Positions 1-64,000 of a stretch of DNA of 64,000 bases are shown here, in pieces. The stretch lies in NCBI GenBank assembly GCA_021815925.1, contig JAKAZL010000002.1, positions 84,529-148,528 on the forward strand, in the 5' to 3' direction. A program made the translations under genes and the position numbers. A model generated the notes under the pieces. The model saw only the letters and a list, made by a program, of their open reading frames with translations, searched no databases and had not been told where the DNA came from. How positions within the stretch are numbered: position 1 is the stretch's first letter; each line of letters opens with the position of its first letter. This DNA comes from Pseudomonadota bacterium (GTDB lineage Bacteria; Pseudomonadota; Gammaproteobacteria; Steroidobacterales; Steroidobacteraceae).

Positions 1-141
1 CGGACTCCGACGCTGCGCACAGGGTACGCGGGAGTCGTCGATCCGCCCGTCTACGGCCTTCGGGTGCCGCGGTTTGGGCCCCGTGAAGCTCGCGAAACAG
101 CCTGATTCTCGGACCCGAGTACCCCTTGCAATGCCAATATG

Positions 142-155
142 TATAACAGATTATA
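142..155. promoter_or_regulatory. Candidate MarR operator: inverted repeat TATAA-CAGA-TTATA upstream of the MarR-GNAT gene
   Basis: AT-rich inverted repeat in otherwise GC-rich DNA, ~30 bp before the start codon of a MarR-family gene. Confidence 0.35.
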
Positions 156-182
156 TAGCGCGGTATGCAATGGGGTTGAATC

Positions 183-1172
183 ATGACCGTGTCCCGCGAC
201 ATCGTGAGCGAGCGCGGAGCGCTATTTCTCGGTAGCCGCCTGAAGCGGCTCGCCGACCGCCTGCAGGGAGATGTGGCACGCATCGTCGAGCGAGCCGGAC
301 TGCCGGTGCAGCCGAGCCACTACGCCCCGCTCGCAACCCTGGACCGTTACGGCCCGCTCACCGTGGGTCAGTTGGCCGATGCGATGCAGCTCAGCCAGCC
401 TGCGGTGACGCGTGCGCTGTCTAAGCTCGTTGAGTTGGGGCTGGTCGACTCCACGCGGCAGCATCGCGACCAACGACACAAGACCATATCGCTGACCGCG
501 GCGGGCCGAAGTGTGCTCATCCGCTCGAAGCTGCTGGTCTGGCCCCAGGTCGAGGCGGCCGTCGACGAAGTGATCCAGCAGCTCTCCGGATCGCTGCTCC
601 ATCAGCTTGCGGCCGTCGAATCTCAGCTCGCCGAACGGGCGCTCAACGAGCGGTCACGGGGCGTTGCGCCGCCGGCATTCACGATCCGTGAGTTCTCCGT
701 GGACCTGGCCGGCGCATTTCGCGACATCAGCATCGAATGGATCGAGTCGATGTATCGCCTCGAGCCGGCCGACCTGGACGTGCTGGACCATCCGTACGAG
801 CGCATCGTCGCGCCGGGTGGGGCGATACTGTTCGTGCAGGCCGAGGGCGTCGGTATCATCGGCACCTGCGCGCTGCGCAAAACGGGCGCGCGGGAATTCG
901 AGCTCACCAAGATGGGTGTCCACGAGGCGGCGCGCGGCCTGAGGGCCGGCGAGTTTCTTCTCAACGCCGCCATCGATCGCGCCCGGTCACTGGGGGCGGA
1001 GCTGTTGTATCTGCTCAGTAACCGCAAGTCCGTTGCTGCGATCAAGCTCTATGAAAAACTGGGATTCGTGCATGACGCCGAGATCATGCGACGCTTCGGA
1101 GGGCATTATCAGCGCTGTGACGTCGCGATGCGCTACCGGCCGCCCGAGTCACAGTCGGCTGGACGCGACTGA
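183..1172 (+). CDS. MarR-type HTH regulator fused to C-terminal GNAT N-acetyltransferase
   Basis: N-terminal winged-helix (PLTVGQLADAMQLSQPAVTRALSKLVELGLV), C-terminal GNAT motif (ARSLGAELLYLLSNRKSVAAIKLYEKLGFV). Confidence 0.9.
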   Translation: MTVSRDIVSERGALFLGSRLKRLADRLQGDVARIVERAGLPVQPSHYAPLATLDRYGPLTVGQLADAMQLSQPAVTRALSKLVELGLVDSTRQHRDQRHKTISLTAAGRSVLIRSKLLVWPQVEAAVDEVIQQLSGSLLHQLAAVESQLAERALNERSRGVAPPAFTIREFSVDLAGAFRDISIEWIESMYRLEPADLDVLDHPYERIVAPGGAILFVQAEGVGIIGTCALRKTGAREFELTKMGVHEAARGLRAGEFLLNAAIDRARSLGAELLYLLSNRKSVAAIKLYEKLGFVHDAEIMRRFGGHYQRCDVAMRYRPPESQSAGRD

Positions 1173-1226
1173 TTCAGCGTTGCGCGCCGCTGCCGGTCGG
1201 CGCCGCCGGCGGCGCGTGCACCCCGC

Positions 1227-2036
1227 TCAGCCGCCAGCGGCAATCAAGCCGCCGACCACCAGCAGGAACAGCGCGAAAACGCGCCTCAGTGCCGTGCTGG
1301 GCAGGGCGTGAGCCGCACGCGTACCCACCGGCGCCAACGTCATCGATCCGGCCGCCGCGACCGCGGCGGCCGGAAGGTACAGGTAGCCCACCGATCCCCA
1401 TGGCAGAGCCTGAGGCGGGGCGTGAACCGATAGCGCGTAGCTCACCGCGCCCGCGATCGCGATCACGAGCCCGCACACCGCGCTGGTGCTGACCGCCTGG
1501 ATCGGCCGCACGCCGAGTGACACCAGCAAGGGCACGGTCATCGAGCCGCCCCCGATGCCCACCATGGCCGAGATCGCGCCGATCCCCGCGCCGGCGCTCA
1601 GCAGCCACGGCGAACGCGGCGCTACGCCGGTCCCTTGGGCGGACGCTGTTGCCTTCCTGCCGAAGGCCATCCGCCACGCGGTCAGCGCGCAGAATGCGGT
1701 GATCCCCCAGCGCAGCGTCCGAGCCGAAAGCAGTTGCGCGAGGTGCGCGCCCACAACACCACCGATTACCATGCCGGGCGCCAGCCAGATCCAGCTCGAC
1801 CAGACCACGGTGCCTCGGCGGATGTGCGCCGTCGCCGAGACCAGCAGGGTCAGCACGATCGTCGCCATCGACGTGGCGACCGACACCCGCATGACCTCCG
1901 CGCCCGGTACGCCCAGTGCCGGCAGCGCCAGACTGAGCGCCGCGACCACGAGCAGACCGCCGCCGATGCCGAGCAGGCCGCTCAGAAAGCCGGCTGCCGC
2001 GCCGGCGAGCAGTAGCACAACAATGGGCAGGAGCAT
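1227..2036 (-). CDS. TauE/SafE family sulfite exporter-like membrane protein
   Basis: Multi-TM protein with repeated glycine-rich motif (GLLGIGGGLLVVAAL; MVGIGGGSMTVPLLV). Confidence 0.88.
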   Translation of the reverse strand: MLLPIVVLLLAGAAAGFLSGLLGIGGGLLVVAALSLALPALGVPGAEVMRVSVATSMATIVLTLLVSATAHIRRGTVVWSSWIWLAPGMVIGGVVGAHLAQLLSARTLRWGITAFCALTAWRMAFGRKATASAQGTGVAPRSPWLLSAGAGIGAISAMVGIGGGSMTVPLLVSLGVRPIQAVSTSAVCGLVIAIAGAVSYALSVHAPPQALPWGSVGYLYLPAAAVAAAGSMTLAPVGTRAAHALPSTALRRVFALFLLVVGGLIAAGG

Positions 2037-2183
2037 CGGTACGGCAGGCAGTGCCAGACGAGGAACCCAAGCCTAGCGGATTCCCGCGCGCTCTGCTGCA
2101 GAGGAGCAGTGCGTCCCGGCCGGCCCGCCGTCGAGCGCATCCCGGCGCAGGTGCGGCACGATCATTCCATCTGGGCAACCCCG

Positions 2184-3227
2184 TCAGTCACGGCTCGTCA
2201 ATTCCGGTCGGCCCTGGCGGGAGCGGTCGATTGTCAGATGCGGCGACAACGCCATGAGAAAGTCACTTGGATCGAACAGCTCCGCAGGCGCATACGCACC
2301 GCCGCGCACCGTGTGCATACCAAGCACCCGCAGGCAGCCCTCGACGATGATCGGGGCGGTAACCGCATAGATATCTTGTCCGCTGACGGCGATCTGCCAA
2401 GTATCGTCAGCGGCTTTGGCGTGCACCTCCATCAGGAAGCGTTGTGACGACCGGCCAGCCGGATCGCTTGCGGCCGGTCGTGGCGTCCGCTCGTCGCTCA
2501 GGTCGCGCAGTGGTGTCCGATTCATATAACTGCAGGCTTCGCGGACTGCGATGTGGCGGTGGATCGTGATCATCTCCGACAGCGGCACCGCCACCACCTC
2601 CTGCCGGCCGAATGGCTCGGCGAAGCGCCACTGCCGCACCGGTGCCGGCTGCGCAATGGGCACCAGATGCCCGTCCGTCACGACAAGACGCCGGGCGGTG
2701 TTGCGTTGTCCGGTCCGTCGCGTGCCCTCGGTCGGATGCCAAGAGTCGAGTGCCACGGCGATGTCGAGGGAATCGATGGACCTGAGCCCGCCGCTCAGCT
2801 CAGCGGCGAGCAGATCGGCGAGGCCGCCGTAAAATGCCAGCGCCGGAACGACGACGGTGCCGCCCCGCTCGGCGTCCTGATGGTAGGTCGCCAGCGACTG
2901 GCGGACCGAGCGTTGCTCCGCGGTAACGTCGAAATAGTGGATGCCGCAGCGCAATGCCGCCTCGATCACGGCCGGCGCCGTGTCCAGGAACGGGCCGGCG
3001 CAGTTGATCACCGCCTCGGCGCCGTGCAGAGCCCGATCGAGCGCATCCGGATCGTCACACGAGGCGGTCCGCCACGATCGGTCCGCGCCCACCCTGCCTG
3101 GACTGCTCTGCGGCCCACCGCTGCGGCCGATCGACACCGCCCGGCAGCCACGGCGCTCAAGCTCACGGACCACGAACGCACCCGTATGCCCGTTGGCGCC
3201 ATACACCGCAATGCTGGGGATGCTCAT
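2184..3227 (-). CDS. Saccharopine dehydrogenase-like NAD(P)-binding oxidoreductase
   Basis: MSIPSIAVYGANGHTGAFVVRELERRG Rossmann start, CAGPFLDTAPAVIEAALRCGIHYFDVTAE; start placed at internal ATG 3227. Confidence 0.8.
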   Translation of the reverse strand: MSIPSIAVYGANGHTGAFVVRELERRGCRAVSIGRSGGPQSSPGRVGADRSWRTASCDDPDALDRALHGAEAVINCAGPFLDTAPAVIEAALRCGIHYFDVTAEQRSVRQSLATYHQDAERGGTVVVPALAFYGGLADLLAAELSGGLRSIDSLDIAVALDSWHPTEGTRRTGQRNTARRLVVTDGHLVPIAQPAPVRQWRFAEPFGRQEVVAVPLSEMITIHRHIAVREACSYMNRTPLRDLSDERTPRPAASDPAGRSSQRFLMEVHAKAADDTWQIAVSGQDIYAVTAPIIVEGCLRVLGMHTVRGGAYAPAELFDPSDFLMALSPHLTIDRSRQGRPELTSRD

Positions 3228-3242
3228 CGTCGATCTCCAGAC

Positions 3243-3279
3243 GCTACCGATCGGTAGCGCATGATGATACCGATCGGTA
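3243..3279. promoter_or_regulatory. Tandem palindromic operators (GCTACCGATCGGTAGC and TACCGATCGGTA) in the TetR divergon
   Basis: Two copies of the palindrome TACCGATCGGTA, centres 23 bp apart, directly upstream of the oxidoreductase ATG and between divergent genes. Confidence 0.8.
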
Positions 3280-3364
3280 GCGAGGTCAAGCCTCAACCCG
3301 GGTGGCGATCTGGCGGCGACCTGTGCATTCTTGAGGCACGGGCCGGCTCATCGGAGCGGGGAAA

Positions 3365-3994
3365 TTGACCACGGCACATGCCGAGGAGCGTGATACTGCA
3401 GCGCGCGTGCTGGCGACAGCATCGCGGCTGTTCTATGCGCACGGCGTCCGAGCCGTCGGCGTCGAATGGATCGTCGCCGAATCCGGCGTGGCCAAGACGA
3501 GCCTGTATCGGCACTTCCACACGAAGGATGACCTCATCGCCGCGTTCCTGGAGCGCGAAGACCGGGAGTTCTGGTCGCAGTGGGATGAGGTGATCAGTGC
3601 GGCCGCCGGCGATGCGATGCGCGAACTCATGGCCGTGCTCGAGTGGGTCGGGCAGCGCGTCAGCCGCGATGGCTACCGCGGCTGCCCGCAGATCAACGTG
3701 TCGGCTGAGTTTTCCGATCCCCATCATCCCGCACGAAAAATCCGCGCCCGCCACAAGGAAGCGATGTTCCAGCGGCTGCGGACGCTGGTGAGCCGGATCG
3801 GTGTGCATCACCCTGAGGATGTCGCGGCCCAGATCGCGCTGCTTCTGGACGGCGCGTTTTCGAGCGACGGGCGTCTGACGGATCGCGGGGCGAGCCGGAT
3901 TCTCCAGTCGGCCGCTCGGGCATTGATCGCTGCGCAGTCGTCACGCGGCGCGGCGGTCTCCGCACGAGCGAGAGCGACGCGTCAGGCGCGCTAG
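3365..3994 (+). CDS. TetR/AcrR family transcriptional regulator
   Basis: N-terminal HTH (ATASRLFYAHGVRAVGVEWIVAESGVAKTSLYRHFHTKDDLIAAFL); TTG start. Confidence 0.92.
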   Translation: MTTAHAEERDTAARVLATASRLFYAHGVRAVGVEWIVAESGVAKTSLYRHFHTKDDLIAAFLEREDREFWSQWDEVISAAAGDAMRELMAVLEWVGQRVSRDGYRGCPQINVSAEFSDPHHPARKIRARHKEAMFQRLRTLVSRIGVHHPEDVAAQIALLLDGAFSSDGRLTDRGASRILQSAARALIAAQSSRGAAVSARARATRQAR

Positions 3995-4093
3995 CCGCGT
4001 GGTCTGCCCGGCGCACCGGAGAGGCGCAATTCTCCTGTGACGAATGTCAATTCCCGCTAAGATGACCGCGAACCTGAAACGCACCGAGGCGGC

Positions 4094-5368
4094 TTGGATT
4101 CCACGACCCGAGACCTCGCGCTGGGCAGCGCCGACGCCGCATTGGGCGTCGCCCCGGATCGGGCCACGCCGCAGATCGTCGCGATGGCCGCGACGCTCAC
4201 ATTCCTATCCGGTTACAACAATTTCATTCTCGGGATCGCGCTGCTGCAGCTGCACTCGGTCCTGAACCTGACGCCGGCCGAATCCGGCATCGTCCTCGCG
4301 GCGACATCCATTGGCATGCTGCTCGGCAGCGTGGTGCTCGGGCGCGTGGCGGATCTCATCGGCCGCAAGCGGGCGAGCATCATCGACCTCGGGGTGGTCG
4401 CTATTGCCGCCATTGCGTCGGCGGCGTCTGTTTCCGCGACACAGCTCGTGTTCTGGCGCCTGGTGCTCGGCGTGGGCCTCGGTGGCGGCTATCCCATCAG
4501 CGCCTCGTACGTGGCGGACATCGGGCCTGCCGCCACCCGCGGCGCCCGGCTGACGCTCGCCTCCAGCGGTTGGGGGGTCGGGGTCCTGGCGAGCGGATTC
4601 GTCGGCTGGCTGCTGCTCCGCGCGCCCGCCGCTGCCCTGGGCTGGCGGACGATGCTGGCCAGCGGAGCCATTCCGGCCGTGATCGCGCTCATCGCCCTGG
4701 CCCTGTGGCGCGTGCCCGAAGCGCCCGCCTGGGTTGAGGCGCAGTCGCTGCAGCCGCTGCCGCTGCGCACCCTGTTCACCCGCGAGAACTGGCCCCGGAC
4801 CCTGGTGATGATCGTGCCGTGGTTCCTGGTGGACATCCCGGTGTACGGCGTCGGTCTGCTGACTCCCACACTGCTCGGGCAGTTGCACCTCGGCGGTCTG
4901 CATGCGGTCATCCTGGGCTACTTCGTGGTTGCAGGATTCACCCTGATCGGCTGCCTGATTCCCTATCTGCTTATCGATCCGCTCGGACGGCGTCCTCTGC
5001 AGATCGGCGGATTCCTCGGCACGGCGGTGCTGATGGCCTGGTTGGCGCTCGACGGGCTCACTGCATCCTGGCTGTGGTCACTCGCGGTGTTCGTCGCGAT
5101 TCAGCTGTTCATCAACGCCGGACCCAACACGACCACCTGGATCGTGGCCGCCGAGCTGTTCCCGACCCGGCTGCGGGCGACGGCGCAAGGCGCGGCCACG
5201 TCCATCTCGCGGCTCGGCGCCATCTCCGGGACACTCCTTCTGCCGATCGTCGATGCGCGCGCCGGCCTGCCCACGGTCTTCGGCATCGCCGCCGCCGTCA
5301 GCCTGCTCGGTGCGCTGTTGACCTGGAGGTGGCTGCCGGAGACGGCGAGGGCACCGCTGGAGCCATGA
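4094..5368 (+). CDS. MFS transporter (sugar/phosphate:H+ symporter-like signatures)
   Basis: 12-TM MFS; GRVADLIGRKRA loop; LGVGLGGGYPISASYVADI and TTWIVAAELFPTRLRATAQG motifs resemble PHS/sugar-porter MFS. Confidence 0.9.
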   Translation: MDSTTRDLALGSADAALGVAPDRATPQIVAMAATLTFLSGYNNFILGIALLQLHSVLNLTPAESGIVLAATSIGMLLGSVVLGRVADLIGRKRASIIDLGVVAIAAIASAASVSATQLVFWRLVLGVGLGGGYPISASYVADIGPAATRGARLTLASSGWGVGVLASGFVGWLLLRAPAAALGWRTMLASGAIPAVIALIALALWRVPEAPAWVEAQSLQPLPLRTLFTRENWPRTLVMIVPWFLVDIPVYGVGLLTPTLLGQLHLGGLHAVILGYFVVAGFTLIGCLIPYLLIDPLGRRPLQIGGFLGTAVLMAWLALDGLTASWLWSLAVFVAIQLFINAGPNTTTWIVAAELFPTRLRATAQGAATSISRLGAISGTLLLPIVDARAGLPTVFGIAAAVSLLGALLTWRWLPETARAPLEP

Positions 5369-5506
5369 ACCGCGAGCCGGCTCCGATGCGCTGCGCGGTG
5401 TTGCGGTCCACTGCCGCCGTCCGTGCGCGGCGAGAAACGCGCCGGCGCGCGCCCGCTATACTTTTCCTCAAGAGCGACCCTGGAGCGCCTCGCGGAGACC
5501 GGCTCA

Positions 5507-6667
5507 ATGCGCAATGATCCTGGGGACTTAAGTGTGAGCATCCGGCGCCTCGACTGGACGCCGACGATGCTCGTGGTCGAGTGGTCGGACGGACGGCGGG
5601 CGGAGTTCGCCAGCATCTGGCTGCGCGACAATGTGCCGGCCGATCGCGATGCGTTCAGCGGTCAGCGCCTGATCGATGTGGCGGATCTGCCTGCCTCGCC
5701 CCGCATCCGCCGCGCCGAGTTGCGCGCCGGGGCTCTCAGCGTCGAGTGGGAGCAGGAGTGCGCGCAAGCCTGCTTCCCGAGTCAGTGGCTGGCGCGACAG
5801 GCGGCGGCGCTCGAGGACCCGAGCGAGCGCTGGCGAGCGAGGCTGTGGCCGGACGGCGCCGCGCGCGATGCGGTGCGAGACTTCGCGTGGGCGACCCCCG
5901 GGACGATGGGCGCAGATCCGGCGACGCTCGCCGACTGGCTGCGGCGCCTGATCGTCGAGGGCATGGCGTTTCTCGCCGACGTGCCGACGGAGCCCGGCAC
6001 GATCGTCTCGGCGCTCTCGCCCATCGGGCAGGTCGCGGCCACGAACTACGGGCTGGTGTTCGACGTCCGCTCGGTCGTCCAACCGGAGAATCTCGCCTAC
6101 TCGGACCGCGGCCTGGGTCTGCATACCGACAATCCCTACCGTGAGCCGGTGCCGGGCTTTCAGGCTCTGCACGTGCTCGTCGCCGCGCCCGACGGTGGGG
6201 AGAGCCTGTTCGCGGACGGTTTCGCGATCGCCGCGGCGCTGCGGCAGGAGTCACCCGGGGACTTCGAGCAGCTGACCCGTACCGCGGTGCCCTTCGCCTA
6301 CCGCTCGCGCGACGCTCTGCTGGAAGCCCGGCGGCCGCTGATCCAGCTGTCCTGCGCCGGTGAAGTGATCGCCGTGCATTACAACAGCCGCTCCATCGCG
6401 CCACTCCCGTTCGCGGCTGCCACGGCAGAGCGGTATTACGGGGCATACCGGCGCTTTGCCGAGATGCTCCGCGACCCCCGCTTCGCGCTGCGCTTCATGA
6501 TGCGCGCAGGCGATCTCGTCGTGTTCGACAATCAGCGCATTCTGCACGGCCGTACCGCATTCATTGCGGCGCGTCATCCGCGGCATCTGCAGGGCTGTTA
6601 CCTCACGCGCGATAGCGTCCGCAGCCGCGCCGCGCTGCTCGCTGCCGGGCCGGAGGGCGGCGCATGA
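5507..6667 (+). CDS. TauD/gamma-butyrobetaine-hydroxylase-like Fe(II)/2OG dioxygenase, putative TmpA-type organophosphonate hydroxylase
   Basis: GBBH-like N-terminal domain, GLHTDNPYREPVPGFQALH (HxD) and distal NQRILHGR; immediately followed (ATGA overlap) by a PhnZ/TmpB-like HD oxygenase. Start uncertain (ORF track begins at 5423). Confidence 0.8.
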   Translation: MRNDPGDLSVSIRRLDWTPTMLVVEWSDGRRAEFASIWLRDNVPADRDAFSGQRLIDVADLPASPRIRRAELRAGALSVEWEQECAQACFPSQWLARQAAALEDPSERWRARLWPDGAARDAVRDFAWATPGTMGADPATLADWLRRLIVEGMAFLADVPTEPGTIVSALSPIGQVAATNYGLVFDVRSVVQPENLAYSDRGLGLHTDNPYREPVPGFQALHVLVAAPDGGESLFADGFAIAAALRQESPGDFEQLTRTAVPFAYRSRDALLEARRPLIQLSCAGEVIAVHYNSRSIAPLPFAAATAERYYGAYRRFAEMLRDPRFALRFMMRAGDLVVFDNQRILHGRTAFIAARHPRHLQGCYLTRDSVRSRAALLAAGPEGGA

Positions 6668-7215
6668 GCGTGGTCGAGGAGGCGTTTGCGTACTATCGGC
6701 GGCGCGGCGACGCCGCCTACTTCGGCGAGCCCGTCTCGATGACCGAGCATGGCCTACAAGCCGCCCACTTCGCCCAGCTCGCCGGCGCGACTCCCCGTCT
6801 CATCGCCGCGGCACTGCTGCACGATATCGGCCACCTGATCGCCACCGTACCGGATGACATCGAGGACTGGACGGTCGATGCGCGCCACGAGGAAACGGGC
6901 GCCCGGTGGCTCGAGAGGCGCTTCGGCGTCCAGGTGTCCGAGCCGGTCCGGCTCCACGTCCCCGCCAAGCGCTATCTCTGCGCCGTGGATGAGGACTACT
7001 TCGCGCGCCTCAGCCCCGCATCGGTCACGACCCTGAGGCTGCAGGGCGGGCCGATGTCAGCGGCGCAGGTCGCCCGGTTCGAGGCGGAGCCGTTTCATCG
7101 CGACGCGGTCCTGCTGCGCCGCAGTGACGATCAAGGCAAGATCGCCGGTCTGACCACGCGCTCCCTCGAAGACTACCGGGAACTGCTCGAATCGCTTGTG
7201 CTCGGCGATGAGTGA
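6664..7215 (+). CDS. HD-domain mixed-valent diiron oxygenase-like protein (PhnZ/TmpB-type)
   Basis: YFGEPVSMTEHGLQAAHFA (Y-x-x-E plus His ligand), LLHDIGHLI HD motif; overlaps upstream dioxygenase by 4 nt. Confidence 0.8.
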   Translation: MSVVEEAFAYYRRRGDAAYFGEPVSMTEHGLQAAHFAQLAGATPRLIAAALLHDIGHLIATVPDDIEDWTVDARHEETGARWLERRFGVQVSEPVRLHVPAKRYLCAVDEDYFARLSPASVTTLRLQGGPMSAAQVARFEAEPFHRDAVLLRRSDDQGKIAGLTTRSLEDYRELLESLVLGDE

Positions 7216-7311
7216 CCCGAGGCGAGTGCGGGGCGCCGCGGCGAACCCGATGGTCGTTGCGCAGGCGCCCGCCGTGCCCGCAGCAACGCAAGATACGGGG
7301 GTTGGCCGCAC

Positions 7312-7776
7312 ATGACTCAACCGTTCCTCATCAGGTCCATCCGCCGCACGGACTACCTGCAATGGCGCCCGCTCTGGAACGGCTATAACGCGTTCTACGG
7401 CCGAAGCGGTCCGACGGCTCTGGCCGAGCCCATCACCGCCGAGACGTGGGAACGATTCTTCCGCCCGGCCGATCCGGTCCATGCGTTGGTCGCCGAGCAA
7501 GTCGGCGAGCTCGTCGGGCTCGCGCACTTCCTCATGCACCGCAGCACGACCCGGATCGACGATGTCTGCTACCTGCAGGATCTGTACACCGTCGAGCGCC
7601 TGCGCGGACTCGGCGTCGGTCGGCGGCTGATCGAAGGGGTATACGCGGCGGCCCGCACCGCGGGATGCGGTCGGGTTTACTGGCAGACGCAGGCTACCAA
7701 CCGCACTGCGCGGGCGCTCTACGACAGGATTGCGGAACACCGCGGGTTCATCGTCTACACGCACGAACTCGATTGA
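7312..7776 (+). CDS. GNAT family N-acetyltransferase
   Basis: VCYLQDLYTVERLRGLGVGRRLIEGVYAAARTAGCGRVYWQTQATNRTARALYDRIAEHRGFIVY. Confidence 0.88.
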   Translation: MTQPFLIRSIRRTDYLQWRPLWNGYNAFYGRSGPTALAEPITAETWERFFRPADPVHALVAEQVGELVGLAHFLMHRSTTRIDDVCYLQDLYTVERLRGLGVGRRLIEGVYAAARTAGCGRVYWQTQATNRTARALYDRIAEHRGFIVYTHELD

Positions 7777-7870
7777 GCGAGCGCCGCTCGCCCGGGCCTG
7801 CGGGGCGCGCAGGAGGGTCATGACGCCTGTGGAGCGCATCGCGGCGGCTCGACCCGGACGGGCCGCCGGG

Positions 7871-8311
7871 TCAGGGGTGCGGCCGAGTGCTCATCGTGGC
7901 GGGTAAGTGCGGCGCCCGTCGCTGCAGCGCGGCCAAAAAGCCGGCGGCGTCCCGCGGCGAGATGAGCAGAACCTGCCCGGCGCCCCAGGTGACCTCGAGC
8001 CGCTCCATCGATAATGCCGGCCCCGAGCGCACGCTGCGCGATGCGCGAACGGCGGAGATGCTCCTCAGCGGGATGCGCCAGGTAAAGGGTCCGGAGTGCG
8101 CGACCAGCAGCTCCTCGGTGATTTCGTAGTACGTCGCGAGCACGATCCAGACGACCAGCACGGCCACGACGGCCGACACGATCGCCAGCGCCAGCGGCAC
8201 GCTCGCGCCGCGTTGTGCGGTGGTGCCGACGGCAATGGCCGCGACGCTGGGCGCGGCGATTGCGGCCACCGCGAGCTTCGCATCGACCCTGGAACGGAAC
8301 CTGACGGTCAT
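7871..8311 (-). CDS. Small membrane protein with bacterial PH-like domain
   Basis: Two N-terminal TM segments followed by YYEITEELLVAHSGPFTWRIPLRSISAVRASR. Confidence 0.65.
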   Translation of the reverse strand: MTVRFRSRVDAKLAVAAIAAPSVAAIAVGTTAQRGASVPLALAIVSAVVAVLVVWIVLATYYEITEELLVAHSGPFTWRIPLRSISAVRASRSVRSGPALSMERLEVTWGAGQVLLISPRDAAGFLAALQRRAPHLPATMSTRPHP

Positions 8312-8458
8312 GCGCGAGCCTTATACCACTGTGCGTGCAAATCGGCGCGCTGCGCGTGCCTCAGGGTCGATGGGATCCCAGCCGCCGCCGCGCCGTCGAC
8401 CGCCTGGCTCGCCGCGCGGAGGTCGAGGTGCTACCGTGGCAGCGGAGGTATCGAGAAC

Positions 8459-9091
8459 GTGAAACGCTTTTCCTGGGCCCTGGAGATCTGGCTCGCACTG
8501 CTCGTGGCATGCGCGGCGCTCGCGCTGCTGTCCTTCGTGAAGCTGGATGTCCCGCTGGCCGCAACCGTCTGGCGATTCCGCCATGTCCTGCGTCCGTTGA
8601 ACAAGCCTATGGGCGCGCCCATCATCCTGAGCATCGAGGCAATCGTCGCTCTGGCGCTCATCCTGGCGCGGCTGGTGCGCGGGCATCTGTCGCTGCTCGC
8701 CGAAACCGTCGCGCTCGCCTGCCTGGCCTCGATCTGTGCCTACAGCATCAACAGCCACGTGCTCAAGCCGTTTTTCGGAGTGCCGAATCCCTCGGCGGTG
8801 CTGCGCGGCGTGCACCACGCGTTTCGATTCGGAAAAGGATCCGGCCAGAGCAGCTTTCCCTCCGGCCACATGGTGCTCGCCGGTGCGCTCGCCGGGGTGT
8901 TCATGCGGGTCTACCGCGTCAGCATCTGGCCGCTGAGTGCGCTGCTGCTGCTCGCCGCGGTGCTGCTCATCGTGGGCGATTGGCATTTTCTGAGCGATAT
9001 CATCGCCGGCACGTTCATCGGCCTCTCGGCAGGCATGCTCGCCGGACAGGGCTGGGCGGTACACAAGAATCTCTCGCCCTCGGCGGACTGA
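8459..9091 (+). CDS. PAP2 family phosphatase (membrane)
   Basis: KGSGQSSFPSGHMVLAGALAGVFMRVYRV ... GDWHFLSDIIAGTFIGLSAG; GTG start. Confidence 0.85.
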   Translation: MKRFSWALEIWLALLVACAALALLSFVKLDVPLAATVWRFRHVLRPLNKPMGAPIILSIEAIVALALILARLVRGHLSLLAETVALACLASICAYSINSHVLKPFFGVPNPSAVLRGVHHAFRFGKGSGQSSFPSGHMVLAGALAGVFMRVYRVSIWPLSALLLLAAVLLIVGDWHFLSDIIAGTFIGLSAGMLAGQGWAVHKNLSPSAD

Positions 9092-9351
9092 GCCACCCGT
9101 GCTGCGTAGCCGGGAAGCGAACGCAGGAGCGACCGGCCTCGCGCAACGACGCTGCACCGCAGGCCAAGTGGATTGATTCACCGGTGCGCCGCGCGCATAG
9201 TGCGCCGAAGGCGCCACCGGGCCCCCGGGAGCGGCACGGTGCGGCGGCATGCTGCGGGGGTCAGGGACGGGCCCGGCAGTGACGTCGGCCGCTCGATGAT
9301 CCCGGCTCCCACTGCGGCGGCAGCGCTCATCGCGCACGAGGCGTGGGTTGA

Positions 9352-10137
9352 ATGAACGGTCCTGCTTGGCTACAGTCCAACGTGAGCGGCGTGGTGAGCC
9401 CGGCAGCCTCGTCGCGCGTTCCCGACAGTCAACCGGAGCAGGCCATGGACATTGCGCGATCCCAGCATTCGGCCGAGCGGCCGCTGCTTCATCCGAGCGC
9501 CCGGGCCCGCGCGGCAGGTCGGCTCCGCATCCCGCTTTTGAAATCCTCCGCCGATGCGCTCACGTTCCTGCGGGCCGGACTGCGTGACCCGCGGCGCGTC
9601 GGTGCGGTCGCCCCCTCGGGGCGGGCGCTCGCTCGGCTGATGACCTCGGAAATCGCCGGGACCGGCGGTCCGGTTATCGAGCTCGGTGCGGGCACCGGCG
9701 TGTTCACGCGCGCGCTGCTCGATCGTGGTGTCCCGGAGCGCCAGCTGGTCCTGATCGAGGCGCATCCGCAGTTCGCTCGATTGCTGCAGAGCCGCTTTCC
9801 GGCGGCCCGGGTGCTCGCCATGGAAGCCGGACATCTGCATCATGTGGACCCGTTCGAAGGACGCGTGGCGGCCTCGGTGGTCAGCGGACTGCCGCTGTTG
9901 TCGATGCCGCGCCGCGAGATCATGCGCATTCTGCGCGGCTCGTTCCGCCGTCTCGGCAGCAACGGAGCGTTCTATCAGTTCACCTACGGACCGTTGTGTC
10001 CGGTCCCGCGCGTGATCCTCAGGCGGCTGGGCCTGCGTGCCAAGCGCATCGGCTGGGTGGCGAATAATCTGCCGCCGGCGTCGGTGTTTCGCATCGAGCG
10101 GACCCACCGGCCCTCGGCACGAGGCCGGCGCACCTGA
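9352..10137 (+). CDS. Class I SAM-dependent methyltransferase, phospholipid N-methyltransferase (PmtA)-like
   Basis: FLRAGLRDPRRVGAVAPSGRALARLM, VIELGAGTGVFTRALLDRG, VVSGLPLLSMPRR, AFYQFTYGP. Confidence 0.75.
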   Translation: MNGPAWLQSNVSGVVSPAASSRVPDSQPEQAMDIARSQHSAERPLLHPSARARAAGRLRIPLLKSSADALTFLRAGLRDPRRVGAVAPSGRALARLMTSEIAGTGGPVIELGAGTGVFTRALLDRGVPERQLVLIEAHPQFARLLQSRFPAARVLAMEAGHLHHVDPFEGRVAASVVSGLPLLSMPRREIMRILRGSFRRLGSNGAFYQFTYGPLCPVPRVILRRLGLRAKRIGWVANNLPPASVFRIERTHRPSARGRRT

Positions 10138-10170
10138 CCGACCGTTGCCGCGCGGCGGCGGCTGCGACAC

Positions 10171-11235
10171 TCAGTGCTCGTGGCGGTGGTGGATGTCCGG
10201 GAAGTGCGGGTGCGCGTGCGTCAGCGGCTCGTGCGTGTGCTCATGATGGTGGGGCTCGCGCCCATCCCACTCGAAATCATGATCATGCCGGTGATGTGCG
10301 TCATGGCGATGGCTGTGCGCGTGCCGCAGGGGCGGATGCGTGTGCAGGTGGGCATGCGTCTCGGTCAGATGCAGCCAGACGCCAAGGCCCATCAGCGCCG
10401 CAGCGAGCAGCAGCGGCCAGTGCGGCGCCTGGCGGAACACCAGCAGTGAGACGAGCGCGCCGATGAAGGGCGCCGTGGAGAAATACGCGCCGGTCCGGGC
10501 CGCGCCCAGGTGCCGCAGCGCCAGCACGAACAGCGACAGGCTCATCCCGTAACCGAGCAGGCCGAGCACGCCGGCGGCCGCCAGGTGTCCCGGCGCAGGC
10601 CACGGCAGGCCGAAGTAGGCGGACATCGCGAGATTGACCGCGCCGGCGATCAGGCCCTTCAGCGCGGCGATGACCATCGGATCCCCGCTCGACACCTTGC
10701 GCGTCAGGTTGTTGTCGATTGCCCAGCAGGCGCAGGCGCCGGCGATCCACGCGGCACCGCCGCCGAGGGCGAGTCGTGTCGGCCAGGCGAGCACCGCGCC
10801 GCCGAGCACGATCGCGCACAGTCCGAGCAGCACCCGGCGGTCAAAGTTCTCGTGAAACACGAACCAGGCGAGCAGCGCGGTGAACACAGCCTCGAGATTC
10901 AGCAGCAGCGAGGCGCTCGCCGCCGGAATCTGCCGCAGTCCGCTCATCAAGAGGGCCGGGGCGAGGACGCCTCCGGCGAGGATCGCCCCGGCGAGCCAGC
11001 CCATCATGCCGGGGCTCCAGGGGCTGCGGGGGCCTTCGCGTGGCCGCAACGCGATCCAAATGCTCAGGCCGATGCCGCTGCCGGCGTAGAGCAGCCCCGC
11101 GAGCGTCAGCGGCGCGGCATCGCTCAGCAGGAGCTTGGCGAACGGCGTACTGACCCCGAACAGCAGTGCCGCGAGCAACGCCGAGACGATGCCGCGGTTG
11201 GACTCTGCGTCCGGCCTCACAGCGGGCGCTTGCAT
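10171..11235 (-). CDS. EamA/DMT family transporter with His-rich C-terminal tail
   Basis: 10-TM DMT pattern; C-terminal ~62 aa with 24 His (THAHLHTHPP...EPHHHEHTHEPLTHAHPHFPDIHHRHEH). Confidence 0.88.
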   Translation of the reverse strand: MQAPAVRPDAESNRGIVSALLAALLFGVSTPFAKLLLSDAAPLTLAGLLYAGSGIGLSIWIALRPREGPRSPWSPGMMGWLAGAILAGGVLAPALLMSGLRQIPAASASLLLNLEAVFTALLAWFVFHENFDRRVLLGLCAIVLGGAVLAWPTRLALGGGAAWIAGACACWAIDNNLTRKVSSGDPMVIAALKGLIAGAVNLAMSAYFGLPWPAPGHLAAAGVLGLLGYGMSLSLFVLALRHLGAARTGAYFSTAPFIGALVSLLVFRQAPHWPLLLAAALMGLGVWLHLTETHAHLHTHPPLRHAHSHRHDAHHRHDHDFEWDGREPHHHEHTHEPLTHAHPHFPDIHHRHEH

Positions 11236-11249
11236 GGGAGGCGAGTATA

Positions 11250-11281
11250 GCGGCGGGGACGCACCGGAGCGTCCCCGCCGC
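11250..11281 (-). terminator. Hairpin: 13-bp perfect stem GCGGCGGGGACGC / GCGTCCCCGCCGC, loop ACCGGA
   Basis: Lies just after the stop of the minus-strand S10 peptidase gene and before the next minus-strand gene. Confidence 0.6.
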
Positions 11282-11287
11282 CGGGCA

Positions 11288-12856
11288 TCACTCGGTCTGA
11301 CGGATGAACTGTGCGATGTTCGCGTGCAGGTGGGCCAGGCCCTGCGGGCGCACGTAGATCATGTGACCGGTGTGATAGAAGCGGAACTCGACGTTTTTCT
11401 GCAGCGCCGGCTGCATCGGCAGCTGGCGCATCTGGTACACGGCCGCGTAGTAAGGCGTCGCCAGATCGAAATATCCGGCGTTGACCAGCACCTTCAGGTC
11501 CGGATCGAGCGTCAGGGTCGTGGCGAGATCCGGCAGCACGTTCGCCGTGATCGGTCCAGCGGCGCTCGCGCCCGGTTGCACGTGCTGCCACTTCCAAGCG
11601 CTGTTCACGCTTCCCGAGAGAAACACGTAGCGGTGCCCGGCGCCGAAGTGCAGGGTGTCGCGCAGATACTGGTTCGCCGCGGAGACATAAGCCGAGCCGA
11701 TGCCGGAGATCAGCGGGTCGTACTCGGCGTATTCGGCCAACGGGTCGAGCGTCGGGCCGGAGAAGCGCGCATCCAGTCGACCGGTGGTCTTGCCCTCGGA
11801 GGCGAGCAGCTCCTGCTCGAACTGCGGGCCGGTCACGCGCAGGTCCGCCTTGAGCAGGTAGGATTCGGGCAGCCCGGTGTACGCGGCCATCTGGGTCGCG
11901 ATCGCCTGCTCCTCGGCACCCGTCAACGCAGCGCCTCGGTTGAGCGCGGCGAGGTACGGACCCATCGCCCACGACTGCACCTGATCGAGCCACGGGTGCA
12001 GCTGCGCCGGGGCCTGCGCCAGGCGCTTGTGGTACCAGGCGACGGCGGCGTAGGTCGGTAGCGCCAGCGCATACGGCAGATTGATGCCCGGGTTGGCGTT
12101 GGCGTAATCGATGCTCGTGTCGAAGTTGAGGATCGTGGACAGCAGCACGACGCCGTTGAGATCGACGTTGTCGGCGTTCTCCAGGATGCCCGCCACCACC
12201 GCCGAGCGGGTCGTGCCGTAGCTCTCGCCGATCAGGTACTTCGGGGAGTTCCAACGGCTGTATTGCGAGAGGAACTGGGTGATGAACTGGGCGAACGCGT
12301 TAGCGTCGGCATCGACGCCGTAGAACATCTTCGGGGTGCCCACTCCGCCGTTCGCCTTGTCGATGATGCGGCTGAAGCCCGTGCCCATCGCATCGACGAA
12401 CACCAGGTCGCTGACATCGAGCAGGCTGTACTGGTTGCTGACCAGCTGGTACGGCGCCGGTGGTGTGTGTGCGTGGCTCTCGGTCACCACGCGCATCGGC
12501 CCGAACGCCCCGATGTGCAGCGGCGCGGAGCACCCGCCCGGTCCGCCGTTGTAGAGAAAGGCGATCGGCCGGTGGTTGGGGTTGGCGCCGTTCTTGAAAT
12601 AGGCGACGTAGAACATCTCGCCGGTGGGCTTGCCGGCCTTGTCGCGCAGGATCAGCGTTCCGGCCTTCGCCGTGTAGTGAACGGCGTGCCCGTCGACGGT
12701 GACGCTGCCCTGGGTGGTGACCGTGTGGGCGGTGGTCCAGAACTGCTCTGGATTGGGGCTCTGTGCCGCGGCGGTCGCCGGCGGTGCAGCGGCGAGTGCA
12801 GCGGGACACCATCCGGCGAGCAGCGCGGAAAGGATCAGTGCGCGAGATGCGGGCAT
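11288..12856 (-). CDS. Secreted S10 family serine carboxypeptidase
   Basis: Signal peptide MPASRALILSALLAGWCPAALAA; PIAFLYNGGPGGCSAPLHIGAFGP; YLIGESYGTTRSA; HTGHMIYV. Confidence 0.9.
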   Translation of the reverse strand: MPASRALILSALLAGWCPAALAAAPPATAAAQSPNPEQFWTTAHTVTTQGSVTVDGHAVHYTAKAGTLILRDKAGKPTGEMFYVAYFKNGANPNHRPIAFLYNGGPGGCSAPLHIGAFGPMRVVTESHAHTPPAPYQLVSNQYSLLDVSDLVFVDAMGTGFSRIIDKANGGVGTPKMFYGVDADANAFAQFITQFLSQYSRWNSPKYLIGESYGTTRSAVVAGILENADNVDLNGVVLLSTILNFDTSIDYANANPGINLPYALALPTYAAVAWYHKRLAQAPAQLHPWLDQVQSWAMGPYLAALNRGAALTGAEEQAIATQMAAYTGLPESYLLKADLRVTGPQFEQELLASEGKTTGRLDARFSGPTLDPLAEYAEYDPLISGIGSAYVSAANQYLRDTLHFGAGHRYVFLSGSVNSAWKWQHVQPGASAAGPITANVLPDLATTLTLDPDLKVLVNAGYFDLATPYYAAVYQMRQLPMQPALQKNVEFRFYHTGHMIYVRPQGLAHLHANIAQFIRQTE

Positions 12857-13020
12857 GTGCGTTCTCTTGTGCGGCTGAAGGGGTGGAGGGTACGCACGCG
12901 GCCGGCAGCCTGCGCTCTTCGCGCGTACCGAGTTGCGCGAGCGTAGCAATTCGTGCTGCCCGGTGTTGTCTGCTCGTCGAATTTCCGTCGCGGCTGCGCT
13001 GCGCCCCGCTGCGTCAGTCT

Positions 13021-14373
13021 CTAGCGCGGCAGGGTGCGCGCGTGCAGATCGTACGTGTCGGCCGCCGTGACTTCGACATCGGCCCATTCTCCCGGGGCGA
13101 GCCCGGCCGCGGCCGCAATGCGCACGACACCGTCAATTTCCGGCGCGTCGGCTTCACTGCGCGCGACGGCGCCGTCCGAGCCCACCGTATCGACCAGCAC
13201 GCGCAGGCGTTGCCCGATGCGACGTTGCAGGCGCTGCGCGCTGATCGCCGCCGCGCACTCCATGAAGCGCTCGTAGCGCTCCTGCTGGAGTTCTCCCGGC
13301 ACGTGCGCCGCGATGGTGTTCGCGCTGGCCCCCTCCACGGGGGAGTACTTGAAGCACCCGACACGATCGAGCTGCGCTGCGCGCAGCCACTGCAGCAGCT
13401 CCTCGAACTCCGCGTCGGTCTCCCCCGGAAAGCCGACGATGAACGTGCTGCGCAGCGTCAGGTCGGGGCACTGCCGGCGCCACTGCCGGATGCGCTCGAG
13501 TACGTTCTCGGCATGCGCCGGGCGGCGCATCCGCTTCAGCACCGACGGGCTGCCGTGTTGGAACGGAATGTCCAGATACGGCAGCACGCGCCGCTCGGCC
13601 ATCAGCCCGATGACCTCGTCCACGTGCGGGTAGGGATACACATAGTGCAGCCGCACCCAGACCCCGAGCGTGCCGAGCGCGCGCGCCAGGTCGATGAAGC
13701 GCGACTCGTATGCGTTGCCCCGCCATTCGGCACCGCGGTAGCGGAGGTCCGCGCCGTAGGCACTGGTGTCCTGGGAGATCACCAGTAACTCCTTCACGCC
13801 CGCCGTGACCAGGCGCTCGGCCTCCGTCAGCACCTGATCGATCGGGCGGCTCACGAGCCGCCCGCGCAGCGCCGGAATGATGCAGAAGCTGCACGAGTTG
13901 TTGCAGCCTTCCGCGACCTTCAGGTACGCGTAATGCCGCGGGGTCAGGCGGATGCCCTGCGGTGGCACCAGATCGAGGAACGGATCGTGCTGCGGCGGCA
14001 GATGCTCGTGGATCGCCGCGAGCACCGCGCCGTAGTCGTGCGGGCCGGTCACCTTGAGGACGTGCGGATGGCGCTCGAGGATGCGCTCGGGACGGGCGCC
14101 GAGACAGCCGGTCACGATGACGCGGCCGTTGTGCTCGAGCGCCTCGCCGATGGTCTGCAGCGACTCGTCGATCGCCGCGTCGATGAATCCGCAGGTGTTG
14201 ACCACGACCAGCTCGGCACGCTCGTAGCTGGGGCTGATCTCATAGCCCTCGGCGCGCAGGGTCGTCAGGATGCGTTCGGAGTCCACCAGCGCCTTGGCGC
14301 AGCCGAGGCTGACGAAGCCAATCTTCGGGCTGCGCCGCCGCGCTGCGGCGCGCCGCGGGGTCGGGGAGTTCAT
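13021..14373 (-). CDS. rimO: Ribosomal protein S12 methylthiotransferase RimO
   Basis: [48 protein letters not shown] radical-SAM Cys motif; C-terminal TRAM-like domain. Confidence 0.96.
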
Positions 14374-14466
14374 GGTGCGACGGCTGTGGCTCGAAAAGGA
14401 TGGGACGCGCACTGGCGCGGCGCGCGCAGCCTACCCGCGCCGACCCGCCCGCGCAACCGTGATGGC

Positions 14467-15057
14467 CTAACGGCCGTAGACGACCGTGATCTCGGTCTCG
14501 GCAATGGCTGCGGCGCGCACGGCGGCGGCGACGGCCCCCGGCGGGGCGCTCTTGGCAACCGCCACCCGGGGCGTGCGCAGAGCGTACAGCAGGATGTGAT
14601 AGTGGTGGGCGGGTCCCGGCGGGGGACAGGGCCCGCCGTAGCCCTCCGATCCGTAGTCATTGCGGGTCTGCACCGCGCCGGCGGGCAGTCCGCGCCCGCC
14701 CGGCTCCCCCGCTCCGACCGGCAGCGCGCGCACCTCGGCGGGGATGTCGAGCACCAGCCAATGCCACCAGCCGCCCGGCGCATCGGAGTCGTAGATCAGC
14801 ACCGCGAAGCTGCGCGCCCCGGCCGGCGGGTGCTGCCAGCTGAGGGCGGGTGACAGATTGCGGCCCCGGCAGCCGTTGCGGTGATAGACGTACGCCGGGG
14901 GCACCTCGGCCCCGGCACTCAGATCGGGGCTGCTCAGGGTGAAGCGCCCGCCGCCGGCCGGCAGGGCTGCAGCGGCGGCGGCCGGAACCACCAGCGACAG
15001 CAGTGCGCCGCCCAGAGTCCTCTTTCGCGGGGGCTCGCGCTTCGATCGCGGTCGCAT
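14467..15057 (-). CDS. YbhB/YbcL family Raf kinase inhibitor-like protein
   Basis: NLSPALSWQHPPAGARSFAVLIYDSDAPGGWWHWLVLDIPAEV; PCPPPGPAHHYHILLYAL. Confidence 0.92.
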   Translation of the reverse strand: MRPRSKREPPRKRTLGGALLSLVVPAAAAAALPAGGGRFTLSSPDLSAGAEVPPAYVYHRNGCRGRNLSPALSWQHPPAGARSFAVLIYDSDAPGGWWHWLVLDIPAEVRALPVGAGEPGGRGLPAGAVQTRNDYGSEGYGGPCPPPGPAHHYHILLYALRTPRVAVAKSAPPGAVAAAVRAAAIAETEITVVYGR

Positions 15058-15135
15058 GGCTCGCTCCTGGTCCAACGAACACTACCGTCGAGGACAGTGT
15101 GCAGCCACACGGGCCATCCGGCAAACTACTCTCGC

Positions 15136-15969
15136 ATGAACACCGCAAAGACCGCGCTCGTCACCGGGTCGACCGACGGACTGGGTCGTGCCGTCGCGCG
15201 TGCGCTCGCAGCGCGGGGGTACCGGGTTTGGTTGCACGGCCGCGACAGCGGCCGGGGCGAGACACTGGTGCGTGAGATCCGCGAGCAGGGCGGCGAGGCG
15301 CACTTCGCGCGCGCCGACTTCGCGTCCCTCGCACAGGTGCGGGCACTGGCCGCGGATGTGCTCGAGGCGCTGCCGCGGCTGGATCTGCTCATCAACAATG
15401 CCGGCATTGGGCCGGCCACCCCGCAGGTGCGCGGCCGCGAGCTGAGCGCCGACGGCTACGAGCTGCGCTTTGCGGTGAACTACCTCGCGGGCTATCTGCT
15501 GACGCGCCAGGTGCTGCCGCTGCTCGAGCGCAGCGCGCCGGCGCGCATCGTCAACGTGTCTTCCGGCGCGCAGTATCCGCTCGACTTCGACAACCTGATG
15601 CTCGAGCGTGCCTACAGCGGGGCGCGCGCCTACGCGCAGAGCAAGCTGGCGCAGATCCTGTTCACGTTCGACCTGGCGCGCGAGCTGCGCGAGCGCGGGG
15701 TCACCGTCACCTGTCTGCATCCGGCCACGTATATGAACACGACAATGGTCCACGCCATGGGGGTCACGCCGCTCAACACAGTCGAGGACGGTGCGACCGC
15801 CGTGCTGCGACTCGCCTGTGCCGCGCAGCTCGCTGCGACCTCCGGCGAATACTTCAACGGCCTCGAGCCGGCACGCGCCCATGCTCAGGCTTACGATGCG
15901 TCGGCCCAGCGTCGCCTCGCCGAGCTGAGCGCGCGTCTCGTCTCAATTGCGCCCGGCGCCGCGACCTGA
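15136..15969 (+). CDS. SDR family oxidoreductase
   Basis: ALVTGSTDGLGRAVARALAARGYRVWLHGR; LLINNAGIG; YAQSKLAQILF. Confidence 0.92.
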   Translation: MNTAKTALVTGSTDGLGRAVARALAARGYRVWLHGRDSGRGETLVREIREQGGEAHFARADFASLAQVRALAADVLEALPRLDLLINNAGIGPATPQVRGRELSADGYELRFAVNYLAGYLLTRQVLPLLERSAPARIVNVSSGAQYPLDFDNLMLERAYSGARAYAQSKLAQILFTFDLARELRERGVTVTCLHPATYMNTTMVHAMGVTPLNTVEDGATAVLRLACAAQLAATSGEYFNGLEPARAHAQAYDASAQRRLAELSARLVSIAPGAAT

Positions 15970-15973
15970 TGCG

Positions 15974-16555
15974 ATGGCCTTCGATCAATCGTACTACCAG
16001 CGTTTCTATTACGACCCGCGCACCGCCGTGACCTCCCGTGCGGAGATGCGCGCACGCGCGCGTCTCATCAGCGCGTTCACGACGCACGTCGGTCTGCCCG
16101 TGCGACGTATTCTCGATGCCGGCTGCGGAACAGGAATGCTGCGTGCGCCCTTGCTGCGTGCGCTCCCGAAGGCGACCTACGTGGGGTTGGAGACCAGCGA
16201 GTATCTGTGCCGGCGGCACGGCTGGGTGTACGGGCGCCTGCAGGACTACCGTCCGAGCGCGCCGTTCGATCTGGTGATCTGCTACGACGTGCTGCAGTAT
16301 CTCGAGGCGCGCGAGGCGGCCCGCGCACTGGCCAACTTCGCCCGTGCATGTCGCGGCGTGCTGTATTTCACCGCACTGACCCGCCGCGACTGGCAGCGCA
16401 ACTGCGACCGCAGCCGCACCGACCCGGATGTGCATCTGCGCACCGGGGAGTGGTACCGGACGCGCCTGCGCCGGCAGTTCCGCGAGGTGGGCGCGGGGTT
16501 CTGGCTGCGCCGCGGAGCGCCGCTGGCCACCTGGGAACTGGAAGCGGTCGACTGA
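15974..16555 (+). CDS. Class I SAM-dependent methyltransferase
   Basis: RRILDAGCGTGMLRAPLLRALPKATYVGLETSEYLC; FDLVICYDVLQYL. Confidence 0.85.
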   Translation: MAFDQSYYQRFYYDPRTAVTSRAEMRARARLISAFTTHVGLPVRRILDAGCGTGMLRAPLLRALPKATYVGLETSEYLCRRHGWVYGRLQDYRPSAPFDLVICYDVLQYLEAREAARALANFARACRGVLYFTALTRRDWQRNCDRSRTDPDVHLRTGEWYRTRLRRQFREVGAGFWLRRGAPLATWELEAVD

Positions 16556-16570
16556 CCCCGGAGCCGCCGC

Positions 16571-16981
16571 GTGTCCGAGCCTGCATCCGACCGTCTCGTC
16601 GCCGCCTTCGAGGGCCCGGTGCACTGCACGCGCCACACGGGTGCCTCGCCGGGCCTGACCCTGAGCGGCGTTTCGGCGGGGCACAGTCCCGGGCGGCTCA
16701 TCCTCAGTTTCGTCGGCACCGAGGCGGCCGACATCCCGACGCTCGAGGCGGCGCGAGTGGTGCAGCTCGGTGCCCGGTGCTATCAGGTACGGAGCGCCAC
16801 GGGCACGTGGCTCGTTGAAGCCCGCGCGCTTCACGTGCACCGCGATGTCCGTCAGGTGTTCTTCGGCGCGGTGCCGCCGCGCCCCGTGCCGCTCGGCAAG
16901 CGGCTGTTCTGGCAGGCCCTCCTGCGGCTGGCCCGCCGCCGCGCCGGGTTACGCCTGCTGCGCGCGCTGCGGGGCCGCTGA
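16571..16981 (+). CDS. Hypothetical protein
   Basis: Intact ORF between methyltransferase and convergent glycosyltransferase, near-contiguous with upstream gene; no family recognised. Confidence 0.6.
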   Translation: MSEPASDRLVAAFEGPVHCTRHTGASPGLTLSGVSAGHSPGRLILSFVGTEAADIPTLEAARVVQLGARCYQVRSATGTWLVEARALHVHRDVRQVFFGAVPPRPVPLGKRLFWQALLRLARRRAGLRLLRALRGR

Positions 16982-16988
16982 GCGGCGC

Positions 16989-18137
16989 TCAGCCGGTCTC
17001 GGCCAACTCCTCCTCCAGCCCGATCGAGGCGCTGCGGCCGGCGAGCAGCGCGCGATAGATGCCGAGCTGACGCTGGAAGATCCTCTGCCACGTGAAGCGC
17101 TGCAGCACGCGCTCGCGGGCGCTGCGCCCCAGTGCGCCCAGATCGCGTTCGTACAGCGCCGCCACCGCATCGGCGAGACTGCGGGCATCGTCCGGCTCGG
17201 CGAGCAACCCGCAGCGCTCGTTGAGCAGCTCGGGCACCGCCCCGGAGCGCACCGCCACGATCGGGCGGCCGCAGGCCATCGCCTCCAGGATCACCAGGCC
17301 GAATGTCTCACGCGTCCCGGCATGCACGAGCGCATCGCTCGAGGCCAGCCACTGCGCCAGCTCCACGCTGTCGCGTCGGTAAGGCAGCAGCGTGACGTTG
17401 GGCGCGAGCCGCCGGGTGCGGTGTCCGCCGATCATGAGCAGGTGGTAGGGCCGCCCCAGGTGCGTAAAGGCCCGCCGCAGCACCGGTACGTTCTTCTCGT
17501 CGGTGAACCGGCCGGCGTACACCAGCACCCGGGTGCAAGCGGGCAGGCCCAGCCGCTCACGCAGCCATGCGCCCCGGCGGCGCGGATGAAAAACCGCCTC
17601 GTCGACCCCGAGCGGCTGATGCATGGTGTTGGCGACCCCGAGCTGCCCGAGCAACTCGACCATGAGACGGCTCGGCGCGAACACCACGTCGAATCGCTCG
17701 TACAACCCGCGCACGTAGTGTTCCGCCAGGCGCTCGCTCAGCCGGCCGCCGAAGCGCCGGCCGAGGATGCGCGGCAGGTCGGAGTGAAAGAACGCCGCGC
17801 ACGGAATGGCTCGCCTGTGTGCCACCCGGCACGCGGCCCAGGCCGGGTGAAAGGCATCTCCGGCCTCGAGCAGGTCGGGCTCGAGCGCATCGAGCAGTCG
17901 CGCCCAGCGACGCGTGCTGAGCGGCAGGCGGTAATTGAACGAACCGGGCACCGGCAGGCCCGCCAGCGTGGAGACCCCGCCCGGCTCCAGGTGCTCGCTG
18001 CGGCCCGGCACGAGCAGCGTGTGCTGCCAGCCCGGCTGGGCGGCGAGCCAGGCGTGCTTGGCCGTCAGGTAGCGGCGCACGCCGCCGCTCGTCGGGGAGT
18101 AGAACAGGGTGGTGTCGACGAGGCGGCACGGGTGCAT
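16989..18137 (-). CDS. Glycosyltransferase family 4-like (GT-B) protein
   Basis: VFAPSRLMVELL; RVLVYAGRFTDEKNVPVLRRAF; GTRETFGLVILEAMACGRPIVAVRSGAVPEL. Confidence 0.9.
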   Translation of the reverse strand: MHPCRLVDTTLFYSPTSGGVRRYLTAKHAWLAAQPGWQHTLLVPGRSEHLEPGGVSTLAGLPVPGSFNYRLPLSTRRWARLLDALEPDLLEAGDAFHPAWAACRVAHRRAIPCAAFFHSDLPRILGRRFGGRLSERLAEHYVRGLYERFDVVFAPSRLMVELLGQLGVANTMHQPLGVDEAVFHPRRRGAWLRERLGLPACTRVLVYAGRFTDEKNVPVLRRAFTHLGRPYHLLMIGGHRTRRLAPNVTLLPYRRDSVELAQWLASSDALVHAGTRETFGLVILEAMACGRPIVAVRSGAVPELLNERCGLLAEPDDARSLADAVAALYERDLGALGRSARERVLQRFTWQRIFQRQLGIYRALLAGRSASIGLEEELAETG

Positions 18138-18226
18138 CGGTCACTCCAGTTCCTCGGGGCCCGTCTCCCCTGGGCGCATTGCACGCCCCCCGTCGTGGAG
18201 TGTCAAGAAGCCGCCGGCGCGGCTGT

Positions 18227-19522
18227 TTACGCGGCCGACTGGGTCCGTCGCCGCGTACCGCTGCGCAGCGCGAGGCAGGCCGAGATCAACTCGTCGGCGC
18301 TGCGGAAACGGCCCTCGCGCTGCTTGGCGAGCAGCCGCGCAAGCAGCGGCGCGTAGCCGCTCACCGCCGGCGGCAGCCGCGGCGGCGTGGCGTTGACGTG
18401 CTGTTGCAGCACCTCCATGGCCGTGTTGCCCACGAACGGCTTGCGGCCGGTCAGCATCTCGTGAAAGATGACACCGAGGCTGTACAGGTCCGAACGCGGA
18501 TCCAACTTCTCGCCGAGCGCCTGCTCGGGGCTCATGTAGTAGGGCGAGCCGCGCAACACGCCGGTGTAGGTGCTGTGGTGGCTGACATCCAACTGTCGGG
18601 CGAGCCCGAAGTCGATCAGCACGATGTTGTCGTTCTCGCGCAGCATGACGTTCGGCGGCTTCAGGTCCCGGTGCAGCAGCCCCGCCCGGTGAACCACGGC
18701 GAGCGCGCCGGCGATCTTCTCCAGGAAACGCAGCGCTTCGGACTCGGTCACCCCGACCTGCATGCGAGCCTTGAGGTCCCCGCGCGGGAAGAACTCCATC
18801 GCCAGGTACTCGTAGCCGTCCTCGATGCCGTGATCGAAGATGCGCACCACGGCCGGATCGTGCACCGCGAGGATCGCCTGGTACTCGCGCTCCAGCGCCT
18901 GCTTGGCGCGGTCCTCGCAGGGCACCTTGCTCACCTTCAGCGCCACGTCGGTGTCGAACTCGCGGCTCTCGGCGAGGTACACGATGGCCTTGTCCGACTC
19001 GCTCAGCCGCCGGATGATCTGATAGCCGCTGATGGTCGGATGAGCCGTGCTGACCGGAGTGGGAGACGATGGGCTGGGCTTGTCCGGTTCGGCCTCGGTC
19101 ACGGCCGGTTCCGGGATGGCGGTTCGCTTGAGCGCCTGGAAGGCGAGATCGAGCGAGACCTGTAGCAGAGCCGGCGTGAGCAGCCGCTTGGGAAGGTAGT
19201 CGATGGCGCCGGCGCGCAGCGCCTGCACCGCGGTGAGCTCGTCACCGCCCTCGGCGAGCACGACCAGGACCGGGGGCGTTTCCCCGCAGCACAGGGCGCG
19301 CGCCTGCTTCAGTCCCTCGGGGGCCTCTTCCTGGCCGCCCGGGCCGAAATCCGCCACCAGGACGAGCACGTCGCAGGGGCGACCCTCGAGCGCGCCGTCC
19401 TGGGTGGGGTCGAGTGTGTCGACGCTGACCTGGGGATAGAGGATACCGAGGTGCAGCCGCAGCCACTCGCGATACTTGGCATCGCGATCGACGATCAACA
19501 GGCGTATCGCTGCGGGATTCAT
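18227..19522 (-). CDS. Receiver-like domain fused to Ser/Thr protein kinase
   Basis: N-term RLLIVDRDAKYREWLRLHLG...AGAIDYLPKRLL; kinase motifs ALKVSK, HRDLKPPNVML, IDFGLARQ, GSPYYMSPEQ. Confidence 0.9.
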   Translation of the reverse strand: MNPAAIRLLIVDRDAKYREWLRLHLGILYPQVSVDTLDPTQDGALEGRPCDVLVLVADFGPGGQEEAPEGLKQARALCCGETPPVLVVLAEGGDELTAVQALRAGAIDYLPKRLLTPALLQVSLDLAFQALKRTAIPEPAVTEAEPDKPSPSSPTPVSTAHPTISGYQIIRRLSESDKAIVYLAESREFDTDVALKVSKVPCEDRAKQALEREYQAILAVHDPAVVRIFDHGIEDGYEYLAMEFFPRGDLKARMQVGVTESEALRFLEKIAGALAVVHRAGLLHRDLKPPNVMLRENDNIVLIDFGLARQLDVSHHSTYTGVLRGSPYYMSPEQALGEKLDPRSDLYSLGVIFHEMLTGRKPFVGNTAMEVLQQHVNATPPRLPPAVSGYAPLLARLLAKQREGRFRSADELISACLALRSGTRRRTQSAA

Positions 19523-19637
19523 GGGTCGGTCTGGGACCTTGGACCAGGCCGGGGTATTTGTCGCGGACTGCGGGGCGATTCTGTGAATCAGGTCATCTGC
19601 CGCCCGGCGTTATGTGATGCGGCGGGCCGGGATCGGC

Positions 19638-20336
19638 TCAGCGCGGCAGCAGGAATTTACGCCCCTGGTACGACAGGACGACCCCGTCGGGCCGGATCTG
19701 CACGACGGTGATGCCGTCGGTCAGCGAATCACCCTGGTGCAGCTTGTGCATGTTGATCATCACGAAGCGCTTGCTGGGGTCTGGATCGTAGACGTGCAGA
19801 TCCATGTGCAGCACCGGCAGCTGAGCGCCGGGGCCCGCCGCGAACTGGGCATAAAGAGGCAGGCCGCCCGCGGCCGGCTCCGTCGCGGCCGGGGGCGATT
19901 GCACCGCCGGCGCCAGGTCCGCGGCAGTGGGGGATGCGGACGGGGAGACAGCCGGTTCGGCAGGGGCCATGGCGGCCGGGACCGGGGATGATGCGGCCGG
20001 CTTGCCCGATGCGATCCCGGTGCCGGGTGGCGATGCGGGTGCGACGGACACCGGTGTGAGCACGCTCGGCTCGAGGGCTGCGGGAACTGTCGGGGCTGCC
20101 GCCGCGGGGCGTGCCGCCGCCCGGACGGTGGCCGGCACCGGGGTGCGCACCGTCGGGCGGCGCAGGAGCATCCAGGTGAGCACAGCCCCATTGGTGAGCA
20201 GCAGGATGCCGATGACGATCGCCCAGATCGGCAGCCCGCGGCGCGGCGGGGTCACCCGCACCTCGAACAGCGCCGGTCCTGCCTGACGCTGGCGGGCGTT
20301 TTCCGACTTCTTCAGTGCATCGAGGATGAATGACAT
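19638..20336 (-). CDS. gspB: General secretion pathway protein GspB-like
   Basis: MSFILDALKKSENARQRQ start, single TM, Pro/Ala linker, C-terminal MDLHVYDPDPSKRFVMINMHKLHQGDSLTDGITVVQIRPDGVVLSYQGRKFLLPR. Confidence 0.85.
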   Translation of the reverse strand: MSFILDALKKSENARQRQAGPALFEVRVTPPRRGLPIWAIVIGILLLTNGAVLTWMLLRRPTVRTPVPATVRAAARPAAAAPTVPAALEPSVLTPVSVAPASPPGTGIASGKPAASSPVPAAMAPAEPAVSPSASPTAADLAPAVQSPPAATEPAAGGLPLYAQFAAGPGAQLPVLHMDLHVYDPDPSKRFVMINMHKLHQGDSLTDGITVVQIRPDGVVLSYQGRKFLLPR

Positions 20337-20337
20337 A

Positions 20338-21996
20338 TCAGCCGCCGTTGGCCTGCGCGTCGAGCCGCGGAGTGTGGGGCTGGGCGAGCGCGCCCGATAC
20401 CGCCACCTGAGTCTCGATTCCCGCCACGCCGTCGACCGCCAGGCCGTGCGTGCGCTGGAAGCGTCGAACCAGCCGGACCAGACCGGCATCGTACACGTTG
20501 TTCGCCGGGCCGGTCGGCTGCACGCCCTCGAGGTGCTGCAGGCTGGTGCGCAGCCAGTCAACGCCGGCGCCGCTCATGCCGTCCGACAGGATGCGCAGCG
20601 AGCCGTCGGCCGGGCGCCACAGCAGCACGTATTCACCCACCCAGTCACGCGATAGCGCGCCGAGTCCGACGCGGCTCGGTGCGGGCCCGAGATCCAGTGT
20701 CGCCTGCGTGCGATGCAGCTGTCGCAGGACCACGTGGAAAGTATGTCCCGACGCATCGGCCAGCACCAGGATGGCCGGGCGGTTGTAGAGGCGCAGCTGG
20801 CCCAGCGAGCCCTGGCTCTTCAGACAGGACAGGCCATGCTGTGCGGCCTGCCGGCAGGGATGCTTGCTCCCCGGGTCGGGCAGGCCCCACAGCGCGAACA
20901 GGCGGGCATAGGCCGCCTGGGAGGTTGTATCGGCCCCGTACTGGCTCAGCAGCTGACCGAGCGACTGCGGCCTGTGCACCGGGTGCGCCGCGCGCAGTGC
21001 CGGCGCGGCCGGGTGCGGCGCCGGCGCCGGTGGCGGGATTGGCGCCGTGTGTCCGTGCGCGGCCACCGGGTCATCCGGCGAGAGCCACCCGGCGGGGGCG
21101 AACCGCCACAGCGCAAGACTTCCGCCCGCCAGCAGCAGCACGGCCGCAGCGGCCCCCGACCAGGCGATCCAGGGCCGTGCGGTGTGCCGCCCGAAGACCT
21201 CGGTGCCGGCCTGGCGGACCAGGGAGGTGGTGACGCGGTGCCGGTCGAGCGAGTAGCCGCCGAGCAGCGCCCGGTCGCACAGGATGTTGATCACGCGCGG
21301 CACGCCGCCGGAGAGCCGGTGGATTTTCTGCAGCGCGCGGCGGCTGAAGATCTCGCTGGTCGCGCCGGCCACGCGCAGGCGATGGCGCACGTAGGCCACG
21401 GTTTCGGGCGCCGAGAGCGGATCGAGGTGATAACGGCCGGTGATGCGCTGGGCGAGCTGGCGCAATTCACTGCGGTCGAGCAGCTCGCGCAGTTCCGGCT
21501 GGCCGATGAGGATGATCTGCAGCAGCTTCTGCGTGTTGGTCTCGAGATTGGTCAGCAGCCGCACCTGTTCGAGCACATCGGGGGCGAGGTTCTGCGCCTC
21601 GTCGACCACCAGCACGACGCGCCGTCCCGCCGCGTGCGCGCGCAGCAGGTAGTCGTTCAGGATGTCGACCAGGTCCTTCAGGCTCCCTGCGGCACTGTCC
21701 GGCACGCCGATGCCGAGCTCCTCGCACAGGGTGAGCAGGAATTCCGGCGCGGTCATGCGCGGGTTGAGGATCAGCGCGATCTCGGCGTTCTCCGGGATCT
21801 GCGCGAGCAGCGAGCGCACGATGGTGGTCTTGCCCGTGCCGACCTCGCCGGTGAGCTGGATGAACCCGCCGGCCTCTTTGATGCCGTAGAGCAGATGTGC
21901 CATCGCCTCGGCGTGCCGCTCGCTCAAAAAGAGGTAGCGCGGATCCGGGGTGATCGAGAAGGGCTTCTCGTTGAGGCCGAAGAACGACAGGTACAT
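20338..21996 (-). CDS. gspA: ExeA/GspA-type AAA ATPase with peptidoglycan-binding domain
   Basis: MYLSFFGLNEKPFSITPDPRYLFLSERHAEAMAHLLYGI; GEVGTGKTT; C-terminal PG_binding_1-like VRRFQRTHGLAVDGVAGIET. Confidence 0.92.
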   Translation of the reverse strand: MYLSFFGLNEKPFSITPDPRYLFLSERHAEAMAHLLYGIKEAGGFIQLTGEVGTGKTTIVRSLLAQIPENAEIALILNPRMTAPEFLLTLCEELGIGVPDSAAGSLKDLVDILNDYLLRAHAAGRRVVLVVDEAQNLAPDVLEQVRLLTNLETNTQKLLQIILIGQPELRELLDRSELRQLAQRITGRYHLDPLSAPETVAYVRHRLRVAGATSEIFSRRALQKIHRLSGGVPRVINILCDRALLGGYSLDRHRVTTSLVRQAGTEVFGRHTARPWIAWSGAAAAVLLLAGGSLALWRFAPAGWLSPDDPVAAHGHTAPIPPPAPAPHPAAPALRAAHPVHRPQSLGQLLSQYGADTTSQAAYARLFALWGLPDPGSKHPCRQAAQHGLSCLKSQGSLGQLRLYNRPAILVLADASGHTFHVVLRQLHRTQATLDLGPAPSRVGLGALSRDWVGEYVLLWRPADGSLRILSDGMSGAGVDWLRTSLQHLEGVQPTGPANNVYDAGLVRLVRRFQRTHGLAVDGVAGIETQVAVSGALAQPHTPRLDAQANGG

Positions 21997-22006
21997 CGCT
22001 TACCGA

Positions 22007-23164
22007 TCAATCCAGCATGTTGCCACGGCGCAGCGCACGGCTGCCGAAACGCTCGCGCACCTGGTCGAGGGCGGAATCGAGCCGTGTCGTCCCGCCGTTG
22101 CCGGTGCGCTCGAACAGACCGAGCTGCGCCGCCGGCGCCAGCTCGCCCAGCACGACGCCGAGCAGACGCAGTTTCGCACCCCGATGCTCGGCGAGCCAGC
22201 GGGTCAGCAGGTCCCGGGCCACGTCGCGCACCGCGCGACCATCCTGCGTCGGCGGGGCAATGGCGCGCTGGCGCGTAAAGGTGGCGAAATCGTGGCAGCG
22301 GATCTTCACGCCGACCCGGCCGGTCATCAAGCCCTTGGCGCGCAGCCGCTCGCCGGCCTTCTCCGCCAGGCGACACAGATGCCCGTCCAGCTCGCGGGGG
22401 TCGGTGAGGTCGCGGGCAAAGGTGTCCTCGGCACTGAGTGACTTGTCCTCGACCTCGCTCGACACCGGACGCTTGTCGATCCCCGCGGCGCGCTCGCGCA
22501 GGCGCGGGGTATCCCGGCCGAACAGCGGCCACAGGAGCGCATCGGGCGCGGTGCGCAGCTCGCGCAGCGTGCGCAGGCCGGCCGCCTCGACTTTCTCGCC
22601 CAGTTTGCGGCCCAGTCCGGGCAGACGGCGCACGGACAGCGGATCGAGCACCTCGCGGATCCGCTCGGCGGGGACCAACGTCAGCCCGTCCGGCTTGTCC
22701 AGATCGGAGGCGATCTTCGCGACCAGCTTGTTCGGCGCCACGCCCACCGAGGCCGTGAGCCCGGTGCGCGCGCGGATCTGCTCCTTGATGCGCCGGGCAA
22801 TGACCGGCGGCTCGCCGAGCAGCTGCACGCTCGCGGTCACGTCGAGGAACGCCTCATCGAGCGACAGACCCTGCACCAGCGGGGTGATCGCGCGGAAAAT
22901 CTCGAAGACCTGCGCGGACACCTCGCGATAGCGGGCGATGCGCGGCGGCACGCAGATCGCGCTCGGGCACAGCCGCAGCGCGGTACTCATGGGCATCGCC
23001 GAGCGGACCCCGAAGCGGCGGACCTCGTAGCTCGCGGCCGCCACCACGCCGCGCGCGCCGTCATGGCCCACCACCAGGGGCTTGCCGGCGAGCTCGGGGT
23101 GATCATGCTGCTCCACCGAGGCGAAGAACGCGTCCATGTCGACATGGAGGATGGCGCGGTTCAT
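22007..23164 (-). CDS. dinB: DNA polymerase IV
   Basis: ILHVDMDAFFASVEQHDHPELAGKPLVVG; SLDEAFLDVT; Y-family organisation. Confidence 0.96.
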   Translation of the reverse strand: MNRAILHVDMDAFFASVEQHDHPELAGKPLVVGHDGARGVVAAASYEVRRFGVRSAMPMSTALRLCPSAICVPPRIARYREVSAQVFEIFRAITPLVQGLSLDEAFLDVTASVQLLGEPPVIARRIKEQIRARTGLTASVGVAPNKLVAKIASDLDKPDGLTLVPAERIREVLDPLSVRRLPGLGRKLGEKVEAAGLRTLRELRTAPDALLWPLFGRDTPRLRERAAGIDKRPVSSEVEDKSLSAEDTFARDLTDPRELDGHLCRLAEKAGERLRAKGLMTGRVGVKIRCHDFATFTRQRAIAPPTQDGRAVRDVARDLLTRWLAEHRGAKLRLLGVVLGELAPAAQLGLFERTGNGGTTRLDSALDQVRERFGSRALRRGNMLD

Positions 23165-23189
23165 GGCGGCAGGCGCCGGTCCCTGGCGA

Positions 23190-24170
23190 TCAGAGGGAGA
23201 GGAAACTGTAGGCGACCGTGCTGGCGAGCACGGTCGCACCGATGAGCAGGTAGGCGAGGCCGAGGCCGGTCATCTTGCCGAGGGTCCGCCAGCGGCTCTG
23301 GCCGTACACGCGCCGCAGCGCGAGGTAGTAGTAGACCGGGATGGCGATGGTGACGAAGAAGCTGAGCAGCGCGCTCACGGCCCGTGAGGCGGTGAGCATG
23401 CCGGCGATCTCAACCAGGCCGAACAGCACGAACAGAAACGCGTGGTCGTGCAGCAGGAACAGCAGGTGCTCGACGTAGTAGCGGCGCGGCCTGCGGTACA
23501 GGGGCACCATGGCGAGCGCCAGCAGCGGCAGCAGCAGAAACATCGCCCGCTCGTAGTTGCGTCCGAGCGCGGCGCCGAAGCGCTGTATGCCGCCGGCCGC
23601 GGTCACCGCGAGGCAGCTGTGCTCGAGCCGGTGCGCGAGCCAGGGCGATACCTGCGCGCCGGCGGCCGCGGTGCGGGCGCAGAGCTGATGCGGGTGCGCG
23701 ATCGCCGTGTTCGCCGCCGGCGCAACGGCACGGCGGGCCGGCGGCTGCACGGAGTAGTGGAAGGTCTTGGCGTTGTTCACCACATGAATCGTGGCGTGCG
23801 GGGCGAGCGAGGCCGCCAGCCCGGCGATCAGGAAGAACAGCAGGCTCACCACCAGGTAGAGGCGCACCGGCGGCAGGTATCGCGCCCGCCGCCCGTCGAG
23901 AAATTCCCGGGTGAGCAGTCCGGGGCGCAGCAGCAGCGCATAGAGCGTCCGCCACAACCTCGAGTCCGCGTGAGTGAGATCCTCGGTCGCCTCCTGCATG
24001 AAGTGCCAGAAGGAGTGCACCGGGTGGTCGTGATGGCGCTGACCGCACTCGCTGCAGTACGGCCCGGTGAGCGGCGTGCCGCAGTTGGTGCACAGGTGGC
24101 CCGCCGCGCCCGCGGGCACGATCGGGACCCGCGCATCGGCGAGCGCCGGCGTTGCCACCGGCGTGTTCAT
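23190..24170 (-). CDS. DUF3667 domain-containing membrane protein with Cys4 zinc ribbon
   Basis: CTNCGTPLTGPYCSECGQRHHDHPVHSFWHFMQEATEDLTHADSRLWRTLYALLLRPG; several TM segments. Confidence 0.85.
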   Translation of the reverse strand: MNTPVATPALADARVPIVPAGAAGHLCTNCGTPLTGPYCSECGQRHHDHPVHSFWHFMQEATEDLTHADSRLWRTLYALLLRPGLLTREFLDGRRARYLPPVRLYLVVSLLFFLIAGLAASLAPHATIHVVNNAKTFHYSVQPPARRAVAPAANTAIAHPHQLCARTAAAGAQVSPWLAHRLEHSCLAVTAAGGIQRFGAALGRNYERAMFLLLPLLALAMVPLYRRPRRYYVEHLLFLLHDHAFLFVLFGLVEIAGMLTASRAVSALLSFFVTIAIPVYYYLALRRVYGQSRWRTLGKMTGLGLAYLLIGATVLASTVAYSFLSL

Positions 24171-26710
24171 GCGAGCGCGGTCGCGGCGCCGGCGCGTGCG
24201 GCGTCCGCAAGTGCCTGCGTGCCGAGCTCGTGCGGCGCGAAATCGTCGACGTGCACCAGGTTCATCACCTTGCGGTCGAACGCGCGCAGCGCCTGCGCCT
24301 CCGGGTCGCTGATCAGGCCCGCCGCGAGTGCCTGCTCGATCTGTCCGGGCAGGTCGAGCGCGCTGATCCGGCCGGCCTTCACGCCCTCGATGCGGATCCG
24401 CTTCTCCAGCGGCTCCATCTGCAGCGCCATCGCAAGCGCCTCCTCGAGCAGTCCGAGCGGATTGCCGGGCTCCACGGTGGTATAGATGTACTCCCCGAGC
24501 CGCTGACGCGTCGCCGAGGGCTGCGTGAGCCGCTCGGCGACCTGCCGGCCGAGCCGGTCGGACGGGGCGGAGTAATGCCGGCCGCGCGGAAAGACGATCG
24601 CGCGCATCGCCCCGGCGAGCAGCCGGTTGGGAAAGTTGCGCAGAAATCCGTGCAGCTGCTCCTGGGCATGGTAGAGCAGATTGCGGCAGGCCCACTCCAC
24701 GAGGGGCAGGTCGTCTGCCGGACGGCCCTGATTCTCGTGGTGCTTCAGCACCATCGAGGCGAGGTACATCGCCGAGAGCACATCGCCGAGTCGCGCCGAG
24801 AGGTTTTCCTTTTTCTTCAGATAGCCCCCGAGCGTCAGCATCGCCACGTCCACCGTGAAAGCGAAGGACGCGCTGAAGCGCACGATGTGCTGGTAGTAGC
24901 GTGCGGTCGGCCCGGTCACCGGGGAACGGGTGAGGCGGGCATGCGTCAGCGCCATGATCAGCGAGCGCACCGCGTTGGAAATCGTGAAGCCGATGTGGCC
25001 GAACAGCGCCCGGTCGAACTCCTCGACGCCGCGGGCGTGGTCCGGATCGCGCGCCGCATTCATCTCACGCAGCACGAACGGATGGCAGCGGATCGCGCCC
25101 TGACCGAAGATGATCAGGTTGCGGGTGAGCAGATTGGCGCCCTCGACGGTGATCGCCACGGGCACGACCTGGTAGCTGCGCGCCAGATAGTTCTTCGGGC
25201 CGAGGCAGATGCCCTTGCCGCCGTGCACGTCCATGGCATCGTTGGCGACCTGCCGTCCCATCTCGGTGACGTGATACTTGAGCATCGCCGAGGGGACCGA
25301 GGGCTTCTCGCCGCCGTCGATTGCCCCGGCGGTGACCGAGCGGGCGGCGTCCATGGTGTAGGTGAGGCCGGCCATGCGCGCCAGCACCGCCTCAACGCCC
25401 TCGAAGCGGCCCACCGGCATGTTGAATTGCCGGCGGATACGCGCATAGGCGCCGCTTGCCCACACCCCCGCTTTGGCACCGCCCGTGGCGTTCGAGGGCA
25501 GCGAGATGCACCGCCCGACCGAAAGCTGCTCGACGAGCATGCGCCAGCCAGCGCCGGCCATCTGGGTTCCGCCGATGATGAACTCGAGCGGCACGAACAC
25601 GTCGCGGCCCTGGATGGGGCCGTTCTGGAAGGGGACGTTCACCGGAAAGTGCCGCCGACCGATGGTGATGCCCGGCGTGTCGCGTGGAATCAGCGCACAG
25701 GTAATGCCGATGTCGACGGGGCCGCCGAGCAGCCGCTCGGGATCGAACAGCCGGAACGCCAGTCCGACCACCGTTGCGATCGGCGCGAGCGTGATGTAGC
25801 GCTTGGAGAAATTCAGCCGCATCCCGAGCACTTCGCGTCCCTGCCACGAGCCACGGCAGACGACGCCGGTGTCCGGGATCGAGGCCGCGTCCGAGCCGGC
25901 GCGCGGACCGGTCAGCGCGAAGCACGGCACTTCCTCGCCGCGCGCGAGCCGCGGCAGGTAGTGGTCCTTCTGCTCCTGCGTGCCGTAGTGGTTGAGCAGC
26001 TCAGCGGGCCCCAGCGAGTTCGGCACCGCGATGGTGGAGGAGGCGGTCGCGCTGCGGCTGGCGATCTTGGTCAGCACGCACGAGTGCGCGTAGGCGGAGA
26101 ACTCCAGGCCGCCATAACGCTTGGGGATGATCATGGCGAAGAAGCCGCGCGACTTGATGAACTCCCACACGTGCGGGGGCAGATCGCCGCGCTCGTGCGT
26201 GATGTTCCAGTCATCGAGCATCCGGCACAACTCCTCGCATGGTCCGGCGAGAAACGCCTGCTCCTCGGCGCTGAGCTGCGGCGCGCGTGCCTCGAGCAGC
26301 TTGCTCCAGCGCGGCGCCCCGGTGAACAGCTCCCCGTCCCACCACACCGTGCCGGCCTCGAGCGCCTCGCGTTCCGTCTGCGACATCGGCGGCAGGAGCC
26401 GCCGATAAGCCTTCATGAACGGGCGCGTGATCAGCGCCTTGCGCAGGGGCCGGACGTTGAGCAGCCACAGTCCCGCCAGCGACAGCCAGAGGAAGCCTTT
26501 CCAGGTGGCCGCCGCGGCGTTGTTCTCGCCGAAGTAGCTGTAGGCGAGGAGCAGCACGGTGAACGTCGCGGTGAAGGCGAGCAGCGAGAGGCGGCGGTAA
26601 GCGAGGTACAGCACCGCGACGATGAGGATCAGGGTGATCACGCCGCCCGCCTGGGTCACGGCATAGCCGATGGCCACGGCGGCGATCAACGCCAGGAGTG
26701 CACCCAGCAT
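24167..26710 (-). CDS. fadE: Acyl-CoA dehydrogenase, FadE-type
   Basis: N-terminal TM segments, IPKRYGGLEFSAYAHS, CFALTGPRAGSDAASIPDTG, long C-terminal extension typical of FadE. Confidence 0.93.
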   Translation of the reverse strand: MLGALLALIAAVAIGYAVTQAGGVITLILIVAVLYLAYRRLSLLAFTATFTVLLLAYSYFGENNAAAATWKGFLWLSLAGLWLLNVRPLRKALITRPFMKAYRRLLPPMSQTEREALEAGTVWWDGELFTGAPRWSKLLEARAPQLSAEEQAFLAGPCEELCRMLDDWNITHERGDLPPHVWEFIKSRGFFAMIIPKRYGGLEFSAYAHSCVLTKIASRSATASSTIAVPNSLGPAELLNHYGTQEQKDHYLPRLARGEEVPCFALTGPRAGSDAASIPDTGVVCRGSWQGREVLGMRLNFSKRYITLAPIATVVGLAFRLFDPERLLGGPVDIGITCALIPRDTPGITIGRRHFPVNVPFQNGPIQGRDVFVPLEFIIGGTQMAGAGWRMLVEQLSVGRCISLPSNATGGAKAGVWASGAYARIRRQFNMPVGRFEGVEAVLARMAGLTYTMDAARSVTAGAIDGGEKPSVPSAMLKYHVTEMGRQVANDAMDVHGGKGICLGPKNYLARSYQVVPVAITVEGANLLTRNLIIFGQGAIRCHPFVLREMNAARDPDHARGVEEFDRALFGHIGFTISNAVRSLIMALTHARLTRSPVTGPTARYYQHIVRFSASFAFTVDVAMLTLGGYLKKKENLSARLGDVLSAMYLASMVLKHHENQGRPADDLPLVEWACRNLLYHAQEQLHGFLRNFPNRLLAGAMRAIVFPRGRHYSAPSDRLGRQVAERLTQPSATRQRLGEYIYTTVEPGNPLGLLEEALAMALQMEPLEKRIRIEGVKAGRISALDLPGQIEQALAAGLISDPEAQALRAFDRKVMNLVHVDDFAPHELGTQALADAARAGAATALA

Positions 26711-26804
26711 GGAATCTCCTTCGTGCCGAGAGGGCTTGGGTGGAAACGTCGCGGCCGCACTATAGCGGTTTTCCCGCCGAGGTGGGCGGGCCGGCTCGAG
26801 TCCC

Positions 26805-26835
26805 CGGGCGCCCGCGCAGCCTGCGCGGGCGCCCG
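26805..26835 (-). terminator. Hairpin: 14-bp perfect stem CGGGCGCCCGCGCA / TGCGCGGGCGCCCG, loop GCC
   Basis: Lies directly downstream of the minus-strand mdh stop, before fadE start. Confidence 0.6.
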
Positions 26836-26892
26836 TGAACCGGCCATCGGGTCTGGGTCAGCGAGCGTCGTGCGGGCGCTGCCGCCGACCGC

Positions 26893-27873
26893 TCAGCCCA
26901 GCAGAGCCTTCACGCCGTCGCGCTCTTCGTGAAGCTCCGCCAGGGTCGCATCCATGCGCTTGCGGCTGGCGGCCTCGATGCTCAGCCCCTGGACGATCTG
27001 GTACTCCCCGTTGCGGGTGGTCACGGGGTACGAATAGATGACGCCCTCGGGGATGCCATAGCTGCCGTCCGACGGTACCGCCATGCTCACCCAGTCGCCC
27101 TCGGCCGTACCGTGCACCCAGGTGTGGATGTGGTCGATGGCGGCCGAGGCGGCCGAGGCGGCCGAGGAGGCGCCGCGCGCCTTGATGATGGCCGCACCGC
27201 GCTGCTGAACCACCGGGATGAAAGTCTGCTCGACCCAGGACGCATCGACCAGGGAGGTGGCCGGCTTGCCCTCGACCCGGGCGTGCGTGATGTCCGGATA
27301 CTGCGTCGCGGAGTGATTGCCCCAGACGGTCATGCGGCGGATCTGGGTGACGTGAGTGCCGGTCTTCTCCGCCAGCTGCGAGAGCGCGCGGTTGTGATCC
27401 AGGCGGGTCATCGCGGTGAAGTTGCGCGGATTGAGGTCCTTGGCGTTGGCCCGGGCGATCAGGGCGTTGGTATTGGCCGGATTGCCCACCACCAGCACCT
27501 TGACGTTGCGGTCGGCCGCCTCGTTGAGGGCTTTGCCCTGAGCGGAGAAGATCTGCGCATTGGCGAGCAGCAGGTCCTTGCGCTCCATGCCCGGACCCCG
27601 GGGCCGCGCGCCCACCAGCAGCGCGACGTGGCAGTCGCGGAACGCCACCTTGGCCTCATCCGTCGCGACGATCCGGTTCAGGCCGGGGAAGGCGCAATCG
27701 GCGAGCTCCATGACCACCCCGTTCAGCGCCTGCAGCGCCGGGGTGACCTCCAGGAGGTGAAGATTGATCGGCTGATCCGGGCCGAGCAGTGCTCCGGAGG
27801 CGACGCGGAAAGCGAGGGCATAGCCGATCTGGCCGGCGGCGCCGGTGATCGCGACATTCAGTGCGGGTTTCAT
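26893..27873 (-). CDS. mdh: Malate dehydrogenase
   Basis: [54 protein letters not shown]-type [12 protein letters not shown]. Confidence 0.96.
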
Positions 27874-28049
27874 GGTGTGCGTGATCCGTACGGGGAAAAC
27901 CCGTAATTCTAGCGCCGATCGGCGCCCTTTATCACCCTGCGGCGCCCGGCGTGCGCGTACGAATCAACAGGCCGTGCCGGCAGGAGGTCCCCGCAGCGCG
28001 CGTGCTCGAGGGTCGGCAGGGTCGCTGCGGTGCGTGCGCCGGCGCCAGG

Positions 28050-30113
28050 CTAGGCGGGTCGCTCGAGCGCCCCGGCGCGGCGCAGCAGGTGCCCGAAAGG
28101 CGCGCCGGTGGCGCCCTGACGCTGCAGCGTCGCGAGCAGCTCCTCCGCGGCGCAGGGCTCGCCGAACAGCCGTCCCTGGGCCTGGTCACAGCCGTTCTCC
28201 TCGAGGAACTGCAGCTGGCTCGCGGTCTCGACGCCTTCGGCGACCACGATCATCCCGAGGCTGTGTCCCATCTCGATGATCGTCCGCACCAGGGTCGCGT
28301 TGCCGGCGTTGTGCTCGACGTCGCGCACGAAGGACTGGTCGATCTTCAGCGTCCCGATCGGAAACTGCTGCAGCGCCGAGAGCGAGGAGTAGCCCGTGCC
28401 GAAATCATCGATCGACAGGTGCAGTCCCATTGCGTACAGCTCCTCGAGCAGACGCAGCGTGTTCTTGCTGTCGGCCATGAGGGTGGTCTCGGTGATCTCG
28501 AGCTCGAGCGCCGTGGGCGAGACGCCGTGACGGCGGAACACCGAGCGGCAGCGCAGGATGAAGCTCGCCTGGCGCAGCTGGCGCAGCGAGAGATTCAAAG
28601 AGATGCGGCCCGGCTCCCCGCCGGCGGTCTTCAGCTGGCGGTAGTCCATGCACACCCGGTTCAGCACCCACTCGCCGATGTCCAGGATGAGATTGGTTTC
28701 CTCGGCGAGGGGGATGAAGCGCGATGGCGGGATGTCGCCGTGGCCCGGCAGGCGCCAGCGCAGCAGCGCCTCGGCGCCCACCACCTGTCCGCTGGCGAGC
28801 GCGACTTTCGGCTGGTACCGGATGACCAGCTCGTCGCGCTCGACCGAACGGCGCAGCTTGCTCTTGAGGATCAGGCGCTCGACTGCCGCGGCGTTCATCT
28901 CCGGGGAGTAGAACGTGAAGGTGTTACCGCCGTTCTGCTTGGCGTGGTACATGGCCGCGTCGGCGTTGCGGATCAGGTCGATGACGTTCTCCGCGTCGCG
29001 CGGACAGAAGGCGATGCCGATGCTGGCGGTGAGGAACACCTCCTGCTGATTGAGCTGGAAGGCCCGTGCCACCTCGTTGAGGATGGTGCGCGCCAGCTGT
29101 CCGACCGGCACCCGGTTGTCCGTTTCCGCCGGCAGTCCGTGCACGCACAACGCGAACTCATCGCCAGCCAGCCGCCCGAGGATCGCCGTCTGCGGTACGG
29201 TGCGGATCAGCCGCTCGGCCAGCACCTCCAGCACCCGATCACCGGTGGCGTGGCCGAAGGTGTCGTTGACCTCCTTGAACCGGTCCATGTCGAGGTACAG
29301 CAACGCCACCGTCCGTCCGCTGCGCAGTCCGCGCGCGATCGTCTGCTGCAGCAGGTGCTGGAACTGCATGCGGTTGGCGACTTTGGTGAGCGTGTCGTAG
29401 CGGGCGAGATAGCGAATACGCCGCTCGGCACGCTTGCGCTCGGTGACGTTGCGGGCGACGAAGATGTTGCCCTGGAACTGCGGATCGTCGGTCTCGACGC
29501 GCGAGCCGGCGAGCGACACCGGAATCGTCTGGCCATCACGCGTGCGCACCACGGTCTCGCGCGTGTCCTGGGCGGCCTGCAGCAGATCGAAGTCCGCGCG
29601 CACGCTCGGGTCGAGCAGCGAGACGATGCCGCGGCCGAGCAGCTCCTCCTCGGCGAAGCCGAGCATCTTGCAGGCCGCCGCGTTGGCGGTCTTGACCACC
29701 CCGTCGGGGGAGGTGAGGAATACCGCATCGGTCATGCTGTCGAGGATGCTGCGCAGGTAGTCCTTGTTGATCGTCGACTGGCGCAGCCGCGCGCGCATCC
29801 GCTCCATGGCCTGCTCGAGCTCGCCCATCGAGTCATCGCCGTGCGCCTCGACGGGACGCGCGTAATCGCCCTGGCCGATGCGCAGGGCGCTGCGCGTGAG
29901 GGCATCGGTGGCCTGGTCCAGCGCGCGAGCGTTGCGCCAGCTGCGCACCGCGAGCAGCGTGCTGCCGAGCAGCGCCACGATACCCGCTGCGCTCACGGCC
30001 AAGCTGCCGGGCCAGTGCCCCCACAGCGCCACCGCGCCCGTGGCGAGGGCGACGAACAGTGTCGCTGCGAAGGCCCAGAGCGCAGGACCGATATGTCTGA
30101 AGGTGCGGCTCAC
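28050..30113 (-). CDS. PAS-GGDEF-EAL bifunctional c-di-GMP protein with N-terminal TM/HAMP-like region
   Basis: AGDEFALCV (GGDEF variant), VVGAEALLRW (EAL), DDFGTGYSSL, PAS region ILDSMTDAVFLTSPDG. Confidence 0.93.
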   Translation of the reverse strand: MSRTFRHIGPALWAFAATLFVALATGAVALWGHWPGSLAVSAAGIVALLGSTLLAVRSWRNARALDQATDALTRSALRIGQGDYARPVEAHGDDSMGELEQAMERMRARLRQSTINKDYLRSILDSMTDAVFLTSPDGVVKTANAAACKMLGFAEEELLGRGIVSLLDPSVRADFDLLQAAQDTRETVVRTRDGQTIPVSLAGSRVETDDPQFQGNIFVARNVTERKRAERRIRYLARYDTLTKVANRMQFQHLLQQTIARGLRSGRTVALLYLDMDRFKEVNDTFGHATGDRVLEVLAERLIRTVPQTAILGRLAGDEFALCVHGLPAETDNRVPVGQLARTILNEVARAFQLNQQEVFLTASIGIAFCPRDAENVIDLIRNADAAMYHAKQNGGNTFTFYSPEMNAAAVERLILKSKLRRSVERDELVIRYQPKVALASGQVVGAEALLRWRLPGHGDIPPSRFIPLAEETNLILDIGEWVLNRVCMDYRQLKTAGGEPGRISLNLSLRQLRQASFILRCRSVFRRHGVSPTALELEITETTLMADSKNTLRLLEELYAMGLHLSIDDFGTGYSSLSALQQFPIGTLKIDQSFVRDVEHNAGNATLVRTIIEMGHSLGMIVVAEGVETASQLQFLEENGCDQAQGRLFGEPCAAEELLATLQRQGATGAPFGHLLRRAGALERPA

Positions 30114-30407
30114 CGCTGATGACTCGCTTGGCCGAATTCGACCTGAAAAAGGGACCGTCGCGTCTCCCCTCGCCGGACAACCCCGTCGCGGGACCAGGGC
30201 CTCAGGGGTGACCGTATCGGATCGACGCGCTCGCAGACCGTCGATGTCTGCCCCGGTGCGCCGGGCTCAGCGGTACCCGGCGGCTCGAGCCGCTCTCCAT
30301 GCCCAGGTGCCCAGGCATAGGGGGTCATGGCTGGAGAATAGAGTCCGTCCGGGCGGGCGTCAACGCTGGTGCCGGTGGGCGCCGGCTCGAGGGGAGGCGG
30401 GGCGGGG

Positions 30408-31418
30408 CTAGCGAGCGTTCGACCAGACGCGCTTCAGGTAGCCCACCATCAGGCCGCGCATGGTGGACATCGGGTCGGCGGTGGCGGCAAAGATCGGCGG
30501 GCGGCGCCGCAGCAGGCGCCAGTTCTCGCTGCGCAGGACCCGGCGCAGGAAGGCCAGATTGCGCTCGATGGATTCCATGTAGGGGTTGTGCCCCCCGTAG
30601 AGGGTCTCCAGGTACCGGTAGGCGCCGCCGAATTCGCCGTCGAGCCGCTTGGCGCGCACCTCTTCGATGAACTGCGGTGTCTGGCGCAGCAAATCCAGAC
30701 CTGAGGCGTAGCGGACCTCCGGTTGGCCGCTGGCGGAGCTCGGCATGGCCACCCCGCCGAGCACGAACTCCAGATACAGCCGATCGCGGCACTTCTCCAG
30801 GTAACACCGATCGGCCATCTGCGCGATCATGTCCGCAGTGCCGAGCAGGTGCCCGGCGATGACGTCGCGCCGGTCGTGCAGTCGCGCCTCGATCTGCGCC
30901 GCCGGGAACTCGTAGCCGGTGAAATGGATGATGTCACGGGCCACGCTCACCCAGCGCTCCAGGCCGATCTTCGGCAGATACTCCTCGAGGAACCGCGCGC
31001 CCCGCGAGACGTGCACGCGGGTGAACTCCGCGCCGTTGTGCGAGTCGTGATCCTCGCTGCGGCGCAGATAACCGACATCGTGAAACAGCCCGGTGATCAG
31101 CCCGGCGACGGCCCGCTCGCCGCCGAGCCGTGCGGCAGGCTCGGCCTGGCGCTCGAAGCCCACCAGCAGGCGTGCCAGGGCGAGGGTGATGTCCAGAGTG
31201 TGCTGGCGGTCGTGATAGACGGTGTCGACGCCGTGGAAGCCCGGCACATCGCCGGCGAACAGCCGCTCGAAGTGTTCGAAGGCGCGGCGCAGCGGCTCGA
31301 GCGAGGTGCTCGGCCAGGTGGGTGCGAACAACGCCTCGACGGCCGCGAGCACGGCAGCCGGGGAGCTGACCTGCACGGTGTCGGTAACGTCGAAATCGCT
31401 GCGCCGGGCACTGGACAT
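30408..31418 (-). CDS. HD-domain metal-dependent phosphohydrolase-like protein
   Basis: YHDRQHTLDITLALARLL...GLITGLFHDVGYLRR; IIHFTGYEFP. Confidence 0.75.
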   Translation of the reverse strand: MSSARRSDFDVTDTVQVSSPAAVLAAVEALFAPTWPSTSLEPLRRAFEHFERLFAGDVPGFHGVDTVYHDRQHTLDITLALARLLVGFERQAEPAARLGGERAVAGLITGLFHDVGYLRRSEDHDSHNGAEFTRVHVSRGARFLEEYLPKIGLERWVSVARDIIHFTGYEFPAAQIEARLHDRRDVIAGHLLGTADMIAQMADRCYLEKCRDRLYLEFVLGGVAMPSSASGQPEVRYASGLDLLRQTPQFIEEVRAKRLDGEFGGAYRYLETLYGGHNPYMESIERNLAFLRRVLRSENWRLLRRRPPIFAATADPMSTMRGLMVGYLKRVWSNAR

Positions 31419-31552
31419 TCTGCGGGTGTGTGCGCCGGTGCCCCGAGCCACCGGCCTGCGTGGTGTTCGAATGACTCTGGGCCAAAGCCCCCCCTGAATC
31501 CGAGAGCCACTGCTCAGAATCGTCCGATCCGCGCCGCGAACCGCGACCGAGG

Positions 31553-33592
31553 TCACGCTACGGTCTCGGGGGCGATGATGCCGTGCTGTTTCAACAGCGC
31601 ATGCACCTGCGGTGCGCGCCCGCGGAATGCAATGAACGCGGCCAACGGGTCGCAGCTGCCGCCGCGCGACAGGATGGTGTCGAGATAACGCTCGGCGGTC
31701 GCACGGTCGAATGCGCCGCGCTCCTCGAACGCAGAATAGGCGTCTGCCGCCAGAACTTCCGCCCACTTGTAACTGTAATAGCCGGCCGCGTAGCCGCCGG
31801 CGAAGATGTGTCCGAAGCTCATCGGGAAGCGGTTCCAGTCGGGCACCGGGACGACCGCGACCTGACGGCGGACCGCGCCGAGGATCTCGAGCACCCGGCT
31901 GCCGCGCGCCGGGTCGTATTCGGCGTGCAGACGGAAATCAAACAGCGCGAACTCCAGCTGACGCGCCATCTGCAGACCGGCATGAAAGCTGCGCGTATCG
32001 CGCAGCCGTTGCTGGATTTCGGCGGGCAGCGGCGCGCCCGTGAGGTAGTGCCCCGAGATACGCCCGAGCACCTGCGGATGCCAGGCATAGTTCTCCATGA
32101 ACTGACTCGGCAGCTCGACGGCGTCCCAGGCGACACCGTTGATGCCGGCGAGGCTGGGATAGTCGACGCGGGTGAGCAGGTGGTGCAGGCCGTGGCCGAA
32201 CTCGTGGAACAGCGTCAGCACGTCGTCGTGCGTCAACAGCGCCGGGCGATCCTGTCCGGGCGGCAGGACGTTCAGCACCAGGTAGGCCACCGGCAGTGCA
32301 TCCCCGCTTGCCAGGTGCTTGCGTCCGACGCACTCATCCATCCACGCCCCGCTGCGCTTGTGCGGGCGCGCATAGGCGTCGAGGTAAAAGCTGCCGACCG
32401 GCCTGCCGTCGGCGCGGATCTCGAAATAGCGCACATCCGGGTGCCAGACCGGGGCGTCGGAGCGCTCCTCGATGCGCACTGCGAACAGCCGCTCGGCGAC
32501 CTCGAACAGGCCGGCCAGCACGCGCGGCAGCGGGAAGTACGGCCGCAGCTCCTCCTGGGACACGGCGTGGCGCTGCTTCTGCAGTCGCTCGGCGTAAAAG
32601 GCCAGATCCCAGGCCTCGAGCCGGCGCCCCGCGAACGCCTCCAGCTCGGCGAATTCACGCTCGGCGGCGGGTCGGCCCGCGCGCGCGAGCTCCTCGAGGA
32701 ACCCCATGACCTCTCCCCGGGTGCGCGCCATGCGTTTGGCGAGGGCGTAGTCGGCGAAATTCTCGAAGCCGAGGATGCGTGCCGCTTCGTGCCGCTTGGC
32801 GAGGATCTGCTCGATGATCGGGGCATTGTCCCAGCGGCCGGCCTGCGGCCCCTGGTCAGAGGCGCGCGTGGTCCAGGCGCGATAGAACTCGCGGCGCAGT
32901 TCCGGGGCCTCGGCGTCGGTCACCACCGCGACATACGTTGGCTGGTCCAGCGTCAGCAGCCAGCCCGCCAAACCGTTCTCATGCGCGCGGCGCCGGGCCT
33001 GCTCGGCCACGACGTCGTTCAGGCCGCGGATCTGCGCCTGATCGGTGACGTGGTGACTCCACGCGTTGGTGGCGTCGAGCACGTTCTCCTCGAATTTCGC
33101 CTGCAGCTGGGTGAGCTCGAGCATCACCTGCTTGAATTGCTCCTTGCTCGCGCGCGCCAGCCCGACCCCGGCCAGGGTGAACTCCTGGAGCGCGTGCGCG
33201 ATGACGCGCTGGCGCACCGGATCGAGGCTCGCGCCTTCGCGGGCCTCGATGCTGCGGTATGCCTGGTACAGCGACTCGTTCTGGGCGAGGTCGGTCTGGT
33301 AAGCCGACAGCAGCGGCAGACAGGCGTTGTAGGCGGTGCGCAGTGCCTCGGAATTGAGCACGGCGTTGAGGTGACTTACCGGCGACCATGCGCGCGCCAC
33401 CCGATGGTGCAGCTCCTCGAGCGGCTCGACCACCGTGGCGAATGAGGGCGGCTGGCGGGCTGCGATGCCGGCGACTTCGGCGCGCGCCTCGGCGAGCAGC
33501 GCTCGCACACCGGGTTCGACGTCGGCAGCACCGATGCGCGGGAAAGGCGGCAGCGGATCCTGAGTGAGCAGAGGATTGTCCATGTGGCTCAT
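31553..33592 (-). CDS. prlC: M3 family oligopeptidase A
   Basis: HEFGHGLHHLLTRVDYPSLAGINGVAWDAVELPSQFMENYAW zinc site; full-length M3 architecture. Confidence 0.95.
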   Translation of the reverse strand: MSHMDNPLLTQDPLPPFPRIGAADVEPGVRALLAEARAEVAGIAARQPPSFATVVEPLEELHHRVARAWSPVSHLNAVLNSEALRTAYNACLPLLSAYQTDLAQNESLYQAYRSIEAREGASLDPVRQRVIAHALQEFTLAGVGLARASKEQFKQVMLELTQLQAKFEENVLDATNAWSHHVTDQAQIRGLNDVVAEQARRRAHENGLAGWLLTLDQPTYVAVVTDAEAPELRREFYRAWTTRASDQGPQAGRWDNAPIIEQILAKRHEAARILGFENFADYALAKRMARTRGEVMGFLEELARAGRPAAEREFAELEAFAGRRLEAWDLAFYAERLQKQRHAVSQEELRPYFPLPRVLAGLFEVAERLFAVRIEERSDAPVWHPDVRYFEIRADGRPVGSFYLDAYARPHKRSGAWMDECVGRKHLASGDALPVAYLVLNVLPPGQDRPALLTHDDVLTLFHEFGHGLHHLLTRVDYPSLAGINGVAWDAVELPSQFMENYAWHPQVLGRISGHYLTGAPLPAEIQQRLRDTRSFHAGLQMARQLEFALFDFRLHAEYDPARGSRVLEILGAVRRQVAVVPVPDWNRFPMSFGHIFAGGYAAGYYSYKWAEVLAADAYSAFEERGAFDRATAERYLDTILSRGGSCDPLAAFIAFRGRAPQVHALLKQHGIIAPETVA

Positions 33593-33643
33593 TCTGCCCG
33601 AGCGGCGTGCCGGCGCAACTGCTTCGCGCGCTCTGCGGACCGC

Positions 33644-34990
33644 TCAGCGCATCGTGACCAACTCCTCGGCGCTGGTGGGGTGAATGGCCACCGTGTCGTC
33701 GAAATCGGCCTTGGTCGCTCCCATGCGCACCGCCACCGCGAAGCCCTGCATCATCTCGTCCGCACCCGGACCGATGACGTGCACGCCGACCACGCGCCGT
33801 TCGGGCCCGACCGTCACGAGCTTCATATCGCAGCGCGTCTTGTGGTCGGTCATGGCGTGGTACATGGGCACGAAACTCGATTTGAATACCGCGACGTTGC
33901 CATTGCCGTAGTTCTCGCGGGCCGCCTGCTCGGTCAGTCCCACCGTGCCGATCGGCGGATGGCCGAACACCACGGTCGGGATGTTGTGATAATCGAGATG
34001 CCGGTCGGGCTGGCCGCCGAACAAGCGGTCGCTGAGGCGGCGCCCGGCGGCAATCGCCACCGGTGTGAGCTGAGCCCGCCCGGTCACATCGCCGATGGCG
34101 TAGATGCCCGCCGCGCTGGTGAGCTGGTACCGGTCGGTTTGGATGAAGCCCTCCGCGTCACAGGCGACGCCGGCGGCCGGCAGATTCAAGTCCGCGACCG
34201 CGCTGGCCCGGCCGACCGCCCACAGCACGCAGTCGAACGGGCCGAGCCGCCGACCGTCGCGCGTCAGGAGCGTCAACTCGCGCGGCTCACCCTCGAGGGC
34301 GGCCGGTACGGCCTGCTGGTGAATCTCGACGCCCGTCTCGGTGAGGATCTTCAGCATCGACTCCCCGAGCATCGCGTCGAACTGCTTCAGCGCCGTTGCG
34401 GTGCGCAGGACCAGCGCCACGCTCGAGCCGAGCGAGGCGAAAATGCCCGCCAGCTCGACCGCGATGTAGCCGCTGCCGATCACCGCGACCCGCTGCGGCC
34501 TGGCGGTGAGCTCGAAGAATCCGTCCGAGGTGATGCCGTGTGCGGCGCCGGGGATGCCGGGCAGCACGGCGCGTCCGCCGGTGGCGATGATGATGTGCGG
34601 GGCGCTGAGGCGCTCGGCCCCGGCGATCACCGTGCCGCGGTCGGCAAACGCCGCGCGCGCGCGGATGAGCTTCACGCCGCGCTTGGCCAGGTTGGCCGCG
34701 TAGATGCCGTTGAGGCGCTCGATGTACGCGTCGCGCTTGTCCTTGAGCAGCTGCCAGTCGTGACCGTCCGAGCTGAGCGTGAAGCCGTAGCCGCGCGCAT
34801 CGCGCAGGCCTTCGGCCAGGTCGGCCGCGTACCACATGACTTTCTTGGGCACGCACCCGACGTTCACGCACGTGCCGCCGAGGCGGTGCGATTCCAGCAG
34901 CGCCACTTTCGCGCCGTATTCGGCGGCGCGCTGTGCCGCGGCGAGACCGCCGCTGCCGCCGCCGATGACGATGAGGTCGAATGCGCTCAA
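33644..34990 (-). CDS. gorA: Glutathione-disulfide reductase
   Basis: [48 protein letters not shown]-terminal [15 protein letters not shown]. Confidence 0.95.
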
Positions 34991-35020
34991 GAGCGGCCCG
35001 TCACGAGTGTCGCTCGCGGA

Positions 35021-37600
35021 TCACGGGGCCGGGCGGGTGCGGCGAGCGGGCTTTGCGGCGCTCTTGGGGCTCTTGGCGCGCTTGCCCGGCGCGCGTGCGC
35101 GGGTCTTGGCCGCGCCAGCCGGCGCCGTGGCGCGCACGCGCGCTGCCGGAGCCTTGCGCGCTGGCGCAGCCGCCGGCTCGGTCGGGGCCGGTGCTGCGGC
35201 GGCGGGCGCGTTCCGTCGAGATCCTGCGCCGCGCTTGGCTGCGCCACGCCCGAAGCGGCCGCGGCCGCGTGCCGGTGCGTTCGCGAGCAGCGTGCGGCAC
35301 TCGTCCAGGGTGAGCGACTTCGGATCGCGGTCCTTGGGGATCTTGGCGTTCTTGCTGCCGTCGGTGACATACGGGCCGTACCGGCCGTTGAGCACCTGGA
35401 TGTTGTCGGTGCCGAAGTCGTGGATGATGCGGTTGGCATCCGCTTCCTGTTTCAGGCGAATCACCTCGAGCGCCCGTTCCAGCGTCACCGTGTACGGATC
35501 GTCCTCCTTCAGCGAGACGTACTTGCTGCCGTACTTCACGTAGGGGCCGAAGCGCCCGACGTTCGCGACCACGGTCTCGCCCTCGGCCGTCGTCCCGAGC
35601 GTGCGCGGCAGCTTGAACAGCTCCATCGCCTGCTCGAGGTTGATCGAGTCCATCTTCTGTCCCGGGCGCAAGCCGGCAAACCGCGGCTTCTCGGCGTCAT
35701 CCTTTGTTCCGATCTGCACGAACGGCCCGAAGCGGCCCATACGCACGCTCACCGGTTTGCCGCTCCCGGGGTCGGTGCCGAGTTCGCGCGCCTGCGCGAC
35801 CTGCTCGCGCGTGACGTTCTTCTCCGTCTGCTCCACCTGGTGGATGAACGGCTTCCAGAACTTCTCGAGTGGCGCGGTCCAGGTCTCCTCGCCGCGCGAG
35901 ACGGCGTCGAGCTCGTCCTCCATGGCCGCCGTGAAGCCGTACTCGACGTAGCGGTGGAAGTGATCGGTGAGGAAACGGTTGACGATTTTGCCGATATCGG
36001 TCGGGATGAATCGCCGGTTGTCCATCTCGACGTACTCGCGGTCCTGCAGCGTCGAGATGATGGTTGCATACGTCGAGGGCCGGCCGATGCCGTGCTCCTC
36101 GAGGGCCTTGACGAGTGACGCCTCGCTGTAGCGAGGCGGCGGCTCGGTGAAGTGCTGCGCGGCATTCAACGCCACCAGGTCCACCCGATCGCCCTCGTGC
36201 AGCGGCGGCAGCGCGTGATCCTCCTCGTCGGCCTTGGCGTCGTCGGTGCCTTCCTGGTAGACGGAGATGTAACCCGGTTTGATCAGCGTCGAGCCGGTGG
36301 CCCGCAGCAGGTGGCGCTGCGGTCCGTCCGGACCGGCGAGCATGTCGGCCGCCACGGTGTCGAAGACCGCCACGGCCATCTGCGAGGCGACCGCCCGCTT
36401 CCAGATGAGCGCGTACAGCCGGTACAGATCATGGTCGATCCGGCCCTCGACGTCCGTCGGGGTGATCGCCGCGGAGGTCGGCCGGATAGCCTCGTGCGCT
36501 TCCTGGGCGTTCTTCGACTTGGTCTTGAAGATGCGCGGCTCCTCGGCGACCTCCTCCTTGCCGTACAGTCGCGCGGCCACGGCGCGGATCTCCTGGACCG
36601 CCTCCTGCGCCAGCGACACCGAGTCGGTACGCATGTAGGTGATGAGTCCCACGTTGCCGTCGCCGAGGTCGAGGCCTTCGTAGAGCTGCTGCGCCAGGCG
36701 CATGGTGCGGCGGGCATTGAAGCCGAGCTTGCGCGCCGCCTCCTGTTGCAGCGTCGAGGTGGTGAACGGCGGGGCGGGGCTGCGCCGCCGCTGCTTGCGG
36801 TCCACCGCGAGCACCTGCAGTTGCCCCGGCGTCGCGAAGTGCGCGCTGTCGCCACGCGCGCCGCAGGCCTGCTGCAGGGTGCTCTGGACCTCGCGCGCAG
36901 TGGCTTCGTCGGTGAAGGAGAACTGCTCGACCTTGCGGCCGCGGTATTCGAGGAGCTTCAGCGGAAAGGGAGCGCGGCCGGCCGCGCTCGTGCTGCTCCC
37001 TTCGCCATCGAGCGTCCAGTATTCGCGCGCGACAAAAGCCTCGATCTCCGCTTCGCGCTCGCAGATCATGCGCAGCGCCGGGCTTTGTACCCGGCCGGCC
37101 GAGAGGCCCCGGCGAACCTTCTTCCAGAGCAACGGCGAGAGATTGAAGCCGACGAGGTAATCGAGCGCGCGGCGCGCCTGCTGGGCATTGACCAGGTCGA
37201 GTGACAGCTCGCGCGGCCGTTCCACCGCCTCGCGGATCGCATTGCGTGTGATCTCGTAGAACACGACGCGATGCACGGTCTTGCCGTCCAGCTCGCCGCG
37301 CTCGCGCAGGATCTCCTTCAGATGCCAGGCGATCGCCTCGCCCTCGCGGTCCGGGTCGGTCGCCAGATACAGCGCCTTGGACTTCTTCAGCCCGCGGGCG
37401 ATGCTCTCGACATGACGCTCATTCTTTTCCAGCACCTGGTAGCGCATGGTGTAGCCGTGGTCGGGATCGACCGCGCCTTCCTTGGGCACCAGGTCGCGGA
37501 CGTGCCCATAGGACGCCAGCACCTCGAAATCCTTGCCCAGGTATTTCTTGATGGTCTTTGCCTTGGCGGGCGACTCAACGACGACCAGATTTTCTGCCAT
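35021..37600 (-). CDS. topA: DNA topoisomerase I with basic Ala/Pro/Lys tail
   Basis: MAENLVVVESPAKAKTIKKYLG; TYMRTDSVSLA; C-terminal Topo_C-like repeats (GRFGPYVKYGSKYVSL); 83-aa basic tail. Confidence 0.97.
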   Translation of the reverse strand: MAENLVVVESPAKAKTIKKYLGKDFEVLASYGHVRDLVPKEGAVDPDHGYTMRYQVLEKNERHVESIARGLKKSKALYLATDPDREGEAIAWHLKEILRERGELDGKTVHRVVFYEITRNAIREAVERPRELSLDLVNAQQARRALDYLVGFNLSPLLWKKVRRGLSAGRVQSPALRMICEREAEIEAFVAREYWTLDGEGSSTSAAGRAPFPLKLLEYRGRKVEQFSFTDEATAREVQSTLQQACGARGDSAHFATPGQLQVLAVDRKQRRRSPAPPFTTSTLQQEAARKLGFNARRTMRLAQQLYEGLDLGDGNVGLITYMRTDSVSLAQEAVQEIRAVAARLYGKEEVAEEPRIFKTKSKNAQEAHEAIRPTSAAITPTDVEGRIDHDLYRLYALIWKRAVASQMAVAVFDTVAADMLAGPDGPQRHLLRATGSTLIKPGYISVYQEGTDDAKADEEDHALPPLHEGDRVDLVALNAAQHFTEPPPRYSEASLVKALEEHGIGRPSTYATIISTLQDREYVEMDNRRFIPTDIGKIVNRFLTDHFHRYVEYGFTAAMEDELDAVSRGEETWTAPLEKFWKPFIHQVEQTEKNVTREQVAQARELGTDPGSGKPVSVRMGRFGPFVQIGTKDDAEKPRFAGLRPGQKMDSINLEQAMELFKLPRTLGTTAEGETVVANVGRFGPYVKYGSKYVSLKEDDPYTVTLERALEVIRLKQEADANRIIHDFGTDNIQVLNGRYGPYVTDGSKNAKIPKDRDPKSLTLDECRTLLANAPARGRGRFGRGAAKRGAGSRRNAPAAAAPAPTEPAAAPARKAPAARVRATAPAGAAKTRARAPGKRAKSPKSAAKPARRTRPAP

Positions 37601-37616
37601 GTGATTTCGCGTCCGA

Positions 37617-38102
37617 TCAGTGCCGCACGAGTTGCCGTTCACTTGCCATCAACGCCTCGAAGCGTGCCAGTGCGGCGTCCTCACCGGGCTGCACGGACAG
37701 CGCCAGGAGCACCACCCATTTGAGCTGCTCGAGCGTCGGCTCCACCACATCGAGCGCCAGGGTGCGCTCGATGACCCGCTCGCGCTGCTCGGGCGTGAGT
37801 ACCCCGTCGCGATCCAGCCGGGTGAGGAAGCCTCGGCACTCCTGCGAGAGCCGCCAGAGCTCCCCGTCGGCGAACACTCGCACGGCCCGCTCGCTCGCGG
37901 CCGGCGCGGCCACCGCGGAGCCCTCGGATCCGGCGGCCAGCACTGAGAGCCACTCCATCGCCTCGGCGACCTCCCCGAGCGTGAACCCCTTGCGGGCCAG
38001 CGCCGAGAAAATCTGCCGGCGGGCCGGGACCTCGGCCGGATCCGACATCATGTAATGGTCGTAAACGTAGATCAGTACGTCGAGAACGCAACCGGTTGTC
38101 AT
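37617..38102 (-). CDS. smg: Smg family protein (DUF494)
   Basis: VLDVLIYVYDHYM...RQIFSALARKGFTLGEVAEAMEWL; directly upstream of topA. Confidence 0.94.
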   Translation of the reverse strand: MTTGCVLDVLIYVYDHYMMSDPAEVPARRQIFSALARKGFTLGEVAEAMEWLSVLAAGSEGSAVAAPAASERAVRVFADGELWRLSQECRGFLTRLDRDGVLTPEQRERVIERTLALDVVEPTLEQLKWVVLLALSVQPGEDAALARFEALMASERQLVRH

Positions 38103-38129
38103 TGAATCAAGCAGTCAGTGCGAAGCGCT

Positions 38130-38321
38130 TCAGCCATGGCGGCCGCCGGGGTACGGCGTGACGCGCCCCGGCACCCCGGGCATCGGCAACATCGAGGGCA
38201 TCGCCTCGCCGAACAGGCCTGATCGGACCGCGAGGGTGTCGTGGGTCACGGGTTCAAAACCGAGCGCATCTAACAGCATTTCATATTCCTTGTCCAATCC
38301 GGTCGCGCTCGGATTTTGCAT
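38130..38321 (-). pseudogene. dprA: Remnant of dprA: C-terminal winged-helix tail only
   Basis: 63-aa ORF LDKEYEMLLDALGFEPVTHDTLAVRSGLFGEAMPSMLPMPGVPGRVTPYPGGRHG resembles DprA WH C-terminus; in-frame TGA just upstream; located upstream of smg as dprA normally is. Confidence 0.82.
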
Positions 38322-38462
38322 AAGTCACTGAATATACTGGGCAAATGTGACCTGTCGCCCGGCGGCGGACGCTGCCGGGCGAGGACGGCTCGTCGGGGCC
38401 TGCCTGCCGCAGGGCCGTGGTCGGTCCGCTGGCGTGCCGCGAGTTTGCTAGTGTGGCCGCAC

Positions 38463-39305
38463 ATGAAGTACCGCCACGCCCATCACGCCGGCAACTTTGC
38501 CGACGTCCACAAGCACGTGACGCTGCTGGCGCTGCTGGCGGCGCTGCAGCGCAAGGAGAAGGGCCTGCTCTACCTCGAGACGCACGCCGGCCGCGGCGTA
38601 TATGACCTCGGCGAGTCGGCGGCCGAGTCGCGCGCCGGAATCGCGCGTCTCGAGGCGGTCGCCTGCGAGGCGCCGGAGCTGCGGCATTACCTCGATCGGG
38701 TCGCGCAGCTGCGGCGCGCGGGCGGCTCGAAGCACCTGTATCCGGGGTCGCCCTGGCTCGCGGCCAGCGCGCTGCGCGCCCAGGACCGCGGCGTGCTCGT
38801 CGAGGCGCTCGCCGAGGAGGCGCGCGCCCTCGAGCGGGCGCTGGGGCCGGTGGCCGGGCGGGTTCGCATCGAGACCGGCGACGGCTTTGCTCGCCTGCGC
38901 GCCGAGCTGCCGCCTGTCGAGCGCCGCGCGCTGATCCTGATCGATCCGCCCTACGAGCAGACCCGCGAGGATTTTGAGCGGGTGAGGATCGGACTCGCCG
39001 AGGCGCTGCGCCGGCTTGCCACCGGGGTCGTGGCGATCTGGTATCCGATCAAACACGCCCGCGACACCGATCGTTGGCTCGAGGCTGTGGCGCGCGAGCT
39101 CGACCGCGAGGCGCTGGTGTCGCAACTTTGGCTGCACCCGTGCGACTCGCGCGTCGCGCTCAACGGCTCTGGGCTGTTGATCGTCAATCCCCCATACCAA
39201 CTCGATGAGCGCATGAGTCAGTGGTTGCCCGAGCTGTACCGTTGCTTGGGCGGCACGGCACAAGGCGGCTGCGCGGTACAGCCGCTCACGCCGGCGCGAG
39301 CGTGA
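38463..39305 (+). CDS. rlmJ: 23S rRNA (adenine2030-N6)-methyltransferase RlmJ
   Basis: MKYRHAHHAGNFADVHKHVTLLALLAALQRKEKGLLYLETHAGRGVYDL; LILIDPPYEQ. Confidence 0.96.
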   Translation: MKYRHAHHAGNFADVHKHVTLLALLAALQRKEKGLLYLETHAGRGVYDLGESAAESRAGIARLEAVACEAPELRHYLDRVAQLRRAGGSKHLYPGSPWLAASALRAQDRGVLVEALAEEARALERALGPVAGRVRIETGDGFARLRAELPPVERRALILIDPPYEQTREDFERVRIGLAEALRRLATGVVAIWYPIKHARDTDRWLEAVARELDREALVSQLWLHPCDSRVALNGSGLLIVNPPYQLDERMSQWLPELYRCLGGTAQGGCAVQPLTPARA

Positions 39306-39336
39306 CAGAGGCACGGGGCACGGGCAGAATCCAGGC

Positions 39337-40191
39337 ATGGAAGGCAGTGCAGATCAGTATGCCGTGGTGGGTCACCCGGTCGCTCACAGCCTCTCGCCTT
39401 TCATCCATTCGCTGTTCGCGCGGCAGACCGAGCAGTCGCTGACCTATCGCCTGATGGATGTCGCGCCGGAGAAGTTCACCGAGCGCGTGCGGGAGTTCTT
39501 TGCCACCGGCGGGCGGGGTGTGAACGTCACCTTGCCGCACAAGACGCGTGCGTTGGCGCTCGCCGATGAGCTGACGGAACGGGCGCGCCTGGCCGGAGCG
39601 GTGAATACCCTCGCGGTCCGCCGCGATGGCACATTGCTCGGCGACAATACCGACGGGGCGGGGCTGGTGCAGGATCTGGCGGTCAACCTGCGTTGGCCGG
39701 TGCGGGATCGCTCCATACTGCTGATCGGCGCCGGCGGTGCCGCACGTGGGGTGATCGCCCCGCTGCTCGCGCTCGCGCCGCGGCGCATCGTGATTGCCAA
39801 CCGTACCGCCGAGCGGGCGGTGGCGCTCGCTGCGGTATTCGCCGGTCTGGGGGCCCTCGAGGGTTGCGGCTTTGGTGAGCTCGGGGAGCAGCGCTTCGAG
39901 CTGATCATCAACGCCACCTCGGCGAGCCTCACCGGCGAGCTGCCTGCGGTGCCCGCGGCGGCGTTCGGCCCCGACACGCTGTGCTACGACATGGCCTACG
40001 GTCGCGGCGATACCCCGTTCACGCGCTGGGCGCGTGAGCTCGGATGCCGCGACGCGGTGCCCGGATGGGGCATGCTGGTCGAGCAGGCTGCGGAGTCGTT
40101 CCGTCTGTGGCGCGGCGTGCGGCCGCTGACCGCCCCGGTGCTCGCGGCGCTCACTGGGCGCACCTCGGTGCCGGGCGGTGCAGCCGGTTAG
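39337..40191 (+). CDS. aroE: Shikimate dehydrogenase
   Basis: YAVVGHPVAHSLSPFIHSLFARQT; GVNVTLPHKTRA; LLIGAGGAARGVI; DMAYG. Confidence 0.96.
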   Translation: MEGSADQYAVVGHPVAHSLSPFIHSLFARQTEQSLTYRLMDVAPEKFTERVREFFATGGRGVNVTLPHKTRALALADELTERARLAGAVNTLAVRRDGTLLGDNTDGAGLVQDLAVNLRWPVRDRSILLIGAGGAARGVIAPLLALAPRRIVIANRTAERAVALAAVFAGLGALEGCGFGELGEQRFELIINATSASLTGELPAVPAAAFGPDTLCYDMAYGRGDTPFTRWARELGCRDAVPGWGMLVEQAAESFRLWRGVRPLTAPVLAALTGRTSVPGGAAG

Positions 40192-41426
40192 GGGTTCTTT
40201 ACGACATCGCCGTTGGCGATGGTGTGCGAGGCGGCGACCACCAGCGCAAACGACAGATCGCGGTAGGTCTTGAAGACCAGCAGCGTACCGGCACGGTAGT
40301 TGGGCAGCTTCACGCGCGGTGCGAATGCGCTGCTGCCCGAGCCCAACGCGTGGAACAGCCACGCAAACGTCCCGTGAGTGTCGTGTACCACCGAGCCATG
40401 ATGATCGACGGCCAGTACGTCCCCGGGGGCAAGCCCGGCGCGGGTGCCGCGATCCACCACCACGATGTCGTATTGTCCGGCCAGGTCGGCCCCGCCGGTG
40501 CCGCCGATCACCCAGAGGATCTTGCCGCGCACGGGCCGTGAGGGCGCGCGCGGCTCCATCGTCAGCGGGATCGGGGCGTCGGTGCTGATCAGCCGATCGC
40601 CCGGGAAGGTCTCGCGCGCCGCATCGGTCAGCCGGGCGGTCCCCGGAGGTCCATCGGCGGTGATGACCGCCGTGGCCGTGTAGGTGCCCAGATAGCCGTA
40701 TACGTGTCCGAAGCCGAGGTCCCCGGGCTCACGCAGCTTCTCGCCGACGTGGATCACGCTGTAGCGCGCGTGCGGATGGCGGCCGAGATCGCTGACGTAG
40801 GTGACCGAGCCGTTGCCGGCGACCTGGTGCTTGCTGCGGAAGGCGATCACGTGCGGGGCCCGGCTCACCTGGCCGGCGCTGAGGACGACCGGACGGGCGA
40901 GGAACGCAGCAATGGCTGTGTACGGGATGGTCGGGATGGCGGCCGTGATGGGCGTACTGTGCAGGCTCGGCTCCAGCCGCACCGTCGGCTCCCCGCCGGC
41001 CGGCGGGCGCAGGGAGCTGGCATGCACGAGGCGGATCGAGGGCTTGCCGCCCTGGCCGTAACTGAGTGCCAGGACGTCACCGGGGTAGATCAGGTGGGGG
41101 TTGTGGATCTGGGGATTGAGGTACCAGACCTCGGGCCAGTCCCACGGGTTGCGCAGGAACATCGAGGCGATGCCCCATAGCGTGTCGCCCCGCTTGACCG
41201 TATAGGTCATCGGCGCGCTGCGGCGGATGATCGGAGCCGATTCATCCACAGCCGCCGCGGCCGGTGGCGGCGCTGCGCTCGCAGCGGCCGGCGGTGGAGG
41301 GGGCGGCGGCGCTGAGGCAGCCGCGACGGTCCGGCTCGTCCCGTGCACGGCGGCGCAGGCCGCCAGGAGGGCCGGAAACCCGCCCGCCAGCAGGAGGCGG
41401 GCACAGCGAATCTGTTTCGACGCCAT
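40188..41426 (-). CDS. LysM-domain lipoprotein
   Basis: Lipobox LLAAC; Pro/Ala linker; YTVKRGDTLWGIASMFLRNPWDWPEVWYLNPQIHNPHLIYPGDVLALSY; divergent from def. Confidence 0.93.
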   Translation of the reverse strand: MASKQIRCARLLLAGGFPALLAACAAVHGTSRTVAAASAPPPPPPPAAASAAPPPAAAAVDESAPIIRRSAPMTYTVKRGDTLWGIASMFLRNPWDWPEVWYLNPQIHNPHLIYPGDVLALSYGQGGKPSIRLVHASSLRPPAGGEPTVRLEPSLHSTPITAAIPTIPYTAIAAFLARPVVLSAGQVSRAPHVIAFRSKHQVAGNGSVTYVSDLGRHPHARYSVIHVGEKLREPGDLGFGHVYGYLGTYTATAVITADGPPGTARLTDAARETFPGDRLISTDAPIPLTMEPRAPSRPVRGKILWVIGGTGGADLAGQYDIVVVDRGTRAGLAPGDVLAVDHHGSVVHDTHGTFAWLFHALGSGSSAFAPRVKLPNYRAGTLLVFKTYRDLSFALVVAASHTIANGDVVKNP

Positions 41427-41564
41427 GGCCGCGTATAATTGCATGTCGGCACCCCGTGTACGGCGATTTAATGTCAAGCTGTGCATCCGGTCACGGTCGC
41501 GGGGCGACCGGCGGTCCGGTCGGGCCCCCAGGAACCCGTTCCCCCAATCGCGACTCCAACCTTC

Positions 41565-42101
41565 ATGGCGCTCAAAACGATACTCGAGTTTCCCGACCCG
41601 CGGCTGCGCACGCGGGCTCAGCCCGTCGTTCGCTTCGATGCCAGCCTGCACCGCCTGATCGAGGACATGCTCGAGACCATGTACGCCGCGCCGGGCATTG
41701 GCTTGGCGGCCACGCAGGTCGACGTGCACCAGCGTCTCATTGTCATCGATGTCTCGGAGACGCACAACGAGCCGCTGGTCCTGATCAATCCGCAGATCAT
41801 CGCGCGGGAGGGCGAGGCGAGCACCGAGGAGGGGTGTCTCTCGGTGCCCGGCATTTTCGATGCGGTCATGCGCGCCGCGCGCATCCGCGTGCGTGCCCAG
41901 GACCGTACCGGCCAGGTCTTCGAGCGGGACTGCGATGAGCTGCTGGCGGTGTGCGTCCAGCACGAGATGGACCACCTCGACGGCAAGCTGTTCGTGGACT
42001 ACCTGTCGAACCTCAAGCGTGACCGGATCCGCAAGAAGCTGGAGAAGGAGCGCAAGGGCCGGACGCAGCGCAGCGTCCGCGCGACCTCCGCGGCGCTGTA
42101 A
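41565..42101 (+). CDS. def: Peptide deformylase
   Basis: [44 protein letters not shown]. Confidence 0.97.
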
Positions 42102-42113
42102 CTGGGCGCTGCG

Positions 42114-43103
42114 GTGCTCGAGCCGACTCCCTTGCGGGTGGCGTTCGCCGGAACGCCGCAGTTCGCACTGCCCGTCCTGCTCGAGCTGCTGCATTCGCAC
42201 CATCGTCTGGTTGGCGTCCTGACTCAGCCCGACCGCCCGCAGGGTCGCGGTCGGCAGCTCACCGCCTCGCCGGTCAAGCTCGCGGCTCAGGCAAGTGTCC
42301 CCGTCCACCAGCCCGCCTCGCTGAAGACACCGGCCGACTGGGCCTGCCTGCTCGAGTGGCGGCCGGATGTGCTCGTCGTGGTCGCCTACGGGCTCATTCT
42401 GCCCCAGGCCGTGCTCGATCTGCCGCCGCTCGGATGCCTGAACGTGCATGCCTCGCTGCTGCCCCGCTGGCGCGGTGCGGCGCCGATCGAGCGCGCACTG
42501 CTCGCCGGCGACGCGGAAACCGGTCTGACGGTGATGCGCATGGAGGCCGGCCTCGATACCGGCCCGATCCTGCTGCAGCGGCGGGTGCCGATCGAGCCGC
42601 TCGACACCGGTGGCAGTCTGCGCGACCGCCTGGCGGATCTGTCCGGGCCGCTGCTGCTGGAGGCCCTGGCAGGGTGGGCGGACGGTACGCTGACCGCCCG
42701 GGCGCAGCCGGACGAGGGCGTCACGTACGCGCGCAAGCTCGACAAGCGTGATGCCGAGATCCATTGGGGCGACCCGGCCGAACAGATCGAGCGCCAGATC
42801 CGGGCCTTGCGACCGCGGGCAACGGCCGAAACCGTGCGGCTCGATGCTGACAGCGCTGCCGAGGAGCGGCTGCTGGTGCATGCCGCGCGCCTCGGGCCCC
42901 GGACCGGCCCGGCGGCCGAGCCGGGCGAGATTCTCGCCGTGCACGGCAGTCATCAGGACGGCTACATCCGCGTGCAGTGCGGCAGCGGCAGCCTCGAGCT
43001 GCTCAGGCTGCAGCGGCCCGGCGGCTCGCCGCAGAGCGCCGGGGTGTTCGCGAGTGGCCACCGCCCGCTGCAGCCGCACATGCGGCTGGGTCGGGCGCGT
43101 TGA
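42114..43103 (+). CDS. fmt: Methionyl-tRNA formyltransferase
   Basis: RVAFAGTPQFALPVLLELL; CLNVHASLLPRWRGAAPIERALLAGD. Confidence 0.97.
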   Translation: MLEPTPLRVAFAGTPQFALPVLLELLHSHHRLVGVLTQPDRPQGRGRQLTASPVKLAAQASVPVHQPASLKTPADWACLLEWRPDVLVVVAYGLILPQAVLDLPPLGCLNVHASLLPRWRGAAPIERALLAGDAETGLTVMRMEAGLDTGPILLQRRVPIEPLDTGGSLRDRLADLSGPLLLEALAGWADGTLTARAQPDEGVTYARKLDKRDAEIHWGDPAEQIERQIRALRPRATAETVRLDADSAAEERLLVHAARLGPRTGPAAEPGEILAVHGSHQDGYIRVQCGSGSLELLRLQRPGGSPQSAGVFASGHRPLQPHMRLGRAR

Positions 43104-44443
43104 CCCGCCCGGAGAATCCGGCCGCCGCCGCGCTGGCCGACGCCGCCCGGGCGGTAGCGGGGGTGCTCGCCGGCCAGTCGGCCGACGCGGCACTCGCTGC
43201 CTTCGAGGGCAGTCCGCGCCGCGCGGTGGTGCGTGCCATCGCCCTGGGGACGATCCGCTGGTCTCTGCGATTGCTGCCGGCGGTCGACAGCCTGCTCGCG
43301 CGCCCCGCTGCCCTCGGGCGCGACGTGCGTGCGCTGCTCGTCACGGCCGCCCACCAGATCGAGTACTCGCGCAACGTGCCCCAGCAGACCGTGCACGCGG
43401 CGGTGGACGCGGCCCGGATCCTGCGCCAGGGGCATGCCTCGGGTCTGGTGAACGCCGTGCTGCGCAAGTTCGTGGCGCAGCGCGAAGTCCTGCTGGCGCG
43501 GGTCGACCAGGACCCGGCCCGCCGCGCCGCGCATCCGCGCTGGCTGTTCGATGCGTTGCGCTCGGCGTGGCCCGCGCAGGTCGAGGCGATCCTGGCGGCA
43601 AATAACGCACACCCGCCCCTGACGGTGCGGCTCAATCCGAACCGGCGCTCCATCGAGCATTATCTGCAGGACCTGGCCGATGCCGGGCTCAGCGGCCGGC
43701 GCTGCGGGAGCGAGGGGGGCGCGGTCGCTGCGACCGCGATCCGGATCGAGCCGCCGGTGGCGGTGGCGGCACTGCCGGGATTTCGCGAGGGGTGGGTGTC
43801 GGTGCAGGACGCGGGCGCACAGCTGGCGGCACCCCTGCTCGATGCGGCCCCCGGCATGCGGGTGCTCGACGCCTGTGCCGCGCCCGGCGGCAAGGCGGCG
43901 CACCTGCTCGAGCGGACCGCGCAGCTCGACCTTTGGGCGCTCGACGTCGATCCGGGGCGCCTGGCGCGCGTGGGGGAGAACCTCGCCCGGCTGGGCCTTG
44001 CTGCCCGCCTGACCGCGGCCGACGTGCGCGCACCGCAGACCTTCTGGGACGCTCGACCCTTCGAGCGCATCCTGGTCGATGCGCCCTGCTCGGGGACCGG
44101 GGTGATCCGCCGGCACCCCGACATCAAGCTGCTGCGTCGGGCGGCGGACCTCGCACCGCTGGCTCAGGCGCAGCTGGAGATTCTGCGTGCGGCATTCCGG
44201 ATGCTTGCCCCCGGCGGGCGGTTGCTCTACGCCACCTGCTCGGTCTTGCCGGCGGAGAACGAGGAGGTGGTGGACAAGTGCCTCGCCGCCGAACCGCTGG
44301 CTTTGGCTCGACCGCTCGAGGCGGAGCAGTTGCCCTCCGGGACGCTCCGCTGCCGCCACGGCGTGCAGCTGTTGGGCGGGGGTGCGGCGGAGACGGACGG
44401 CTTTTATTATGCTTGTCTCGAAAAGACAACGTCGGCAGCCTGA
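43100..44443 (+). CDS. rsmB: 16S rRNA (cytosine967-C5)-methyltransferase
   Basis: VQDAGAQLAAPLLDAAPGMRVLDACAAPGGKAAHLLE; VDAPCSGTGVIRRHPDIK; probable TTG start overlapping fmt stop. Confidence 0.95.
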   Translation: MTRPENPAAAALADAARAVAGVLAGQSADAALAAFEGSPRRAVVRAIALGTIRWSLRLLPAVDSLLARPAALGRDVRALLVTAAHQIEYSRNVPQQTVHAAVDAARILRQGHASGLVNAVLRKFVAQREVLLARVDQDPARRAAHPRWLFDALRSAWPAQVEAILAANNAHPPLTVRLNPNRRSIEHYLQDLADAGLSGRRCGSEGGAVAATAIRIEPPVAVAALPGFREGWVSVQDAGAQLAAPLLDAAPGMRVLDACAAPGGKAAHLLERTAQLDLWALDVDPGRLARVGENLARLGLAARLTAADVRAPQTFWDARPFERILVDAPCSGTGVIRRHPDIKLLRRAADLAPLAQAQLEILRAAFRMLAPGGRLLYATCSVLPAENEEVVDKCLAAEPLALARPLEAEQLPSGTLRCRHGVQLLGGGAAETDGFYYACLEKTTSAA

Positions 44444-44452
44444 TTCCATCTG

Positions 44453-45106
44453 ATGCAAGGGGGCTTTACGCGTTCGGTCGTTGCATGGTCGCCACGGGTC
44501 GGCTCGCGATGTCGGCCCGGAGCCGGTTCGGTCCGAGCGCGCAGGCCGGCGCTCGCTGTGACACTGGTGTTGCTGGCACTCGGGGTGCTGCGCGCCGCGG
44601 CGTTCGCTGATGCGCTCGATGGCGCACTGGCGGTGCGGTCGGCGTATGTGAATTTCGATCACGGCGTGATCGAGCTGAACGCCCAGGTGACCTATCCGCT
44701 GAATCCGGCCATCCGCAAGGCGCTGCAGAACGGTGTCACGCTGAGCTTCGACGTGGAGGCGCGTGTCGAGCAGGTGCGGCGCTTCTGGTTCAATGCCACG
44801 GTGATCGACGTGACGCTGCACCGTGAGCTCGCCTACCACGTTCTCACGCGCCGCTACGTGGTGCGGGACGTGCAGAGCGGCGGGGAGCGCAATTTCGCCG
44901 ACGTGCGCCAGGCGCTGCGTTACCTCGAAACGGTGCACAACTGGCCGATCCTGGTGGAATCGCAGCTGTTGAGCGGCCGCTACGTCATCAGTGTTCGCGC
45001 CGACGTGCGCCGCGGCAAGCTGCCGGCCTCCCTGCGCGCGCTGCTGTTCTGGACGGATGACTGGCAGCGCGAGAGTCCGTGGTATTCATGGTCGCTGCCG
45101 GTGTGA
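44453..45106 (+). CDS. DUF4390 domain-containing protein
   Basis: Between rsmB and ntrY as expected; LAVRSAYVNFDHGVIELNAQVTYPLNPAIRKALQNGVTLSFDVEARV. Confidence 0.88.
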   Translation: MQGGFTRSVVAWSPRVGSRCRPGAGSVRARRPALAVTLVLLALGVLRAAAFADALDGALAVRSAYVNFDHGVIELNAQVTYPLNPAIRKALQNGVTLSFDVEARVEQVRRFWFNATVIDVTLHRELAYHVLTRRYVVRDVQSGGERNFADVRQALRYLETVHNWPILVESQLLSGRYVISVRADVRRGKLPASLRALLFWTDDWQRESPWYSWSLPV

Positions 45107-47316
45107 GCGAAACGCCGCGCCGTTCGCGCGCCATCGCAGCCATCGCGCTGTGGAGCATCATCGGGCTCGCGGCGCTGCTGCTGCTCGCCAAGAGCGCGCA
45201 GAACTCCTCCGAATTCGGTCGCCTGCAGCCGTGGATCGTGCTGCTGAACGTCATCGGCGTATTCGTGCTGATCGTGCTGCTGGCGCGCAAGCTGTGGCAG
45301 CTGGTGCGCGATTTCCGCAACCACGTCCCCGGCTCGCGCCTGACCGCGCGCTCGGTCATGATCTTCGGCGCGCTGGTGATCGCGCCGCTGCTGATCGTGT
45401 ACTTCTCCTCGCTGGAGTTCATCGACCGGGGCATCGACAGCTGGTTTCGGGTCGAGGTCCGCGAGGGACTGAAGGACGCACTGGTGCTGTCACGCTCGGC
45501 TCTGGACCTGCGCGTGCAGGCCGAATCGCGCCGCACCGCGGTGCTCGCCCGTGCGCTCCTTGGGCGCTCGGCGCTGCAGATCCAGGGACAGCTCGATCAG
45601 GCGCGCCGCGCGGACTCCGCCCGGGAGATCGTGCTCTACGGGGCCAACGAGCGGGTGCTCGCCGCGAGCCTCGAGGATCCGCTCGCCGACGTGCCGCTCG
45701 CACCGCCGACCGATCTGGTGCGGACCGTGAGCGAGCGACAGACCTACGTCAGTCTCGAGCCACGGCCGAACGGCCGGTTCGTCATCCGCATCGGTGTGCC
45801 GCTCGCCCAGTCGGCCCGCGGCGCCGGACTGCGCTACCTCATGGCGGTCTACCCGGTGCCCGAGCAGCTCTCGGCGCTCTCGAACGCCGTGCAGCGCTCC
45901 TATTCACGCTACGGCAACCTGACGGCGCTGCGCGAGCCCTTGAAATACAGCTTCCGTCTCACGCTCACCCTGGTGCTGCTGCTGGCGATGCTCGCGGCGA
46001 TCCACGGCGCGATCCTCTCCGCCGAGCGTCTCGCCCGCCCGGTGCAGGACCTGATCGCCGGCACGCGCGCGGTCGGCAAGGGGGACTTCGCCACGCGTCT
46101 TGCCCTGCCGTCGCGCGACGAGATGGGCTACCTGGTGCATTCCTTCAACGACATGACCAAGCGGCTGCGACGCGCGCACGACGAGGCCACGCGCAGCCAG
46201 CAGGCCGTCGAGCGCGAGCGCGAGCGGCTCGCCATCATCTTGGCGCGCCTCTCGACCGGCGTGCTGGCGATCGACCGCAGCCTGGTGGTGCGCATGGCCA
46301 ACCGGGCGGCCGGGGGCATCCTCGGCACCGATCTGTCGGTGGCGACCGGGCGGGCGCTGCCGGATCTGTCGGCCGGCAACGAGCAGCTCGGCCAGTTCGT
46401 GGCGGCGATCGCCGTGCGCTTCGCGCGCGGCCGGGAAGAGTGGCGCGAGCAGATCGACCTGGGCAAGCCGGGGCGGATGGCGACGCTGATGTGCGCCTGC
46501 ACGCCGCTGCCTGGGGAGAGCGGCGACATGGGCTACGTGATCGTCTTCGACGACATCACGGCGCTGCTCGAAGCGCAGCGCGACGCCGCCTGGGGCGAGG
46601 TGGCGCGGCGGCTGGCGCACGAGATCAAGAATCCGCTCACGCCGATCCAGCTGTCCGCCGAGCGGCTGCGGCGGCGGCTGCTGCCGATCCTCGCGCCGCC
46701 GGCGGCCGAGTTCCTCGATCGCTCCACGCATACCATCGTGCAGCAGGTCGAGAGCATGCAGCAGATGGTCAATGCCTTCAGCGAGTACGCCCGGGCGCCG
46801 GAGATGCGCGTCAGCCGCTTCAGCCTGAACGAGCTGGTGACCGAGGTGGCCGACCTGTACCGCTCGCAGGATCCGCGTGCGAACATCGTGCTCGACCTGG
46901 ATGAGCGGCTGAGCGCGATCGAGGCCGATCGCGGCCGGGTCCGCCAGATCCTGAACAACCTGGTGACCAACGCCCTCGAGGCGCTCCAGAGCCATCCGGA
47001 CCCGCAGGTCGAGATCAGCACGCGGTTCGAGGGCGGTGCGACCGCATTCGGACTGATGAGCGTATGTGACAATGGGCCCGGGTTCCAGGCGGACTTGCTC
47101 GGACGGATCTTCGATCCGTATGTCACGAGCAAGCCCAAGGGCACCGGGCTGGGTCTGGCGATCGTGAAGAAGATCGTCGAGGAGCATGGGGGCCGGATCG
47201 ACGCGGACAATCGTCCCGAGGGGGGCGCCCGAATCCGGGTGGCCCTGCCGGTGGCGTTCGGCAAGCGTTCCGGGGCGAAAGAAGAACGACAGTCATTGCG
47301 GAGCGAGCAAGCATGA
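45079..47316 (+). CDS. ntrY: NtrY-like sensor histidine kinase
   Basis: N-terminal TMs, HAMP, PAS, HEIKNPLTPIQLSAERLRRRL, N-G1-G2 boxes. Confidence 0.93.
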   Translation: MVFMVAAGVSETPRRSRAIAAIALWSIIGLAALLLLAKSAQNSSEFGRLQPWIVLLNVIGVFVLIVLLARKLWQLVRDFRNHVPGSRLTARSVMIFGALVIAPLLIVYFSSLEFIDRGIDSWFRVEVREGLKDALVLSRSALDLRVQAESRRTAVLARALLGRSALQIQGQLDQARRADSAREIVLYGANERVLAASLEDPLADVPLAPPTDLVRTVSERQTYVSLEPRPNGRFVIRIGVPLAQSARGAGLRYLMAVYPVPEQLSALSNAVQRSYSRYGNLTALREPLKYSFRLTLTLVLLLAMLAAIHGAILSAERLARPVQDLIAGTRAVGKGDFATRLALPSRDEMGYLVHSFNDMTKRLRRAHDEATRSQQAVERERERLAIILARLSTGVLAIDRSLVVRMANRAAGGILGTDLSVATGRALPDLSAGNEQLGQFVAAIAVRFARGREEWREQIDLGKPGRMATLMCACTPLPGESGDMGYVIVFDDITALLEAQRDAAWGEVARRLAHEIKNPLTPIQLSAERLRRRLLPILAPPAAEFLDRSTHTIVQQVESMQQMVNAFSEYARAPEMRVSRFSLNELVTEVADLYRSQDPRANIVLDLDERLSAIEADRGRVRQILNNLVTNALEALQSHPDPQVEISTRFEGGATAFGLMSVCDNGPGFQADLLGRIFDPYVTSKPKGTGLGLAIVKKIVEEHGGRIDADNRPEGGARIRVALPVAFGKRSGAKEERQSLRSEQA

Positions 47317-48674
47317 GTGCGGCACACATACTGGTGGTCGATGACGAGGCGGACATCCGTGGCCTGCTGAAGGAGATCCTCTCCGAGGAAGGCTACCTGG
47401 TGGAGGTCGCGGCCAACGCGGCGCAGGCGCGCGCAGCGCGCGCGCGGCAGACACCCGACCTGGTGCTGCTCGACATCTGGATGCCCGACGTCGATGGCAT
47501 CACGCTGCTGCGCGAATGGTCGAGCACTGCCGCCGACGGCTGCCCGGTCGTGATGATGTCGGGCCACGGCACCGTCGAGACGGCGGTGGAGGCGACGCGC
47601 CTCGGCGCGTTCGACTTCGTGGAAAAGCCGTTGTCGCTCGCCAAGCTGCTGCGCACGGTGGAGCGCGCGCTCGATGCGGGTCGGCGCAAGCGTCAGGCCG
47701 GCAAGCTGTTCGTCCCCGATCTGATGGTGCCGGCGGGCAAGAGCAAGTTGATGCAGCAGCTGCGCGCCGAGCTGCAGCAGATCGCCACGCACACCTCCGC
47801 GGTGCTGCTGATCGGCGAGCCGGGTTCGGGGCGGGAGCTGTTCGCCCGTTATCTGCACGGACGCGGCCCGCGCGCCGGTGCGCCGTTCGTCACGCTGGTG
47901 GCGAGCAGCCTGCGCGACGCCGATGCCGAGAGCCGCCTGTTCGGCTCGGTCGACACCGGCGCGCGCCGGCCCGGTCTGCTCGAGCAGGCCGCCGATGGCA
48001 CGCTGTTCGTGCAGGAACTCGAGGATCTGCCGCCGGCGGCACAGCGCCTGCTGGTCGGGGCGCTCGAATCCGGGCGCTTCACCCCGGTCGGCGGCGGCGA
48101 ACCGATCGAGCTGCGCGCACGGCTGGTCTCATCGGCGCAGCCCGGTGTCGAGAACCGCGCCGGCTCGGCGCTGCGCCGCGATCTGCTCGGCCACCTCAAC
48201 ACGCTGATCGTGCGCGTGCCGCCGCTGCGCGATTACGCGGAGGACGTGCCGGAACTGCTGCGCCATCACGTCGATCGCCTGGTGGACTCCGAGGGGCTGC
48301 CGCTGCGCCATTTCAGCGTGGCGGCCCAGAACCGCCTGCGCAACTACCCCTGGCCGGACAACGTGCGCGAGCTTAAGAACCTCGTGCACCGACTGCTGAT
48401 CCAGGGCGGTGGCGAGGAGATCGGGCTGGAGGAGGTCGAGCGCGAGCTCGCCGTGCAGGCGCCGGCCGGCGAGCCGCTCGTCAAGCAGGACCTGTTGGCG
48501 CTGCCGCTGCGCGAGGCGCGCGAGCAGTTCGAGCGCGCCTACCTGCAGCAGCAGCTCCTGCTCTGCAACGGCAAGGTCGGGCAGCTCGCCAAGCGCGTTG
48601 GGATGGAGCGCACGCACCTGTACCGCAAGCTGCGCTCGCTGGGGCTGGATTTCCGCTCGGTCGGCGAGGATTGA
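47313..48674 (+). CDS. ntrX: NtrX-like response regulator with degenerate AAA+ module
   Basis: ILVVDDEADIR/DLVLLDIWMPDVDG REC; GEPGSGRE and TLFVQELEDLP in place of canonical Walker A/B; Fis-type HTH at C-terminus; overlaps ntrY. Confidence 0.9.
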   Translation: MSAAHILVVDDEADIRGLLKEILSEEGYLVEVAANAAQARAARARQTPDLVLLDIWMPDVDGITLLREWSSTAADGCPVVMMSGHGTVETAVEATRLGAFDFVEKPLSLAKLLRTVERALDAGRRKRQAGKLFVPDLMVPAGKSKLMQQLRAELQQIATHTSAVLLIGEPGSGRELFARYLHGRGPRAGAPFVTLVASSLRDADAESRLFGSVDTGARRPGLLEQAADGTLFVQELEDLPPAAQRLLVGALESGRFTPVGGGEPIELRARLVSSAQPGVENRAGSALRRDLLGHLNTLIVRVPPLRDYAEDVPELLRHHVDRLVDSEGLPLRHFSVAAQNRLRNYPWPDNVRELKNLVHRLLIQGGGEEIGLEEVERELAVQAPAGEPLVKQDLLALPLREAREQFERAYLQQQLLLCNGKVGQLAKRVGMERTHLYRKLRSLGLDFRSVGED

Positions 48675-48710
48675 GGTGGGTGCGGCGCGGCGCCTCGCCC
48701 GGAGCGCGCC

Positions 48711-49424
48711 TCAGCGCGCGCCCGCCGGCATGACGATCGCCGGCAGGCGGACTGATTTCAATACCCCGCGGATGCGATTGAGTTCCGCCGGATCGGTGAG
48801 CGGACCGATCCGCACGCGATGCAGGGTGGTCCGCCCGTCCGGCACCGTGTCGATGTGCGCGATGATTCCGAGGCTGTCGAGCTCGGCGACGATGCGTTGC
48901 GCCTGCGCCGCGTCCCGGTACGAACCGACCTGCAGGATGTAACCGCTGGCGCTGCTGCGTCCCCCGGCGGCCGCTGCTGCGCCGGCGCCGCTCGGGTGCG
49001 GCACGGTGACCTTCAGGTTCGGCAGCATCTGATAGAAATCGTATTGTGACTGCGCCGGCGCCGCCGCGCCCTGCGCGGCCGGGCTGGCGCTGCCCGTGCG
49101 CGCAAGTTGCGGGCCGCTGCCGGCGTGAGCCTCCTTGGCGTGGGTCCGTCCGGGCGGCGCTGCGGGGCCCGGGGAGTGGGCCGGGCGCGCTGCGCGGTGA
49201 TGCGCCGGCGGACCGGAGGGGGGCGGCGCTGCTGCGTCGCTCGTCGCAGTGACTGGCGTGCAGGACGTCGCCGCCGAGCGGTGCGCGTGGCGTATCACCA
49301 GCGCCGTGCCCACGCCGGCGAGCAGCGCGCCGGCGAGAGCCCCGAGGAGAAACTCCTTCAGTCCGGCGGGCGGGCCCGCACGGCGGCCGGCCCCCTTGTA
49401 GTCGCGGGTGGTGAGCTGCGACAT
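48711..49424 (-). CDS. SPOR-domain membrane protein (FtsN-like)
   Basis: Cytoplasmic start, one TM, linker, C-term SGYILQVGSYRDAAQAQRIVAELDSLGIIAHIDTV...RVRIGPL. Confidence 0.9.
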   Translation of the reverse strand: MSQLTTRDYKGAGRRAGPPAGLKEFLLGALAGALLAGVGTALVIRHAHRSAATSCTPVTATSDAAAPPPSGPPAHHRAARPAHSPGPAAPPGRTHAKEAHAGSGPQLARTGSASPAAQGAAAPAQSQYDFYQMLPNLKVTVPHPSGAGAAAAAGGRSSASGYILQVGSYRDAAQAQRIVAELDSLGIIAHIDTVPDGRTTLHRVRIGPLTDPAELNRIRGVLKSVRLPAIVMPAGAR

Positions 49425-49428
49425 CGGC

Positions 49429-51183
49429 TCACATGCTCTCGGGCGCGCTCACGCCGAGCAGGGCGAGCCCGTTGCGCAGCACCTGCTGCATGCCGCTCAC
49501 CAGGGCGAGACGCGCATTGCGGACCTTGGAATCCTCCACGAGGAACTGCTCGGCGTTGTAATACGTGTGCAGCGCGTTGGCGAGCTCCCGCAGGTAGTGC
49601 ACCAACGTATGCGGCGTGCGGTTTACGGCGGCCTGCTCGAGCACCTCCGGGAAACGCGTGACACACGCGAGCGCGGCCTGCTCGTGCGTGCCGGTCAGCA
49701 ACGCGGTGCTCGCCAGACCCTCGGTACGGTCGAACAGCAGGCCGCGGGCCGTCATCTGCTTCAGGACGCTGGCCACACGCGCGTGCGCGTACTGGATGTA
49801 GTACACGGGGTTCTCGTTGGTGCGCGACTTTGCCAGCTCCAGATCGAAGTCGAGCGGCTGATCGTGGCTGCGCATCAGGTAGAAGAGGCGGCAGGCGTCG
49901 CTGCCCACCTCATCGCGCAGCTGGCGCAGCGTCACGAACTGCGCTTCACGCTTGCCCATCGGAATCTTCTCGCCGCCCCGGAACAGGCTGACGAACTGGA
50001 TCAGGATCACCTCCAGGCTCTCGCCCGGCTCGCCCATCGCGCTGAGCCCGGCGCGCACGCGCGCCACGTAGCCGTGGTGGTCCGCGCCCAGCACATCGAT
50101 GAGCCGTTGAAATCCGCGCTCGCGCTTCTCGAGGTGATAGGCGATGTCGGAAGCGAAGTAGGTCTTCTGGCCGTTCTCGCGCACCACGACCCGGTCCTTC
50201 TCGTCGCCGAATTCCGTCGCGCGGAACCAGGTGGCGCCCTGCTCGCGATACAACCGCCCCTCGCGCTCCAGGCGCTCGAGCGCCCGCTCGATCGCTCCGC
50301 TGCGCTCCAGCTCGCGCTCGGAGTACCAGCGATCGAAGCGCACGCCGAACTGCTCGAGGTCCGCGCGGATGTCCACGAGCATCTGCTCCAGCGAGCGCTC
50401 CAGCACGCGCGCGAACACCTGCGGTCCGAGCAGCTCCCGTGCCCGCGCGATCAGCGCATCGATGTAGACCTCCTTGTCGCCTGCCGGGGCATCCGGCGGC
50501 AGACCGGCGAGCACGCGCTCTGCCGGGTGGCGCAGGCTCTCCCCCTCGCTCGCGCGCAGTTGCGCGGCGATCGGCTGCACGTACTCGCCCCGATAGCCGT
50601 TTTCCGGAAACGGCAGCGCTTCGCCGCAGGCCTGCAGGTAGCGTACCCAGACGCTGACGGCGAGGATGTCGACCTGGCGGCCGGCATCGTTGATGTAGTA
50701 CTCACTCGCAACGCTGAAGCCGACGGCCGAGAGGATGTTGGCCAGTGTCGCCCCGTAGGCCGCCTGGCGGCCGTGTCCGACGTGCAGCGGGCCGGTGGGA
50801 TTGGCCGACACGAACTCGAGCAGCACCCGTTCGCCGCGGCCAAGAGCGCTGTGCCCGTAGCGCTCGGCCTGCGCGTGGATCGCGGCGAGTTCCTGCCCGT
50901 ACGCTGCCGGTGACAGAAAGAAATTGATGAACCCGGCGCCGGCGATTTCGGTGCGCTGCACCAGCGGGTTCGCGGGCAGCGCCGCGATGATGCGCTGCGC
51001 CAGCTCGCGCGGATTGCTGCGCGCGGCCTTCGCCAGGCGCAGCGCGATGTTAGTCGCGAAGTCGCCGTGACGCGGATCGCGGCTGCGCTCGACCGTGACG
51101 GTCGCGGCCGCGGGCGGCTCGCTCAGCGACTCCCCGAGGGTGGCGAGGGCGCTGGTGAGGAGTTGCTCGAGTTGCTGCTTCAA
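49429..51183 (-). CDS. argS: Arginyl-tRNA synthetase
   Basis: VLLEFVSANPTGPLHVGHGRQAAYGATLANIL; VLGADHHGYVAR; C-terminal MQQVLRNGLALLGVSAPESM; TTG start inferred. Confidence 0.95.
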   Translation of the reverse strand: MKQQLEQLLTSALATLGESLSEPPAAATVTVERSRDPRHGDFATNIALRLAKAARSNPRELAQRIIAALPANPLVQRTEIAGAGFINFFLSPAAYGQELAAIHAQAERYGHSALGRGERVLLEFVSANPTGPLHVGHGRQAAYGATLANILSAVGFSVASEYYINDAGRQVDILAVSVWVRYLQACGEALPFPENGYRGEYVQPIAAQLRASEGESLRHPAERVLAGLPPDAPAGDKEVYIDALIARARELLGPQVFARVLERSLEQMLVDIRADLEQFGVRFDRWYSERELERSGAIERALERLEREGRLYREQGATWFRATEFGDEKDRVVVRENGQKTYFASDIAYHLEKRERGFQRLIDVLGADHHGYVARVRAGLSAMGEPGESLEVILIQFVSLFRGGEKIPMGKREAQFVTLRQLRDEVGSDACRLFYLMRSHDQPLDFDLELAKSRTNENPVYYIQYAHARVASVLKQMTARGLLFDRTEGLASTALLTGTHEQAALACVTRFPEVLEQAAVNRTPHTLVHYLRELANALHTYYNAEQFLVEDSKVRNARLALVSGMQQVLRNGLALLGVSAPESM

Positions 51184-51226
51184 GGAAATGGGGTCCGAAC
51201 CGGGGGAAACCGTAAATTCTACCCGA

Positions 51227-53419
51227 TTAAAACAGCTCCATCGGATCGACATCGAGCGCCCAGCGGACCCGGCGCGCGCTCGGCAGTTCCTCGAGCCGCG
51301 GCAGCCACGCCTCGAGGAACTGGTGCAGGCCCCCGCGTCCGGGGCTCTCGAGCAGCAACTGCGCGTGGAAGCGGCCGGCGCGCTTGGCCATCGCGGCCGG
51401 CACCGGTCCGAGCAGACGAATGCCGCGTGCGCCGCCCGCGAGCGCCCGTGCGTCGGTGAGGAATTGCAGGGCTGCCTCTGCCGTGCGCGCCGAGTCGCGC
51501 ACGGCGGCGAGGCGGGTGAACGGTGGCCAGGCCGCCTGCTGCCGCTCCGCCAGCGCGGTGCGCGCGAACCCCTCGTAGCCCTCGCCGAGCAGTCCGGTGA
51601 GCAGCGGGTGATCCGGGAATTCGGTCTGGATGAGCACCTCCCCGGGCCGCGTCCCGCGCCCGGCACGGCCGGCAACCTGCACGATCGTCTGCGCGAGTCG
51701 CTCCGGGGCGCGAAAGTCGGTGCTGAACAGCCCCTGGTCCGCGTTGAGCACCACCACCAGCGTCACGTTGGGGAAGTCGTGTCCCTTGGTGACCATCTGG
51801 GTCCCGACCAGGATGCGGCCCTCGCCGGAGACGACGCGCTGCACGGCCGCCTCGAGATCGCCGCGGCGGCGAACCACGTCCCGGTCGAGCCGCACGCACG
51901 GCACGCCGGCAAATCGCTGCGCGAGGGCCTCCTCCAGACGCTCGGTGCCCTGGCCGACCGGCTTGACCGCGAATCCGCACTGCGGGCAGCGCTCGGGCAG
52001 CGGCGCGTGCGCACCGCAGTGATGGCAGCGCAACTCGCGCGCACCGAGGTGCACCGTGAGCCGTGCATCGCAGTCACGGCACGGGGCGATCCAGCCGCAC
52101 GCGGTGCACAGCAGCGTCGGGGCGTACCCGCGCCGGTTGAGAAACACCAGGGCCTGACCGCCGGCGCCGAGATGGCGCTCGATGGCCTGGGCGGCCGGCG
52201 TCGACAGTCCCGCGGTGTGGGCATGGGCGCGCAGGTCGATCAGCGCGATCCGCGGCGGTGCGGCTTCGGCGGCGCGACGGGTGAGCGCGAGGCGCGTGTA
52301 GCGGCCTGCCGCGACGTTGTGCAGCGTCTCCAGCGCTGGCGTGGCCGAGCCGAGCACGACCGGCACCGCCGCGCCCCGCGCGCGCATCACCGCCAGGTCC
52401 CGCGCCGAGTAGCGGAAGCCGCCGTCGTGCTGCTTGTACGAGGCATCGTGCTCCTCGTCGGCGATGATGACGCCCAGGTCGGCTACCGGTGCGAACACCG
52501 CCGAGCGTGTACCGAGCACCACACGCGCGTGACCCGTGAAGGCCGCGCGCCAGGCGAGCAGCCGCTCCGGGTCGGTCAGTCCGGAGTGCAGCACCGCGAG
52601 CGGGACGCCGAAACGTTCGCGGAACCGGCCGACGAGCTGTGGCGTGAGTCCGATCTCCGGTACCAGCACCAGCGCGCCACGGCCGAGGGCCAGGGCCTGC
52701 TCGGTCACCCGCAGGTAGACCTCGGTCTTGCCGCTGCCGGTTACGCCCTGCAGGACGAATGCGTCGAACCGTCCCAGCGAGGCCTGGATACGCTCGGTGG
52801 CCGCGCGCTGCTCCTCGTTGAGCGCGGGGCCGCGGCCCGGCGGCCCGGACTGTGCCGGCGGCGGCCCGCAGGGCACCTGGGCCGACTCGATCCAGCCGCG
52901 CTCCGCGAGCGGCCGGGTGGCGGCCCGCCAGGACTCCCCGAGCTGCTCGCGCAGCTCGGCCGCGGTGCGCTCGGTTCCGAGCAGCGCGGCAAGCAGCGCC
53001 TGACGGCGCGGCGAGCGCTTCGGCTCGCCGGCGAGGTGCGCCGCACGTCCCGCCGGGGTGATGTGCCAGCGCTCCTCCCAGGCGCTCACGCTCGCGCCGA
53101 GCCGCAGCGCCTTCGGCAGCGCCGCCGCCACGACCTCGCCGATGGGATGGTGGTAATAGCCGGCCGCCCACCGCAGCAGCTCGAGCAGCCCCGCATCGAA
53201 CACCGGGCGGTCATCGAGCGGCTGGAGCACCGCTTTGAGCCGCTCCGCGGGCACATCGGTCGTTTCGGCGGTGGCCATGACCACCCCGACCAGCCGCTGG
53301 CGGCCGAAGGGCACGCGCACGCGCATGCCCGGGCGCATCGGATGCCCCGGATTGCGGTAGTCGAACAGCTGGCGCAGGGGCGTCGGCAGCGCGACGCGAA
53401 GGATCGGGGCGGGAGGCAT
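51227..53419 (-). CDS. priA: Primosomal replication protein N' (PriA helicase)
   Basis: LQGVTGSGKTEVYLRV; ADEEHDASYKQ; CTACGWIAPCRDCDARLTVH zinc region. Confidence 0.97.
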   Translation of the reverse strand: MPPAPILRVALPTPLRQLFDYRNPGHPMRPGMRVRVPFGRQRLVGVVMATAETTDVPAERLKAVLQPLDDRPVFDAGLLELLRWAAGYYHHPIGEVVAAALPKALRLGASVSAWEERWHITPAGRAAHLAGEPKRSPRRQALLAALLGTERTAAELREQLGESWRAATRPLAERGWIESAQVPCGPPPAQSGPPGRGPALNEEQRAATERIQASLGRFDAFVLQGVTGSGKTEVYLRVTEQALALGRGALVLVPEIGLTPQLVGRFRERFGVPLAVLHSGLTDPERLLAWRAAFTGHARVVLGTRSAVFAPVADLGVIIADEEHDASYKQHDGGFRYSARDLAVMRARGAAVPVVLGSATPALETLHNVAAGRYTRLALTRRAAEAAPPRIALIDLRAHAHTAGLSTPAAQAIERHLGAGGQALVFLNRRGYAPTLLCTACGWIAPCRDCDARLTVHLGARELRCHHCGAHAPLPERCPQCGFAVKPVGQGTERLEEALAQRFAGVPCVRLDRDVVRRRGDLEAAVQRVVSGEGRILVGTQMVTKGHDFPNVTLVVVLNADQGLFSTDFRAPERLAQTIVQVAGRAGRGTRPGEVLIQTEFPDHPLLTGLLGEGYEGFARTALAERQQAAWPPFTRLAAVRDSARTAEAALQFLTDARALAGGARGIRLLGPVPAAMAKRAGRFHAQLLLESPGRGGLHQFLEAWLPRLEELPSARRVRWALDVDPMELF

Positions 53420-53508
53420 GCGAGGTTATTGAAAAATCAGCGGAAAAATCGGCCGGTCGCGCTCGTCGTCGCCGTCAACCGACACGATGGGGCCGCGTTA
53501 TACGGGCT

Positions 53509-54129
53509 ATGCCAGACTCTGCTACGCTCGCCTCGCCTTATAGCATGCCGGCTGCCTTACGCGGCGACGTGGATCGGTCACCTTCGAATGCTCACACTGC
53601 ACAGCACGCGCTCGGCCAGTTCCTGGCGAGCGTCGAACTGAAGGCATTTCGCATCGCGCAGGCGGCGCTGCGACACGAGGACGACGCGCTCGATGCGGTG
53701 CAGGACGCGATGCTGCAGTTGGCGCGCGCCTACGCCGATCGGCCGGCGGAGGAATGGAAGCCGCTTTTTTACCGGATCCTGGAGAATCGCATCCGCGATC
53801 TGCAGCGGCGGCGCAGCGTGCGCGACCGGGTGATGGCTTGGCTGCCGTTTGCGACCGACGCCGAGGAGGCGAACGACCCGATCGCGATGGCCGAGAGTCC
53901 GGAGCTGCCGGCGCCGCGGCGCCTCGAGCTCGATGAGACGATGGCGGCGTTGCAGCGAGCGCTCACCGCGCTGCCCCGCCGGCAACAGCAGGTGTTCCTG
54001 CTGCGCACCCTGGAGGGTCTGGACGTGGCACAGACCGCGCGGGCCATGGGGTGCTCGCAGGGCAGCGTGAAGACTCACTATTTCCGTGCGCTGCGCGCGC
54101 TGCGCGCGCAGCTGGGTGAGCTGATATGA
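53509..54129 (+). CDS. ECF-type RNA polymerase sigma factor
   Basis: DALDAVQDAMLQLARAYADRPAEEWKPLFYRILENRIRDLQRR; LPRRQQQVFLLRTLEGLDVAQTARAMGCSQGSVKTHYFRALRALR. Confidence 0.92.
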   Translation: MPDSATLASPYSMPAALRGDVDRSPSNAHTAQHALGQFLASVELKAFRIAQAALRHEDDALDAVQDAMLQLARAYADRPAEEWKPLFYRILENRIRDLQRRRSVRDRVMAWLPFATDAEEANDPIAMAESPELPAPRRLELDETMAALQRALTALPRRQQQVFLLRTLEGLDVAQTARAMGCSQGSVKTHYFRALRALRAQLGELI

Positions 54130-54548
54130 GCGCATCCGAAGATCCGGCGTTGTTCGAGCGGCGGCTGCGCGGGCTGCTGCAGCAGCATGCAGATGCCTGC
54201 AGCGGTCGGGTGCGCTCGCGGCTGACCCAGGCTCGCCACGCCGCGCTCGCCCGAGCGGTCGAGGGGCGTAGCCGCACGGGGCGACGTCTTTGGCTGCCGG
54301 CCGCCGGGGTGCTCGCCGCGGCCGCCGTGTGGGCGATGATCCTCGTGCCCCATCGGGCTGCCGAAGCGCCGCCGACGGGCGGTGGCGCGCTCGTGCGGGC
54401 GCAGGACATGGCGCTGCTGACGGATCGGGACGGACTGGCACTGGTCGAGAGCGACGATGGGCAGTTCTACGAGTGGGCGGCCGCGCAGGCGGGCAGCGCG
54501 ACGGGCTCGGCAGCCACCGCTGACGGGTCGGACCAGAATGGCGGCTGA
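54126..54548 (+). CDS. DUF3619-like single-TM protein, candidate anti-sigma-type partner
   Basis: 4-nt overlap with sigma gene; soluble N-term then LWLPAAGVLAAAAVWAMILV TM. Confidence 0.75.
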   Translation: MSASEDPALFERRLRGLLQQHADACSGRVRSRLTQARHAALARAVEGRSRTGRRLWLPAAGVLAAAAVWAMILVPHRAAEAPPTGGGALVRAQDMALLTDRDGLALVESDDGQFYEWAAAQAGSATGSAATADGSDQNGG

Positions 54549-54822
54549 CCGATGCCACGGCGCAACGGCAGCGATGCTCCTGGCCGCGGCGCTCGTGCCA
54601 CCGGTGCGGGCAGCCGCTCCGCCGCCGGCGCGCCAGCCCGTGCAGATGAGCCTGCTGGAGTTTCTCGGCCAGAGCGACCCGACGGGCCATTCATCCCGTG
54701 CCGAGGGCGGACAGTGGCTCTCCTTTCTCTCGGACCTGAACCTCCCGCCGCCGGCACCCGTGAGCGCACCGCCCAAGGCCCCGGCAGGCTCCGCGCCGGC
54801 CAAGCAGAAGGGGCACGGGTGA
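54538..54822 (+). CDS. Hypothetical small secreted protein
   Basis: Signal peptide-like N-term (AAMLLAAALVPPVRAA) and Pro-rich tail; overlaps flanking genes in the operon. Confidence 0.65.
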   Translation: MAADRCHGATAAMLLAAALVPPVRAAAPPPARQPVQMSLLEFLGQSDPTGHSSRAEGGQWLSFLSDLNLPPPAPVSAPPKAPAGSAPAKQKGHG

Positions 54823-55436
54823 TGGCCGGGCGCTGGCGTATCGCGCTGCTCACCGTGCTGCTCGCCGCTGCCCCGGCCTGGGCGGCGGGGCCGCCGGCGC
54901 CCCTTGCCTGGTCCTCGCTCTCGCCGGCCCAGCAGCAGCTGCTCACCCCGCTGCAGAGTCGCTGGGCGAGTTTGCCGCCGGCCCGGCAGCGGGCGCTGGC
55001 GCGCGGCAGCCGGATCTGGCTGCACCTCACCCCCGCCGAGCGGCACAAGGCGCGGCAACGCTTTGCCAAATGGCAGCAGATGTCGCCCCGCCAGCGCGCG
55101 CTGCTGCGTCGCCGCTGGCAGCAGTTCCGGGCGCTGCCGCCGGCGCAGCGCGCCTCGATCCGCCACAGCTTCCGCGCCTTCGAGCGGCTGCCGCCGTGGC
55201 GCCGGGCGATGCTGCGCGAGCGCTGGCACAACGCCACGCCGGCCGAGCGGCACGCGATGATCGAGCGGGTGCAGCGACAGATGATGCGGCGGCAGATGCT
55301 GCGGCGAGAACGGATGATGCAGCGGCGGATGCTGCACCAGCACCTGCTGCCGCGGATCGGACCGCGCTTCGGTCCAGGGCAGGGCCGCCTGGGCGGACTA
55401 CCGTTGCAACGCGGCGGGCGCCCCCCGCTTCGCTAG
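54822..55436 (+). CDS. DUF3106 domain-containing secreted protein
   Basis: Signal peptide MAGRWRIALLTVLLAAAPAWAA; repeated W..L.P.QR/ER units. Confidence 0.85.
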   Translation: MAGRWRIALLTVLLAAAPAWAAGPPAPLAWSSLSPAQQQLLTPLQSRWASLPPARQRALARGSRIWLHLTPAERHKARQRFAKWQQMSPRQRALLRRRWQQFRALPPAQRASIRHSFRAFERLPPWRRAMLRERWHNATPAERHAMIERVQRQMMRRQMLRRERMMQRRMLHQHLLPRIGPRFGPGQGRLGGLPLQRGGRPPLR

Positions 55437-55446
55437 GGCGCGCGCT

Positions 55447-56847
55447 CTAGCCGAGCGCTTTGATGGCCGCGATCAGTTCGGCGCCGGCCTTCTGCGCATC
55501 GCCGTAGAGCATGCGTGTGTTCTCGAGGTAGAACAGCGCGTTTTCGATCCCCGAGAACCCCGCGCCCTTGCCGCGCTTGATGACGATGACGTTGCGGGCG
55601 CGGTCGGCGTTGAGGATCGGCATGCCGTAGATCGGGCTCGACTTGTCGGTGCGGGCCACGGGATTGACCACGTCGTTGGCGCCGATGATGAGCGCGACGT
55701 CGGCGGTCTCGAACTCGCCGTTGATTTCATCGAGATCGCCGATGAGGTCGTAGGGTACGCCGGCCTCGGCGAGCAGTACGTTCATGTGTCCGGGCATGCG
55801 CCCGGCGACCGGGTGAATGGCGAAGCGCACCGTGACGCCGCGCTCGATCAGCAGCTGGCACAGCTCCCAGATCTTGTGCTGGGCCTGTGCGACCGCCATG
55901 CCGTAGCCGGGAACGACGATGACCTTCTGCGCGAAGGCCAGCATCACCCCGACGTCGGAGGCCTCGATGGGCTTGAGGCTGCCGGTGACCTCGCCCGTGG
56001 CCTCCCCGCCGCTCTCGCCGAAGCCGGAGAACAGCACGTTGCCGAGCGAGCGGTTCATGGCCCTGGCCATCAGCTGCGTGAGCAGCGTGCCCGCCGAGCC
56101 GACCACCGTGCCGGCGATGATCATCGCGGCGTTGTGCAGGGCAAAGCCCTCGAAGCCGACCGCGAGCCCGGTGAGCGCGTTGTAGAGCGAAATTACGACC
56201 GGCATGTCTGCCCCGCCGATCGGCAGCGTCATGGCGAGGCCCAGCAGCAGCGCGAAGACGAGCAGCCCGGTGACGTAGGTCGGCGAGCCTCCCGGATGCG
56301 CCACCTCGAACACCCCGTGCAGCAGTGCTGCCGCCAGCAGCAGCAGGCTCACGATCTGCTGGCCCCGGAATCGGATGCTGCGCTTGATCAGTCCCTGCAG
56401 TTTCGCGAACGCGATGGCGCTGCCGCTGAAGGAGACCGCGCCGATCAGCCCGCCGGCCACCGCGAGCGTCGTGGTGACTGCGCTTCCGCCGCCGCTACGG
56501 TACAGCTCCACCGCCGCGATCGAGGCCGCCGCGCCGCCGCCCATGCCGTTGTAGAGCGCGATCATCTGCGGCATGTTGGTCATCGCGACGCGCTTGCCGC
56601 TCCACCAGGCGAGCACCGCGCCGATCAGGATCGCCGCGCCGATCAGCGGGTAGTTGCTCATGTCCGGATAGGCGAAGGTCACCAGCGTCGCCACCAGCAT
56701 GCCGGCGCCGGCCCATACGATGCCGCTGCGGGCGGTCACCGGGGAGCTCATGCGCTTCAGCCCGGTGATGAACAGGACGGCGGTGAGGAAGTAGCTCGCC
56801 TGGATCAGCGAGCTCGCGCTCCACAGCGCGGCGGAGGCGGTCGGCAT
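55447..56847 (-). CDS. pntB: NAD(P) transhydrogenase subunit beta
   Basis: GYGMAVAQAQHKIWELCQLLIERGVTVRFAIHPVAGRMPGHMNVLLAEAGVPYD; GANDVVNPVAR. Confidence 0.97.
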   Translation of the reverse strand: MPTASAALWSASSLIQASYFLTAVLFITGLKRMSSPVTARSGIVWAGAGMLVATLVTFAYPDMSNYPLIGAAILIGAVLAWWSGKRVAMTNMPQMIALYNGMGGGAAASIAAVELYRSGGGSAVTTTLAVAGGLIGAVSFSGSAIAFAKLQGLIKRSIRFRGQQIVSLLLLAAALLHGVFEVAHPGGSPTYVTGLLVFALLLGLAMTLPIGGADMPVVISLYNALTGLAVGFEGFALHNAAMIIAGTVVGSAGTLLTQLMARAMNRSLGNVLFSGFGESGGEATGEVTGSLKPIEASDVGVMLAFAQKVIVVPGYGMAVAQAQHKIWELCQLLIERGVTVRFAIHPVAGRMPGHMNVLLAEAGVPYDLIGDLDEINGEFETADVALIIGANDVVNPVARTDKSSPIYGMPILNADRARNVIVIKRGKGAGFSGIENALFYLENTRMLYGDAQKAGAELIAAIKALG

Positions 56848-57153
56848 CTAGCGCTCCTCGCGAGCGCCGCCGCGCGTCTTGCTCGACTTGAACATCTCGA
56901 GCATGCGCTCGGTGACGACGTAGCCGCCGACGGCATTGCCCGCCGCGAGCAGTACGCCGATGAAGCCGATGGTCTTCTCGAGCGGGGTGTGCGCATTGCC
57001 GAGCGCGACCATGGCGCCCACCAGCACGATGCCGTGCACGAAATTCGAGCCCGACATCAGTGGCGTGTGCAGGATCACCGGCACACGGGAGATCACCTCG
57101 TAGCCGGTGAAGGCGGCGAGCATGAAGATATAAAGCGCAACGATTCCGGTCAT
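56848..57153 (-). CDS. pntAB: NAD(P) transhydrogenase subunit alpha, membrane part
   Basis: FTGYEVISRVPVILHTPLMSGSNFVHGIVLVGAMVAL. Confidence 0.94.
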   Translation of the reverse strand: MTGIVALYIFMLAAFTGYEVISRVPVILHTPLMSGSNFVHGIVLVGAMVALGNAHTPLEKTIGFIGVLLAAGNAVGGYVVTERMLEMFKSSKTRGGAREER

Positions 57154-57172
57154 GGCCGTTCCCCCGCGTGCC

Positions 57173-58294
57173 TCAGCCCGATACTGCCTGACGTGTCGGT
57201 TCGTGACGGATCTCGCCACCGTGCGTCAGGCACGCCCGGGCGAAGACTTCATCGTCCCAATCGATGGTGAACTCGCCCTGCTTGAGCGCCGGCGAGAGGA
57301 AATTCAGCAGGTTGCGCGCGTACATCTCACTGGCGTTGTAGGCGAGTTCGGCCGGCAGATTCACCGGGCCGAGCACCTGCACGCCCTGGTGGAGGACCGT
57401 TTCCCCGGCGCGGGTCAGCTCGCAGTTGCCGCCCTGCTCGGCGGCGGTGTCGACGATGACCGAGCCCGGCCGCATGCGCTCGACGACCCCGCGCAGAATG
57501 ATCTTCGGCGCCGGCCGGCCGGGCACCGCCGCGGTGCTGATCACCGCATCGGCGGCGGCGATGCGCGCATCGAGCACTTCCTGCTGCTTGTGCTTCTCCT
57601 CCGGGGTGAGCTCGCGTGCGTACCCGCCGGCGCCTTCGGCGCTGACACCGGTATCGACGAAGCGGGCCCCGAGGGAGCGGACCTGCTCGCGCGTCGCGCC
57701 GCGCACGTCGTATGCCTCCACGACCGCGCCGAGCCGCTTGGCCGTGGCGATCGCCTGCAGCCCGGCCACGCCGGCGCCGATGACCAGCACCTGGGCCGGG
57801 CGGATGGTGCCCGCCGCGGTGGTGAGCATGGGCAGGAACTTCTGCAGGTGGCTGGCGGCCAGCAGCACCGCCTTGTAGCCGGCGATCGAGGCCTGCGAGG
57901 ACAACGCATCCATCGACTGGGCGCGCGAGATCCGCGGCACCAGTTCCATGGCGAAGCTGGTGATGCCCCGCGCCTTCAGCCTCAGCACTTCGTCCCGCCG
58001 CGCGTACGGCTGCAGGAACCCGGCGAGCACCGTACCCGCCTTGAGCTGATCGATCTGTGCGACGGTGAGCGGCTGGACCGTGAGCAGCACCTGCGCGCGC
58101 GCGAGTACACCCGCGGCATCGGTCCACTCGACTCCCCGGTAGGCCGAATCGGGGAACTGGGCGCGCTCGCCGGCGCCGCGCTCGAGCAGGATGCCGGCGC
58201 CCGCCCGGACGAATTTCTCGGCCACTTCAGGCACCAGGCTGACGCGCGTCTCGCGCGCGGCGCTCTCGCGCAGCGCGCCGATTGTGATTGGCAT
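57173..58294 (-). CDS. pntAA: NAD(P) transhydrogenase subunit alpha, NAD-binding part
   Basis: MPITIGALRESAARETRVSLVPEVAEKFVRAGAGILLERGAG; VLVIGAGVAGLQAIATAKRLGAVVEAYDVR. Confidence 0.95.
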   Translation of the reverse strand: MPITIGALRESAARETRVSLVPEVAEKFVRAGAGILLERGAGERAQFPDSAYRGVEWTDAAGVLARAQVLLTVQPLTVAQIDQLKAGTVLAGFLQPYARRDEVLRLKARGITSFAMELVPRISRAQSMDALSSQASIAGYKAVLLAASHLQKFLPMLTTAAGTIRPAQVLVIGAGVAGLQAIATAKRLGAVVEAYDVRGATREQVRSLGARFVDTGVSAEGAGGYARELTPEEKHKQQEVLDARIAAADAVISTAAVPGRPAPKIILRGVVERMRPGSVIVDTAAEQGGNCELTRAGETVLHQGVQVLGPVNLPAELAYNASEMYARNLLNFLSPALKQGEFTIDWDDEVFARACLTHGGEIRHEPTRQAVSG

Positions 58295-58411
58295 TGATCG
58301 CCCTTTCAGAGCGGCGTCCGCCCCGGACACCGGTTCCCCGTCTTTTTGCAGTCTACCCTACACGTTGTCACGTTGAACTCAAGCACATTCTTGCCTTATC
58401 TTAAACCCGTC

Positions 58412-59086
58412 ATGATGGGCATAGACTTCGAGCGGGCCGACTCCGGCTTCAGCGATGACCTGCGGATCGCCGCGACGGGAGCGGTGCGCGGGCTCTCCCA
58501 ACTCGTGCTGCGCGCGGACGTTTCCGGCATGCCGCTCGAGTGGATCGACTACAAGGAAGCCGCCCGGCTCTATACCCAGGAGCAGGTTGCCTACACCTGC
58601 GGTACCCGCCTGTACACGCTGGTCGGCGGCGTGAACGCACTCAGCGGCCGGCGCACGGTGCTGGAGATCAATTCCATCGTCGCCACCGTCGGGCACACCG
58701 GCAATCCCGGCAGCACGCGCCACGATTACGTGCCGCCGTTGAATAACCAGACCCTGTTCCGGCGTGATGCGCACATCTGCCTGTATTGCGGGCTGCGCTT
58801 CGCTACCCGCGAGCTGTCCCGGGATCACGTCCGGCCGTTCAGCCAGGGGGGCCTGGACACCTGGACCAATGTGGTGACCGCCTGCCGGCGGTGCAACAAC
58901 CAGAAGGCCTCGCGTACCCCCGAGCAGGCGCGGATGCAGCTGGTCGCGGTGCCCTTCACGCCGACCTACGCCGAGTACATCTTTCTGAAAGGGCGGCGCG
59001 TGCTCGCGGATCAGATGGAGTACCTGTTGGCGCACTTCCCACGCTCGAGCCCCCTGCACGCTCGCATTCAGCGCTGGCTGAGCTGA
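58412..59086 (+). CDS. HNH endonuclease
   Basis: RRDAHICLYCGLRFATRELSRDHVRPFSQGGLDTWTNVVTACRRCNNQKASRTP; start choice uncertain (ORF track begins at 58346). Confidence 0.88.
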   Translation: MMGIDFERADSGFSDDLRIAATGAVRGLSQLVLRADVSGMPLEWIDYKEAARLYTQEQVAYTCGTRLYTLVGGVNALSGRRTVLEINSIVATVGHTGNPGSTRHDYVPPLNNQTLFRRDAHICLYCGLRFATRELSRDHVRPFSQGGLDTWTNVVTACRRCNNQKASRTPEQARMQLVAVPFTPTYAEYIFLKGRRVLADQMEYLLAHFPRSSPLHARIQRWLS

Positions 59087-59134
59087 GCGCGCGCGGGGCA
59101 GACCCGCCGTGCGCGCAAGACGGAACCGCGAACT

Positions 59135-60058
59135 TTGCTGTACCTCATCGACGCCTCGGTTTACGTTTTCCGCGCCTACCACTCGCCCCTGCCCGAGATG
59201 CTCGATGCCGAGCAGCGGCCGGTGCACGCGGTGTTCGGCTTCGCGCGCTTCATCGGCGATCTGCTCGAGCGGACCCGGCCGCAGTTCGTGGCCGTGGCAT
59301 TCGACCGGCGTCTCTCGCGCTCCTATCGCAGCGAGATTTATCCGCCGTACAAGGCTCACCGCGAGCCGGCTCCGCCGGATCTGGCGGTGCAGTTCGATTA
59401 CTGCCGGGAGCTGTGCGAGCGGCTGGGGCTGGCGGTATTCGTCGATTCCTATTACGAGGCCGACGATCTGATCGGCACGCTGGCTGAGCGTATGCGCGGC
59501 CACGGCGTGCGATCGGCGTTCATCACCCGCGACAAGGATCTCGCTCAGCTGGTGCGTGACGGCGATCTGTACTGGGACTTCGGGGCCCGCGGGCAGCTCG
59601 GGTACCGCGACGTCGAGCGACTGTTCGGCGTTGCACCGGAGCGGTTTGCCGACTACCTGGCCCTCACCGGTGATACCTCGGACAACATCCCCGGGGTGCC
59701 GGGGGTCGGTCCGAAGACCGCCGCGGCCCTGATGCGCGCGTTCGGCTCGATCGATGCGCTGTACGCGGGGCTCGGCCGCGTTCCCGAGCTCGGGTTGCGT
59801 GGCGGGCGGGACTTGCGCGAGCGGTTGCGCGAACATCGCGACGCGGTATACCTGGCGCGCCGTCTGACGCGCATCGTGTGCGACATGCCCCTGACGGCGG
59901 GACCGGCGGAGCTCACTCCAGGCGTCCCGGACCGAGAGGCGCTCGGCGCGCTGTATGACCGTCTGGGTTTCGGCCCGCTGCTGCGTCGGCAGGGCGAGCG
60001 CCTGGCCGCGCTGGCCGGCGGCGGACGAGGTGGGACGGCCGGCACGGCTCTGGCATGA
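59135..60058 (+). CDS. 5'-3' exonuclease (FEN/Xni-like, H3TH)
   Basis: [52 protein letters not shown]. Confidence 0.93.
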
Positions 60059-60116
60059 TGCTGCGCGCGCCGGCGGCGCCCGGCGTCGGGTGAGATGGGA
60101 ATTGATGGGGGCTTCC

Positions 60117-62483
<2,367 letters not shown>

Positions 62484-62501
62484 GGGGGTGGCCCGGCGGG
62501 C

Positions 62502-62777
62502 TCAACGCGGGTGCTGCTCGAGCGGCACGTAGCGTCGCTCGCCCGTAAGCGGATCGTAGAGAACCTCCATCGGCTGACCGGTGGCAGGATCCTCGAATCG
62601 CTCGCCGGTCGGCTGCCAGCGGGCCGACGGCGGCAGCCGCTTGCGGTAGCGCCACTGCTCAAAGACCGTCGCGAGGAGCACGAGCACGCCGCCGGCGAGC
62701 AGCTGCACGCCGGGCTGCGCTCGCCCCGCCCACAGCGTGCCCGCCCCGATCAGGGCGAGGAGCGTCGCCAGCGCCAT
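62502..62777 (-). CDS. Small two-TM hypothetical protein
   Basis: MALATLLALIGAGTLWAGRAQPGVQLLAGGVLVLLATVFEQWRYRKR...FEDPATGQPMEVLYDPLTGERRYVP. Confidence 0.75.
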   Translation of the reverse strand: MALATLLALIGAGTLWAGRAQPGVQLLAGGVLVLLATVFEQWRYRKRLPPSARWQPTGERFEDPATGQPMEVLYDPLTGERRYVPLEQHPR

Positions 62778-62794
62778 GATCGCCGTGCGCAGCC

Positions 62795-63118
62795 TCAAGC
62801 GGTCGGCTCGATGACGACGGCCGTGCCATAGGCCACGATTTCGCTCATGGTCTGGCCGATTTCCGAGGAGTCGAAGCGCATCATGACCACGGCGTTGGCC
62901 TGCATGAGGGCCGCGTTCTTGACCATGCGGTCGACCGCGTGACGGCGCGCCTCCTCGAGCAGCTGCGTGTACTCGGAGATCTCCCCGCCGGCCAGCGAAC
63001 GCAGGCCGGCCATCAGGTTCCCGGCAAGGCCGCGGCTGCGCACCACGACTCCGTAAACCTGACCCTTGACGGAGCTCACTCGATAGCCCGGTACATTCTC
63101 GGTCGTGACGATCAGCAT
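62795..63118 (-). CDS. YbjQ family protein
   Basis: MLIVTTENVPGYRVSSVKGQVYGVVVRSRGLAGNLMAGLRSLAGGEISEYTQLLEEARRHAVDRM. Confidence 0.94.
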   Translation of the reverse strand: MLIVTTENVPGYRVSSVKGQVYGVVVRSRGLAGNLMAGLRSLAGGEISEYTQLLEEARRHAVDRMVKNAALMQANAVVMMRFDSSEIGQTMSEIVAYGTAVVIEPTA

Positions 63119-63347
63119 GGGTCGACTCCCCGGTGTGCGGTGAAGGACGTGTCCCGCCGGACGATTGCGCGCCTCGTGATGGTAACACCGTGCCGTTGCC
63201 GCCAGCGCCAGCCGAGAAATTGCACGTTCGCGCCGCACATGTCCCCTCCTGCCGCACGCGGCCATGGCGCTACGCTGGCAACGGCCCTCGCGGGGCGACC
63301 GGCCGGTCGGCACGGGCGAGTGCATACGGAACGAGGGGACGGCACGC

Positions 63348-63707
63348 ATGGGCGAGATCATCGAGGTCACATCAGGACCTGATCGCGACTGGGAGCACGC
63401 GCGACGCGAGTGGGCCGAGAATCTGGCCGCCGTGGGCGCGCTGTTCGGCGATGACGAAGCGCTGATGCGTGCCAAGGCCAACTGCCTGTACGAGGTACTG
63501 CGGCGGATCGTGGAGGAGGTTCCGCCGCTGCGCGTGACGGCCGGCGTGCCGCAGGATCTGACAGCCGAGCATGCGGCGTGTCTGCGCGTCGCGCTGCGCG
63601 CCGCGGCACTGAAGGGAATCGAGGCCAGCATGTGTCATACGGTGCGGGTGCTGACCGAGGCGATCTATGACCTGTGCACCTCGAAGCTGCGGGGCAGACC
63701 CTCATGA
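63348..63707 (+). CDS. Hypothetical protein
   Basis: Intact 119-aa ORF, no family recognised. Confidence 0.55.
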   Translation: MGEIIEVTSGPDRDWEHARREWAENLAAVGALFGDDEALMRAKANCLYEVLRRIVEEVPPLRVTAGVPQDLTAEHAACLRVALRAAALKGIEASMCHTVRVLTEAIYDLCTSKLRGRPS

Positions 63708-63888
63708 GGTTCGGCGGACCGGGCCATGCCGTGCGATCGTGGCGCTGACCGACGGTCTTCGCGCGAGTCAGCGCATCGCCCCGTCGGCAACCGGTGCCAA
63801 CACTGTGCTTGCAGCTTGAGCGACTGGATGCCGCCGCTGTGCGGTACCGTCAGCGCAGGCACGGCGGACGCACGGAACTTCGGGCTCG

Positions 63889-64000
63889 TCAGCCCGCCGC
63901 GCTCGTCATATCCAGCGCGAATCGCACGGTGACCGCATTGCCGAGCCACTCGGTGGCGCGCCATTGACCCTGGCCGACGCCGAAATCGAGCCGGCGGATC
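63889..64000 (-). CDS. YceI family protein, C-terminal fragment (runs off window)
   Basis: Minus-strand reading IRRLDFGVGQGQWRATEWLGNAVTVRFALDMTSAAG* matches the YceI C-terminal pattern. Confidence 0.75.
   Translation of the reverse strand, partial: IRRLDFGVGQGQWRATEWLGNAVTVRFALDMTSAAG

Follow-up and report, generated by a model that had tools for sequence, protein, structure and literature searches.

Oxidative cleavage of the C-P bond has so far been characterised from a handful of enzyme pairs, mainly marine. The TmpA/TmpB pair of Leisingera caerulea, which degrades 2-trimethylaminoethylphosphonate (TMAEP), is encoded by two genes, one for a TauD/GBBH-type 2OG enzyme and one for an HD oxygenase. 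PhnY/PhnZ acts on 2-aminoethylphosphonate (AEP) and GmPhnY*/GmPhnZ1 of Gimesia maris on methylphosphonate; PhnY belongs to another 2OG family and carries a PhyH-type 2OG domain. TmpA holds its phosphonate through N187, N287 and R288, whereas gamma-butyrobetaine hydroxylase (BBOX) has two Asn only (PMC9296572), and the roles of the diiron ligand set and the Tyr-x-x-Glu switch of the HD enzymes have been described (PMC8177086). The two genes reported here, DIOX-A and HD-A, are a previously unstudied branch of the known TmpA/TmpB pathway. They likewise form a two-gene pair and have the diiron ligands, the YxxE loop, the aromatic cage, N187 and R288 in common with the Leisingera enzymes, from which they differ in lying in a separate clade, in scoring below the curated cut-offs, in a Ser at dioxygenase position N287 and in their transporters.

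The window, a stretch of 64,000 nucleotides, comes from a 2.73-Mb MAG that is 93.8% complete (contig C112). Related genomes in the public collection are gammaproteobacterial MAGs too, and those with a family-level name are Steroidobacteraceae; the host is a bacterium of Steroidobacteraceae type from soil or freshwater. The sample consists of MAGs throughout, the clade members being known here from their genes alone. The four ORFs from the MFS gene to the GNAT gene lie where the initial annotation had placed them (Table 1), and the motifs quoted there are present in the translations. For the dioxygenase, the ATG at 5507 is preferred as the start, the longest ORF beginning with a GTG at 5423; its overlap with HD-A is of the ATGA type (...GGCGGCGCATGAGCG...). 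The row of five genes running from TetR to GNAT recurs in unchanged order in L072, the nearest relative. Between the two genomes these genes diverge by 0.21-0.27 at third codon positions and by 0.03-0.08 at second positions, with intergenic gaps only 65-74% identical, which argues that all five are under purifying selection. The window had been described as free of C-P lyase and phn ABC transporter genes, and the MAG as a whole agrees: PhnJ had no match in this 93.8% complete assembly, so that the C-P lyase pathway, which is called on phnJ in the genome, is not called here, and nothing scored above the cut-off for PhnE. No RNA families or tRNAs were found in the window.

Table 1. Features of the DIOX-A/HD-A locus (coordinates are positions in the window)
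Feature	Coordinates	Strand	Evidence or remark
Divergent NAD-binding gene	start 3227		palindromes lie between its start and tetR
Two perfect 12-bp palindromes, TACCGATCGGTA	3245-3256, 3268-3279	.	candidate TetR operators
TetR-family regulator	3365..3994	+	TetR_N 1e-12; heads the gene row
MFS transporter, phosphate:H+ symporter-like, candidate importer	4094..5368	+	Pfam MFS 3e-41
DIOX-A, TmpA-like Fe(II)/2-oxoglutarate dioxygenase	5507..6667	+	Pfam TauD 4e-45, GBBH-like_N 8e-8
HD-A, TmpB/PhnZ-like HD-domain oxygenase	6664..7215	+	Pfam HD 4e-6
GNAT acetyltransferase	7312..7776	+	Acetyltransf_1 1e-15

Among the NCBIfam models, HD-A scored 203.9 bits (1e-60) on Phn-HD (TIGR03276; cut-off 214.6), 186.5 bits on TmpB (NF049941, equivalog; cut-off 300) and 174 bits on PhnZ1, the Gimesia maris type (cut-off 300). 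All three cut-offs are missed, that of Phn-HD narrowly, and one clade member (L054) reaches it with 215.6 bits. The only significant solved relatives in a PDB sequence search were TmpB (3e-39) and then PhnZ. A structure model of high quality (mean pLDDT 92) retrieved TmpB (6npa) and PhnZ as the top fold matches, with TM-scores of 0.83-0.87 by query length and 34-36% identity to PhnZ in the fold alignment; all matches beyond these stood at E 0.07 or worse. The diiron ligand set H...HD...H...H...D is complete (H29, H53, D54, H75, H98 and D155), the YxxE switch is present (Y19, E22), and H57 corresponds to the extra His found in the TIGR03276 group. K102, S120, T123, Q127 and R152 match K108, S126, T129, Q133 and R158 of PhnZ, which we take to be the phosphonate-contacting residues. 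Ligands, switch and PhnZ contact residues are kept in nearly all of 85 aligned HD homologues. By sequence, model and residues, HD-A is an oxygenase of the TmpB/PhnZ type, closer to TmpB than to PhnZ, with predicted diiron content and C-P cleavage chemistry. The assignment of the initial annotation, which had named the Tyr-x-x-Glu switch of PhnZ and TmpB, thus holds: the six ligands, the switch and the fold concur, with TmpB and PhnZ as the nearest enzymes.

DIOX-A matched the TmpA model (NF049936, equivalog) with 355 bits (3e-106) and the gamma-butyrobetaine hydroxylase model (TIGR02409) with 306, missing both cut-offs (400 and 414.75 bits, respectively), and its best solved relative in the PDB is TmpA (7e-74), compared with 4e-35 for BBOX. 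The Fe-ligand HxD is present and H347 is invariant across the clade alignment. With BBOX, DIOX-A has the fold family and the trimethylammonium cage in common, the three cage positions compared being Y, F and Y as in TmpA. The phosphonate ligands N187 and R288 of TmpA are retained, position 288 being Arg in TmpA and DIOX-A and Ala in BBOX, whereas N287 (TmpA numbering) is replaced by S294; this position is Asn in L072 and Ser in roughly one in three clade members. The structure model of the dioxygenase was poor (pLDDT 61) and was set aside for reading the pocket. DIOX-A falls short of strict curated TmpA membership by score and clade but resembles TmpA in its working parts; a pocket of the TmpA type rather than the BBOX type is supported, and hydroxylation of a phosphonate at C1 is predicted. 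A PhnY-type first enzyme was also considered, but only TauD and GBBH-like_N matched, with no PhyH domain. Of the proposed TmpA-TmpB (PhnY/PhnZ-type) pair, then, the TmpA-TmpB likeness stands and a PhnY-like first enzyme does not; to PhnZ the likeness lies in the HD protein, in its ligands, substrate-binding residues and predicted chemistry.

Phylogenetically, DIOX-A belongs to a compact clade (55 sequences, SH-aLRT 100) from Steroidobacteraceae-type MAGs, around which identity drops from 52% to about 42% for nearly all other sequences. The clade stayed separate when 16 bona fide TmpA sequences were added to the tree. AU tests rejected neither its union with TmpA (p 0.13) nor its union with human BBOX, a single sequence (p 0.29); as the outgroups are single long branches, these tests neither reject nor show either union, and tree topology alone leaves the placement of DIOX-A unsettled. 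Because the curated cut-offs are missed and the clade is its own, we infer the substrate.

More than one hundred dioxygenase homologues were compared for their residues and their gene partners. A TmpB-type HD gene lies in the same locus for 87 of the 93 homologues with N187 and R288, and at least four of the remaining six are cut by contig ends; where R288 is missing, 14 of 16 have no HD gene, and the BBOX-like enzymes of the set mostly lack an adjoining one. This association is the strongest evidence that DIOX-A acts on a phosphonate. Within the clade, the pair is kept in 53 of 56 loci. Six genomes carry HD-A without DIOX-A, so the pairing is not obligatory. Gene identity, residues, coupling and conservation are directly established, and the pair very probably releases phosphorus from a C-P compound. 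Some relatives (L033 and L062-L065) also carry a second dioxygenase-HD pair, DIOX-B/HD-B, in which D187 and R288 of the dioxygenase are accompanied by a different HD protein; HD-B retains every residue of the H...HD...H...H...D set, and no curated family is dedicated to it. DIOX-B/HD-B may be of greater interest than the pair in the window.

The surroundings of the pair proved less constant than the pair itself. In relatives, DIOX-A and HD-A form a conserved unit with a GlpT/PgtP-type MFS, a transporter of the organophosphate-antiporter type (47/56 loci); a CehA/McbA-type metallohydrolase gene often stands ahead of this unit, with ATGA overlaps. In L033, a GntR gene most similar to the phosphonate regulator PhnR is found beside this transporter. 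GlpT and UhpT carry the phosphonate fosfomycin, so a GlpT/PgtP-type transporter makes sense beside such a pair. In the window the transporter is of another kind: its best solved matches are phosphate transporters (7sp5, 6e-33), and it keeps equivalents of 7sp5 Y150, W320, D324, Y328 and N431 and lacks those of Q177, D45 and D149, that is, it keeps five of what we take to be the six phosphate contacts of this fungal symporter and neither of its two presumed proton-site Asp residues. Among 60 related genomes searched, this phosphate-symporter-like MFS was present only in the window genome and G013. A GlpT/PgtP-type MFS was not found in the window genome, in a search run without a positive control, and is likewise missing from L072. 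The usual partner has thus probably been exchanged, in this lineage, for a phosphate-symporter-like MFS. Its likeness to phosphate symporters makes the dedicated uptake role suggested in the initial annotation plausible, but as a lineage-specific exchange that one near relative shares. The TetR gene adjoins the MFS in L072 as well. The two palindromes upstream of tetR have no further perfect copy in the window (4 matches with ≤2 mismatches vs 0.89 expected) and, in an arrangement typical of TetR operators, are likely to serve as such. The GNAT protein scored 20 bits on the aminoalkylphosphonate N-acetyltransferase model (cut-off 142), which spoke against a PhnO-like enzyme, and its gene lies beside the pair only in the window genome and L072. 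Modification of an aminophosphonate or its product by GNAT, as had been proposed, accordingly finds no phosphonate-specific signal, and the suggested MFS-pair-GNAT operon gives way to the family norm with a GlpT/PgtP-type MFS, TetR, the phosphate-symporter-like MFS and GNAT being shared with the closest relative alone. A defence-system search gave no match.

The reading that we favour, and hold with good confidence, is a two-enzyme oxidative phosphonate pathway with a likely quaternary-amine substrate, an exchanged MFS importer and TetR control. We infer its reaction, substrate, transport and regulation as follows. DIOX-A would hydroxylate the carbon adjoining phosphorus using Fe(II), 2-oxoglutarate and O2, and HD-A, with a mixed-valent diiron site, would then break the hydroxyphosphonate oxidatively at its C-P bond, yielding phosphate and a carboxylate; TMAEP, the favoured substrate, would give glycine betaine. 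Uptake probably passed from a GlpT/PgtP-type to a phosphate-symporter-like MFS in the window lineage, and TetR would control the gene row. The substrate is most likely a quaternary (N-methylated) 2-aminoethylphosphonate, an expectation drawn from the aromatic cage, a sister sub-clade bearing MttB and the co-occurrence of MttB with HD-A. In that sub-clade (L083, L089 and L102), the operon adjoins an MttB methyltransferase gene, a cobyric acid synthase gene is found nearby, and the pair also has a gene for an FMN-dependent hydroxyacid dehydrogenase beside it. MttB occurs in 25/25 genus genomes with HD-A vs 14/33 without it, a comparison confounded by shared ancestry. The MttB of the window genome, on a 3.4-kb contig, is only 25% identical to the operon-adjoining MttB of L089 and, as a remote paralogue, has no direct link to the pair. 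For TMAEP itself the chances seem about even, any aminoalkylphosphonate being possible.

The missed TmpA and TmpB cut-offs, the separate clade of DIOX-A, the replacement of N287 by Ser and the Thr of HD-A at PhnZ position 129, as in PhnZ and where TmpB has Ser, would all suit the same chemistry on a substrate lacking a quaternary amine, such as AEP, its N-mono- or dimethyl forms, or methylphosphonate; since the Y, F, Y cage is kept and MttB is associated with the pair within the lineage, we regard this as possible but rather unlikely. We are more doubtful still that DIOX-A/HD-A adds a fifth version, distinct in substrate, to the oxidative phosphonate pathways, one that soil and peat Steroidobacteraceae would use on a phosphonate so far unrecognised as a substrate, fed by GlpT/PgtP-type importers, with a CehA/McbA-type hydrolase releasing the phosphonate from an ester and a lineage-specific change of importer in the window genome.

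Two further explanations depart from phosphonate use. The TetR, MFS and GNAT genes, which adjoin the pair only in the window sub-lineage, and the two palindromic candidate operators upstream recall a resistance cassette, in which the pair would destroy a toxic phosphonate that the MFS exports; such detoxification is improbable given that the MFS resembles phosphate:H+ importers rather than drug exporters and that the pair is normally accompanied by a GlpT/PgtP-type transporter. It is very improbable that DIOX-A is a carnitine-pathway gamma-butyrobetaine hydroxylase beside an unrelated HD phosphohydrolase. The TauD and GBBH-like_N domains and the unrejected union with human BBOX agree with a role in carnitine biosynthesis, which is nevertheless a weak reading of the dioxygenase against the far better HMM and PDB matches to TmpA, the R288 and cage pocket, the oxygenase switch and ligands of HD-A and the conserved coupling of the pair.

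If the two-enzyme oxidative pathway is correct, the clade would extend substrate-specific phosphonate use to uncultured Gammaproteobacteria of soil, peat and freshwater, with a transporter type of its own and, in the window genome, without C-P lyase. The combination of N187 and R288 provides a residue rule for telling phosphonate dioxygenases apart from enzymes that carry a gamma-butyrobetaine hydroxylase annotation.

Besides DIOX-A/HD-A, the predicted oxidative phosphonate-cleavage pair of a TmpA-like Fe(II)/2-oxoglutarate (2OG) dioxygenase and a TmpB/PhnZ-like HD oxygenase, we found a second dioxygenase-HD pair, designated DIOX-B/HD-B, whose distribution extends well outside the genus of the window organism. 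DIOX-B is TmpA-like and carries D, P and R at positions 187, 287 and 288 (TmpA numbering), respectively. HD-B displays the signature MxSFRxMxDGTREDY... and keeps the H...HD...H...H...D set; its comparison with curated families gave no match or a weak match. DIOX-B/HD-B is possibly another C-X-cleaving oxygenase pathway. The two pairs adjoin each other in L033 and L057 (L-numbers designate loci from other genomes).

Locations of dioxygenase and HD loci in other genomes and of further features within the window
Feature	Location	Description
DIOX-B/HD-B pair	L033:2997-6343; L062-L065; L028, L030, L031; L194, L202	
Neighbors of both pairs	L033:1441-9413; L057	GlpT/PgtP-type MFS, PhnR-like GntR regulator; further, hydroxyisobutyrate-dehydrogenase-like enzyme, GFA protein, another 2OG enzyme
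HD-A fusion	L105:4341-5582; L091:4888-6150; L106:7104-8348	~230 extra residues
Metallohydrolase-MFS-dioxygenase genes, then HD	L036:9318-14039	
LysR, TauD-type dioxygenase, HD protein, alkaline-phosphatase-family protein in a row	L205:6030-9569	Labrenzia plasmid NZ_CP045345
MarR-type regulator-GNAT acetyltransferase fusion	window 183-1172	
Saccharopine-dehydrogenase-like gene	window 2184-3227	
Two perfect TACCGATCGGTA palindromes	window 3245-3279	23 bp apart; candidate operators
Glycosyltransferase	window 16989-18137	
PknB-type kinase	window 18227-19522	

Within the window, the palindromes lie between the TetR-family regulator gene and the divergent saccharopine-dehydrogenase-like gene. The glycosyltransferase closely resembles N-acetylglucosaminyl phosphatidylglycerol synthase, scoring 437 bits, below the cut-off of 480, and its gene adjoins that of the kinase.

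HD-A also occurs in other arrangements. A GlpT/PgtP-type MFS gene is followed directly by HD-A, the dioxygenase gene being missing, in L044, L045, L050, L051, L054 and L056, and a close DIOX-A was not found elsewhere in these six genomes; perhaps a phosphonate hydroxylated beforehand is taken up. In L105, the extra residues of the HD-A fusion were identified as a haloacid-dehalogenase-type phosphatase domain, and the gene preceding the fusion gene as that of a Na+:dicarboxylate symporter.

In L083, L089 and L102, an operon of FMN-dependent hydroxyacid dehydrogenase, dioxygenase and HD genes is accompanied by a divergent MttB-type methyltransferase gene. Adjoining these are genes for cobyric acid synthase and for what looks like an ABC transporter of the corrinoid type. 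The TauD-type dioxygenase, HD and alkaline-phosphatase-family genes of the Labrenzia plasmid overlap, and this row is another version of the dioxygenase-HD pathway. In L036, ATGA-type overlaps link genes for a CehA/McbA-family metallohydrolase, an organophosphate-antiporter-type MFS and the dioxygenase, with the HD gene immediately following; this gene row suggests that a phosphonate ester is hydrolyzed prior to uptake or cleavage.
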